Below, one piece after another: positions 1-47,104 of a DNA stretch of 47,104 bases (its first letter is position 1; every line of letters starts with the position of its first letter). Source of the DNA: Bacteroidales bacterium (GTDB taxonomy: Bacteria > Bacteroidota > Bacteroidia > Bacteroidales > VadinHA17); contig WOYX01000006.1 in assembly GCA_011620595.1 (NCBI GenBank), positions 171 to 47,274 on the forward strand. The letters run 5' to 3'. The notes beneath the pieces are model-generated. The model saw only the letters and a program-made list of their open reading frames with translations. It did no database searches and was not told where the DNA came from. A program made the position numbers and the translations under genes.

Positions 1-122
1 CGTCAAATGTACAACGCACTTCTGTCCGCTCTGTTGCGCCAAAGATACATAAAAAAAGAGAGGGTATTTCAGTGAAACATCCTCCCATTATCATACCCGG
101 ATCTGAGACCCCGACGCTGCTG

Positions 123-1286
123 TCAGTCGTTGATGGTCAGGGCTATGCCGACCTCAAAGGGATAGAGTTCCGGTCCTTTGCCCTTTTCGAACATCTGTGA
201 CAGGTAGCAGGTGCCGTAGACCTGTACCATCTCGTACCCTGCCCGTGCCGTGACACCGTATCTGAGAACGTTAAGACTGAAATCGTCATGGTTCTTATCC
301 TTCTGCTTTCCGTCACTGTAATATACCACCTTGGTATGTGAGCCCAGCTTCACCGCCCCGATGATACCCGCCCCGATGTTCAGGGTGCTACTGTATGTCA
401 CGGGTATCTGTGCCTCCAGTATCACGGGCAGCACTCCGTAGACGGTAGCAAGCTTGCTCTTTTCATAATTTATTCCGTCCGCAGGATAAAATGGTTCCAG
501 GATACCGCCGTCTCCCGGGATGACCGAATTGTTGTTGTCAAATCGGTAGTTGTTGAAGCTGACACCCAGGGCCGACACGATACCGATGTGGCGCGACAGT
601 CCCAGGCTCACTGGCGGTGAGATGATATTGAAACTGGAAGATTTTGCCGTGTTCAGGTCGAGATAGTCATCGGCCATTTCCGGATTTCGGCCCCACTGTC
701 CGGTGGAATAGCTGTTGAAGCCCAGTTCAATCCCTCCGAGGTGGCCCTCAAACAAGCGTCTGCCCGGAGTGGAAAACTCTTCATCTGCATCTTCTTCCTC
801 ATCTTCCATCCGGATCTCCGCGTTGTCACCGTCTGTCAGAATCCTGACAGCCTTCTTCCCGATCCTTATCACTGTCTCGTCACCCGTGTCCTCCACGGTG
901 ACTATTTCACCTATGGTAATGCGCGTGGTATCTTCACCCTCACCGGGAATATCCATGTTTTCTTCCTCATCAATCATTATCTCCTCCGCATCATCTGCCG
1001 GGAGGTTGCCATCATCCGCCGGGAGGTTGCCCTCATCCGCCGGGAGGTTGCCCTCATCTGCCGGGAGGTTGCCCTCATCCGCCGGGAGCGGTTCTGCCTC
1101 CTGCCCCAGGGTGTCTGCCTCAGCAGCGATGATGACCGTTTTCGCTTTCAGGGTATCCGGCGGTGTGACCTTACCCGCCTCCTCTTCAAGTCTCTCCAGC
1201 TTCTTCAGTTTTTCTTCCTTCTCCTGTGCCTGCACCGGAAGAATCAGCGCAATTATCACAGCGATTGTAAACAATGTTCTTTTCAT
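123..1286 (-). CDS. Secreted outer-membrane beta-barrel-like protein with repetitive acidic linker
   Basis: This gene encodes 387 aa. The N-terminus (MKRTLFTIAVIIALILPVQAQ) is a clear Sec signal peptide. Residues about 22-175 are a low-complexity acidic linker rich in Glu and Asp, with a 7-residue repeat (GNLPADE/D) over about residues 67-99. The last ~210 residues are rich in aromatic and Gly residues and alternate like the strands of a small Bacteroidota outer-membrane barrel (PorT/OmpW-like size). No catalytic motif is visible. The start is the ATG at 1286, which directly precedes the signal peptide. Upstream lie two copies of an intergenic hairpin element (1337-1472), so expression may be controlled through the leader. 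The barrel assignment is inferred from composition only. The role is unknown. Confidence 0.7.
   Translation of the reverse strand: MKRTLFTIAVIIALILPVQAQEKEEKLKKLERLEEEAGKVTPPDTLKAKTVIIAAEADTLGQEAEPLPADEGNLPADEGNLPADEGNLPADDGNLPADDAEEIMIDEEENMDIPGEGEDTTRITIGEIVTVEDTGDETVIRIGKKAVRILTDGDNAEIRMEDEEEDADEEFSTPGRRLFEGHLGGIELGFNSYSTGQWGRNPEMADDYLDLNTAKSSSFNIISPPVSLGLSRHIGIVSALGVSFNNYRFDNNNSVIPGDGGILEPFYPADGINYEKSKLATVYGVLPVILEAQIPVTYSSTLNIGAGIIGAVKLGSHTKVVYYSDGKQKDKNHDDFSLNVLRYGVTARAGYEMVQVYGTCYLSQMFEKGKGPELYPFEVGIALTIND
991..1088. repeat. 21-bp in-frame tandem repeat, about 4.7 copies
   Basis: Units begin at 991, 1012, 1033, 1054 and 1075, and the last one is partial. They differ at only one or two bases. 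The period is a multiple of three, so copy-number change would lengthen or shorten the acidic GNLPADE linker of the minus-strand outer-membrane protein without a frameshift. Confidence 0.95.
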
Positions 1287-1336
1287 GGCGTTTATTTAAT
1301 TATTATTTCATTCGGTTATTTAATTATTATTTTATT

Positions 1337-1403
1337 GGTCGAATGGAACTTACATGAATTTGACAATCAAAACCTGTTGCGAGTTCCTGCTCATGCAAGT
1401 TTC
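1337..1403 (-). repeat. Intergenic two-stem element, copy A
   Basis: This is one of four related ~66-bp elements in the window. Arms AACTTACATGA (1347-1357) and TCATGCAAGTT (1391-1401) are inverted repeats with one mismatch. A second inverted repeat pairs 1306-1314 with 1340-1348 (one mismatch). On the minus strand that second stem contains ATG AAA TAA, a two-codon ORF upstream of the real start at 1286. The element is probably in the 5' leader of the outer-membrane protein gene. Confidence 0.8.
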
Positions 1404-1406
1404 ACT

Positions 1407-1472
1407 GATCGAATGAACCTGCATGAATGTAGTAGTCATTTACTGCTGTGAGTTGCTGCTCATGCAGGTTTC
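1407..1472 (-). repeat. Intergenic two-stem element, copy B
   Basis: This copy lies in direct tandem with copy A. Its arms AACCTGCATGA (1416-1426) and TCATGCAGGTT (1460-1470) are perfectly complementary. Relative to the copy at 12191-12256, one base pair is changed on both sides (T-A to C-G), which is a compensatory change. It lacks the second, start-codon-proximal stem. Confidence 0.8.
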
Positions 1473-1516
1473 TGTTGTTTATTGGAGAGACGATCAGGGT
1501 AGGCGGAAAGTTACAC

Positions 1517-2668
1517 TCAGTGGTGATTTTTTTTCGCCGGGGCAGAGAATGTTAGCAGTGAGGAGCTGAAATTCGTTGCAAGCTGCTCTCCTTCATTATT
1601 TTTCTCCTGTTCCAGCTCCATTTCCCAGCCCAGCACTCTGTTTACTCCCTTGATGCAGGCATCGGCAATGAAGTATCCGTCAACACTTGTCGGTTCTTTT
1701 GTTATGGCCTCTGCCAGCAGTGAGAGACCTCTCACTATCCAGTTCTCCTCTCTTTCCGGAACAGGCAGGCGAATGATGTTCTTCAGTTCTAACGGGGCGG
1801 GCCTGAAAGCTTCCGGTCCGACAGCCAGCAGGGGCACTGCACCCGAAAAATCATGCATCAAGGCAATAGACTCTGCCAGATCACGGTATTCAGCAATTTC
1901 CGCGGTGGTTCGCGGCTCACCATTAGCGTGGATGGATGAGTTGGTAACTGAGGCGGTAATATCATTCTGTTGCGGCACTATTCTTTCTGGCCTAAGTGAT
2001 TCCGGGATCATCCCGACTGGCCGCGGCTTACTCGTTATGTCAGCAGCAGATCCGGAGATGACACCGGCCAACCGGGTACTGCTTGTTTTGTCAATGGATG
2101 GGTTAGCCGCACCAGCAGTTTGATTCATATTTTGAGTTGCAGAAGTCACACCTGCTGCCGGCTGGGTCTTGATGACCGGTGATGCCTCGGGAATGAGGGC
2201 CTCACCCGTTGTCTGTGCTTCAGCTATTGTTATGGCCTCACCAATTTTTTGTGCCTCAGCAACAGCCGGCCCCGCTGATTTATTGTCGGGTTTCGTTTTT
2301 AACGGGCCCGGGATTACCAGGGCTCCCAGTGCCGCGGCGACAGTCAGTGTGACAATCAATATGCGCCTGATGGCGTAGGTACCCGGAGCAGCTTTCAGCA
2401 TTCGGTTCCTGCCCTCCCACCTGTCAATCAGAGGATAGAGCCTGATCTGCCGGAAGCTTTCAGCGCGCATCCTTCTTTCCGGACTGGAGGTCAGTGCCTC
2501 CTCTGTCTCGGCGAGACTGTCGCCGCTGAGAGCATCATCGGCCCACGCGGCAGCGAGGAGATCAAACTGCTCATCAGTAAGCTCCTCCGGCCGGCGAAAC
2601 AGCCTTCCTTTGCCCTGCAGCCTGTCGTCCAGAGGTGTAAGGCGGGGGAGGTCCGTATCTTCTGTCAT
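1517..2668 (-). CDS. Putative anti-sigma factor, single-pass membrane protein
   Basis: The protein has ~383 aa. It has a cytoplasmic N-terminal ~100 residues, one predicted membrane segment (about IRRILIVTLTVAAALGALV, near residues 102-120), and a long Ala/Thr/Ser-rich extracytoplasmic region without a recognised fold. I chose the ATG at 2668 because it forms an ATGA overlap with the stop of the upstream ECF sigma gene; an ATG at 2674 is two codons earlier. Translational coupling to a sigma factor plus an N-in single-TM topology is the usual arrangement of an anti-sigma regulator. The N-terminus shows no clear ZAS motif, so the assignment rests on context. Residues ~10-90 contain short acidic helices (ELTDEQFDLLAAAWADDALS) that may be the sigma-binding part. 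Confidence 0.6.
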   Translation of the reverse strand: MTEDTDLPRLTPLDDRLQGKGRLFRRPEELTDEQFDLLAAAWADDALSGDSLAETEEALTSSPERRMRAESFRQIRLYPLIDRWEGRNRMLKAAPGTYAIRRILIVTLTVAAALGALVIPGPLKTKPDNKSAGPAVAEAQKIGEAITIAEAQTTGEALIPEASPVIKTQPAAGVTSATQNMNQTAGAANPSIDKTSSTRLAGVISGSAADITSKPRPVGMIPESLRPERIVPQQNDITASVTNSSIHANGEPRTTAEIAEYRDLAESIALMHDFSGAVPLLAVGPEAFRPAPLELKNIIRLPVPEREENWIVRGLSLLAEAITKEPTSVDGYFIADACIKGVNRVLGWEMELEQEKNNEGEQLATNFSSSLLTFSAPAKKNHH

Positions 2669-3150
2669 TGCCATATCGATGTCTTTTCCAGATAGTTCCT
2701 GAGAGCCACGCGTCCCCTGAAGATGTAGGTCTTGACCTGTGCCTCAGAGAGTGCGGTGATGTCAGCTATCTCCTTATAGCTGTACCCTTCGTAATCGCGC
2801 AGGAGAATTACCGATCGCTGGGCCGGCGGAAGGGTCTCCAGAGCCCTGTGCAGCACCTCGTTAAGGTCGCTGCCGTTCTCCTCCGCATATAGTGAGCTGT
2901 CATCATAGTATTCCACGCCTACCAGCCTGGAGTCTTTCCTGATAACATCAATCATCCTGTTGTATGCCGTTGAGAAGAGCCATGATTTCACGGCACCGTA
3001 CTCTATTTCAGTAACGTACCGCCACAGCTTCTCGTAGCTGTCCTGTACGATATCGTCAGCCCTGTGTCTGTCCTTTATACTGCGGAAGATGAACCGGTAA
3101 ACATGGTCACCGAACTCCCTGACGGCGTTATTGTATTCTTTTACGGTCAT
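2665..3150 (-). CDS. ECF-type RNA polymerase sigma factor
   Basis: This is a small sigma-70-family factor of about 161 aa with only regions 2 and 4. Region 2 is visible as RADDIVQDSYEKLWRY followed by SWLFSTAYNRMIDVIRK. Region 4 has LPPAQRSVILLRDYEGYSYK and a helix-turn-helix (EIADITALSEAQVKTYIFRG). The reading frame is open to 3195, but the ATG at 3150 (MTVKEYNNAVREF) gives the usual N-terminal start for the family. Its stop overlaps the start of the next gene (ATGA), so the two form a sigma/anti-sigma operon. The regulon cannot be read from this window; the gene for the outer-membrane protein at 123-1286 lies directly downstream and is a candidate target. Confidence 0.9.
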   Translation of the reverse strand: MTVKEYNNAVREFGDHVYRFIFRSIKDRHRADDIVQDSYEKLWRYVTEIEYGAVKSWLFSTAYNRMIDVIRKDSRLVGVEYYDDSSLYAEENGSDLNEVLHRALETLPPAQRSVILLRDYEGYSYKEIADITALSEAQVKTYIFRGRVALRNYLEKTSIWQ

Positions 3151-3195
3151 CCAGGTCAATGTACTGACATCATAAAGACGGCCGTAAGGTGGCAA

Positions 3196-3461
3196 ATGTT
3201 ACAGCTCTCAGGTAAAAATATGAGAGAAATTGCAAAGCCCGGTGAGAAATCAGAAAATGTTTAAGCTATCAGGAAAACAGTAAGAATTTGCCTGCTTCAG
3301 CAATGAAACCGGAGGCTTTCCGGTCCGACGGAATGGAAAAAAGACCGCCGGAGCTCACAAAACCAGTGCTTACCTGGCGACCCTGAAGAAATAAAAAAGA
3401 CTGCCGGTGTGCAGTTTTCGACTGCTTCCCCGGGCGGCCTCTTCAGTGATATGAGTTTTTC
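3196..3461. other. Intergenic region with no gene recognised
   Basis: These 266 bp lie between the sigma operon and the GH16-like gene. The short plus-strand ORF here is not convincing. Around 3401-3436 there are short CTGC/GCAG repeats but no clear terminator with a T tract on either strand. Confidence 0.5.
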
Positions 3462-5048
3462 TTATTTCTCCTGGTAAACCCTGACCCAGTCGATCTCCAT
3501 TGATGAGATCCCTCCTATGGGCTTGTCAACGCCTCCTGCGAGGTTGATGTACATCTCCTCCTGCGGCACGCCCGTTGTCTGGCGCATCACCTCCACACCG
3601 TTGATCTTCCAGATGAGGCTCTGGGGCGTCCACTCGAGGGTGTATATGTAGAAATCAGAGAGATATCGTGATCCGATGCTTTTCTTATAATGGCTGCCCG
3701 GCGAGGTGAAGAGATCAAACCAGACCTTTCCGCCGCCCGACCTGCAGACGTCAACATGAGGTGTTATGCGGTCACCTATCAGCCAGAAGGCGTTGCGGAC
3801 ATTGTGGTCGGCAAGCTTGATCTTGGCGGAGAAGGTGCCGTACTTCTGCCTGAAAGAAGCGCCGGTGTTGATAATGCCGGAGGTAAAGTTGAAATCCTTG
3901 GTGTAGAAACCCTTTGACGGATCCCATACCTTGCCGTTTATCTTCTGAGGTTTGGTGATGATGCGAAGCACACTGTGACGCATCTCGAAATTGTCCGAAG
4001 GTGTGTAACAGTGAAGATCGGTGGCAATACTGTAGCTGTCGTGTAGCAGCTTATCTCCCCAGTAGTATTTGTTGATCCATTTGCTGCTGTCCGGGGCAGT
4101 ACCGTCGAACTCATCGCTGAAAGTGAGTTTGCGGTTTTTGATGATATCAAACTTGTTCGAATCCTTAACACTGAAGTACCATTTGATGTCCGGTGAATTC
4201 TTCAGGGTCTCGTACTCCTTCAGCTCCTTGAACATTTCAGTCTTTTCAAACCGACGCTTGTCGAGCAGGTACTCTTTCCTCTCCGTAAACTCCTTAGTCC
4301 TGAGATACTCCTGGAGTTCATGGTACCTCTTCAGGCGGGCGGAATCCTTTACACCGGTGTAGTTGTGATATTCCTTTGAATTGCGAAACTTGTAGTAGGA
4401 AACAATATCCGAAGCACTCTTTTTGGTCTTGAGTTCCTGCAGTTTCTGATATTCGGGAGTATCCCTGAATGTGACGGGCTTCATGTTTTTCTTCAGCAGG
4501 AAGGCCGATGAGGTCACCAGGGACTGCAACTCGGAGAACCGCTTCACCTTTTCGGGATTAAGATTCTTCTTAACCTCCTTGTCTCTCTTCAGTTTTTTGA
4601 ATTCCAGCCACTTGCCATACTCCTCCGTATCCTTGAATGTCACCGGCTTCATCTTCTCCTTTTGCCTGAATTCAGGCGACTGCACGAAGAGCTGAAGGTC
4701 CTCGATCTCCTTTATCCTGGCTGATCCGTCAAGCGACTGGAAATTCTTCAGCAGGGCGCTGCCCTCTGTCCTGAAATATGATACAATGTCTTTTGCCTTC
4801 TGCAGGCCCAGGAATTCAGTCTCCCTGGCGTGCTCCTCCGAGCCCTTGTAGGCAAGCGATTCTATCTCCTTCTTTTTCTGCATGAAGCCGGCCGAGTTGA
4901 CACTCTCGTGCAATACGTTGTATCGTGCCAGCGCTTCCGAGCCGGCAAAGGCGATCATCTTTTCATACTCGGCAATCAGAGCCTTCTCTTCCTGTTCGAT
5001 TTTGGAGGTTGAGGGGATCATCCCCAGCATCAGCTTTAAGGTTGACAT
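3462..5048 (-). CDS. GH16-fold protein lacking catalytic glutamates, with N-terminal helical repeats
   Basis: The protein has 528 aa. Residues ~307-528 are a glycoside hydrolase family 16 beta-jelly roll: FSDEFDG near the start, YGTFSAKIKL, AFWLIGD, then YTLEWTPQSLIWKING and MEIDWVRVYQ at the end. The family's active-site motif ExDxxE should follow AFWL. Here the aligned stretch is HVDVCR (residues 431-436), so both glutamates are replaced (by His431 and Arg436) and only the central Asp433 remains. It is therefore probably a non-hydrolytic, carbohydrate-binding homologue. Residues ~35-305 are predicted helical and contain about four degenerate repeats, two of which share the phrase MKPVTF(K/R)DT. 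No signal peptide is visible at the ATG start, which is odd for a glycan-binding fold. It is not obviously in an operon. Confidence 0.75.
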   Translation of the reverse strand: MSTLKLMLGMIPSTSKIEQEEKALIAEYEKMIAFAGSEALARYNVLHESVNSAGFMQKKKEIESLAYKGSEEHARETEFLGLQKAKDIVSYFRTEGSALLKNFQSLDGSARIKEIEDLQLFVQSPEFRQKEKMKPVTFKDTEEYGKWLEFKKLKRDKEVKKNLNPEKVKRFSELQSLVTSSAFLLKKNMKPVTFRDTPEYQKLQELKTKKSASDIVSYYKFRNSKEYHNYTGVKDSARLKRYHELQEYLRTKEFTERKEYLLDKRRFEKTEMFKELKEYETLKNSPDIKWYFSVKDSNKFDIIKNRKLTFSDEFDGTAPDSSKWINKYYWGDKLLHDSYSIATDLHCYTPSDNFEMRHSVLRIITKPQKINGKVWDPSKGFYTKDFNFTSGIINTGASFRQKYGTFSAKIKLADHNVRNAFWLIGDRITPHVDVCRSGGGKVWFDLFTSPGSHYKKSIGSRYLSDFYIYTLEWTPQSLIWKINGVEVMRQTTGVPQEEMYINLAGGVDKPIGGISSMEIDWVRVYQEK

Positions 5049-5196
5049 TGCAGGTTGCTTTTTGTTATAGTTCGGATAAAGTTAAATATCTTTCAAACAT
5101 TATAGTCGCATCAGCCAATTATTTGTTAATTAGGCAATAACAAACAAAATCGGATCAGTTGCGACAAATAGTTTATTTTCAACAGAATAAAAACGG

Positions 5197-6234
5197 ATGA
5201 AAAAGCTCATTATTGTTACCCTTCTGATAATGGTGGCATCCTGTGCCACGGTGAAACAAACAACCCAGCCCGCGGAGAAGCGATCAGCCCGGGCTGCAAG
5301 GAGCCATGCAGTATTGCCTCCGGAAGGCCGGTCCGGCAAGCCCGGCAGTGAGGCAAAGGCCGTGAGTGCTGAGGACTCGTCATCAGTGCAGGACAGAAGC
5401 CACCCTGCACTGGCAGCCGAAGAGGATCAGGACCACCTGATACTGGCAACCCTCTGGTTTCAGAAATCAGCCGAGATGCGGGCGCTTTTCTACCAGTGCT
5501 TCCGGAATGCTGAGACCGCACTGAAGACGAACCTTGAGATGCAAGGCCGCACGGGAATAAATGCTGAGGTTATCCTGCCGGAGACCGGGGCGGTTAACGC
5601 GGAGTTTTCAGGTGATACAGAAAGAGCCTCTTCCGGCAACCTTCAGCAGACAGGGCCGGATAAACCCGCAGCCGTAGTTCTTGATATTGACGAGACCCTT
5701 CTTGACAACTCCCCCTTCCAGGGATGGCAGGTGCTTGAGAAGAAGTCATTCAACAACGACGACTGGTTCCGGTGGGTGGAGCTTGCCCGCGCCAGGCCTC
5801 TCCCTGGCGCGGTGGAGTTCACCAGGTATGCTGATTCACTGGGAGTAGAGGTCTTCTATGTGTCAAACAGAACCGTGCAGGAGATGGGTCCCACGATTGA
5901 AAACATGGCGGCCTGGGGATTTGTCAATGCCGACAGTACACACATGCTGTTTAAGAAGACAACTTCCTCAAAGGTGGAGAGACGGGCTTTAATTGAAAAG
6001 AATTATGAGATTCTGCTCCTGGTAGGAGACAATCTCGCTGACCACAGCGACGTCTACGAGAAACGGGGTCCTGACCACGGCTTTTCGGCAGTTGACGCAA
6101 ACCGCCGCCTCTTCGGCACAAAATACATTGTGCTTCCCAACCCCATGTACGGCAACTGGCTCAATGACCTTCTCAGAACAGCCCAGGGCAGCACCGGGCG
6201 CGAGAAGCTGGTGAATATGCTGGAGTCATTCTGA
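5197..6234 (+). CDS. e(P4)-family acid phosphatase / 5'-nucleotidase lipoprotein (HAD class B)
   Basis: The protein has 345 aa. A lipoprotein signal (MKKLIIVTLLIMVASC) places the acylated Cys at residue 16. HAD motif I is DIDETLLDNS with Asp163 as nucleophile and Asp165 as acid/base. The distal acidic motif is VGDNLADHSD. The HAD core resembles Haemophilus P4, which dephosphorylates nucleotides such as NMN at the outer membrane. A ~100-residue linker (about 20-125), rich in Ser/Ala/Glu, separates the lipid anchor from the enzyme and is longer than usual. The gene stands alone. The start is the ATG at 5197; no strong SD is present, as is normal in this phylum. Substrate preference cannot be read. 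Confidence 0.88.
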   Translation: MKKLIIVTLLIMVASCATVKQTTQPAEKRSARAARSHAVLPPEGRSGKPGSEAKAVSAEDSSSVQDRSHPALAAEEDQDHLILATLWFQKSAEMRALFYQCFRNAETALKTNLEMQGRTGINAEVILPETGAVNAEFSGDTERASSGNLQQTGPDKPAAVVLDIDETLLDNSPFQGWQVLEKKSFNNDDWFRWVELARARPLPGAVEFTRYADSLGVEVFYVSNRTVQEMGPTIENMAAWGFVNADSTHMLFKKTTSSKVERRALIEKNYEILLLVGDNLADHSDVYEKRGPDHGFSAVDANRRLFGTKYIVLPNPMYGNWLNDLLRTAQGSTGREKLVNMLESF

Positions 6235-6330
6235 CAAGATGCCAGGGTGCAGACAGTGAAATGTAAATCCTGTCGAAATCCCAATCTTCAAAGATCATTA
6301 ACTCATTATAATATAATTAACTAGATTATA

Positions 6331-6348
6331 TGACTATAAAAATAGACG
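6331..6348. promoter_or_regulatory. Upstream BlaI-type operator O1
   Basis: TGACTATAAAAATAGACG is an inverted repeat (CTAT-4-ATAG plus a matching outer G/C). It is nearly the reverse complement of the second site at 6371-6388; the centres are 40 bp apart. The site lies upstream of the -33 box of the blaI-like gene, so a repressor dimer could bind both sites and loop or cooperate. Confidence 0.7.
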
Positions 6349-6365
6349 AAAAAATTCATAGAAAC

Positions 6366-6396
6366 TTGCACGTCTATAAATATAGTCGTATATTTG
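6366..6396 (+). promoter_or_regulatory. blaI-like gene promoter with operator O2 in the spacer
   Basis: A Bacteroidota primary-sigma promoter is visible: TTG at 6366-6368, a 20-nt spacer, and TATATTTG (TAnnTTTG) at 6389-6396. The inverted repeat CGTCTATAAATATAGTCG (6371-6388) fills the spacer exactly, so repressor binding would block RNA polymerase. This fits autoregulation of the BlaI/M56 pair that follows. Confidence 0.75.
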
Positions 6397-6466
6397 TGTT
6401 GAAGGATTGATTGAAAAGAAGTGTACGGAAACAGGCATTGTTGTGGTATTAATTAAAAAAGATTTT

Positions 6467-6841
6467 ATGCAACTGACTAAGGCTGAAGAGCAGATAATGC
6501 AGATTTTATGGGATCTGGAAGAGGGAGTGGTAAAGGATATCAGGGAAAAATTTGATGATCCGAAGCCGGCGCGCAACACCATCTCAACAGTGCTGAAGGT
6601 CCTTGAAAAGAAGGGTTATGTGGATCACAGGGCATATGCAAATGTATTTCTCTATTTTCCCCTGGTTTCGAAACGCGAGTATTCAAAACACCAGCTGTTC
6701 GGGCTGCTCGAAGGGTACTTCAACAATTCTTTCCCGGCAATGACATCGTTCTTTGCCCGGGAGAAGAATCTTTCGGTGAAGGACCTCGACAGGATACTCG
6801 AGGAGGCCCGGGAAGAGCTTAATGATGACCAACAGGAATAA
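6467..6841 (+). CDS. BlaI/MecI-family transcriptional repressor
   Basis: The protein is about 124 aa, starting at MQLTKAEEQIMQILWDLEEG. The winged helix is clear: the recognition region includes ARNTISTVLKVLEKKGYV, and the tail (NLSVKDLDRILEEAREELN) is the dimerisation part that M56 antirepressors act on by signalling cleavage in the family. The frame is open from 6407, but the extra 20 residues are not typical of the family and I prefer the ATG at 6467. The stop is 3 bp before the M56 gene, so both are one operon, controlled from the twin operators at 6331-6388. The ligand is not necessarily a beta-lactam in Bacteroidota. Confidence 0.9.
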   Translation: MQLTKAEEQIMQILWDLEEGVVKDIREKFDDPKPARNTISTVLKVLEKKGYVDHRAYANVFLYFPLVSKREYSKHQLFGLLEGYFNNSFPAMTSFFAREKNLSVKDLDRILEEAREELNDDQQE

Positions 6842-6844
6842 AAA

Positions 6845-8860
6845 ATGGAACAGATTGCATTCTACCTACTGAAATCGGCAGCATGGCTGGCAGGATTTAC
6901 GCTGGTATACCTTCTTTTTCTGCGGAAGGAGAGGTTTTTCATGCTTAAGCGGATCTACCTTCTGGCAGGAGTGGCTCTCTCACTGCTCCTTCCTCTGGTA
7001 ACGCTGCATTACAGGGTTGAGCTTCCTGCCCCGCTGATGCAGGAGACGCAGGGGATGACCCCGGTTTTGCCTTCATCACCGGCAGCGGCGGCAGAGATTG
7101 TTGAAGAAACAGATCCGCTGAAATGGTTCATGATATTCTATGCTGCAGGATTAGTCTTCCTGCTGGGCCGGACGCTCCGGTATCTCTTCTCGGTTTACCG
7201 CGCGGTAAGAAGCGGGCCGGTTAACAGGGAAGGAGATGCCTTGCTTGTAAGAACAGAAAAATATACCTCCGCCTTTTCATTTTTCAATTACGTTTTTATC
7301 AATCCTTCACTGAGCGGGCGTGAGGTCAGGGAGATACTGAACCATGAGATGGTGCACCTCAGACAGAGACACTGGTTTGATCTCCTGCTTGTTGAAGTGA
7401 TGAGCCTGGTGCAATGGATGAATCCCTTTGCATGGATCTGTTCGGCGCTTGTCAGGCAGAATCATGAGCACCTTGCCGATGAGGTGGCGCTGCAGCAGAC
7501 ATCTGACCCGGCAGGATACAGGGCGACTCTTCTCAACCAGGTCTTCAGCGCAAGGCTGATAAGCCTCTCCAATTCATTCAATTTTTCGTTTAACACAAAC
7601 AGGTTTGAAATGATGAAAAAGAAAACTTATTCTCCATTCAGGAAGCTTAAACTGCTTCTTGTACTGCCACTTGTGGCTGTTATGCTGTATGCGTTCGCTG
7701 ATCCTGTTTATACCTATAATGACGGGAAAGAAATCACGGATTCGGAAAGCATGATAAAGGATATTCAGGGGACGGTAATCAAAGAGGATGGCACCCCATT
7801 CCCTGGAGTAACCGTCAATGTTTCAGGGACCTCTCTGAGCGTTACCACCGATGAGTCGGGCAGGTTTTACTTCAGTGACTTACCCGCCTATGTTGCCATT
7901 ATGTTCACTGCCAGCGGCTACGAACCCGTTTCTCTTACTGCCGAATCTGCCCGCGGAGCAACAGTGACAATGAAGGCCAACCCGCGTTTTGCAAGACGTG
8001 TACCTGCCGAAGGAGCCGAAATTGTTGTTATTGACGGTACGGTGACAGATCTGTCTCTGGAAGAGGCTACAAAAAAGCTTGGGAAGGATTATGGCAGGTT
8101 TACCTACTTAATGCCTGAGGCGGCAAAGGAAAAATATGGCGAGAAGGGAGCCAGGGGAGCCTTCGAGGTTACTTCAAGAAGCAAGGCAAAAGAATCGGGC
8201 GTTATACTGCCCTACCCAAGAAAGGATGAAGGAGACTTTCCAACATTCAAAGGTGAAAGCTACCTGGCATTTGCCGATTGGGTGGCAGAGCATGCCAAAT
8301 ACCCGACCGAGGCTGCCGCTAAAGGCTTAAGCGGTTGGGCAAGAATGGGCTATACGGTTGAGACAAACGGCTCTGTCTCGCAGATAAATCCGTCCCCCGA
8401 CACTGATCCGCTTTTTGCTGCAGAACTGACCAGGGTCATGGAATCTTCGCCCCGCTGGAAAAGCCCGGAAAACAAAGATGCCAACGAACCTTTTAACTCA
8501 GAGATACTGATCAGATTTCAACTGCCGGACAAAATAAGCAACGGAGTCGTTTATATCATGGTTGATGAGATGCCTGAATTTCCGGGAGGTGACGCAGCAC
8601 TCTTCAAATGGTTATATGAAACAATCAAATATCCGGCGGAAGCTAAAGACAAAGGCATACAGGGTAAGATAATCCTCAGGTTTATTGTTACCTCTGAAGG
8701 TAATGTTGAGGATGTCAGCGTGGTCAGGGGCGTCGATCCCCTGCTCGATAATGAAGCGGTGAGGGTAATGCGCCTCTGCCCCAAATGGATACCGGGCAAA
8801 ATGAACGGCAAACCGGTTAACATATACTATTCTGTTCCAATCAGTTTTGCACTGAAATAG
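6845..8860 (+). CDS. BlaR1/MecR1-like M56 membrane peptidase fused to a carboxypeptidase-D-like domain and two TonB C-terminal domains
   Basis: The protein has 671 aa. The N-terminal ~290 residues hold several membrane segments and the gluzincin motif HEMVH at 167-171, followed by NHEHLADEVA, which supplies the next acidic ligand, as in BlaR1. After a membrane segment near 270-290 comes a carboxypeptidase regulatory-like Ig fold (IQGTVIKEDGTPFPGVTVNV, about 303-378). Two TonB_C-type domains follow, at about 460-560 (degenerate) and 575-671 (EFPGGDAALFKWLYETIKYP and the VVRGVDPLLDNEAVRV signature). There is no penicillin-binding sensor domain, so the external signal is something other than classical beta-lactam acylation. 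It is co-transcribed with the repressor just upstream and followed by an intrinsic terminator. Confidence 0.88.
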   Translation: MEQIAFYLLKSAAWLAGFTLVYLLFLRKERFFMLKRIYLLAGVALSLLLPLVTLHYRVELPAPLMQETQGMTPVLPSSPAAAAEIVEETDPLKWFMIFYAAGLVFLLGRTLRYLFSVYRAVRSGPVNREGDALLVRTEKYTSAFSFFNYVFINPSLSGREVREILNHEMVHLRQRHWFDLLLVEVMSLVQWMNPFAWICSALVRQNHEHLADEVALQQTSDPAGYRATLLNQVFSARLISLSNSFNFSFNTNRFEMMKKKTYSPFRKLKLLLVLPLVAVMLYAFADPVYTYNDGKEITDSESMIKDIQGTVIKEDGTPFPGVTVNVSGTSLSVTTDESGRFYFSDLPAYVAIMFTASGYEPVSLTAESARGATVTMKANPRFARRVPAEGAEIVVIDGTVTDLSLEEATKKLGKDYGRFTYLMPEAAKEKYGEKGARGAFEVTSRSKAKESGVILPYPRKDEGDFPTFKGESYLAFADWVAEHAKYPTEAAAKGLSGWARMGYTVETNGSVSQINPSPDTDPLFAAELTRVMESSPRWKSPENKDANEPFNSEILIRFQLPDKISNGVVYIMVDEMPEFPGGDAALFKWLYETIKYPAEAKDKGIQGKIILRFIVTSEGNVEDVSVVRGVDPLLDNEAVRVMRLCPKWIPGKMNGKPVNIYYSVPISFALK

Positions 8861-8905
8861 AATAGTACGAAAAAATTGTCAGCCAGTACGTCTATAATCA
8901 ACTAT

Positions 8906-8937
8906 TCCGGGAGGGGTCTTCTCTCCCGGATTTTTTT
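8906..8937 (+). terminator. Intrinsic terminator of the blaI-M56 operon
   Basis: The arms TCCGGGAG (8906-8913) and CTCCCGGA (8923-8930) form a perfect 8-bp stem, followed by seven T residues (8931-8937). It lies 45 bp after the stop of the M56 gene. Confidence 0.9.
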
Positions 8938-9084
8938 CATTGCATGAAAGTGCAAAGGGCTAACTGCCGGGCTACTTTAACTTTCAGACATTGATTAACT
9001 TGCGTGATAATTAGTCTTACTTTCCCAGGAGAGGACTTTGTTCAGAAAGTTATTCATCAGAAAGACAGACCGATAAATCAATAA

Positions 9085-9513
9085 TTAGGGTCTGGTGAAT
9101 AAGTCTATTCCTTTCATGCCTTTATTTCTGTCTTTTCGATCACCGTATATCTTGTCTGTGATTACCACTTTAGGATAATACCCGTTAAGCCGCTTGTAGT
9201 CTTCTACCTGCTTCTTCAAATCAGTGCTTTCATTGTATGCCTCCCGGCTCAGGGTATTGATCCTCGCATATCCGTCTGGTATCTTGTATGCTGACGCCGG
9301 GTTTTGCCCCAGATTCAACATTGGAGGATAATCTCTCTGGTCACTGCTCATACTCCGGGAGTAGATGCCTGCAAGTCTATCCCACGGGAAGGAGTTGCCT
9401 GGTTTTTCGTGGAGGTGATGAACTGGCAGCATTTTGACATGCGTCTTGCCACGGCGGAGACGAAGCTCAACCCTGGCTTCCTAAGGATCAGGTATAGTTT
9501 CTGAAATTTTCAT
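9085..9513 (-). pseudogene. Remnant of an IS5/IS1182-type transposase
   Basis: The longest open part (9085-9432, 115 codons) contains a recognisable DDE transposase core: REAYNESTDLKKQVEDYKRL, then GYYPKVVITDKIYGDRKDRN, where the Asp before KIYG is the expected second catalytic acid. An intact transposase is several times longer, and the domains before and after are missing. Upstream in the same frame, an ATG at 9513 is followed after ten codons by a TAG (9481-9483). No terminal inverted repeats could be matched. This is a decayed fragment; the exact IS family is uncertain. Confidence 0.7.
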
Positions 9514-9539
9514 ACTTTTACAGAGTTAACTCCTAAAGT

Positions 9540-10274
9540 ATGTCACTTGTCCATGAACTTGAAAAATCCGGGAACTGGTTATTCAGACACAGAAGCTGGC
9601 TGCCGGTGGTGATTCTTGTTCCGGCAGTCATCTGGCTCTTCATCGCAAACCGCAGTGTCATCTATTTCAACTACACCTGGGAGATAGTATGCATTCTGGT
9701 ATCAGTGGCAGGTGAACTGCTGCGCTCCTATACAGTAGGATACCTTCCCCTCAACACCTCCGGGCGCCAGGTCATCGATCAGCTTGCCGATGAGCTGAAT
9801 ACAACGGGCATCTATTCCATAGTGCGCAATCCTCTCTATCTCGGCAACTTCCTGATATGGCTCGGACCTGTCATGTTCCTGAGGTCAGTATGGTGTCTGA
9901 TCGTTTTCATCCTCGCCTTCTGGCTCTACTATGAACGGATAATATTTGCCGAGGAGCAGTATCTGCGCCGCAAGTTCGGAGAGACATATGATATATGGGC
10001 ATTCAGGGTGAAAGCGGTAATACCTTCTTTCAGACATTACACAAAACCTGCCCTTCCATTCTCCTTCAGAAATGTTCTCAGGCGCGAGTACAAAAGCGTT
10101 GTCAATCTCTTCATCGTCTTTGCCATACTGGACCTGGTCCGCAACATTGCAGTCACCGGGCGGGTTTACATGGAACCGCTGTACGTTACGCTGCTGGTTG
10201 CAGCCGGCATCTTCTGGGCTGTTGTAAGATACCTGGTCAAGCGTACCAGGTTTCTGCAGGTTGACGGGCGATAG
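9540..10274 (+). CDS. ICMT/PEMT-like membrane methyltransferase family protein
   Basis: The protein has 244 aa and about five predicted membrane segments. The C-terminal family signature is visible as YSIVRNPLYLGNFLIWLG, then FAEEQYLRRKFGETYDIWAF, which form the SAM-binding tail of the isoprenylcysteine carboxyl methyltransferase / phospholipid N-methyltransferase superfamily. In bacteria these proteins methylate lipids or small molecules in the inner membrane; the substrate here is not determinable. The C-terminal ~80 residues add further membrane helices. The gene stands alone, convergent with the YugP-like gene, with 12 bp between the two stops. Confidence 0.8.
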   Translation: MSLVHELEKSGNWLFRHRSWLPVVILVPAVIWLFIANRSVIYFNYTWEIVCILVSVAGELLRSYTVGYLPLNTSGRQVIDQLADELNTTGIYSIVRNPLYLGNFLIWLGPVMFLRSVWCLIVFILAFWLYYERIIFAEEQYLRRKFGETYDIWAFRVKAVIPSFRHYTKPALPFSFRNVLRREYKSVVNLFIVFAILDLVRNIAVTGRVYMEPLYVTLLVAAGIFWAVVRYLVKRTRFLQVDGR

Positions 10275-10286
10275 TCCGGAAGGGTT

Positions 10287-10994
10287 CTACCTGTCGCGTA
10301 CTCCCAAGAATATCATTATATAATAAATAAGCGTGGCCAGTGACCCCAGGGCTGCGATTACGTATGTATATGCTGCCCATCTCAGGGCATCCTCAGCCTT
10401 GTCATGTGTCTCACGGCTGGTGATACCTGCGTTTGACAGCCACGCCAGTGCACGCTTTGAGGCGTTGATCTCCACTGGCAGGGTGATGATGCTGAAGATG
10501 GTCGTGAGGGCGAACAGTACGATACCCACCAGCAGTATCTCAGGCCTGGTGTTGATAAGCACCAGTCCTGCAATAAGTATCCATTGTATCCAGTTCGAGG
10601 CAAAACTTACCACGGGAGCAAGCTTCGATCTCATATTCAGCCAGGCATATGACTGTGCATGCTGCAGTGCATGGCCGGTCTCGTGCGCTGCCACTGCAGC
10701 TGCTGCTATGCTGGCATTGGAATAGACCTCACGGCTCAGGTTGATGGTCTTCTTAAGCGGATTGTAATGGTCAGAGAGCTCCCCCTGAACGCTGTGTATG
10801 GTGACGTCGGTAACACCGCTGTCGCGCAGCATCCTTTCAGCTACGTCGCGCCCTGTCAGGCCGCTGCCTATCGGCATCTTCGAATACTTCCTGAACTTCG
10901 ACTTCAGCCTGTTGCTGACCACCCAGCTCAGGAGCATGAAGACTATAAAGATGATCCAGTAGGTCCCGTTGTGCAAAAACATTGTCTCGCTCAT
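10287..10994 (-). CDS. YugP-like zinc metallopeptidase, membrane-bound
   Basis: The protein is about 235 aa starting at MSETMFLHNGTYWIIFIVFM; the frame is open to 11066, but that upstream extension has no family support. HETGHALQHA gives the zinc motif HExxH at residues 104-108. A first membrane helix lies at ~11-27 and three more follow the catalytic helix, as in the DUF2268/YugP (Zn_peptidase_2) family. Such proteins are integral membrane peptidases of unknown substrate. It is divergent from yidD (about 106 bp between the starts), and both concern the membrane, but no functional link is shown. Confidence 0.85.
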   Translation of the reverse strand: MSETMFLHNGTYWIIFIVFMLLSWVVSNRLKSKFRKYSKMPIGSGLTGRDVAERMLRDSGVTDVTIHSVQGELSDHYNPLKKTINLSREVYSNASIAAAAVAAHETGHALQHAQSYAWLNMRSKLAPVVSFASNWIQWILIAGLVLINTRPEILLVGIVLFALTTIFSIITLPVEINASKRALAWLSNAGITSRETHDKAEDALRWAAYTYVIAALGSLATLIYYIMIFLGVRDR

Positions 10995-11100
10995 ATATCC
11001 TTCAGTTAATTTGTCATTTTTTATCAAAACATTTGCCATTCCCGATAAGTTCTGAAAATAGGTCATTTTGTCATGACGATTCAGATTATCTTTGACGGTG

Positions 11101-11415
11101 ATGTTAAAGACACCTGCAAAGATATTCTCTTTTTTGCTGCTGATACCGGTATGGGTCTACAGGTGGTTCATCTCTCCATGGACTGCCTCTGCATGCCGTC
11201 ACGTGCCCACCTGTTCGCAGTTTGCCATTGATGCCCTCACCCTGCACGGTCCGCTGGCAGGAACGGTTCTTGCTGCTGACCGCATACTGCGGTGCAGGCC
11301 CGGCGGTACACACGGATATGATCCTGTACCACGCTTTATCTTTAAACGGTACCGGACGGGTAAAGGTATCATGCGGAGGGCACCCCGCTGCCACAGGCTG
11401 ATGGAAAGAGATTAG
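11101..11415 (+). CDS. yidD: YidD, membrane protein insertion efficiency factor
   Basis: The protein has 104 aa. Family hallmarks are WVYRWFISPWTASACRH, PTCSQFAIDAL and RILRCRPGGTHGYDPVP, with the conserved cysteines and the HGYDPVP end. YidD is an inner-membrane-associated helper of YidC/Sec insertion. The ATG at 11101 was preferred to a TTG three codons earlier. A ~25-residue basic tail (FKRYRTGKGIMRRAPRCHRL) extends past the usual family end. Its stop overlaps the stop of the convergent response-regulator gene by 4 bp. Confidence 0.92.
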   Translation: MLKTPAKIFSFLLLIPVWVYRWFISPWTASACRHVPTCSQFAIDALTLHGPLAGTVLAADRILRCRPGGTHGYDPVPRFIFKRYRTGKGIMRRAPRCHRLMERD

Positions 11416-12164
11416 AAACTGAGTTTCTCCCTGAGCATCTTATACCCGGCACGGCTCACCGGGATCTTTTCTCCCGATTTGAGTATGGCCACGTAGTTAT
11501 CCTTGTTGTAGGGTTCGAGTCGTGTTATGTACTCCACATTGACCATGAACGAACGGTGAACCCTTATGAACAGAGCCGGCGGAAGATGCTCCTCGTAATA
11601 CTTCATGGTCTTTGGTTTCAGCGCCTTGCCTTCAGTATGATATATCATTACGTAATCATCTTCAGCAGCAAGGTGGGAGACATTGTTGAGGGGTATAATC
11701 TTTATACCTTCACCCTTTCTGAATACTATCCTTGTCAGGTAACCCTCACTCTCGGAGACTGTGGTTACAAGTTTCTCCATCTTCTCCGGCTCCCTCTCCT
11801 GATTGTTTATCCGGCTGACGGCCTTTTCCAGCGCATCATCAAAGCGCTCCTTCGTAAATGGTTTGAGCAGATAATCTACCGCATTCAGCTCGAACGCCCT
11901 GATGGCGTACTGATCGAAGGCAGTGGTGAAGATTACCTCGGGCTTTTCATCTATAACTTCCAGCAGCTCGAACCCTGTCAGCTTGGGCATCTGTATGTCG
12001 AGAAAAATCAGGTCGGGGTGTTTCTCCCTTATCTCCCTGGCCCCGCAGAAGCCGTCGCCGCACTCGCAAGCAATTTCTATGGCTGGATGATCTTTGAGCA
12101 TATATTTGATCATCTCACGTGCAGGTGCTTCATCTTCAATGATAAGCGCTCTTATCTTTTTCAT
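11412..12164 (-). CDS. LytTR-family response regulator
   Basis: The protein has 250 aa. A receiver domain (~4-125) carries the phospho-acceptor Asp56 in LIFLDIQMPKLTGF, and the conserved Lys in YLLKPF. A LytTR DNA-binding domain follows (~145-248), recognisable from IPLNNVSHLAAEDDYVMIY, FIRVHRSFMVNVEYI and IPVSRAGYKMLREKL. It pairs with the LytS-type kinase upstream. The start ATG at 12164 lies inside an inverted repeat (12159-12168 with 12193-12202) that is part of a repeated intergenic element, so translation may be controlled separately from the kinase gene. Confidence 0.93.
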   Translation of the reverse strand: MKKIRALIIEDEAPAREMIKYMLKDHPAIEIACECGDGFCGAREIREKHPDLIFLDIQMPKLTGFELLEVIDEKPEVIFTTAFDQYAIRAFELNAVDYLLKPFTKERFDDALEKAVSRINNQEREPEKMEKLVTTVSESEGYLTRIVFRKGEGIKIIPLNNVSHLAAEDDYVMIYHTEGKALKPKTMKYYEEHLPPALFIRVHRSFMVNVEYITRLEPYNKDNYVAILKSGEKIPVSRAGYKMLREKLSF

Positions 12165-12190
12165 TCGATTATTTGACTTTTATTTCATTT

Positions 12191-12256
12191 GGTCGAATGG
12201 AACTTGCATGAATTTTATAATCAAATCGTGTGTGAGTTCCTGCTCATGCAAGTTTC
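12191..12256 (-). repeat. Intergenic two-stem element, copy C
   Basis: The arms AACTTGCATGA (12201-12211) and TCATGCAAGTT (12244-12254) are an 11-bp perfect inverted repeat. A second pairing joins 12193-12202 with 12159-12168 (9 of 10), which includes the start codon of the response regulator. It sits inside the kinase-regulator operon. Confidence 0.82.
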
Positions 12257-12273
12257 ATATTGAAACTGTATTT

Positions 12274-13332
12274 TCACATTTTCCGACAATGAAACCTCAC
12301 CTCTGCAGTAAACCTGTCGTCAGAACGGTTGACCGTCAGCCCTGCCTTCTCTCCGAAAAAGAGTTCCAGCCTGCTGCTGACATTCTTCAGTCCTATTCCT
12401 GCCCCCCTGCGTGTCACAACGGATTCCTTGTCGATATTGTTTGTTATTGCAATTACTACAATATCATCCTTCATGTGTGCGGTGGTCTTAATGATGATCT
12501 CTTCAGTAGACTCATACACTCCGTGCTTGATTGCGTTTTCATAGAGGGGCTGAAGCAGCATCCCCGGCAGGAGTGCCGTGAGGCATTCGGGGCTTATATC
12601 CTCCTCTATCACCAGTCTTTCACCAAACCTCACCTTTTCTATCTGCAGGTAGAGCCTCAGGCTCTCCAGCTCATTCTGCAGCGTCACCGGCTGATCATTC
12701 CTGGAGGAGAGGGAGTATCGCATGAAATCAGAAAGTTTGACTATCATATCCCTGGCCTTGAGGGGGTCGGTAATGGTGAGCGAACTGACGGAGTTGAGGC
12801 TGTTGAAGAGAAAGTGCGGGTTAATCTGTGATCGGAGCATCATGAGCTCCCCGTTGCGCACCTGCGCCTCCAGCTGTACCTGCCGTGTCGCCTTTTCCGC
12901 CAGTCTGCCTGCGCTGAGAAAGAGGTAGTAGACAAGAATGATCACAAAAAAGATGAGTATACCGGCCGTAATTCTGAATACCAGTACCGAATGCCAGAAG
13001 ATCATGTAATCTATCTTCTCGGCCACCAGCGACCTTACCAGGAACCTTGTGATGAAGAGCCATGCAAAGATGGCGGCCGTGCCGGTCAGGACGATGTTGA
13101 AGATTGCACTGTAGGCTTCACTGTCATCCATCAGTATGTATCTTACCGGGAACCATATTGCCAGACCCAGGAAGCCGTAGAGAAGCATCGATATGGCGCC
13201 GTCGAGCAGGGCTGTACTCATGGTACTGCCGTAGACAAAATGAATGAGAAGTGACTGGCAGGCTGCAAGAATCAGCCATAACAGCCACCATGTCAGTAAC
13301 CTTGTCCTGTTCTCCAGTACCGGATGCTTCAT
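12274..13332 (-). CDS. LytS-type sensor histidine kinase
   Basis: The protein has 352 aa. About four membrane helices occupy residues 10-150 without a recognisable extracellular sensor domain. A short coiled coil precedes the His_kinase box INPHFLFNSLNSVSSL with His173 as the phosphorylated residue, and a HATPase region follows (LYENAIKHGV, GAGIGLKNVSSRL). The 3-bp gap to the LiaF-like gene upstream and the common strand suggest one operon with it and with the LytTR regulator. The family controls cell-envelope and transport genes; the signal here may be membrane stress sensed by the LiaF-like partners. Confidence 0.92.
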   Translation of the reverse strand: MKHPVLENRTRLLTWWLLWLILAACQSLLIHFVYGSTMSTALLDGAISMLLYGFLGLAIWFPVRYILMDDSEAYSAIFNIVLTGTAAIFAWLFITRFLVRSLVAEKIDYMIFWHSVLVFRITAGILIFFVIILVYYLFLSAGRLAEKATRQVQLEAQVRNGELMMLRSQINPHFLFNSLNSVSSLTITDPLKARDMIVKLSDFMRYSLSSRNDQPVTLQNELESLRLYLQIEKVRFGERLVIEEDISPECLTALLPGMLLQPLYENAIKHGVYESTEEIIIKTTAHMKDDIVVIAITNNIDKESVVTRRGAGIGLKNVSSRLELFFGEKAGLTVNRSDDRFTAEVRFHCRKM

Positions 13333-13335
13333 ATG

Positions 13336-14082
13336 CTATTTGTAACTTTTTATTTCACCCCCGCCGAATATCACGGTGCCTCTCAAAGTAAGGCTTCTGG
13401 TGTTGTCTCTCATCTCATCACCACGTAGTTTTCTGCTGTCTGAAAAGCCTCCCAGTATTGGGGTCACATCTACTATAACGTTCCAGTTGTCAGGTACGAT
13501 TACAGTAGTACCCCCAAAGATACAGGTAATTTCTATCACGTTGTCACCCGGGGCCAGCGACGATCTCGTAAGGTCAACCTCTCCACCACCGAAGATGGAA
13601 GTTATTTTTCCACCCTGGAAATTATCAGAGATAAGCTGTCGCTCCGCACCGCTGAAGATGCTGACAATGTCTATCACATCTGCCTTGTTCGCGCTTCTGT
13701 TGTAACTCGCGGCTTTTGCCAGTCTTTTGGAGTTCATCAGCAGCACTATGCCCACTACAATGAACAGTGCAGGCCAGAAGAAATTGAAAGACCTGAAGAA
13801 ATCGGTGAACAGCTCCGGTATCAGAAAGAAACCTCCGACAGATATCAGGACGATGCCGGGGGTTTTGTTGTCAGAGCCTACCATCGTTATGATGCCGATG
13901 ACTATCAGCAGCATCTGCCAGCTGAAGATGACGTCATCAATGAAGTCGTCGAAAGGCCCGGGCAGCACGGTCGTCTTTTTGAGAATAAGCAACAGTCCTG
14001 CAACGATGAGTAGTACACCGATAATAAACCTGCTTGAGGTTTCGGGATTTTTCAGTTGTTTGTTTGTTTCGTTTTCCATCAC
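13336..14082 (-). CDS. LiaF-like membrane protein (cell-envelope stress type)
   Basis: The protein has 248 aa. Four closely spaced membrane helices lie between residues ~18 and 125 (for example FIIGVLLIVAGLLLILKK and FFWPALFIVVGIVLLMN). A C-terminal soluble beta domain with repeating IFGG phrases (SIFSGAER, SIFGGGEVDL, CIFGGTTVIV, PILGGF) matches the LiaF / DUF2154 'cell wall-active antibiotic response' fold. LiaF homologues modulate sensor kinases in Gram-positives; here the neighbour is a LytS-type kinase 3 bp downstream. That functional link is inferred. A start at the second Met (14079) is equally possible. Confidence 0.82.
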   Translation of the reverse strand: MMENETNKQLKNPETSSRFIIGVLLIVAGLLLILKKTTVLPGPFDDFIDDVIFSWQMLLIVIGIITMVGSDNKTPGIVLISVGGFFLIPELFTDFFRSFNFFWPALFIVVGIVLLMNSKRLAKAASYNRSANKADVIDIVSIFSGAERQLISDNFQGGKITSIFGGGEVDLTRSSLAPGDNVIEITCIFGGTTVIVPDNWNVIVDVTPILGGFSDSRKLRGDEMRDNTRSLTLRGTVIFGGGEIKSYK

Positions 14083-14218
14083 TAGTCAATTATTGGGTTC
14101 ATCATATAATATTCTGTTTTATTTGCATGATAGCTTGTCCCGGTTTATCGGGAGAACCTCAAGGTATCATATTATTAATTACTTGTGTTTGTGTGTGCTA
14201 ACACATGGAGGTTTTCTG

Positions 14219-14554
14219 TCATTTTTTTCTTTTTGTAAGCGGTCTGATCATGAATGCCACCCCGGCCAGCACAAGCACTGCCGGCCAGAATATCTGCCTG
14301 TAGAGAGGCGATAGCTGTACGGTCATGTCGGGCATCAGGAACCAGAATCCCAGTGCGAACAGAACCACGGCTGATATGAGCTCAAGGCTCAGGAGAGACC
14401 ATAGCCCGAAGAATATCAGAAGCATCTCCCACCTGTAGTACTCTGAGATGTCACCCAGACTGAGCAGGTCGGTCTTCGCTGCTATCATCACCAGTCCCAG
14501 TGATATCAGGAAACGTGCTATGCCTGCAAACGGATTGTGATGTCTCTCTTTCAT
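14219..14554 (-). CDS. Small LiaI/LiaF-type transmembrane protein
   Basis: The protein is about 111 aa, starting at MKERHHNPFAGIARFLISLG; the frame stays open to 14788 but the upstream extension is low-complexity and overlaps the divergent gene. Four membrane helices (FLISLGLVMIAAKTDLL, WEMLLIFFGLWSLLSLELIS, AVVLFALGFWFLMPD, IFWPAVLVLAGVAFMIRPL) correspond to the LiaI-LiaF TM module without the soluble beta domain. It lies 136 bp upstream of the LiaF-like gene and probably belongs to the same envelope-sensing cluster. Confidence 0.7.
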   Translation of the reverse strand: MKERHHNPFAGIARFLISLGLVMIAAKTDLLSLGDISEYYRWEMLLIFFGLWSLLSLELISAVVLFALGFWFLMPDMTVQLSPLYRQIFWPAVLVLAGVAFMIRPLTKRKK

Positions 14555-14708
14555 ATCGGTCGAATTTATTTTCGCATCAAAAATAACACCACTCACCATC
14601 GCGCTGCCACAGATTTCCGGCAGGCTGCGGATAAAGGGGGGTAAACGGTGGAAAGGAGGGGGATTGTTACTTTTTTGTTCATAATTTTTTTTATTGGTAC
14701 AGGATTTA

Positions 14709-14716
14709 TAATTTTG
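14709..14716 (+). promoter_or_regulatory. Candidate -7 box for the yceD-rpmF-plsX-fabH operon
   Basis: TAATTTTG matches TAnnTTTG and lies 20 bp before the ATG at 14736. A well-placed TTG at -33 is not seen, so this is tentative. Confidence 0.45.
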
Positions 14717-14735
14717 CAGACCGAAAAATGGGAAG

Positions 14736-15257
14736 ATGCCCGGATTGTATTCCATACCGCTGGCCGGACTGAAGGAAGCCAGGTACACCTACGACTTTTC
14801 ACTGGGTGAGGATTTTTTTGAGGCTTTTGAGGGGTCGGAGATAAAGAGGGGAGAGCTTATGGCGGAGGTAGTGCTTCAGAAATGTTCTGCTCATTTTGAG
14901 TTTGACATAATCATTAGCGGTCAGGTCAGGGTGATCTGTGACAGATGTCTGGAGGAGTTTTTCATGCCGGTCTCCGCTGCCCACAGGCTGTTTGTCAGGC
15001 AGGGCAGGGAGTGGGGTGACAGTGACCCTGACATTGTCACAATATCTCCGGATGAGCACGAGCTGGATCTGAGCCAGTTTTTCTACGAATACATTCACCT
15101 TGCGTTGCCCATTAAACGGATACATCCTGATGACAGTAAGGGTCACACAACCTGCGACCCGGAAATGATCAGGAAACTTGAAGAGCATCTCGTGCAGGGG
15201 GAGAAAAAACATGATCCCCGGTGGGATGAGCTTGAGAGACTGACAACGAACAACTAA
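14736..15257 (+). CDS. YceD/DUF177-family protein (23S rRNA accumulation)
   Basis: The protein has 173 aa. The DUF177 signature is VICDRCLEEFFMPV, with paired cysteines, followed by the conserved acidic region PDEHELDLSQFFYEYIHLALP. Members are needed for normal 23S rRNA levels and are almost always upstream of rpmF, as here (17 bp gap). A start at 14736 fits a short leader after the candidate -7 box. Part of the yceD-rpmF-plsX-fabH operon. Confidence 0.88.
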   Translation: MPGLYSIPLAGLKEARYTYDFSLGEDFFEAFEGSEIKRGELMAEVVLQKCSAHFEFDIIISGQVRVICDRCLEEFFMPVSAAHRLFVRQGREWGDSDPDIVTISPDEHELDLSQFFYEYIHLALPIKRIHPDDSKGHTTCDPEMIRKLEEHLVQGEKKHDPRWDELERLTTNN

Positions 15258-15274
15258 CAAAACTAATTACTGCG

Positions 15275-15460
15275 ATGCCAAATCCAAAACACAGACACTC
15301 CAGCACCAGGAGAGACAAGAGGAGAACCCATTACAAGGCTGTTGCCCCGACTGTGGCTGCATGCCCCAACTGCGGTTCCGCCCATCTGTATCACAGGGTA
15401 TGTCCTGAATGCGGATACTACAGAGGTAAGCTGGCCGTCGAGAAGAAGACGACCGCCTGA
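15275..15460 (+). CDS. rpmF: 50S ribosomal protein L32
   Basis: The protein has 61 aa. The N-terminus MPNPKHRHSSTRRDKRRTHY is basic and typical of L32. CPNCG and CPECG form an intact four-cysteine zinc ribbon, so this is the zinc-binding form. It sits between the DUF177 gene and plsX, the standard bacterial arrangement. Confidence 0.97.
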   Translation: MPNPKHRHSSTRRDKRRTHYKAVAPTVAACPNCGSAHLYHRVCPECGYYRGKLAVEKKTTA

Positions 15461-15488
15461 CTCTTCAACCGTTCAAAAAAGCTGAACG

Positions 15489-16433
15489 ATGAAAATAGGT
15501 CTTGATGTCATGGGGGGCGACTTTGCTCCCGATGCCGTTCTTGAAGGGGCCGTGGATGCCCTGGGACAACTGCCGTCAGGAGACAGGATCGTACTCGTGG
15601 GTGACGGTCCGGTGATCAGGGAGAAGCTTACGCTGCTGCATACTGACCCTGAGCGTTTCGATATTGTTCCCACAACGGAGGTGATTGAGATGTCAGACCA
15701 TCCTGCAAAGGCATTCTCGCAGAAGAGGGATTCCTCCATCACAGTAGGATACAACATGCTCAAGAGCGGTCTCATCGACGGTTTTGCCAGTGCAGGCAAC
15801 ACCGGTGCGATGCTCGTCGGGGCAAGCTATACCGTCAACGTCATCCCGGGTGTCTTCAGGCCTGCCCTTGCCGCCCTCATTCCCAACATAAACGGCAACT
15901 CATCCGTAATGCTCGACGTGGGTATAAACCCTGACAGCAAGCCTGATGTGCTTCTTCAGTACGGGCTGCTGGGAACAGTCTATGCCAAATATGTGCTTGG
16001 CATTGACAATCCATCCGTTGGACTCCTGAACATAGGCGCCGAGGAGACAAAGGGCTCGGCCGCGGTGAAAAGCGCCTTCGAACTGCTGCGCGAAAGCAGC
16101 GATATCAATTTCAGGGGCAACATAGAGGGACATGATCTCTTTACCGATGATATGACTGATGTTATCGTCTGCGACGGATTCGTGGGCAACGTAGTCCTGA
16201 AGATGGCGGAGAAATTCTATGTGGTGCTGAAATCAAAAGGGATAAGTGATGCCTTTTTTGACAGGCTTAACTTTGAGGTTGTCGGGGGCACACCCGTGCT
16301 TGGCATCAATGAGAATGTCGTGGTAGGACACGGGATATCAAACCGCAAGGCTATAATGAACATGCTGATTCAGACATGCGAAGTTGTTCATGCCGACCTT
16401 GCCGGGAAGATCAGGGAGGCGCTTGGAGCATGA
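15489..16433 (+). CDS. plsX: Phosphate acyltransferase PlsX
   Basis: The protein has 314 aa, the usual length. It makes acyl-phosphate from acyl-ACP for phospholipid synthesis. Family stretches include [56 protein letters not shown] and [18 protein letters not shown]. The stop overlaps the fabH start (ATGA at 16430-16433), so translation is coupled. Confidence 0.97.
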
Positions 16434-17437
16434 CAAAGATCAGAGCTGCAGTTACCGGAATAAATGCATGGGTGCCGGAATACCGGCTTACCAACCAGGA
16501 GCTCTCGACAATGGTGGAGACCAGTGACGAGTGGATCATGCAACGAGTGGGTATCAAGGAGAGAAGGATACTGAAGGGTGAAGGGCTCGGCACATCCGAC
16601 ATGGGTGCTCCTGCCGTCAGAGGCCTGCTTGAGAAGACCGGCACCTCCCCCGATGAGGTAGACCTGCTCATCTGTGCAACCATAACCCCTGACATGATGT
16701 TTCCTGCAACGGCAAACATCATCAGCGACAAGGCAGGAATAAAAAATGCCTTCAGCTTTGATATCGGAGCCGCCTGCTCAGGGTTCCTCTTTGCGCTCCA
16801 GACTGCAGCATCATACGTAGAATCGGGAAGATACAAAAAGGTAATAGTGGTTGGCGCTGACAAGATGTCATCAATAACTGACTACACTGACCGTACCACC
16901 TGTACCCTCTTTGGTGATGCTGCCGGAGCCGTCCTCCTTGAGCCCACGACGGAGGAATACGGAGTTATGGATTATATATTCAAAAGCGACGGGTCAGGAA
17001 GGAAATATCTTCACATGAAAGCCGGAGGGTCACTCAGACCGGCATCGCATGAGACAGTGGGCGGACGCGAACATTACGTATACCAGGAGGGACAGGCTGT
17101 CTTCAGGTTTGCCGTATCCAACATGGCAGACATCGCAGTGGAGATAATGAACCGCAATAACCTCCGTCCCGAAGATATCACCTGGCTGGTACCGCACCAG
17201 GCAAACCTCCGCATCATTGATGCCACTGGCCGGAGAATGGGACTGCCGCCGGAAAAGGTGATGATCAACATACAGAACTACGGCAACACCACTGCCGCCA
17301 CAATACCTCTTGTTCTCTGGGAGTTCGAGAAGAAGCTCAGTAAGGGTGATAACCTTGTACTTGCATCCTTCGGAGGCGGTTTTACATGGGGCAGCATATG
17401 GCTTAAATGGGCGTATGACCCTGCCCCTGCAGAATAA
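16430..17437 (+). CDS. fabH: 3-oxoacyl-[ACP] synthase III
   Basis: The protein has 335 aa and starts at [18 protein letters not shown]. It starts fatty-acid chains by condensing acyl-CoA with malonyl-ACP. The catalytic triad is complete: Cys116 in [11 protein letters not shown], His256 in PHQANLRI, and Asn286 in NYGNTT. The start at 16430 is set by the ATGA overlap with plsX; the 18 extra residues of the open frame upstream are not typical. It ends in a strong terminator at 17450-17476, separating it from the ATP synthase cluster. Confidence 0.97.
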
Positions 17438-17449
17438 GAATCTTAAGAT

Positions 17450-17476
17450 GAGGGATGATTTACCCCTCTTTTTTTT
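17450..17476 (+). terminator. Intrinsic terminator after fabH
   Basis: GAGGG (17450-17454) pairs with CCCTC (17464-17468) and is followed by eight T residues (17469-17476). Confidence 0.8.
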
Positions 17477-17495
17477 CACAGGTCACAATACTTTT

Positions 17496-17503
17496 TATAT
17501 TTG
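17496..17503 (+). promoter_or_regulatory. -7 box of the bactofilin-ATP synthase operon
   Basis: TATATTTG matches TAnnTTTG perfectly, 46 bp before the bactofilin ATG. It directly follows the fabH terminator. No TTG is seen at the expected -33 position. The leader that follows (17514-17530) resembles a tRNA D-arm. Confidence 0.6.
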
Positions 17504-17549
17504 TGGGTTAAGATAACTCAGTGGTAAGAGATTAAATCCAAGTTTCATT

Positions 17550-17939
17550 ATGGCAAAAATGACAGAGACAGACAACGGAACGGCAGTCAACCTGATAAGT
17601 CAGGGTACGGAGATTACCGGCGACATCAAATCGACCGGTGATGTACGCATTGACGGAGTGCTGAACGGTAATATGGTAACCAGGGGCAAGGTAGTGATTG
17701 GCCCAACCGGTCGCGTCAAGGGCGAAGTGGAGTGCAAGAACTCTGAAGTGTCAGGCCTCATAGAAGGCAAGATAACTGTCACACAGTTGCTGATACTTAA
17801 GGCCTCATCAAAGATCAACGGCACCATTGTAACAGACAAGCTCTCCATTGAGCCCGGGGCTCTGTTTACAGGTAACTGCTCCATGAAAGACGGTGAGAAT
17901 GGAGGAACAACAGCCAAATCCAAAGAGGGAGAAAAATAG
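17550..17939 (+). CDS. Bactofilin, polymer-forming cytoskeletal protein
   Basis: The protein has 129 aa. A single bactofilin (DUF583) right-handed beta-helix is visible as repeating ~18-residue steps: GTEITGDIKSTGDVRIDGVL, NGNMVTRGKVVIGPTGRVKG, ECKNSEVSGLIEGKI, LKASSKINGTIVTDKLSIEP. These polymerise without nucleotide and scaffold envelope or polar complexes. Its 3' end overlaps the atpZ gene by about 41 bp, so it is translated in the ATP synthase operon. Confidence 0.93.
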   Translation: MAKMTETDNGTAVNLISQGTEITGDIKSTGDVRIDGVLNGNMVTRGKVVIGPTGRVKGEVECKNSEVSGLIEGKITVTQLLILKASSKINGTIVTDKLSIEPGALFTGNCSMKDGENGGTTAKSKEGEK

Positions 17940-18141
17940 AGGTGAGGGCGGCCTTCAGGCCTACTCCCGATACAGCGCCATCGCCATCGAGATGGCGGTA
18001 ATAATTATCCTGACATCCATAGGCGGAGTCAAACTTGATAAAGCTATCGGCACCAAACCACTGTTCACCGTGATCCTCTCACTGCTGGGGGTGGCAGCAG
18101 CCATCTGGCTTGTGATAAGAGAAGCCGTCAGAAACAAATAG
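17899..18141 (+). CDS. AtpZ-like F1Fo ATPase accessory protein
   Basis: The protein is about 80 aa, starting at MEEQQPNPKREK; an in-frame ATG two codons earlier (17893) is possible. A polar N-terminus is followed by two membrane helices (AIEMAVIIILTSIGGVKLD and LFTVILSLLGVAAAIWLVI), the AtpZ/AtpI hairpin. AtpZ proteins help assembly or cation supply of the Fo rotor. It overlaps the bactofilin gene and precedes the atpI-like gene. Confidence 0.82.
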   Translation: MEEQQPNPKREKNRGEGGLQAYSRYSAIAIEMAVIIILTSIGGVKLDKAIGTKPLFTVILSLLGVAAAIWLVIREAVRNK

Positions 18142-18219
18142 AATACTTTTGCCAGAACCGGCAACCCGTGAATACTATTAAGACAACCAACCTGCCACTG
18201 CCCATTCCGGTAACCGGGA

Positions 18220-18633
18220 ATGCCAAATGAGACAACCACAATGACTTCGCCAGTTCCAGTCAAGAATCTGCTGTCACTCCTGCTGCTGTCAGCCATCCTT
18301 GCCATACTTATCTTAATAATCAGTGCCGTCCGGCCCTCAATACTACCGGGCAGGGGGGAACTGCTGCTCACCGGGGGATTTGCCCTGGCAACCCTTGCTT
18401 CCCTGATCGTTTTTTTTCGGGGCGCAGGGAAAAATCCGGAGGCAAGTGTTTTTGCTACACTAATTGCACTGGGAATCAAGCTGCTCCTTTCTTTAGTGCT
18501 TGCCCTGTTGTTTTTCCTTGTGCTTAAAAACAGGGACACCGGTTCACTGTTATTGTTTTTTATCCTATATTTGGCATTCACTTTTTATGTTATTCTTACA
18601 TTTCTCAGTGTCCTGAAAAAGAGGTCAGTTTAA
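18220..18633 (+). CDS. AtpI-like four-helix membrane protein
   Basis: The protein has 137 aa and four hydrophobic segments (LLSLLLLSAILAILILIIS, LLLTGGFALATLASLIVFF, VFATLIALGIKLLLSLVLAL, GSLLLFFILYLAFTFYVILT). Between atpZ and atpB this is where subunit I is encoded, and the size fits, but the sequence alone is only a generic match. An alternative start is the ATG at 18241. The stop is 2 bp before the atpB start. Confidence 0.6.
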   Translation: MPNETTTMTSPVPVKNLLSLLLLSAILAILILIISAVRPSILPGRGELLLTGGFALATLASLIVFFRGAGKNPEASVFATLIALGIKLLLSLVLALLFFLVLKNRDTGSLLLFFILYLAFTFYVILTFLSVLKKRSV

Positions 18634-18635
18634 TT

Positions 18636-19977
<1,342 letters not shown>

Positions 19978-20044
19978 GCAAGGAAACATAGCCTGCAACG
20001 GTTGGTTGCAGGCTATCAACCGAATCAACAAAAAAAGATACAAT

Positions 20045-20557
20045 ATGTTACTACAAAGCAGTCTTGCCAGTCCCGCCATCGGGACCGTTTTCTGGACGAC
20101 ACTGATCTTTCTCATGCTGCTGTTCCTGCTCTGGAAGTTTGCCTGGGGTCCGATCATGAAGGCTGTCAGTTCACGCGAGGACATGATACACAATGCCCTT
20201 GATGCTGCCGAAAAGGCACGCGAGGAGATGAAGGTCCTGCAGGCTGACAATGAGATCATCCTTCGCAAGGCCCGTGAGGAGAGAGATAAGATACTCCGTG
20301 ACGCACGTGTGGCATACGAACGCATGATGTCCGAGGCGAGGGAGAAGAGCCGGTCGGAGTCAGATGCCATGGTCCGGAGAGCAAGGGAGCTCATTGAACG
20401 CGAAAAGGTGAGCGCCATTGCAGAGGTTAAGCGCGAGGTAGCCAGTCTGGCAATAGAGGTGGCCTCAAAGGTTGTCGGAGAGACACTGAAGAGCGACGCC
20501 GAGCAGCAGAAGCTGATAGAGAGATATCTTAAGGAGATAGAGACGAACCGCAACTGA
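20045..20557 (+). CDS. atpF: ATP synthase Fo subunit b
   Basis: The protein is about 170 aa, with one N-terminal membrane helix (IGTVFWTTLIFLMLLFLLWK) and a long charged coiled coil that forms the peripheral stalk. The ATG at 20045 (MLLQSSLASP) is preferred; the frame is open 13 codons further upstream, but that segment is charged and precedes the helix. Five bp separate it from atpH. Confidence 0.96.
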   Translation: MLLQSSLASPAIGTVFWTTLIFLMLLFLLWKFAWGPIMKAVSSREDMIHNALDAAEKAREEMKVLQADNEIILRKAREERDKILRDARVAYERMMSEAREKSRSESDAMVRRARELIEREKVSAIAEVKREVASLAIEVASKVVGETLKSDAEQQKLIERYLKEIETNRN

Positions 20558-20562
20558 ATTTC

Positions 20563-21114
20563 ATGAACGCAAGCAAGATAGCAGTACGGTATGCCACCGC
20601 TCTCTTCAGCCTCGCACTCGAAAAGAATGCGCTGGAAAGGGTGTACCGCGACATGAAGGTCATAAGCCGGATCTCTTCCATGGAGGAGGTGAAGGATATG
20701 ATCGGCAATCCGGTCATACCGCTGCTGAAGAGGAAGGAGATAATGATTGCCCTTACAGGTGATGATGCTGATGCATTTACCGTCAGGTTCATCAGTCTGA
20801 TGTTTGACCAGGGCAGGGGCGACTTCCTCGGGGCGGCAGCGCGTAATGTCATTGACCTTACACGCCGCCACAGGGGCATACGCGAGGTCACCCTCACTAC
20901 CGCAGTGCCAGTCGGCGAAAGCATCAGGAAGAAGATGGCCCTCCTGATGGAAGAGAAGGAGGCAGGTGAGATCGAATTCATTGAGAAGATTGACAAATCG
21001 GTCATCGGAGGATTCATTCTCAGGGTTGATGATGCATATATCGACGCAAGCGTAAGAAACAGGCTCAACAGATTCAGAAAGGAATTTTCACTGGCAGGTT
21101 ATGCCGAAGAATAG
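20563..21114 (+). CDS. atpH: ATP synthase F1 subunit delta
   Basis: The protein has 183 aa. It has an N-terminal helical bundle (IAVRYATALFSLALEKNALE) and the typical C-terminal VIGGFILRVDDAYIDASVRNRL. It links F1 to the b stalk. Confidence 0.96.
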   Translation: MNASKIAVRYATALFSLALEKNALERVYRDMKVISRISSMEEVKDMIGNPVIPLLKRKEIMIALTGDDADAFTVRFISLMFDQGRGDFLGAAARNVIDLTRRHRGIREVTLTTAVPVGESIRKKMALLMEEKEAGEIEFIEKIDKSVIGGFILRVDDAYIDASVRNRLNRFRKEFSLAGYAEE

Positions 21115-21133
21115 ATTATAAGATTAAAGAGAG

Positions 21134-22720
21134 ATGACTAATATCAAACCTTCAGAGGTATCACAGATCCTGAGGCAGCAGCTTGAAGGAGTAAAGACGG
21201 CCATTGATGTTGAGGAAGTGGGGACCGTACTACAGGTCGGCGACGGCATTGCGCGCATCTACGGTCTCAGGAATGTCGGTTCCAATGAGCTCATCGAGTT
21301 TGTGGAGTCAGGTATCAAGGGCATTGTCCTCAACCTCGAGGAAGACAACGTCGGTGCCGTGATCCTGGGCGCCTCCGAGAAGATAAAGGAAGGTGACATT
21401 GCACGTCGCACAGGAAGGATCTCATCTATTATGGTTGGTGAGGGGCTTCTCGGCAGGGTTATTACCACCACAGGTGCCCCCATCGACGGCAGGGGCCCGA
21501 TCACCGGAGAGCTTTACGAGATGCCTTTCGAGAGAAAGGCTCCGGGTGTTATCTTCAGGCAGCCTGTCAAGCAGCCTGTGCAGACAGGCCTTAAGGCTAT
21601 CGATGCCATGGTACCCATCGGCAGGGGACAGCGTGAGTTGATCATCGGCGACCGCCAGACCGGCAAGACAGCCATTGCCATTGACACCATCATCAACCAG
21701 AAGAGCGAATTTGAAAAGGGGAAACCTGTCTATTGCATATATGTTGCGGTAGGTCAGAAGGGATCGACGGTAGCCAACATAGCATCTACCCTTGAGAGCT
21801 ACGGTGCCACGGACTATACTGTCATCGTCTGCGCCACTGCGGCCGATTCCGCCGCCGCACAGTTCTATGCACCCTTTGCCGGCGCTGCCATCGGCGAGTT
21901 CTTCCGTGATACCGGACGCGATGCCCTGATCATCTATGACGACCTCTCAAAACAGGCGGTTTCATACCGTGAGGTTTCACTCCTGCTTCGCCGTCCGCCC
22001 GGACGCGAAGCCTATCCGGGCGACGTCTTCTATCTTCACTCAAGACTGCTGGAGAGAGCCGCCAAGATCATCGAATCTGACGAGGTGGCACAGCGCATGA
22101 ATGACATCCCCGATTCAATAAAACACATGATTAAGGGGGGAGGATCACTTACAGCACTGCCCATCATCGAGACACAGGCAGGAGACGTGTCGGCATACAT
22201 ACCTACAAACGTGATCTCCATTACTGACGGACAGATATTTCTTGAGACCAGCCTCTTCAACGCCGGTATCAGGCCCGCCATCAACGTAGGTATCTCCGTA
22301 TCCAGGGTAGGGGGTAACGCCCAGATAAAATCGATGAAGAAGATCGCAGGCACACTGAAGGTCGACCAGGCACAGTACCGTGAGCTGGAGGCTTTTTCCA
22401 AGTTCGGTTCCGACCTTGATCCTTCCACGCTGGCGGTACTCAACAAGGGTGCCAGGAACGTTGAGATACTGAAGCAGAACCAGTTTGCTCCCATGAAGGT
22501 GGAAGAGCAGGTGGCGATCATCTATTGCGGCACAAAGGGACTGCTTAAAGAAATTCCAGTGCACAAGGTAAAGCTATTCGAAAACGATTTTCTGGCCTTC
22601 ATGCGCGACCATCACAGCGATGTGCTTGAGACCATCGCCAAAGGCGTTATCAATGAGGAAGTGACCGGAGTGATTGAAAAAGCCGCCGCGGATGTCGCCC
22701 AGCGATACTCACAGCATTAA
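21134..22720 (+). CDS. atpA: ATP synthase F1 subunit alpha
   Basis: The protein has 528 aa. The Walker A motif GDRQTGKT is at residues 172-179. The sequence also shows [20 protein letters not shown] and the alpha-specific [20 protein letters not shown]. It forms the non-catalytic nucleotide sites of the F1 head. Confidence 0.99.
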
Positions 22721-22739
22721 AACCATACGGTAGAAAAAA

Positions 22740-23627
22740 ATGGCTAACCTCAAGGCAATAAGGGTCAGACTGAGCTCGGTAAAATCAACGCGCCAGATTA
22801 CTTCAGCGATGAAGATGGTTGCGGCGGCCAAGCTGCGCAAGTCACAGGATGCTATTGTTCAGCTAAGACCCTTTGCGGCCAAGCTTGATGAGATACTGAC
22901 AGGACTTAACAGTGCCCTGCGCGATGCCGAGACGGAAAACATCTACGCCGCCAGAAAGCAAACCTCCGGCAAGGTGCTGATAGTGGTGATGACCTCCAAC
23001 AAGGGACTCTGCGGCGCCTTCAATGCCAACGTCGTCAGGGAGGCAAGACGCCTCATGGCAGAGAAATACGCTGAACACGCCAGGAGGGGAGACCTCTGGT
23101 TCATCACTGTGGGCAAAAAGGGCAATGACCTTCTCAAAAGACTGAAGTGCAACATTCTTGAAGAACACAGCGAGCTCTGGTCATCCCTGACCTTTGAAAA
23201 CGCCGCCGTGATTGCTGACAGCCTGATCGGTCTCTATCTGTCAAAAGAGTATGATACCGTAGAGATAGTATATAACCAGTTCAAGAATGCTGCAGTGCAG
23301 AGGCTCACTACCGAGCAGTTCCTTCCCGTCACCATTGCCGACAAGGGAGCAGATAATGCCGCCCCAACTGACTATATCTACGAGCCAGACCAGATAAGCA
23401 TCGTTGGAGAGCTTATACCCAAGAGTCTGCGGGTACAGTTTTACAAGGCACTGCTCGACTCGTTTGCTGCTGAACACGGTGCACGCATGACCGCCATGCA
23501 CCAGGCTACTGACAATGCCACGGAGCTTATCAGTGACCTCACACTGCAATATAACAAGGCACGACAGGCCGCCATCACAAACCAGCTCCTTGAGGTGGTC
23601 AGCGGGGCGGAAGCACTTAACGGATAG
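22740..23627 (+). CDS. atpG: ATP synthase F1 subunit gamma
   Basis: The protein has 295 aa. Terminal helices form the rotor shaft: N-terminal STRQITSAMKMVAAAKLRKS and C-terminal ARMTAMHQATDNATELISDL. NKGLCGAFN marks the central fold. The polyprenyl synthase gene starts 11 bp later. Confidence 0.98.
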   Translation: MANLKAIRVRLSSVKSTRQITSAMKMVAAAKLRKSQDAIVQLRPFAAKLDEILTGLNSALRDAETENIYAARKQTSGKVLIVVMTSNKGLCGAFNANVVREARRLMAEKYAEHARRGDLWFITVGKKGNDLLKRLKCNILEEHSELWSSLTFENAAVIADSLIGLYLSKEYDTVEIVYNQFKNAAVQRLTTEQFLPVTIADKGADNAAPTDYIYEPDQISIVGELIPKSLRVQFYKALLDSFAAEHGARMTAMHQATDNATELISDLTLQYNKARQAAITNQLLEVVSGAEALNG

Positions 23628-23638
23628 GGGAGAGAGAT

Positions 23639-24613
23639 ATGTTCACCGGCGACTACCTGAGAGAACTGACTGACAAGGCTATTACCGGCCTGGGAGCTTC
23701 ATCCGAAGCTGACAGGCTCTTCGTACCGGTGAGGTATATACTCTCCATTGGCGGTAAGAGGCTCAGGCCGGTGATGTGCCTCATGGCATGCAACCTCTTC
23801 AGCGACAAGATTGACGACGCCGTGATGCCGGCAGCAGGTATAGAGGTGTTTCATAACTTTACCCTTGTTCATGACGACATAATGGACAGGGCCGATATCC
23901 GGAGAGGCTCCCCCACCGTACATACAAAATGGGGTTCCGATCAGGCTATACTCTCAGGTGACGTGATGGTCTTCCTGGCCACCGAGTGTATAGGGCATGC
24001 ACCGGAAAAGGTGCTGCCGAGGGCACTGAAGCTCTTTAACCGCACAGCCATTGAGGTGTGCATCGGACAGCAGCTCGATATGGACTATGAGAAGAAGGGC
24101 GTCGTCACAACCGGCGAGTACCTCCGCATGATAGAACTTAAGACGGCAGTGCTTGTGGCAGCATCCCTCAGGATGGGCGCAATTATCAGTTATGCATCCG
24201 AAAAAGACCAGGAGCTGCTCTATGAGTTCGGACGGTCACTGGGAATGGCATTCCAGATACAGGATGATGTTCTCGATACCTACGGCGACACAAAGAAATT
24301 CGGCAAGAAGACAGGCAATGATATCGTCTCAAATAAAAAGACATACCTGCTGGTGCGGGCCCTTGAGACGGCAGGAGGAGAGAAGCTTCGCCAGTTGAGG
24401 AAGCTGATGAAAACCACCGACGACACCCCGGAAGAAAAGATCACAGCCGTCAGGAGCATCTTTGATGATCTGGAGATAAGGCTGGAGGCAGAGAACCTGG
24501 CCTATGACTATTTCAACAGAGCCTTCCGGGCACTGGATCAGGTGTCTGTGAATGACGAGCGCAAGAATGAGCTTAAACAGCTGGCAGTAAACCTTATAGG
24601 CAGGATCAAATAA
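23639..24613 (+). CDS. Trans-polyprenyl diphosphate synthase (IspB-like)
   Basis: The protein has 324 aa. Both aspartate-rich motifs are intact: DDIMD at residues 79-83 with the following RRG, and DDVLD at 209-213. KRLRPVMCLM and FHNFTLVHDD are typical of medium/long-chain E-isoprenyl synthases that make the tail of menaquinone. The gene splits the ATP synthase genes (after atpG, before atpD), so quinone tail and ATPase synthesis may be co-transcribed. Chain length cannot be read with certainty. Confidence 0.93.
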   Translation: MFTGDYLRELTDKAITGLGASSEADRLFVPVRYILSIGGKRLRPVMCLMACNLFSDKIDDAVMPAAGIEVFHNFTLVHDDIMDRADIRRGSPTVHTKWGSDQAILSGDVMVFLATECIGHAPEKVLPRALKLFNRTAIEVCIGQQLDMDYEKKGVVTTGEYLRMIELKTAVLVAASLRMGAIISYASEKDQELLYEFGRSLGMAFQIQDDVLDTYGDTKKFGKKTGNDIVSNKKTYLLVRALETAGGEKLRQLRKLMKTTDDTPEEKITAVRSIFDDLEIRLEAENLAYDYFNRAFRALDQVSVNDERKNELKQLAVNLIGRIK

Positions 24614-24671
24614 GAGTGTGCCGTGAAGGCGGCGACCAAATTGGAAGAGAGTAAAGTAGAATATTTTTTAA

Positions 24672-26192
<1,521 letters not shown>

Positions 26193-26207
26193 CAAACTGA
26201 CAGGGAA

Positions 26208-26459
26208 GTGAAGATCGAAATCATAACACCCGACAGCAATGTATGGTCAGGAGAGATCCGGTCAGTAACTGTACCCGGACGGAAGGGATCTTTCCAGGTA
26301 CTGAAAGACCATGCGCCCATCATCTCCACCCTTGACGCCGGCACCGTGACCGTGGCTGACGAACAGGGGAGCGTGCATCACTTTGAGATCACCGGCGGCC
26401 TCATTGAGGTGAAGAGGAACAGGATCATCCTTCTCGCCGACGGTGTCAGGCAAAACTGA
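26208..26459 (+). CDS. atpC: ATP synthase F1 subunit epsilon, short form
   Basis: The protein has 83 aa and a GTG start (26208). Only the N-terminal beta sandwich is present (MKIEIITPDSNVWSGEI, VPGRKGSFQVLKDHAPIIST, GGLIEVKRNRIILLADG). The inhibitory C-terminal helices of E. coli-type epsilon are missing, as is common in Bacteroidota. The decarboxylase gene starts 5 bp later. Confidence 0.95.
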   Translation: MKIEIITPDSNVWSGEIRSVTVPGRKGSFQVLKDHAPIISTLDAGTVTVADEQGSVHHFEITGGLIEVKRNRIILLADGVRQN

Positions 26460-26464
26460 GACTG

Positions 26465-27907
26465 ATGGACAGTGATGAGTTTCGCCGGTACGGCCATCAG
26501 ATAGTTGAATGGATAGCCCGTTACTACGAGACGGTAGAACAGTATCCCGTAAAGTCGGGAGTGAAGCCCGGCGCAATCAAAGCCTCCCTGCCTGAGATAC
26601 CTCCCACAGGCAGTGAATCGTTTGACCTTTTTCTGAAGGATTTTGATGAGATAATCATGCCGGGCATAACACACTGGCAGAGTCCCAATTTCTTTGCCTA
26701 CTTCCCTGCAAACAGCAGCCCTCCCTCTGTTCTGGCAGAGATGCTCACCGCCGCCCTTGGTGCCCAGTGTATGATCTGGGAGACTTCCCCCGCGGCTACA
26801 GAACTGGAAGAGAGAGTGATGGAGTGGCTTCGCATAATGACGGGGCTGCCTGAACAGTTCGAGGGAGTGATACAAGACAGTGCCTCATCGGCCACGCTGG
26901 CAGCACTGATAACGGCACGCGAACGGGTAACGGGATATAATTCCAACCGTAAGGGGATGTCAACCGCGGGTCGACTGCGTGTTTATGCCTCCACGCAGGC
27001 ACACTCATCGGTGGAAAAGGGAGCCGGAGTGGCAGGTTTCGGACGCGACAATCTTGTGAGGATACCCGTCAGGAGCGACTACTCCATGGACCCCGATGCC
27101 CTCAGGAAGGCAATAGATTGGGATATCAGGAAGGGATACATACCATGCTGTGTCGTGGTTGCCATGGGCACTACCGGCTCCACGGCCATTGATCCGCTGC
27201 GAGCCGTGGGTGAGATATGCCGTGAAAAGGATATCTGGCTTCACGTTGATGCTGCCCTGGGAGGCACCGCCCTGATGCTGCCGGAGATGAGATGGATGTC
27301 AGATGGCATGGAGTATGTCGACTCCTTCGTCTTCAACCCGCACAAATGGATGTTCACCAACTTCGACTGCTCGGCATACTTTGTCCGCGATGCCGCGGCA
27401 CTGATACGCACTTTCGAGATACTGCCGGAGTACCTGAAGACACGGACACGGGGAGCGGTGAACGACTACCGCGACTGGGGCATACCGCTGGGAAGACGTT
27501 TCAGGGCCCTGAAGCTGTGGGCCGTGATACGCACATACGGGGTTGAGAAGCTGCAGTCGATGATCAGGGAGCACATCCGCCTGGCAAAGATGCTCGCCGG
27601 CCTCATAGAGGCAGAAGAGAACTTCAGGCTCATGGCACCGGTACCGCTGAATACTGTCTGTTTCCGGTATGAACCTGCAGGGATGGACCCGGAGGAGGCC
27701 GACAGGCTCAATGAGAAGCTCAATCATGCACTCAATGACAGCGGCAGGATATACCTCACCCATACTATCCTTGACGGAAGATATGTGCTTCGCATGGTGA
27801 CGGCCCAGACCGTCGTGACGGAGAAACATGTGACAGATGCCTGGGGGCTGATAAGAGAGATGGCCTCAGCGCTCTCTGCCCAGCACGGTGCCGTAGATAT
27901 TCACTGA
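26465..27907 (+). CDS. PLP-dependent group II amino-acid decarboxylase (AADC-like)
   Basis: The protein has 480 aa. The PLP lysine is Lys294 in FNPHKWMFTNFDCS, with the stacking and anchoring motifs ATTGSTAIDPL-like (MGTTGSTAIDPL) and HVDAALGG upstream. The N-terminal substrate-pocket stretch HWQSPNFFAYFPANSSPPSV resembles aromatic L-amino acid decarboxylases (Trp, Tyr or Phe to amine plus CO2). Substrate is not determined. It begins 5 bp after atpC, so it is probably cotranscribed with the ATP synthase. Its last 42 bp overlap the 3' end of the convergent peptidase gene. Confidence 0.92.
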   Translation: MDSDEFRRYGHQIVEWIARYYETVEQYPVKSGVKPGAIKASLPEIPPTGSESFDLFLKDFDEIIMPGITHWQSPNFFAYFPANSSPPSVLAEMLTAALGAQCMIWETSPAATELEERVMEWLRIMTGLPEQFEGVIQDSASSATLAALITARERVTGYNSNRKGMSTAGRLRVYASTQAHSSVEKGAGVAGFGRDNLVRIPVRSDYSMDPDALRKAIDWDIRKGYIPCCVVVAMGTTGSTAIDPLRAVGEICREKDIWLHVDAALGGTALMLPEMRWMSDGMEYVDSFVFNPHKWMFTNFDCSAYFVRDAAALIRTFEILPEYLKTRTRGAVNDYRDWGIPLGRRFRALKLWAVIRTYGVEKLQSMIREHIRLAKMLAGLIEAEENFRLMAPVPLNTVCFRYEPAGMDPEEADRLNEKLNHALNDSGRIYLTHTILDGRYVLRMVTAQTVVTEKHVTDAWGLIREMASALSAQHGAVDIH

Positions 27908-30850
27908 GACAGTGCCGTTGATGAAAAAACGCTCCTGTGCGGGGATATAACCGGCAGTGGCTCCTGCACTGATCTCGAACGGAAACCGCAGCACGTAAAA
28001 ATCGGCAAGAAGCTCCGCCCCGAAAGAGCCAAAATCGGTTGACCCTTCATCAAGCCTCCTCGTGTTGTAATTATAGATATTCCAACCGGTAGAACCGTCA
28101 AAAAAAGCTGAACCCCTGATCCTCTTCAGGTACAGAAGGCTTCCGGCAGCAAGATCAGGATAGAGGATAGGCATGGTGTAGTCCGCAGAGAGGGAGAACA
28201 GCTTTTCAGAGACAATGGACTCATTATATCCCCTCGGATAGGAAAGGGCATTGCTGTAGAGCATCTTGCCGAAGGGCGCCTGGTCTTCGTACCCGGCCCT
28301 GAGCACCAGGCTGTGGTTCCTGAAGAGGCCGGGGAGATAGAGTGTCCCCCTGGCATATTTCCTGGTGCCGTAGAGCTGCCTGTCCAAGGGCGCCGACGTC
28401 AGCCTGATATCTGCCACCTGCCCCCACCTGGGGTTGATGTCGCGGTATGCCACCCGGAAGGTGTTTGAAAAGTAGAGCCTGCCGGTGACGAATGCAAACC
28501 CCCTGTCGTAATCCTGCTCTTCACTGATGTAGGTATATGCATTTCGGTAACTGATATACAGTGCCGGCATAAGAAGCTGTCTGAACTTACCGTAGGCAAA
28601 CCAGAGCTGGTCATAGATGCTGGCATTGATGATCAGATCGCCCCGCAGATCTACAGGGTCAGGGCGTAGGGCGGTGTCTTTCCTGATTATCCGGTCACCC
28701 CCGAAAGCTATGTCAGCCTCCATAACGGGGTGCCACCCGCTCCATTTGATGCCTGTATGAAGACGGTGGGTCTCATTGCTGTATTCATATCCCACCGTGG
28801 TTATCAGGGTGCTCAGGTGGTTCTGTGACATCAGCGTAACGCCGGGCCTGATGCTCGTCGGGTCTGTCCTCATAAGGTCTATGTCGCCATAAAAGGGAAA
28901 CCAGCTATGAAAGTTGAAGAGATGGGCAAGCTTACTGTAAGGCTCTGAAGCAGGTATTGAAAGCCCAGGCCCCTCCGTTTTGTCATCAGGGGCCGACGAA
29001 GCCGCATCGGGGATGACGCCGTGCTGTTTACATGCCGTATCAGCTGCAGAGGCAACCTCCTCAGTGGTGACACCACGGCCGGACCATCCCGGTTCTCCAA
29101 CACCGGCTGACGGAAACGGTGCCGGATCAGGGATGACGCCGTACATGCTGCCCGACGGCTCTCCTGCATCGGCAGAGCTCTTTTCCGAGGCAATTACAAA
29201 GCCGGCTGCAGTGTAATCCGAGAAGAGAATCTCACCGTCGGATATTGAAAAGCCTGATATACCGTAGCGCGAGCGTGTGACCGGGGTCACCACGGTATCA
29301 TCAGTGATGCGGTATATGTTATCAGCACCGTCACCCTGGGCCAGGAAATAGAGGGTATCATTGTAAATCTCCGCCTGGATGATATCAGTGTGACTCTCTG
29401 CCATGTTCACCTTCCAGCGCTTGCCTGTAGGCCGGTATGTACGGATGCCTTCTCCACGGTCATTGAGTGTCACCACTGTCACGGCACTGCCGTCTGATGA
29501 CCATGCAGGACGCTGCAGGAAGAGGTTTTCCGGCGGCACCAGATCCATCAGCACTTCGCCAGTGAAGGCATCAAGGAAGACCAGGGAGCATCGCAGCTCA
29601 GGAGTGGTTGATACCGCCACTATAGTCCTGCCGTCGGGCGAAAGATCGGGAGCGACATAACGGCTTCGCCATGTGAGCTGCTTAATCCCGCCTCCGGCAA
29701 GACTCATCTTCTTGATGACAGAATAGTCGCGGTTGTCCCACCGTATGTCACGGTGCAGTTCAGACCATACTATGGTACTGTCAGAATATGAAAAAATGTA
29801 AGGATATACGTATCCGGTGGTGGTTATAACATGTTCCCTTCCGCCACTTTCATCGGTGATCACAAATTTTGACGGGGCTGACAGGGATCTCTTGAGTGAG
29901 ATAATTGAGCCGTCACCTGTGCGGTGAGGAATATAGTGGTTCACGTGGTCTCTCCTGGCAGCTGCATTCAGTGGAGGGTAGGCAGTGTATCCGTGGCTCT
30001 CTGCCTCCCGCCATCGTCTCTCCAGCGCCGCGAAAGCTGAATCATAAAGTCTCTTTTTCGTCAGCCCCGTCTCCTGCCTCAGGACCCTGTTGACGGGATT
30101 GAAGGGATAGCCTGACGACACCTTCCTGACGGCGCTGATCCATGCGCTGCTGTCGGTGTTGCGAAGGTGATTCATCATCAGGTACCCGAAAACATAATAG
30201 TCGGGGGTGAAGTGCCTGTATGACCCCGCAAGCATCTTGTCATAACCGTATATGCCGCCGGGACTGTTTGCCAGGGCCCGGGCCTCCTGTATGAAGGCGT
30301 TACTGCGCCCCCTGCCTGATGCTCCTGTGACCGTTTCGGCATAGACGGCGTCACCTTCAAAGGCCCACATGGGTATCTCCACGGCACTCAGTCCCACAGC
30401 CTGCTCTCCCAGCAGGTACCGGACTGCCCTGCCCAGTCCGCTTCTGTTCAGCGATCCCAGCTGGAGAACATGAGCCGTCTCATGTACAGCAAGCTGCCGG
30501 GCAGGTGACATCGGCAGGTTATCCTGGCCCGGGAGAGGATAGAGCTCCATCCTGCGGGGAGCCCAGCTCACATAGCCGTTCGATAGCATGGAGTGGCTGT
30601 GTATGATGACCGGAACAGAGACGTTGACACCAGGGTAAAGAAGGGAGAGCCTGCTGTATGAATCCTCAAGCAACCTTGAATATTCTGCGGCACTGTCGGC
30701 AAAATCCTCGGGAAAGATAACGCGGAAATGAGGCGTGCGTATCTGACGCCATCGCAGCGAGGCCGGATCCTGCCCCGTATCATAATACTGCGCCACAGCA
30801 CCCGTGACAGTCATAGTGCTGACTAAGAGCAGAATAATGAATTTCCTCAT
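27866..30850 (-). CDS. Secreted MA-type metallopeptidase with beta-propeller and outer-membrane barrel-like C-terminus
   Basis: The protein is about 994 aa, starting at MRKFIILLLVSTMTVTGAVA (signal peptide); the frame is open nine codons further upstream. A gluzincin motif HETAH lies at residues 123-127 and WAFEGDAVYAET supplies the third ligand, as in Peptidase_MA-like proteins. The middle (~300-560) has TolB/WD40-like blades (PDLSPDGRTIVAVS, PAWSSDGSAVTVVT). After a low-complexity linker (~590-650), the C-terminal ~340 residues alternate like an outer-membrane barrel and contain aromatic-rich strands. It probably acts at the outer membrane or outside. The propeller and barrel calls are from motif reading only. 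It stands alone and faces the decarboxylase tail-to-tail. Confidence 0.78.
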   Translation of the reverse strand: MRKFIILLLVSTMTVTGAVAQYYDTGQDPASLRWRQIRTPHFRVIFPEDFADSAAEYSRLLEDSYSRLSLLYPGVNVSVPVIIHSHSMLSNGYVSWAPRRMELYPLPGQDNLPMSPARQLAVHETAHVLQLGSLNRSGLGRAVRYLLGEQAVGLSAVEIPMWAFEGDAVYAETVTGASGRGRSNAFIQEARALANSPGGIYGYDKMLAGSYRHFTPDYYVFGYLMMNHLRNTDSSAWISAVRKVSSGYPFNPVNRVLRQETGLTKKRLYDSAFAALERRWREAESHGYTAYPPLNAAARRDHVNHYIPHRTGDGSIISLKRSLSAPSKFVITDESGGREHVITTTGYVYPYIFSYSDSTIVWSELHRDIRWDNRDYSVIKKMSLAGGGIKQLTWRSRYVAPDLSPDGRTIVAVSTTPELRCSLVFLDAFTGEVLMDLVPPENLFLQRPAWSSDGSAVTVVTLNDRGEGIRTYRPTGKRWKVNMAESHTDIIQAEIYNDTLYFLAQGDGADNIYRITDDTVVTPVTRSRYGISGFSISDGEILFSDYTAAGFVIASEKSSADAGEPSGSMYGVIPDPAPFPSAGVGEPGWSGRGVTTEEVASAADTACKQHGVIPDAASSAPDDKTEGPGLSIPASEPYSKLAHLFNFHSWFPFYGDIDLMRTDPTSIRPGVTLMSQNHLSTLITTVGYEYSNETHRLHTGIKWSGWHPVMEADIAFGGDRIIRKDTALRPDPVDLRGDLIINASIYDQLWFAYGKFRQLLMPALYISYRNAYTYISEEQDYDRGFAFVTGRLYFSNTFRVAYRDINPRWGQVADIRLTSAPLDRQLYGTRKYARGTLYLPGLFRNHSLVLRAGYEDQAPFGKMLYSNALSYPRGYNESIVSEKLFSLSADYTMPILYPDLAAGSLLYLKRIRGSAFFDGSTGWNIYNYNTRRLDEGSTDFGSFGAELLADFYVLRFPFEISAGATAGYIPAQERFFINGTVSVNIYGTVLGRER

Positions 30851-30959
30851 GCAGGCCCGTTTCCCCAAAAATACCAAAAATGGCTGATATCCACCGTGTC
30901 ACTCCAAAATCTTATTATTTTCGTGCGGGATTATCAGCAAATGGAAAAAAGAGAGAGTT

Positions 30960-33900
30960 ATGATAAAGAAATTCAGGCTTTGGGATAATATACTCGGCTG
31001 GACGGTATTTGCCGTTGCAGCGGTCACATACCTGCTGACACTGGAGCCGACAACCAGTCTGTGGGACTGCGGAGAGTTCATCGCTTCTGCCTTTAAGCTG
31101 GAGGTCGGACACCCGCCCGGAGCACCGTTTTTCATGATCCTCGGACGGTTCTTTGCCAACTTCGCCGGTGGTGATGTCTCCAGGGTGGCAATGATGATCA
31201 ATGCCGTGTCAGGACTGGCCAGTGCGCTGACGATTCTGTTTCTATTCTGGACTGTCACCCATCTTGCACGCAGGATCTTCCTGAAGCAGGAGTCCGATTA
31301 TACCGCAGGCAGGATCATCGCCGTCCTGGGTGCCGGACTGACCGGCGCCATGGCGTATGCCTTCTCAGACACATTCTGGTTCTCAGCCGTTGAGGGAGAG
31401 GTCTATGCCACCTCATCACTTTTCACGGCACTGGTCTTCTGGGCTATTCTCAAATGGGAGGATGTGGCCGATGAGCCACACGCCGACAGGTGGATTATCC
31501 TCATTGCCTTTATGATGGGTCTCTCAATAGGGGTTCACCTGCTCAACCTGCTTGCAATACCTGCAATAGTGTTTGTTTGGTATTTCCGCAAGTATCAGTT
31601 TTCATGGAAGGGACTGGCAGCATCTGCCGGCGTATCAGTGCTGCTGCTCGTACTTATAATGTACGGCATAATACCCGGGATCTTCAGGGTCACCGCACAG
31701 TTTGAGCTCTTCTTTGTCAACACTCTGGGCATGCCTTTCAACAGCGGCATGGTCATTCACCTGCTCCTTTTCATCACTGCACTGATTCTCTCGGTATGGT
31801 ATTCCTTTACCCACAGTGACGGCAGAAGAGGGTTCATGCTGGCATCGGCGACGCTTCTTCTGTCGGGCATATGGCTGCTGACAGACTCACTGGCGGCCAA
31901 CCTCCTCTTCCTTGCCCTGCTCATCTACGGTGCATGGTACCTATCAACACGCCAGCGTGTGGCGCTGAACACCATACTGACGGCGATTACCGTCATCGTG
32001 ATAGGGTATTCGTCGTTTGCCACCATCGTCATCAGGTCAACGGCAAATACACCCATGAATGAGAACAATCCGTCAAACCCCTTTGCTCTGCTCTATTACC
32101 TCAACCGCGAGCAGTACGGCCAGAGGCCCCTCTTCACCGGTCCCTATTACAATGCCCCTGTAACGGACTATACAAAGGGGAAGCCCACATATAATCCCGT
32201 TGACGGCAAATATGTTATCACCAACCGTGCTACCGTGCGCGAATATGATGAAAGGTTCGTCACCTTCCTGCCCAGGATGTGGAGTGACGCACCCGATCAC
32301 AGGAGGGTATATGAGGAGTATACCGGCACCGGGGGCAAGGCGGTAAGTGTCACCGACCCGCAGACGGGAGAACCGACAACACTGCGTGTGCCCACCTTCG
32401 GGCAGAACCTGAAATTCATGTTCCGGTACCAGTTCGGGGTTATGTACTTCAGGTACTTCATGTGGAATTTCAGCGGCAGGCAGAATGACATACAACACAA
32501 CGGCGGACCGGTGAACGGCAACTGGATCACCGGAATAAACTTCATTGACGCCCCCAGGATCGGTTCCCTGAAGGATATGCCTGATGACATGAAGAACCAT
32601 CCTTCGCGCAACACATATTTCCTGCTGCCGCTGCTGCTGGGCCTGGCCGGCTTCCTGTGGCACTTCAACCGTGATGTGCGTAACTGGTGGATAGTACTGT
32701 TGCTCTTCGTCATGACCGGAATAGCCATTGTGGTATATCTCAACCAGTCTCCAAACCAGCCGCGCGAGCGCGATTATGCATATGCTGCTTCGTTCTATGC
32801 CTTTACCATCTGGATAGGCATGGGCGTACTGGCACTTTATGAGCTGTTGCAAAAGGCATTGACTGAGAAGCCCGCAGCCATCGCCGCCACGGTGATTGCC
32901 CTTGCCGCCGTCCCGGCACTGATGGCTGCCGAGAACTGGGATGACCATGACAGGTCGGGGAGGTACCTTGCCCGGGATGTGGCATTTAATTACCTCCACT
33001 CATGCGCCCCGCAGGCAGTGATATTCACCGGCGGCGACAACGACACCTTCCCGCTGTGGTATGCCCAGGAGGTGGAAGGCATGCGTACCGATGTGCGGGT
33101 GTGCAACCTGATGCTGCTCAACACCGACTGGTATATTGACCAGATGAAGATGAAGGCATACAGCTCCGAACCGCTGCCCATAAGCCTGCCCAAGAAACTG
33201 TACTATGACGGGGTAAACAACCAGGTGGCGGTATTCGAACGCGTCAGAGAGCCGGCAACGGCAAAGGAGGTGATGAGGTTCATCAACAGCGGCAGCGAAG
33301 TGTCAAAACTCAAAATGTACGGGGAGGAGATTTATTATATCCCGACACGTACCATACGCATTCCGGTTGATTCGGCCAAAGTGGTGGCCAACGGCACCGT
33401 CAGGCCCGAGGATGCAGACAGAATAGTGCCATACATAGATATCAACCTCAAGGGCCAGTGGCTGATGAAGAGCCAGCTGATTGTTCTTGACATACTTGCC
33501 AATAACGACTGGGACCGACCGATATATTTTGTGGCCGGACAGCATGACGATGCCATGGGACTGGAGGAGTATTTCCAGCTGGAAGGCATTGCCTACAGGC
33601 TGGTGCCGGTGAAGGGAGTCAACAGGGGATGGTTCGATTACGGCCGCATAAACACAGACATCCTGTACGAGAACATGATGAACAAGTTTGCCTGGGACGG
33701 TACAGCAGACCCCGATGTCAATATTGACTACTATCACTCGCGCACTCTCACGGTGGTGAGAGCACGGCTCAACCATGCAAAGCTGGCAAGAGCCCTGGTT
33801 GAGGAGGGCGACACCGTCAGGGCTACGGCTGTAATAGACAGATGCCTTGAGCAGTTCCCGACGGAGAAGCTGGGGTATGATTTCTATTTCCCGGAGATAA

Positions 33901-34166
33901 TATCCGTCTGCTTTGCTGCCGGGAAGAGAGATCAGGCTACTGAGCTGGCCCGCGGCATGGCAGACTATAATTTCAGTCGTGCGGGCTACCTGATAAACCA
34001 GGCGCCGTCCGTTGCACTCTATGCTGAACAGGAGATAGCCGACGCACTTCAGATGGTGACACCGCTGATACAGATCTGCTATGACTATGGTGAGACAGAG
34101 CTCGCCGAGGAGCTTAACGCAGAGCTCAATGAGCTATATGCCAGATATATGGCCATGAGGCAATAA
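30960..34166 (+). CDS. DUF2723 (TMEM260-like) membrane glycosyltransferase
   Basis: The protein has 1068 aa. The N-terminal DUF2723 region is distinctive: LEPTTSLWDCGEFIASAFKL followed by GHPPGAPFFMILGRFFA, with a lumenal/periplasmic acidic residue after the first helix, as in GT-C enzymes. About a dozen membrane helices extend to residue ~650. The remaining ~400 residues are soluble, with helical hairpins near the end. The eukaryotic homologue TMEM260 is a protein O-mannosyltransferase; in Bacteroidota the family fits periplasmic protein O-glycosylation, but the acceptor is not known. A weak -7 box (TATTTTCG, 30916-30923) lies upstream. The stop is followed by a 38-bp tandem repeat. Confidence 0.88.
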   Translation: MIKKFRLWDNILGWTVFAVAAVTYLLTLEPTTSLWDCGEFIASAFKLEVGHPPGAPFFMILGRFFANFAGGDVSRVAMMINAVSGLASALTILFLFWTVTHLARRIFLKQESDYTAGRIIAVLGAGLTGAMAYAFSDTFWFSAVEGEVYATSSLFTALVFWAILKWEDVADEPHADRWIILIAFMMGLSIGVHLLNLLAIPAIVFVWYFRKYQFSWKGLAASAGVSVLLLVLIMYGIIPGIFRVTAQFELFFVNTLGMPFNSGMVIHLLLFITALILSVWYSFTHSDGRRGFMLASATLLLSGIWLLTDSLAANLLFLALLIYGAWYLSTRQRVALNTILTAITVIVIGYSSFATIVIRSTANTPMNENNPSNPFALLYYLNREQYGQRPLFTGPYYNAPVTDYTKGKPTYNPVDGKYVITNRATVREYDERFVTFLPRMWSDAPDHRRVYEEYTGTGGKAVSVTDPQTGEPTTLRVPTFGQNLKFMFRYQFGVMYFRYFMWNFSGRQNDIQHNGGPVNGNWITGINFIDAPRIGSLKDMPDDMKNHPSRNTYFLLPLLLGLAGFLWHFNRDVRNWWIVLLLFVMTGIAIVVYLNQSPNQPRERDYAYAASFYAFTIWIGMGVLALYELLQKALTEKPAAIAATVIALAAVPALMAAENWDDHDRSGRYLARDVAFNYLHSCAPQAVIFTGGDNDTFPLWYAQEVEGMRTDVRVCNLMLLNTDWYIDQMKMKAYSSEPLPISLPKKLYYDGVNNQVAVFERVREPATAKEVMRFINSGSEVSKLKMYGEEIYYIPTRTIRIPVDSAKVVANGTVRPEDADRIVPYIDINLKGQWLMKSQLIVLDILANNDWDRPIYFVAGQHDDAMGLEEYFQLEGIAYRLVPVKGVNRGWFDYGRINTDILYENMMNKFAWDGTADPDVNIDYYHSRTLTVVRARLNHAKLARALVEEGDTVRATAVIDRCLEQFPTEKLGYDFYFPEIISVCFAAGKRDQATELARGMADYNFSRAGYLINQAPSVALYAEQEIADALQMVTPLIQICYDYGETELAEELNAELNELYARYMAMRQ

Positions 34167-34173
34167 CCAGTCT

Positions 34174-34363
34174 GCCACCTTCGCCAGGGCTACGGTGGCT
34201 AAAAGCAGTCAGCCACCTCCGCCAGGGCTACGGTGGCTAAAAGCAATCTGCCACCTCCGCCAGGGCTACGGTGGCTAAAAGCAGTAGGCCACCTCCGCCA
34301 GGGCTACGGTGGCTAAAAGCAGTAGGCCACCTCCGCCAGGGCTACGGTGCCTAAAAGCAGTAG
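34174..34363. repeat. 38-bp tandem repeat, five copies
   Basis: Units start at 34174, 34212, 34250, 34288 and 34326. Each contains GCCACC, a 14-nt loop and GGTGGC, so each can form a small hairpin, and is then followed by TAAAAGCAGT or a close variant. The last copy has one change in the right arm (GGTGCC). No spacers, so not CRISPR. It lies directly after the DUF2723 stop. Confidence 0.95.
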
Positions 34364-34390
34364 GCAGTCAGCCAACCGGTATTTTTAAAC

Positions 34391-34425
34391 GACTGAAGAC
34401 TGCGGATTGAAGACTGTGGACTGGA
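34391..34425. repeat. Heptanucleotide repeat GACTGNN, five units
   Basis: Units GACTGAA, GACTGCG, GATTGAA, GACTGTG and GACTGGA follow without gaps. The tract ends where the inverted repeat ATATCAGTC (34425-34433) / GACTGATAT (34438-34446) begins; that hairpin spans the stop codon of the receiver gene. Confidence 0.85.
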
Positions 34426-34427
34426 TA

Positions 34428-34832
34428 TCAGTCGTATGACTGATATGCCGGCCGCGGGGAGAGATACTTCTCCAGTATCATGTGGATCTTATCGGGGAAG
34501 ACCGGCTTGAGATTGTACTCCGTGCATCCGGCGATGTAAGCCTCGTTCCTGGTCTGCTCTGAGTAATATGCAGTGATGAGGATAACGGGTGCCGACTTGT
34601 TTACCTGCCGGAAGGCCCTGGTGCATTCTATGCCGTTGACCAATGGAACGAGAAAATCCATGAATACAAGATCAAAATTTTCCCTGCCGGAAGTCACGGC
34701 ATCGACAAACTCCCTCCCGTTACGGTAAACGGAGAGGAGAGCGCCGGAATCCTTTAACAGTGTTTCATAATACTTCAGTGATGCGGCATCGTCCTCAACG
34801 ATCGCAATCCGTTTGCCAGTAATATCAAGCAT
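34428..34832 (-). CDS. CheY-like single-domain response regulator
   Basis: The protein has 134 aa, a receiver domain only. The acidic pair is in IAIVEDDAASLKYY. The phospho-acceptor is Asp59 in FDLVFMDFLVPLVNG, and the Lys is in YNLKPVF. No output domain and no kinase gene is adjacent, so it probably acts by protein contact or in a phosphorelay whose partner is elsewhere. The stop codon lies in a 9-bp inverted repeat. Confidence 0.92.
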   Translation of the reverse strand: MLDITGKRIAIVEDDAASLKYYETLLKDSGALLSVYRNGREFVDAVTSGRENFDLVFMDFLVPLVNGIECTRAFRQVNKSAPVILITAYYSEQTRNEAYIAGCTEYNLKPVFPDKIHMILEKYLSPRPAYQSYD

Positions 34833-35011
34833 CTTCTATAATTGAACCCGGGGTTAATGTTCCGAACTCATCACAAAAATATCCGGCGGCGGCTAACAAG
34901 ATTAAACAATTTTGCTCCAAATGTCAACTTTAGGAACAACTTATTAACAACAACTTTTAAACAAAAAATGAGTAGGGTGTTAACATTCAGATAATGAATC
35001 GCAGGGCCCTC
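34833..35011. other. AT-rich intergenic region
   Basis: Nothing coding is seen. The AT-rich stretch is likely the promoter region of the receiver gene on the minus strand. Confidence 0.4.
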
Positions 35012-35242
35012 CTAGTAGCATACCCATTTCAGGGTGACAGAGCCGACAGTAGTTTCCGGGTTGGCCTTCACGGCGAAGAGTTCGTCTCCGCAAAGTTCTG
35101 TTTCATCACCGTAGTTGACCGGATTACCGTTGTCATATGTTACCTGGTGGCATATCTGGCAGTTGTCACCAAGCATCTCACATGATGTAAACAGACTTGC
35201 CGTAAGAAGGAGGGAGGCGATATATGCAATCTTTCTTTTCAT
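35012..35242 (-). CDS. Small cysteine-rich lipoprotein of unknown function
   Basis: The protein has 76 aa. A lipobox (LFTSC) ends the signal MKRKIAYIASLLLTASLFTS, with acylated Cys21. The mature ~56 residues have four more Cys, including a CxxC (CQICHQV), one in ELCGDE and one near the C-terminus. CxxCH would bind haem only as a c-type cytochrome: CQICH is present, but the rest of a cytochrome fold (no axial Met in a suitable place) is not recognisable, so disulfides are more likely. The start ATG is inside an inverted repeat (35238-35245 with 35269-35276) of copy D of the intergenic element. Confidence 0.75.
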   Translation of the reverse strand: MKRKIAYIASLLLTASLFTSCEMLGDNCQICHQVTYDNGNPVNYGDETELCGDELFAVKANPETTVGSVTLKWVCY

Positions 35243-35265
35243 TCGATCATAACTTTTTTTTCATC

Positions 35266-35332
35266 GGCCGAAAGAACTCGTATGCAATTTAATCATAAAT
35301 TCCATTTACGGGTTCATGCTCATGCAAGTTTG
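35266..35332 (-). repeat. Intergenic two-stem element, copy D (degenerate)
   Basis: The right arm CTCATGCAAGTT is conserved, while the left arm (AACTCGTATGC) has decayed. The start-codon stem TTCATTCG (35238-35245) / CGAAAGAA (35269-35276) is retained with one mismatch. It lies 23 bp upstream of the lipoprotein start, in the same orientation as the other copies. Confidence 0.65.
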
Positions 35333-35448
35333 GTATCTTCATCATATAACGGCAAAATTAAACAAAAAGTGTCACATGCCCTGTGCAGCATTTTTCATAA
35401 ATTAGTGTCATTATTCTGAATGACAATCAAACATTAAACATTATTATC

Positions 35449-35883
35449 ATGGAAGAGAACACCGTCTCACAGCCGCAGGTAACAGTAGAAGAGAACCGGA
35501 TGAAGAAACATGTCAGTGTAGCTGCCATACTCCAGATAGTATTCGGATCACTTGATGTAATCGCTGCCCTGGTCATTGCCTTTGCCTTTGGCTTCGCTGA
35601 TCAGTTTGTTGACGATCCTGAGGCCATAAAGATCCTTGGTATCGTAGGCACCCCCCTTATTGTCCTGTTCCTTCTTATCGGAGGTGCAATGATAGCCGGG
35701 GGTATAGGGTTGCTCTCATGCAAGCCCTGGGCGAGAATCCTTACTCTTGTGATGGCTGCGCTGGGACTTCTTAACATTCCTATCGGGACACTTAAGGGAG
35801 TATATATCATCTGGGCGCTGGTGCAGACCGAGACGGTCTCACTCTTCGACAAGGGCTGCCCGAAGTCGCCGGTGACGCAATAG
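35449..35883 (+). CDS. Four-helix membrane protein of unknown function
   Basis: The protein has 144 aa. A polar ~20-residue N-terminus is followed by hydrophobic helices (VAAILQIVFGSLDVIAALVI, IVGTPLIVLFLLIGGAMIAG, ILTLVMAALGLLNIPIG and a short fourth one). No family is recognised with confidence. The C-terminal PKSPVTQ and stop codon are the first unit of a 45-bp tandem repeat, so the end of the protein has probably been rewritten by repeat expansion. Confidence 0.7.
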   Translation: MEENTVSQPQVTVEENRMKKHVSVAAILQIVFGSLDVIAALVIAFAFGFADQFVDDPEAIKILGIVGTPLIVLFLLIGGAMIAGGIGLLSCKPWARILTLVMAALGLLNIPIGTLKGVYIIWALVQTETVSLFDKGCPKSPVTQ

Positions 35884-36016
35884 GCGAAGGCTCTTCCAGA
35901 CTTCCCGAAGTCCCCGGTGGCGCAATAGGCGAAGGCTCTTCCAGACTTCCCGAAGTCCCCGGTGACGCAATAGTGAAGGCTCTTCCGGACTGCCCGGTGT
36001 CGCCGGTGACAAGATA
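35861..36016. repeat. 45-bp tandem repeat, about 3.5 copies
   Basis: Units start at 35861, 35906 and 35951, and a partial one at about 35995. The period is 15 codons and each full unit keeps a TAG in the frame of the upstream membrane-protein gene. The third unit has lost one base. Confidence 0.9.
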
Positions 36017-36230
36017 ACCGGAAGCCCGGCAGGACTCCTGCAGACCCTCACTGACAGATTCTCCATAAGCCTGTCAGGATCATCGGAAGTATCCCTGCAT
36101 ACAATAACTGCAAGCCCTTCACTTTCACGGTAATAAACCTCTGTTCAGTTATTGGTCGGTCATCATGGAAGCGGAAAGTTTTCTCCTTATTCAATAAATA
36201 AAAGCCCGTCAGTGCTGCTCTCAAAATGAT
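36017..36230. other. Non-coding region upstream of ettA
   Basis: Together with the tandem repeat this makes a ~376-bp gap without a gene. No RNA or mobile element is recognised in it. Confidence 0.4.
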
Positions 36231-36238
36231 TATTTTTG
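36231..36238 (+). promoter_or_regulatory. Candidate -7 box of ettA
   Basis: TATTTTTG matches TAnnTTTG and lies 21 bp before the ATG at 36260. The -33 element is not evident. Confidence 0.45.
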
Positions 36239-36259
36239 TCGTTGATAACCATCAATAAT

Positions 36260-37942
36260 ATGGCTGACGACAGGAAGATCATTTTTTCGATGTACAGGGT
36301 GAGCAAGAGCTACCCTCCCCATAAACAGGTACTTAAAGATATATCCCTCTCCTTTTTCCTGGGTGCCAGGATCGGCATCATAGGCCTCAACGGCTCCGGC
36401 AAGTCGACGCTCCTCAGGATCATCGCCGGCATTGAAAAGGAGTATCAGGGCGAGGTGGTCTTCTCCTCCGGGTACAGTGTAGGACACCTGTCACAGGAGC
36501 CGCTGATGGATGAGAGCCGTACCGTGCGCGAGATCGTCGAAGAGGGTGCTGCCGGCACAGTGGCGGTACTGAAGGAGTACGAGGAGATAAACAGCCGTTT
36601 TGAAGATCCGAAGGTCTATGAGAATCCGGCAGCGATGGACAGGCTCATCGCCCGGCAGGCCGAGCTGCAGGAACAGATAGAGGCGCTCGACGGGTGGAAC
36701 CTTGAACATCGTCTTGAGCGTGCAATGGACGCTCTCAACTGTCCTGACCCCGCTACACCCGTGAACATACTCTCCGGTGGCGAGCGACGCCGCGTGGCGC
36801 TGTGCAGGCTGCTGCTACTGGAGCCCGACGTCCTGCTCCTTGACGAGCCCACCAACCACCTCGATGCCGAGAGCGTACAGTGGCTCGAGACACACCTGAA
36901 ACAGTATGCCGGCACAGTGATATGCATCACCCACGACAGGTATTTCCTTGACAATGTGGCAGGATGGATACTGGAACTCGACCGCGGTGAGGGGATACCC
37001 TGGAAAGGTAACTACAGCTCATGGCTTGAACAGAAGGCCGGAAGACTTGCTCTTGAAGAAAAGGGCAGTGTCAAGCACCGCAAGACCCTCGAGCGTGAGC
37101 TGGAATGGGTGCGCATGTCGCCCGGGGCACGCCATGCCAAATCCAAAGCCAGGCTCAGCGCCTACGAGAACCTCCTCAACCAGGATGTGAGACAGAAGGA
37201 GGAGAAGCTTGAGATCTTCATCCCCAACGGGCCAAGGCTGGGCGACAAGGTGATAAGAGCCAGGGGTGTTTCCAAGGCTTTCGGAGACAAGGTTCTTTTT
37301 GAGAATCTGGAATTCAACCTTCCGCCCAACGGCATCGTGGGCGTCATAGGCCCCAACGGGGCCGGCAAGACTACTCTCTTCCGGATGATCATGAAGCAGG
37401 AGAGTGTCGACAGCGGTACCTTTGAGGTGGGAGAGACAGTGACCCTGGGATATGTCGATCAGTCGCACGCCGATATCGACCCCTTCAAAAGCGTGTACGA
37501 GGTTATCTCAGGAGGAGTTGATGAGGTAATGGTGGGCAACAGGCCGGTGAACGCACGGGCATATGCCGCAAGATTCAACTTCACCGGCGCCGACCAGGAG
37601 AAAAAATGCGGTGTGCTCTCCGGCGGCGAGCGCAACAGGCTGCACCTGGCCCTGACACTGAAAAGCGGTGCCAACGTGCTTCTTCTCGACGAGCCGACCA
37701 ACGATATCGATGTCAATACCCTGCGTGCACTGGAGGAGGGATTGGAGAACTTCGCCGGATGCGCGGTGATCATCTCGCATGATCGCTGGTTCCTCGACCG
37801 CGTGGCAACACATATTATTGCCTTTGAGGGTGAAGCAAGGGTAGTATGGTTCGAAGGCAGTTTTTCGGAGTATGATGAAAACTACCGGAAACGGACTGCC
37901 GGTACCGGACCGGTAAGGTTCAGATACAAGAGGCTTTCCTGA
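36260..37942 (+). CDS. ettA: ABC-F protein EttA, energy-dependent translational throttle
   Basis: The protein is about 560 aa from the ATG at 36260, close to E. coli EttA (555). Two ABC cassettes: Walker A GLNGSGKST and GPNGAGKTT, with signatures LSGGERRRVALCRLL and LSGGERNRLHLALTL, and Walker B followed by DEPTNHLD and DEPTNDID. The charged linker between them carries the P-site tRNA-interaction arm. No membrane helices. EttA gates the first steps of elongation according to ATP/ADP. The frame opens at a TTG at 36236, but the ATG suits the family N-terminus better. Confidence 0.93.
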   Translation: MADDRKIIFSMYRVSKSYPPHKQVLKDISLSFFLGARIGIIGLNGSGKSTLLRIIAGIEKEYQGEVVFSSGYSVGHLSQEPLMDESRTVREIVEEGAAGTVAVLKEYEEINSRFEDPKVYENPAAMDRLIARQAELQEQIEALDGWNLEHRLERAMDALNCPDPATPVNILSGGERRRVALCRLLLLEPDVLLLDEPTNHLDAESVQWLETHLKQYAGTVICITHDRYFLDNVAGWILELDRGEGIPWKGNYSSWLEQKAGRLALEEKGSVKHRKTLERELEWVRMSPGARHAKSKARLSAYENLLNQDVRQKEEKLEIFIPNGPRLGDKVIRARGVSKAFGDKVLFENLEFNLPPNGIVGVIGPNGAGKTTLFRMIMKQESVDSGTFEVGETVTLGYVDQSHADIDPFKSVYEVISGGVDEVMVGNRPVNARAYAARFNFTGADQEKKCGVLSGGERNRLHLALTLKSGANVLLLDEPTNDIDVNTLRALEEGLENFAGCAVIISHDRWFLDRVATHIIAFEGEARVVWFEGSFSEYDENYRKRTAGTGPVRFRYKRLS

Positions 37943-37981
37943 TTTTTTAGATTATCCGGGACTATTATATAAATCATTTTA

Positions 37982-38013
37982 TTGGATCTGTTAATCTAAA
38001 AACAGTATTTTCG
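37982..38013 (+). promoter_or_regulatory. Promoter of the sulfur-respiration operon
   Basis: TTG (37982-37984), a 21-nt gap and TATTTTCG (38006-38013; one mismatch to TAnnTTTG) form a likely Bacteroidota promoter. The expected start of transcription falls at the palindrome 38018-38034. Confidence 0.5.
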
Positions 38014-38017
38014 CTGA

Positions 38018-38034
38018 TTGTCACACTGTGACAA
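38018..38034. promoter_or_regulatory. Perfect 17-nt palindrome, candidate operator
   Basis: TTGTCACACTGTGACAA is two 8-nt half sites with a single central base. It lies 51 bp before the catalytic subunit gene, over the predicted transcription start. Half sites resemble those of the CRP/FNR superfamily, but the odd length is unusual for it. Confidence 0.55.
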
Positions 38035-38085
38035 GGATATACCATCCCATACCGGGAGGAAATCTAATTAAAAACAGGATAACAG

Positions 38086-40323
38086 ATGGCAACACGCAGG
38101 CAATTCATCAGGATCTCGGCAATGGGTGCAGGCGCGGTAGCTGCGGGTGCGGCGGGTATCAGGCTCTTTGGTTCAGCTCTCACTGACGGACAGAAGGCCA
38201 CCGTGGCTGCCCTCACCGGCCGTACACCCACATACTGCGAGGTCTGCTTCTGGAAGTGTGCAGGGTGGGTCTACAAGGATGAAAAAGGGACAATACAGAA
38301 GATTATCGGCAACAGCGAAGACCTGAACTGCAACGGCCGCTTGTGTCCCCGCGGCACCGGCGGAGTGGGCATGTACCACGATGAGGACCGTCTCCGCACA
38401 CCCCTGATACGCACCGAGGAGCGTGGCAAGCAGAGTTTTCGCGAGGCTACATGGGAGGAGGCTTTTGATTATATAGCCGAAAAGATCAAGGTCATATCCG
38501 CTGAATACGGTCCTGAATGCCTGGCACTCTTTACTCACGGATCAGGCGGCAAATACTTTTCGACGCTGCTGCACGCTCTGGGCTCACCGCACGTGGCAGC
38601 ACCCTCCTACGCACAGTGCCGCGGACCACGCGAGGTGGCCTTCCAGGCTACCTTCGGAGAGACCATCGAAAGCCCTGAGAGAACCGACATACGCGACACC
38701 CGCTGCCTGGTGCTTATAGGCAGCCACATAGGTGAGAACATGCACAACGGCCAGGTGCAGGAGATGTCGGATGCGATAGACAAGGGGGCTACAATCATCA
38801 CCGTAGACCCACGCTACTCGACAGCCGCCGGCAAGTCAAAATACTGGCTGCCGATAAAACCTGCCACTGACCTGGCGCTGCTGCTGGCATGGATCAACGT
38901 CATCATCACCGAGGAGCTTTATGATAAACCATATGTTGAGAAATATACCTATGGGTTTGAATACCTGAAGGAGCATGTCAGAAACATGACTCCCGAATGG
39001 GCCTACGGCATCACCACCATTGATCCTACAGTCATTCGCGAGACAGCACGTGAGATGGCCAACGCCGCCCCGGCAGTGATCGTTCACCCAGGACGCCACG
39101 TGACATGGTACGGTGATGACACACAACGGATTCGTGCTGTAGCCATCCTGAATGCCCTGCTTGGCTCGTGGGGCCGCAGGGGAGGCTTCTTCCGCCCGGA
39201 GGTTTTCGAACTGCCCGAGCCCCCTCATCCTGCTTACCCGACACCGACGAGATCATGGCGTACGGAGTTTCCCGACCTCTATAAAATGGCTGACGCCGTT
39301 CTGGCAAACGGCCTGTGCGATGCCACCATTCCCGATCCCAGCCGTCACTGCCAGTTCCAGGGCTGGATCGTCAACGGCACCAACCTGATAGAGACACTGC
39401 CCAACCAGGCCAACACCATTGCTGCCATACAGGCGCTGCAGCTGCTGGTGGTCATTGACACCATGCCCATGGAGATAACGGGCTGGGCTGACGTGGTCCT
39501 GCCCGAATGCACCTACCTGGAGAGATACGATGACCTGCGTGTGGGGCCGCACCGCAAACCGCAGATAGCCCTCAGGGCCCCGGCGGCAGAGCCGATGTAC
39601 AACACCAAACCGGCATTCTGGATGGCCAGGGAGCTGGCAAAGAGACTGGGTGTGATTGAATACTTCCCGTTTGAGACAATGGAAGAACAGCTCGACTGGC
39701 AGCTGAAACAGGTGGGGAGCAGCCTTGAGGAGATGAAGAAGATAGGGGTTAAGACTTTCGACCGTCCCTATGATGACCTCTATTTTGCTCCCGATGAGGA
39801 TGTTGAGTTCTATACCGGAACAGGCAAGATAGAGCTCTACTCGCTGGCACTGGAGGAGGCAGGCTATGACCCGCTGCCGAAATACACCAGGCACGAGGAG
39901 CCGCCGGAAGGATACTACCGCCTTAACTACGGTAGGGCCCCGATGCACACCTTCAGCCGTACCTCCAACAACCCCAACCTTACCGACCTGATGGAGGAGA
40001 ACAGCGTGTGGGTCAACCCGCGCGTGGCAAAAGAGTGGGGACTCAGCACCGGACAGTATGTCCATCTGATGAACCAGGACGGCAAACGGTCGGAGTTCCC
40101 GATAAAGGTTAGGGTGACGGAGCGAATACGCTGGGATTCAGTATATATGGTCCACGGCTTCGGCCACGACCAGAAGAAACTGCGACGATGTTACGGTAAG
40201 GGAGCCAGCGACACCAACCTGATAACTAAGGTGCTTGTTGACCCGATCATGGGCGGCACGGGCATGCGGGGCAACTTCGTGACCTTCATTACTGACCTTA
40301 ACGCAGAGGAGGTGGCATCATGA
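38086..40323 (+). CDS. Molybdopterin oxidoreductase catalytic subunit (polysulfide/thiosulfate reductase type)
   Basis: The protein has 745 aa. A Tat signal (TRRQFIRISAMGAG) exports it folded. Cys51, Cys54, Cys58 and Cys87 (CEVCFWKC ... LCPRG) bind the FS0 [4Fe-4S] cluster. The Mo ligand is probably Cys178 in SYAQCRGPREV, as in PsrA/PhsA and not Ser or Sec. The C-terminal molydop-binding domain (NPRVAKEWGLSTGQYVHLMN) is present. Together with the four-cluster ferredoxin and NrfD subunits it forms a periplasmic quinol-linked sulfur-compound reductase; polysulfide, thiosulfate or tetrathionate cannot be told apart here. Its last codon overlaps the start of the ferredoxin gene (ATGA). Confidence 0.9.
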   Translation: MATRRQFIRISAMGAGAVAAGAAGIRLFGSALTDGQKATVAALTGRTPTYCEVCFWKCAGWVYKDEKGTIQKIIGNSEDLNCNGRLCPRGTGGVGMYHDEDRLRTPLIRTEERGKQSFREATWEEAFDYIAEKIKVISAEYGPECLALFTHGSGGKYFSTLLHALGSPHVAAPSYAQCRGPREVAFQATFGETIESPERTDIRDTRCLVLIGSHIGENMHNGQVQEMSDAIDKGATIITVDPRYSTAAGKSKYWLPIKPATDLALLLAWINVIITEELYDKPYVEKYTYGFEYLKEHVRNMTPEWAYGITTIDPTVIRETAREMANAAPAVIVHPGRHVTWYGDDTQRIRAVAILNALLGSWGRRGGFFRPEVFELPEPPHPAYPTPTRSWRTEFPDLYKMADAVLANGLCDATIPDPSRHCQFQGWIVNGTNLIETLPNQANTIAAIQALQLLVVIDTMPMEITGWADVVLPECTYLERYDDLRVGPHRKPQIALRAPAAEPMYNTKPAFWMARELAKRLGVIEYFPFETMEEQLDWQLKQVGSSLEEMKKIGVKTFDRPYDDLYFAPDEDVEFYTGTGKIELYSLALEEAGYDPLPKYTRHEEPPEGYYRLNYGRAPMHTFSRTSNNPNLTDLMEENSVWVNPRVAKEWGLSTGQYVHLMNQDGKRSEFPIKVRVTERIRWDSVYMVHGFGHDQKKLRRCYGKGASDTNLITKVLVDPIMGGTGMRGNFVTFITDLNAEEVAS

Positions 40324-40853
40324 GATACGCAATGGCGGTTGATACAAGGAAGTGTGTCGGCTGCAGCGACTGTGTCGTTGCATGCCAGACGGAAAATAAT
40401 GTTCCGATAGGCTTCTGCCGCGACTGGGTGGTGGAGGTGATCGACGGCACCTACCCTCAGCTTGAGATAGAGCTGAGGTCAGAGAGGTGCAACCACTGCG
40501 ACAATGCCCCCTGTGTAAGATGCTGCCCTACAGGCGCAAGTCATATCGTCGAGGGCGGCGTGGTGCTGGTAAAACCCAACAAGTGCATAGGCTGCGGCGC
40601 CTGCATAGCCTCATGCCCCTATGACGCACGCTTCCCCCATCCGAAGGGATATGTTGACAAATGCACCTTCTGCATCCACCGCGTAAGGGAGGGGATGAAA
40701 CCGGCATGCGTCGCTGTGTGCCCCACCAAATGTATGTACTTCGGTGATCTTGAAGATCCCAACAGTGACGTGAGCGTGGTGCTGAAAAAACGCAAGTACA
40801 AGACACTGATACCCGAAGCCGGGACCAAACCGCAATTGTATTTTCTGATCTGA
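40320..40853 (+). CDS. Four-cluster ferredoxin subunit (PsrB/NrfC-like)
   Basis: The protein has 177 aa. Sixteen-cysteine pattern for four [4Fe-4S] clusters: CVGCSDCVVAC, CNHCDNAPCVRCCP, CIGCGACIASCP, and CTFC with CVAVCPTKC. It moves electrons from the NrfD-type anchor to the molybdenum subunit. No export signal of its own, so it is probably carried out with the Tat-exported partner. It is translationally coupled to the upstream gene. Confidence 0.95.
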   Translation: MRYAMAVDTRKCVGCSDCVVACQTENNVPIGFCRDWVVEVIDGTYPQLEIELRSERCNHCDNAPCVRCCPTGASHIVEGGVVLVKPNKCIGCGACIASCPYDARFPHPKGYVDKCTFCIHRVREGMKPACVAVCPTKCMYFGDLEDPNSDVSVVLKKRKYKTLIPEAGTKPQLYFLI

Positions 40854-40860
40854 GCAGACG

Positions 40861-41802
40861 ATGAACGAAGAACTGATTATCAGCGGAAGAGAGAACCTGA
40901 TGGTTGACCCGCAACTGCATATCTGGCACTGGCCGATACCTCTATACCTGTTTCTGGGCGGACTGGCGGCAGGCGTACTCTTCTTTGCCGCACTGTACTA
41001 TCTGATGGGCAAGGAGGAGCAGTACCGCACAGCAGTGCGCAGGGTGCCCTTCATTGCACCGATAGCACTGGTGTTAGGACTGGCGGCACTCTTTTATGAC
41101 CTGAACCACAAGGCCTTCTTCTGGCAGCTCTATACGACTATCAGGCTTGAGTCGCCCATGTCATGGGGAGCCTGGACTCTGCTGGTCATCACCATCGCCT
41201 CCTTCATCTGGTGTGCACTGCATATCAGGGAGTTTTTTCCGAAATGGGACTGGAAATACAGGTGGCTCAAAGATCTGGAGTCATTCTTCAACAGGTACAA
41301 GAAGCCACTGGCATGGGTGATGCTGATCTTTGCCATCATCACAGGGGTTTATACGGGCATTCTGCTGTCAGCATTCAATGCCAGGCCGCTGTGGAACACC
41401 TCGGTGCTCGGGCCGCTCTTTCTGGCATCAGGACTCTCGGCGGGGGCTGCAGCGATAGTGCTCTCCTCAAAGAACAGGGAGGAGAGACTACTCTTCACAA
41501 AGATAGACCTCATAATCCTGGGTACGGAGTTGTTTCTTATAATACACATGTTCATGGGCTTCCTCGCCAGCACCCAGGTGCAGATAGAAGCAGCACAGCT
41601 CTTCCTGGGAGGACCCTACACAATGGTGTTCTGGATATTTGTGGTGATACTCGGGATAATTATTCCGGGAGTGCTTGACCTGATGGAGCTGGGAGGTAGG
41701 CATATACCCGCCCTTATTCCCGGAGTGCTTGTACTTATGGGCAGCTTCGCATTCCGCTTTGTATTTGTCTTTGCCGGCCAGGTAAGCCGCTGGCTCTACT
41801 GA
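40861..41802 (+). CDS. NrfD/PsrC-like quinol-interacting membrane subunit
   Basis: The protein has 313 aa with about eight membrane helices (for example PLYLFLGGLAAGVLFFAALY and APIALVLGLAALFYDLNHK). The NrfD family signature region around LYDLNHKAFFWQLYTTIRLE with SPMSWGAW is clear. It oxidises menaquinol and passes electrons to the ferredoxin subunit. 7 bp after the ferredoxin gene. Confidence 0.93.
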   Translation: MNEELIISGRENLMVDPQLHIWHWPIPLYLFLGGLAAGVLFFAALYYLMGKEEQYRTAVRRVPFIAPIALVLGLAALFYDLNHKAFFWQLYTTIRLESPMSWGAWTLLVITIASFIWCALHIREFFPKWDWKYRWLKDLESFFNRYKKPLAWVMLIFAIITGVYTGILLSAFNARPLWNTSVLGPLFLASGLSAGAAAIVLSSKNREERLLFTKIDLIILGTELFLIIHMFMGFLASTQVQIEAAQLFLGGPYTMVFWIFVVILGIIIPGVLDLMELGGRHIPALIPGVLVLMGSFAFRFVFVFAGQVSRWLY

Positions 41803-41826
41803 TAAAACAATAAAACAAACAACAAT

Positions 41827-42363
41827 ATGAGCAACAATAAAACAGAAGAGAGAGGCAGACGGTACCTCAACCCCTATGTGGGAGGTGTCCTTCTTGGTCT
41901 CGTACTACTTGCCGCCAACTTCATCTCGGGACGGGGACTGGGGGCCAGCGGAGCAATAAAGAGCGTGGTGGCCACATCAATTGAGATGGTTGATAAGGAT
42001 GCCGTAAACACAATGCCATTTATGGCCGACTATGCCCAGTCACACAGCGGCAGCCCGATGAAGTCATGGCTGGTCTTTGAAATGCTCGGTGTGATTGTTG
42101 GCGGATTCCTGTCCGGCGCCATAGCCGGCCGCCTCAAGCTTAAAGTTGAGCATTCGCCAAAAATAACCTCCCGGCGCAGGCTGGTATTCGCACTGATGGG
42201 AGGGGTGCTCTTCGGCTTCGGCTCACAGTTGGGCCGTGGCTGCACCAGCGGCTCTGCCCTGAGCGGCATGGCAGTACTCTCAATGGGAGGCTTCATAACC
42301 ATGATGGCCATCTTTGGCACTGGCTTCGCGCTGGCATATTTCTTCAGGAGAAACTGGATCTAA
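41827..42363 (+). CDS. YeeE/YedE-family sulfur transporter, first half
   Basis: The protein has 178 aa with five or so membrane helices. The family motif GRGCTSGSALSGMA carries the conserved Cys implicated in passing sulfur (thiosulfate) in E. coli TsuA (YeeE). E. coli has both halves in one chain; here the second half is the next gene (PmpA/PmpB-like arrangement). Following the sulfur reductase by 24 bp, it probably imports or exports the reduced sulfur species. Confidence 0.87.
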   Translation: MSNNKTEERGRRYLNPYVGGVLLGLVLLAANFISGRGLGASGAIKSVVATSIEMVDKDAVNTMPFMADYAQSHSGSPMKSWLVFEMLGVIVGGFLSGAIAGRLKLKVEHSPKITSRRRLVFALMGGVLFGFGSQLGRGCTSGSALSGMAVLSMGGFITMMAIFGTGFALAYFFRRNWI

Positions 42364-42378
42364 CGAAAGGAGAGAACA

Positions 42379-42969
42379 ATGGGACCGCTAGCACCAAACG
42401 AAATAATATCGGAGAACACCAACTTTCTCCTTGCATTCTTCATCGGCATAGCCTTCGGCTGGGTACTCGAGAGCTCCGGCTTCTCGTCGAGCCGCAAGCT
42501 GGCCGGCATCTTCTACGGTTATGACGCCGTGGTACTAAAGGTTTTCTTCACCGGAGCCATCACATGTATGCTGGGGCTGCTCTTCATGAGCCTCTTCGGA
42601 TGGATCGACCTCGACCTGGTATATGTCAATCCGACATATCTCACCTCTGCCATCATCGGCGGAGTGATCATGGGAGCTGGTTTTATCATGGGCGGTTTCT
42701 GCCCCGGCACCAGCTTCTGCGGTGCTGCCATAGGGAAGATAGACGGCATGGTATTCGTAGTCGGACTATTTATCGGCGTCTATGGCTTCGCCTTTACCTA
42801 CGGATGGTGGGAGAAACTCTACTACGCAAATTATCTCGGGGAACCGAAGGTGAGCGAGGCACTGGGGATGAAGGACGGACTTTTCGGGCTGCTGCTCATC
42901 ATTGTGGCCCTTGGCATGTTTGTTGTAGCTGAATGGGCTGAGAAGAAATTCCCAAGGGAGGAGTACTGA
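42379..42969 (+). CDS. YeeE/YedE-family sulfur transporter, second half
   Basis: The protein has 196 aa. The counterpart Cys motif is GGFCPGTSFCGAAIGKIDGM. An N-terminal helix pair matches the N-terminal portion of the family (FLLAFFIGIAFGWVLESSGF). Separated from the first half by 15 bp with a purine-rich AAAGGAGAGAA leader that is a good ribosome binding site, so the split is genuine and not a sequencing frameshift. Confidence 0.87.
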   Translation: MGPLAPNEIISENTNFLLAFFIGIAFGWVLESSGFSSSRKLAGIFYGYDAVVLKVFFTGAITCMLGLLFMSLFGWIDLDLVYVNPTYLTSAIIGGVIMGAGFIMGGFCPGTSFCGAAIGKIDGMVFVVGLFIGVYGFAFTYGWWEKLYYANYLGEPKVSEALGMKDGLFGLLLIIVALGMFVVAEWAEKKFPREEY

Positions 42970-43125
42970 GAAACCAGTATCGCATAATAATTAAACATGC
43001 CGTTACGCGGATTTTACTTTTATGAATGATGGTAAAACAGGCCCCTTCTGCAGGATAAACCTTTTTTGATGGCAGATGTTAAATTGAAGTGATAAAAGAA
43101 TCAATAACAAACAAAAGAGACAGAT

Positions 43126-43749
43126 ATGAAATCATTAAAATTTCTTGCACTCATTATTATCCCGCTGGGGATAATCATTGCCGCAGTGCCGGCAGATAGG
43201 GTCAGGCACTTTCAGTTAACGGCCGACGAGCTTCTGCAGGAAGCTGGTGCCGGCGTGCAGTTCATCTCACCCGATGTGGTGGCTGACATGCTCGTTCAGA
43301 AGGACCCGTCGCTGCGCCTCATTGACGTACGCACTCCGGAAGAGTTTGACGACTACAGTATGCCGGGTGCTATAAACGTGCCCCTGAGCAACCTGCTGGC
43401 CGATGAGTATACTGACATAATCAACCAGGATGCCTATGTGAATGTATTTTATTCCAACGGTTCGGTCTATGCCAACCAGGCATGGATGATTACCAGGCAG
43501 CTGGGCTATGAGAACAATTTTGTTCTCGAAGGGGGACTGAACTACTGGTTTGGTAACATACTCTCCCCGGAAGAGCCCTCGCAGACCAGTCCCAATGAGG
43601 AGTTTGCGCAATACGACTTCCGCAAGAGTGCCGCTGCGGCACTGGGTGGCGGCGGCGTGGTCAGCACGGAGCCGGATGTGCCGGCAGTGAAAGCCGTGAA
43701 GCCGCCCGTGAGCGCCAAGGCAAAGAAGAAGCCGTCAGGCGGCTGCTGA
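43126..43749 (+). CDS. Exported rhodanese-fold protein with a single, C-terminal cysteine
   Basis: The protein has 207 aa. An N-terminal helix (FLALIIIPLGIIIAAVP) anchors or exports it. Residues ~45-145 are a rhodanese domain (RLIDVRTPEEFDDYSMPGAI, then GLNYW near its end). The active-site loop reads FYSNGSVYA; aligned without gaps, the catalytic Cys is Tyr109 (or Ser110 with a shift), so sulfurtransfer on the usual site is impossible. A flexible Ala/Pro/Lys tail ends in KKKPSGGC, and Cys207 is the only Cys in the protein. This resembles the swinging-arm end of SoxY (GGCGG). It follows the sulfur reductase and transporter genes after 156 bp. A sulfur-carrier role is inferred. Confidence 0.8.
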   Translation: MKSLKFLALIIIPLGIIIAAVPADRVRHFQLTADELLQEAGAGVQFISPDVVADMLVQKDPSLRLIDVRTPEEFDDYSMPGAINVPLSNLLADEYTDIINQDAYVNVFYSNGSVYANQAWMITRQLGYENNFVLEGGLNYWFGNILSPEEPSQTSPNEEFAQYDFRKSAAAALGGGGVVSTEPDVPAVKAVKPPVSAKAKKKPSGGC

Positions 43750-43753
43750 TTTT

Positions 43754-43783
43754 TTGCGATAACCGAAAAATAATTTACATTTG
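43754..43783 (+). promoter_or_regulatory. Promoter of tRNA-Arg
   Basis: TTG (43754-43756), 19 nt, and TACATTTG (43776-43783) fit the phylum consensus. The tRNA starts 16 bp later. Confidence 0.7.
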
Positions 43784-43798
43784 CGGCTGCAATGGAGC

Positions 43799-43870
43799 GG
43801 CCCTATAGTTCAATGGATAGAACGCGGGTTTCCTAAACCTGAAATCCAGGTTCGATTCCTGGTGGGGCTA
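43799..43870 (+). tRNA. tRNA-Arg(CCT)
   Basis: The 72-nt cloverleaf is complete: acceptor GGCCCTA / TGGGGCT with two G-T wobbles, D-stem GTTC/GAAC, anticodon stem CGGGT / ACCTG with loop TTCCTAA (anticodon CCT at 43832-43834), T-stem CCAGG/CCTGG with loop TTCGATT, and discriminator A. CCA is not encoded. Confidence 0.95.
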
Positions 43871-43871
43871 C

Positions 43872-43900
43872 AAATACCCCCTGAAAATCAGGGGGTATTT
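43872..43900 (+). terminator. Hairpin after tRNA-Arg
   Basis: AAATACCCCCTGA and TCAGGGGGTATTT form a perfect 13-bp stem with an AAA loop. It begins two bases after the tRNA and is followed by TTTG rather than a long T run; it may end both strands' transcripts. Confidence 0.75.
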
Positions 43901-44069
43901 GTTAGCAGGATAGTGTCCCATTCAGTGTCTTTGAGTGGGAAAATCGAAGTATTATTAATGCGTGGCTGAAAGTATACTCACGTTTTCCTGGCTTTTCATA
44001 AAAAAAGTCGCATAACTATGAGTTCTGTTATAGAGAGGAGAATTATAGCTTTTTCATTTAGGAGAAGTA
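43901..44069. other. Boundary between tRNA and AT-rich cluster
   Basis: No integrase or IS is seen. A weak inverted repeat CCCATTCA/TGAGTGGG (about 43917-43939) is present. Base composition drops sharply from here on. Confidence 0.4.
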
Positions 44070-45476
44070 CTAAAAGCTATATTTCATTTTAAACATAAAC
44101 ATATCATAGTTATTCAGTTTCCCAAACAAATTATCTCCTTTTCCGTTAAAAATTGCGGCAGATAAAGCTATTTCGACATTGTCAGTAGCTTTATATGCAA
44201 TTTCCGGTATGTAAACAATAGCATAATTGTCTTTTATTTTGTTCCAGTCAGCTACAATTAAACCTCCACCGATTGGAGCGATTTTTAGCTTTTCATTGAA
44301 AAACTTCTTTTCGTATCTTAAAAAGAAATAGTCATTCAGGTTTTCATTTCCTCTTTCATTAATAAATCCATGCAAGAATTGAAAGTTAATATATGAACCA
44401 TCTGCGAAATTGTAATCGCCACCAATTACAAATTTTATATATGGCTTTGAAGAATCTAAAAGCAATGAATCCATAGTCACCGCAACAGGCGACATTGGAT
44501 AAAAAGCTGATAAATCATTTGTCATAATTACGTCCTTTTCAGGAAAAAATGCAGCAACTTCTGCCCAAAATCCAATTCCGGCTATGCTTGTTGCCATATC
44601 GACTCCAAAAATGTGGGTTCGTGAAAATGAAAGTTGTGAGTTTATATTGGTTCCTCCCATTGCATCGATGGGGATGAAGGTATTTCTTGTGGCGAAAGGT
44701 AATCCGTCATATCCCCAAACATAGCTCAGGGAAAAATCAACTCCTTTTGCAAAACCTTTAAATTTTAACCCTGCGGTTGAACTTGCACCTATTTTATATC
44801 CCGGCATAAGCAGAGTATCTGAAAATTCATTTAAAACCATGCCTTGAGGTAATTCCAAATCAGGTGTCAGCACATTTGCAAAAACACCAACTGGCATATT
44901 TGCCGGCTGGAAAACAGGAATATATACACCCTGTAAAGAGAAGTCACTGCTAAAATAATAATTAAAGCTTATAGCATCTGAACCACGATGACGACCGAAA
45001 TCCAATACATCTTCAAGGTCATATGGATTAAGGTTATCAGTCGGATTTAGCTTATCAGCAGTACCCCATGTAATTCGCTGGCGACCAATTTTTACATCCA
45101 AATTCCCGGTTAGGAATCCATACAATTGAACATATGCTTCCCGGATTTCCAGATTATATGGGTCAACAATTCCCTTGTTGTATAAATCACCCGATGAAGT
45201 AATATTTGGTAAACCTATATTACGTAACCAGACCTCACTATAGAATTTTGAACTGTTGGTGATTTTTTTTTCTAACCTCATGGTAAGACGATTCTCATTC
45301 CATGCCCAATCTTTTTTATCATTGAGCAGGAATCGTTCATCCATTAGTAATTCACCGGAGATTTTCAGTCTGCTTTCATCTTGTTCTTGCGATGTTACAC
45401 TACTTTCTTGTGCTCTGACAATATAAGAGTTCGCCAAAAGCATCATCATCACCGAAATAAATGATAATAGTTTCAT
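44070..45476 (-). CDS. DUF1302-like outer-membrane porin
   Basis: The protein has 468 aa. A signal peptide (MKLLSFISVMMMLLANSYIVRAQ) is followed by a beta-strand-rich body. IGRQRITWGTADKLNPTDNL and NPYDLEDVLDFGRHRG are characteristic of DUF1302/porin-type proteins that often accompany RND (MMPL-type) exporters and lipid-transport genes. It ends in a terminal aromatic strand (MFMFKMKYSF), as outer-membrane barrels do. Same strand as the GT2 and patatin genes (3-bp gap), so one operon. Codons are AT-rich, unlike the rest of the window. Confidence 0.8.
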   Translation of the reverse strand: MKLLSFISVMMMLLANSYIVRAQESSVTSQEQDESRLKISGELLMDERFLLNDKKDWAWNENRLTMRLEKKITNSSKFYSEVWLRNIGLPNITSSGDLYNKGIVDPYNLEIREAYVQLYGFLTGNLDVKIGRQRITWGTADKLNPTDNLNPYDLEDVLDFGRHRGSDAISFNYYFSSDFSLQGVYIPVFQPANMPVGVFANVLTPDLELPQGMVLNEFSDTLLMPGYKIGASSTAGLKFKGFAKGVDFSLSYVWGYDGLPFATRNTFIPIDAMGGTNINSQLSFSRTHIFGVDMATSIAGIGFWAEVAAFFPEKDVIMTNDLSAFYPMSPVAVTMDSLLLDSSKPYIKFVIGGDYNFADGSYINFQFLHGFINERGNENLNDYFFLRYEKKFFNEKLKIAPIGGGLIVADWNKIKDNYAIVYIPEIAYKATDNVEIALSAAIFNGKGDNLFGKLNNYDMFMFKMKYSF

Positions 45477-45479
45477 ATG

Positions 45480-46163
45480 TTATAAGTTATTGATTCTGTT
45501 AGTAATAATTTTTGTAATTAAATTTATATTATTGAAAACTATAAAGGCAATTTGAATTCCCTCGAACATATATTCTCGTACTGCCCTTGATTGATTTGTT
45601 TTATTAAATTTTGTGGGGTGTTTTAATCCTTTAAGCTTGACGTGTTTCACTTTTTTGTTTTGCGACTCATAGTAAAGATTGATAAGAGTCTCAACACCAA
45701 ATTTTGACTTTTTCATATCTTCAACGATAGGGAGTATATCCCGTCTTAATACTGCTCTTTGACCTGTGAACGCCTTGAAAGGATTAATGTGGTAATTAAT
45801 TAAGGTGTCTGTTGGTTGACCAAGAACCATTTCTGCCTCATACGTAATAATTGGTTTTGTAAGTTGAAGTAAATGCTCTTTTTTTAAATTCGATAAATCG
45901 GCATCGCAAAAAACAATTAATTCATTACTTGCCTGTTCGATACCTGTTGCCATTGCAAAGCCTTTTCCTTCATTTTCAGGTAGATGGAAATCAATAATAT
46001 CCAATTCTTTCTTACAATCAGAAATGATTACTTTTGTTTTATCGGTAGAACCATCATTGATAACAATAATTTCATCAAAAATCCTGCAATCAGATACAGA
46101 AAACAGCACATCTCTGATTGTCTTTTCTTCGTTAAAGGCACATATAACTGCCGTGGATTTCAT
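45480..46163 (-). CDS. Family 2 glycosyltransferase
   Basis: The protein has 227 aa. A GT-A fold: VICAFNEEKTI, VINDGSTDKT (nucleotide-sugar binding), FCDADLSNL (DXD metal motif) and GQRAVLRRDI. The last ~25 residues are hydrophobic (IQIAFIVFNNINLITKIIT) and may hold it to the membrane. Similar to polyprenyl-phosphate or glycolipid GT2 enzymes. Lies 3 bp before the porin gene and 3 bp after the patatin gene. Confidence 0.87.
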   Translation of the reverse strand: MKSTAVICAFNEEKTIRDVLFSVSDCRIFDEIIVINDGSTDKTKVIISDCKKELDIIDFHLPENEGKGFAMATGIEQASNELIVFCDADLSNLKKEHLLQLTKPIITYEAEMVLGQPTDTLINYHINPFKAFTGQRAVLRRDILPIVEDMKKSKFGVETLINLYYESQNKKVKHVKLKGLKHPTKFNKTNQSRAVREYMFEGIQIAFIVFNNINLITKIITNRINNL

Positions 46164-46166
46164 AAT

Positions 46167-47036
46167 TCATGATTTTTTAAAATAATTTGAAATTGCCTCG
46201 TTTGCAGCAGTCTCTCCTATCTTTATCAATTCCTCAGCTTTATGAAAGTCAAAGATGTCCGAAGCATCATATGGGATATTAATCAAAATATCAGGTTTGG
46301 ATAATTCGATATTTTGTTTGGCGATTTTATGAACCATTGCAGATGTAGTGGCTTTTAATAGTGAATAGTACCCAAAACTTCTCTTGTCTCCAACAGCGAT
46401 CAGCTTAGAAATATTTTTCAATACGCTTTGAACTATGGTAGCATTCTGGTCAGGAATTACTGTACCCGGCTTGTCTTTCTCGTCTGGCTTTTCCCCATAC
46501 AAATTCACAACGACAAGAATATCATTGTTACTTCGAGCCACATGCATAATTGGAATTGGATTTAATACCCCCCCATCAACCAGGATTGTATCTCTGTATT
46601 TAACAGGAGTTATAATTGTTGGAATAGCTATTGATGCACGGATTGCATCATAAAAGCTACCTGAGTTAAAAACAATTTCCCTCTCATTTATTATATCGGT
46701 TGCAATTGCCGCAAAAGGGATATTCATTTCTTCGATATTAATGTCAGGAATAAATGTTTTCAACTTATCCAATGCTTTCACAGCTTTTAATAACCCATGG
46801 GTTGAAATGGTAAAGTCCATAAGTCCCCAGATTGCTCTTCTGTCTAATGTTTTCGTCCAGGCTGTAAATTCCGGCAATTTGCCCATTGCATAAAGTCCGC
46901 CAATGACAGACCCTATAGAAGAACCTGCAATAGAGGATATTTTGAAATCGTTTTTTTCGAGAGTGTTAATAACACCAATTTGTGCAAGACCCTTTGAACC
47001 CCCACTGGATAATATCAGGGAAACAGGTTGTGTCAT
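46167..47036 (-). CDS. Patatin-like phospholipase
   Basis: The protein has 289 aa. The oxyanion loop is SSGGSKGLAQIG, the nucleophile Ser40 is in GSSIG (residues 38-42), and the dyad Asp154 is in DGGVLNP. No signal peptide, so it is a cytoplasmic or injected lipid hydrolase by reading alone. It is the first complete gene of the AT-rich operon with the GT2 and porin. Confidence 0.9.
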   Translation of the reverse strand: MTQPVSLILSSGGSKGLAQIGVINTLEKNDFKISSIAGSSIGSVIGGLYAMGKLPEFTAWTKTLDRRAIWGLMDFTISTHGLLKAVKALDKLKTFIPDINIEEMNIPFAAIATDIINEREIVFNSGSFYDAIRASIAIPTIITPVKYRDTILVDGGVLNPIPIMHVARSNNDILVVVNLYGEKPDEKDKPGTVIPDQNATIVQSVLKNISKLIAVGDKRSFGYYSLLKATTSAMVHKIAKQNIELSKPDILINIPYDASDIFDFHKAEELIKIGETAANEAISNYFKKS

Positions 47037-47050
47037 TTTTGTTAATGAAC

Positions 47051-47104
47051 TTATTGAATTAATTTCCGGACAGTAAAATCATCATCCGTTAATCCGGTGT
47101 CATA
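47051..47104 (-). CDS. 3' end of a gene running in from the right edge (partial)
   Basis: The frame reads YDTGLTDDDFTVRKLIQ and then TAA, 14 bp before the patatin start. Spacing and direction fit an operon partner, but 17 residues are too few to identify it, and the frame may be fortuitous. Confidence 0.35.
   Translation of the reverse strand, partial: YDTGLTDDDFTVRKLIQ

Follow-up and report, generated by a model that had tools for sequence, protein, structure and literature searches.

Different rhodanese-like proteins encoded in one gene cluster of Bacteroidales can carry nearly the same C-terminal tail ending in Gly-Gly-Cys (GGC), while the tails of separate clusters differ. This sharing of a tail within a cluster is new, and it suggests interchangeable arms with one common partner. 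The proteins concerned are relatives of R, which is encoded in a stretch of 47,104 nucleotides (the window) of contig WOYX01000006.1 from a Bacteroidales bacterium (assembly GCA_011620595.1). Judging from sequence comparison, we think that the R family probably consists of extracytoplasmic, membrane-tethered sulfur carriers, in which a rhodanese body lacking its Cys holds a GGC arm that is read by an operon-specific partner. R is the last gene in the run A-B-C-Y1-Y2-R, which has the following features in the window.

38086..40323, plus strand: A, Tat-exported molybdopterin subunit of the Psr/Phs type (profile and structure matches)
40320..40853, plus strand: B, NrfC/PsrB-like 4Fe-4S subunit (profile matches)
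40861..41802, plus strand: C, NrfD/PsrC-like membrane subunit (PF03916)
41827..42363, plus strand: Y1, YeeE-family half (profile match to the C-terminal half of PF04143)
42379..42969, plus strand: Y2, YeeE-family half (profile match to the N-terminal half of PF04143)
43126..43749, plus strand: R, membrane-anchored protein of 207 aa with the rhodanese fold and a GGC arm at its C-terminus (ORF translation, profile match)
43132..43188, plus strand: N-terminal hydrophobic anchor of R, residues 3-21 (the single segment in a hydropathy scan)
43270..43548, plus strand: rhodanese domain of R, residues 49-141 (Pfam PF00581; Foldseek matches to rhodaneses)
43447..43473, plus strand: former catalytic loop FYSNGSVYA, residues 108-116 (Tyr109 in the column of the catalytic Cys)
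43567..43746, plus strand: C-terminal linker and arm of R, residues 148-207 (pLDDT below 50 in a poor model; tail analysis)
43738..43746, plus strand: terminal Gly205-Gly206-Cys207 of R (sequence)

The reading frame of R starts with ATG and stops with TGA. The protein belongs to the rhodanese superfamily (PF00581, E 2.5e-13, 50.7 bits against a cut-off of 22.2), and its Foldseek matches are for the most part rhodaneses. It has Tyr109 in place of the active-site loop Cys that defines a catalytic rhodanese or thiosulfate sulfurtransferase, and its scores against the PspE families NF007627 (27.1 bits, cut-off 102) and TIGR02981 (24 bits, cut-off 126.3) lie below the NCBIfam cut-offs. The sole Cys is residue 207, preceded by KKKPSGG; both the loop without a catalytic Cys and the lone Cys at the end had been noticed in an earlier reading of this DNA (the sequence-only reading), and both are confirmed. 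The AlphaFold2 model of R is poor (mean pLDDT 55.1, pTM 0.48; four other models 33-37), so the flexibility of the tail rests more on the sequence than on the model. A longer C-terminus made through selenocysteine or TGA read-through was rejected, the stop after GGC being TGA, TAA or TAG among relatives. About 50 bases past the stop codon of R lies a tRNA-Arg gene (anticodon CCT, window 43799-43871), and the gene for a DUF1302 protein, probably an outer-membrane barrel (44070-45476, minus strand), converges on the operon.

Relatives were sampled from 196 related genomes, of which 122 gave matches, and a contig scan gave 39 loci; the search query was full-length R, so that tail-less relatives beyond E 1e-5 may escape. 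Labilibaculum and Marinifilum, which can be cultured, are among the hosts of the operon. GGC followed by no residue or one ends 138 of the 142 distinct complete family members, as against none of the 1,233 other ORFs at the same loci. These counts take distinct complete ORFs of at least 100 aa, with non-overlapping ORFs regarded as genes and with double rhodaneses (RR) and YeeE fusions excluded from both. Cys is the last or second last residue in 9 of the 1,233. The four members that lack the tail are the second copies at loci L106, L107 and L108 and one protein at L127, and no hidden tail was seen in another frame behind the three second copies; the YeeE fusion at L134 has no tail either. When the domains of 102 members are aligned, the residue in the loop column is Tyr in 75, Phe in 12, another hydrophobic residue in the rest and Cys in none, with the second copies at L089 and L098 having a Cys one residue past the column. 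All 28 rows of a further alignment were picked for having the tail, and its invariant GGC is therefore not independent evidence. A phylum-wide profile search matched 357 of 395 genomes, mostly through ordinary rhodaneses, and its total is not taken as the size of the family.

The double rhodaneses differ from R in their loops. GGC stands at the end of RR in 11 of 40 cases and is absent there in 29, and the tailed RR proteins have the loop Cys of the second domain in 11 of 11 and that of the first domain in 10 of 11. The sequence-only reading had tied loss of the loop Cys to gain of the terminal Cys; the tie holds within the R family and breaks down in RR, in which loop Cys and GGC tail occur together, so a terminal Cys does not always imply a lost loop Cys. 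Locus L109 encodes not only two tailed R proteins but also two tailed RR proteins (L109:387-1436 and L109:7028-9503), and the tails of the latter, VYVEEGEVKAGGC and VKKKKEVSEAGGC, differ.

Several features bear on the side of the membrane. Subunit A has the Tat signal RRxF in 60 of 63 cases. Where tailed rhodaneses occur in tandem, the first copy (R1) is anchored by an N-terminal helix and has no lipobox-like motif (0/21), while such a motif is present in 4 of 21 second copies (R2) and in 7 of 11 tailed RR proteins. The Tat signal, the lipobox-like motifs and the anchor helix together suggest that the system lies outside the cytoplasmic membrane. The outward membrane anchoring proposed earlier thus agrees with what we see: the proteins look anchored by an N-terminal hydrophobic segment, with the domain presumably outside.

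Tandem R1 and R2 are encoded at 23 loci, or 21 after removal of near-duplicates, and only pairs with a tail on both copies were compared. Over the last 10 residues before GGC, R1 and R2 have 7.0 of 10 residues in common within loci and 2.75 of 10 between loci, and none of 100,000 permutations reached the observed within-locus sum. Identity of the domains was 25.7% within and 25.5% between loci (p 0.36). Along the tail, the last 10 residues give a strong signal, which weakens toward position -20 and is absent from -50 to -20; the poorest matches are those of L103 (2/10) and L109 (3/10). The tails of RR and R likewise match at 0.68 within and 0.18 between loci (9 loci). R2 forms its own clade (support 0.98, no misplaced tip), and at none of the 21 loci is R2 nearest to its own R1. 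These matched tails of paralogues are new evidence for an arm that may be read by a partner.

Could the terminal Cys instead be a relocated catalytic residue, the tail folding back to bring Cys207 into the vacant pocket of the rhodanese domain that bears it, for ordinary sulfurtransferase chemistry in cis? The FYSNG loop stays conserved though its Cys is gone, and the linker, with its 60 or so residues, could span the distance to the pocket. However, the tails match those of other proteins of the operon and not their own domain, and RR bears the tail in addition to its own loop cysteines, which makes this explanation unlikely.

The matching could also have arisen by mere gene conversion, or slippage in repetitive K-rich ends, with no functional partner involved. 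Synonymous divergence of the tails is below the domain rate (79 codon differences at 189 sites, 106 expected), so that part of the matching may be due to gene conversion, and on these sequences a contribution of gene conversion to the R1/R2 matching is likely. Yet codons differ at 90 of the 210 identical tail residues of R1 and R2, so the amino acids are clearly under selection and were held while the codons drifted. In addition, 9 of 10 tail residues are identical between L093 and L138, which belong to one genome but are unlinked, each on its own contig, and the residues after the terminal Cys agree between R1 and R2 in 21 of 21 loci. As a full account of the matched tails, gene conversion or slippage seems quite improbable to us.

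Nor do we favor the view that the tail directs processing, lipidation or sorting, with the Cys as attachment point, which we regard as distinctly unlikely. As with sorting signals, one C-terminal motif with a basic stretch is common to several proteins, but R is already anchored N-terminally and two systems in the same genome have different tails. Type I tails and those of type III (the YeeE-only class of loci) share 1-3 of 10 residues in the 10 genomes in which both were read, and the octaheme-type fusion and the molybdenum-type R of L029 differ in their tails; distinct tails for the systems of one genome are more readily explained by a system-specific partner than by a single processing enzyme serving the whole cell. 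Nor did further clients of the tail turn up among the sites of the pattern KKxxxGGC, which covers some tail types only and met known tails in 9 of 20 genomes. It occurs at 47 sites in these 20 genomes, as against about 36 for a reversed control pattern; all 47 were placed, 7 of them in R or RR genes already recognized, and only R and RR genes end ORFs of at least 100 codons there, while one 40-codon and one 10-codon open frame end at the motif or one residue past it. Finally, a structural disulfide linking R1, R2 and RR through their terminal Cys would fit the matching of tails within an operon, as symmetric pairing, and the apparent extracytoplasmic location, but is very improbable, as most operons of the window type have a single tailed protein whose tail is equally conserved.

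A sulfur-carrying arm read by a partner from the same operon therefore remains our preferred explanation, and the genes around R supply candidates for that partner. The nearest solved structure to A is 2vpw, deposited as thiosulfate reductase (E 2e-199), and A scores 453.4 bits against the thiosulfate reductase PhsA family PRK15488, under the NCBIfam cut-off of 694. The Cys motif RGC[TM]SG of Y1 is kept in 95 of 99 relatives and the motif GG[FY]CPGT of Y2 in 108 of 110. The neighbors named in the sequence-only reading, a molybdenum reductase and YeeE-type transporters, are confirmed as a Psr/Phs-like molybdenum subunit, an FeS subunit, an NrfD protein and two YeeE halves. No TusA match was found across the whole genome of the window, with the control positive in 11 of 14, so that YeeE may lack its usual carrier in the cytoplasm; this genome accordingly has no YTD cluster in the sense of one that includes TusA. 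A search of it for SoxY gave no match, as did the same search of control genomes. A second tailed rhodanese is encoded beside a second YeeE pair on another contig of the same genome (C44, L140:8263-8871); its tail, KLDGGCQ, is unlike that of the window R, and the locus also holds a small rhodanese-like protein and a double rhodanese.

Distinct R proteins are encoded at 115 loci. For 91 of them the sequence extends at least 2 kb upstream, and in 90 of these a YeeE half lies upstream of R or is fused to it, the exception being L138; the association with the YeeE-type transporter genes named in the earlier reading is therefore borne out. At least 4.5 kb of upstream sequence is available for 84 loci: genes of the molybdenum operon are present at 63 of them and genes for octaheme cytochrome or cytochrome b at 7, with both kinds at 4, and 2 fall outside all classes; the octaheme protein is tetrathionate-reductase-like (match to 1sp3, E 4.4e-126). 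The remaining class, type III, accounts for 16 of the 84 and consists of Y1-Y2-R, a small protein and RR, with no redox enzyme within the flanks read. R is thus not constantly close to an NrfD-type reductase, as had been supposed, and with the loop cysteines of RR this means that the predictions of the earlier reading hold in part only. At type III loci (L115-L142), a converging gene of family 10, with a weak RHS-repeat match, lies beside RR in 23 loci.

Gene A (E <=1e-180) is present in 92 of the 196 related genomes, and 89 of these 92 have a strong R match (E <=1e-31, a threshold chosen after the type III scores were known). In the three others (G045, G115 and G105) the contig ends within A or about 1 kb past it. 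A strong R match occurs in 7 of the 104 genomes without A. The tie between R and the Psr-type reductase is one of gene linkage, and type III loci are without the reductase. Four tailed proteins are fusions of R to Y2, and the matches listed from outside the order include 15 further Y2-R fusions, at least 14 of them beside octaheme cytochrome and cytochrome b. As the most constant neighbor, fused to R in several lineages, YeeE stays a strong candidate partner.

We also read 40 stretches outside the order, chosen from the best matches listed in the phylum-wide search and hence not a random sample. Among these best-match stretches, 18 have a molybdenum operon with an EGC (17) or DGC (1, L228) tail, 16 have an octaheme cytochrome with a GGC tail, which is on a YeeE-R fusion in 15, and 4 have a molybdenum operon with a GGC tail; L203 is cut off and shows YeeE only, and the protein of L224 ends in Cys without glycines. 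In this sample the type of tail therefore goes with partner and lineage. The arms of the EGC loci (L208-L241, from other Bacteroidota classes) end in KKK[KR]EGC, and a molybdenum operon adjoins in 18 of 18 read.

For the mechanism, we infer the side of the membrane, the loading with sulfur, the partner that reads the arm and the direction of transfer. The Cys-less rhodanese fold would serve for docking or anion binding, and the long flexible Gly-Gly-Cys tail would be the working arm. Its terminal thiol, loaded by RR, by YeeE or by free sulfur species, would take up sulfur as a persulfide or thiosulfonate and pass it on, so that the arm gives sulfur to, or takes it from, a socket encoded in the same operon. 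The last 10-20 residues would be an address recognized by the partner. The likeliest candidates for this role are the molybdenum reductase of the Psr/Phs type, the octaheme cytochrome and the split YeeE channel, which would be contacted at its outer mouth. If a partner from the same operon reads this address, R1, R2 and RR of one operon should be alike and those of other operons should differ, even in one genome. More tentatively, and with somewhat less than an even chance in our estimate, the system may be a modular relay, in which one operon-specific peptide of 10-20 residues with a GGC end is mounted on 2-4 extracytoplasmic bodies (R1, R2, RR and the YeeE fusion) as a plug for one socket.

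Known sulfur carriers resemble R in part. Sud of Wolinella succinogenes is a polysulfide-sulfur transferase that serves the polysulfide reductase PsrABC, and its working Cys sits in the loop. Its structure, 1qxn, ranks 30th among the Foldseek matches of R (E 2.5e-3). Like Sud, R has the rhodanese fold, and it is located in a Psr-like operon; unlike Sud, it lacks a loop Cys and is equipped with a membrane anchor and an arm ending in Cys. SoxY carries sulfur on a C-terminal Gly-Gly-Cys swinging arm, the sequence of which is given as GGCGG in PMC6067878. R also has a C-terminal Gly-Gly-Cys, but ends at the Cys or, in relatives, one residue on, without GGCGG, and has a rhodanese domain instead. 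Membership of R in the SoxY family was rejected, with no PF13501 match, Rhodanese as the only match at E <=0.001, and no GGCGG end.

According to PMC11073785, YeeD acts at the cytoplasmic side of YeeE as a fourth cysteine. YeeD and TusA resemble R as small Cys carriers that work with YeeE, but the fold of R is unrelated and R appears to be on the opposite side of the membrane. Section 6 of PMC11582611 describes PmpA and PmpB as split YeeE halves, and Y1 and Y2 are similar in matching the two ends of PF04143; they differ in that their neighbors are genes of the Psr-like or octaheme kind and rhodaneses with arms, and in that Y2 also occurs fused to R. The YTD cluster of sulfur disproportionators combines a YedE-type transporter with sulfur carriers, as given in PMC9751629 and PMC12998232. 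The carriers of YTD are TusA and DsrE, whereas here they would be tailed rhodaneses. By analogy, the system may work like a SoxY arm on a Sud-like body, having the defining features of neither. Among the matches listed in the open-access literature, titles and abstract openings contain no description of a rhodanese that ends in a GGC arm.

Sulfane sulfur is a reactive species, and to our knowledge little is understood of how proteins hand it to one another outside the cytoplasm, Sox excepted. If our explanation is true, the R family would point to a missing carrier for sulfur respiration of the Psr/Phs and octaheme types and for split YeeE transporters, and this widespread Bacteroidota family would offer a natural data set on how carriers recognize enzymes. 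If the relay is modular as well, the carriers would be interchangeable, and arms and socket would coevolve as an address code that differs between the systems of one cell.
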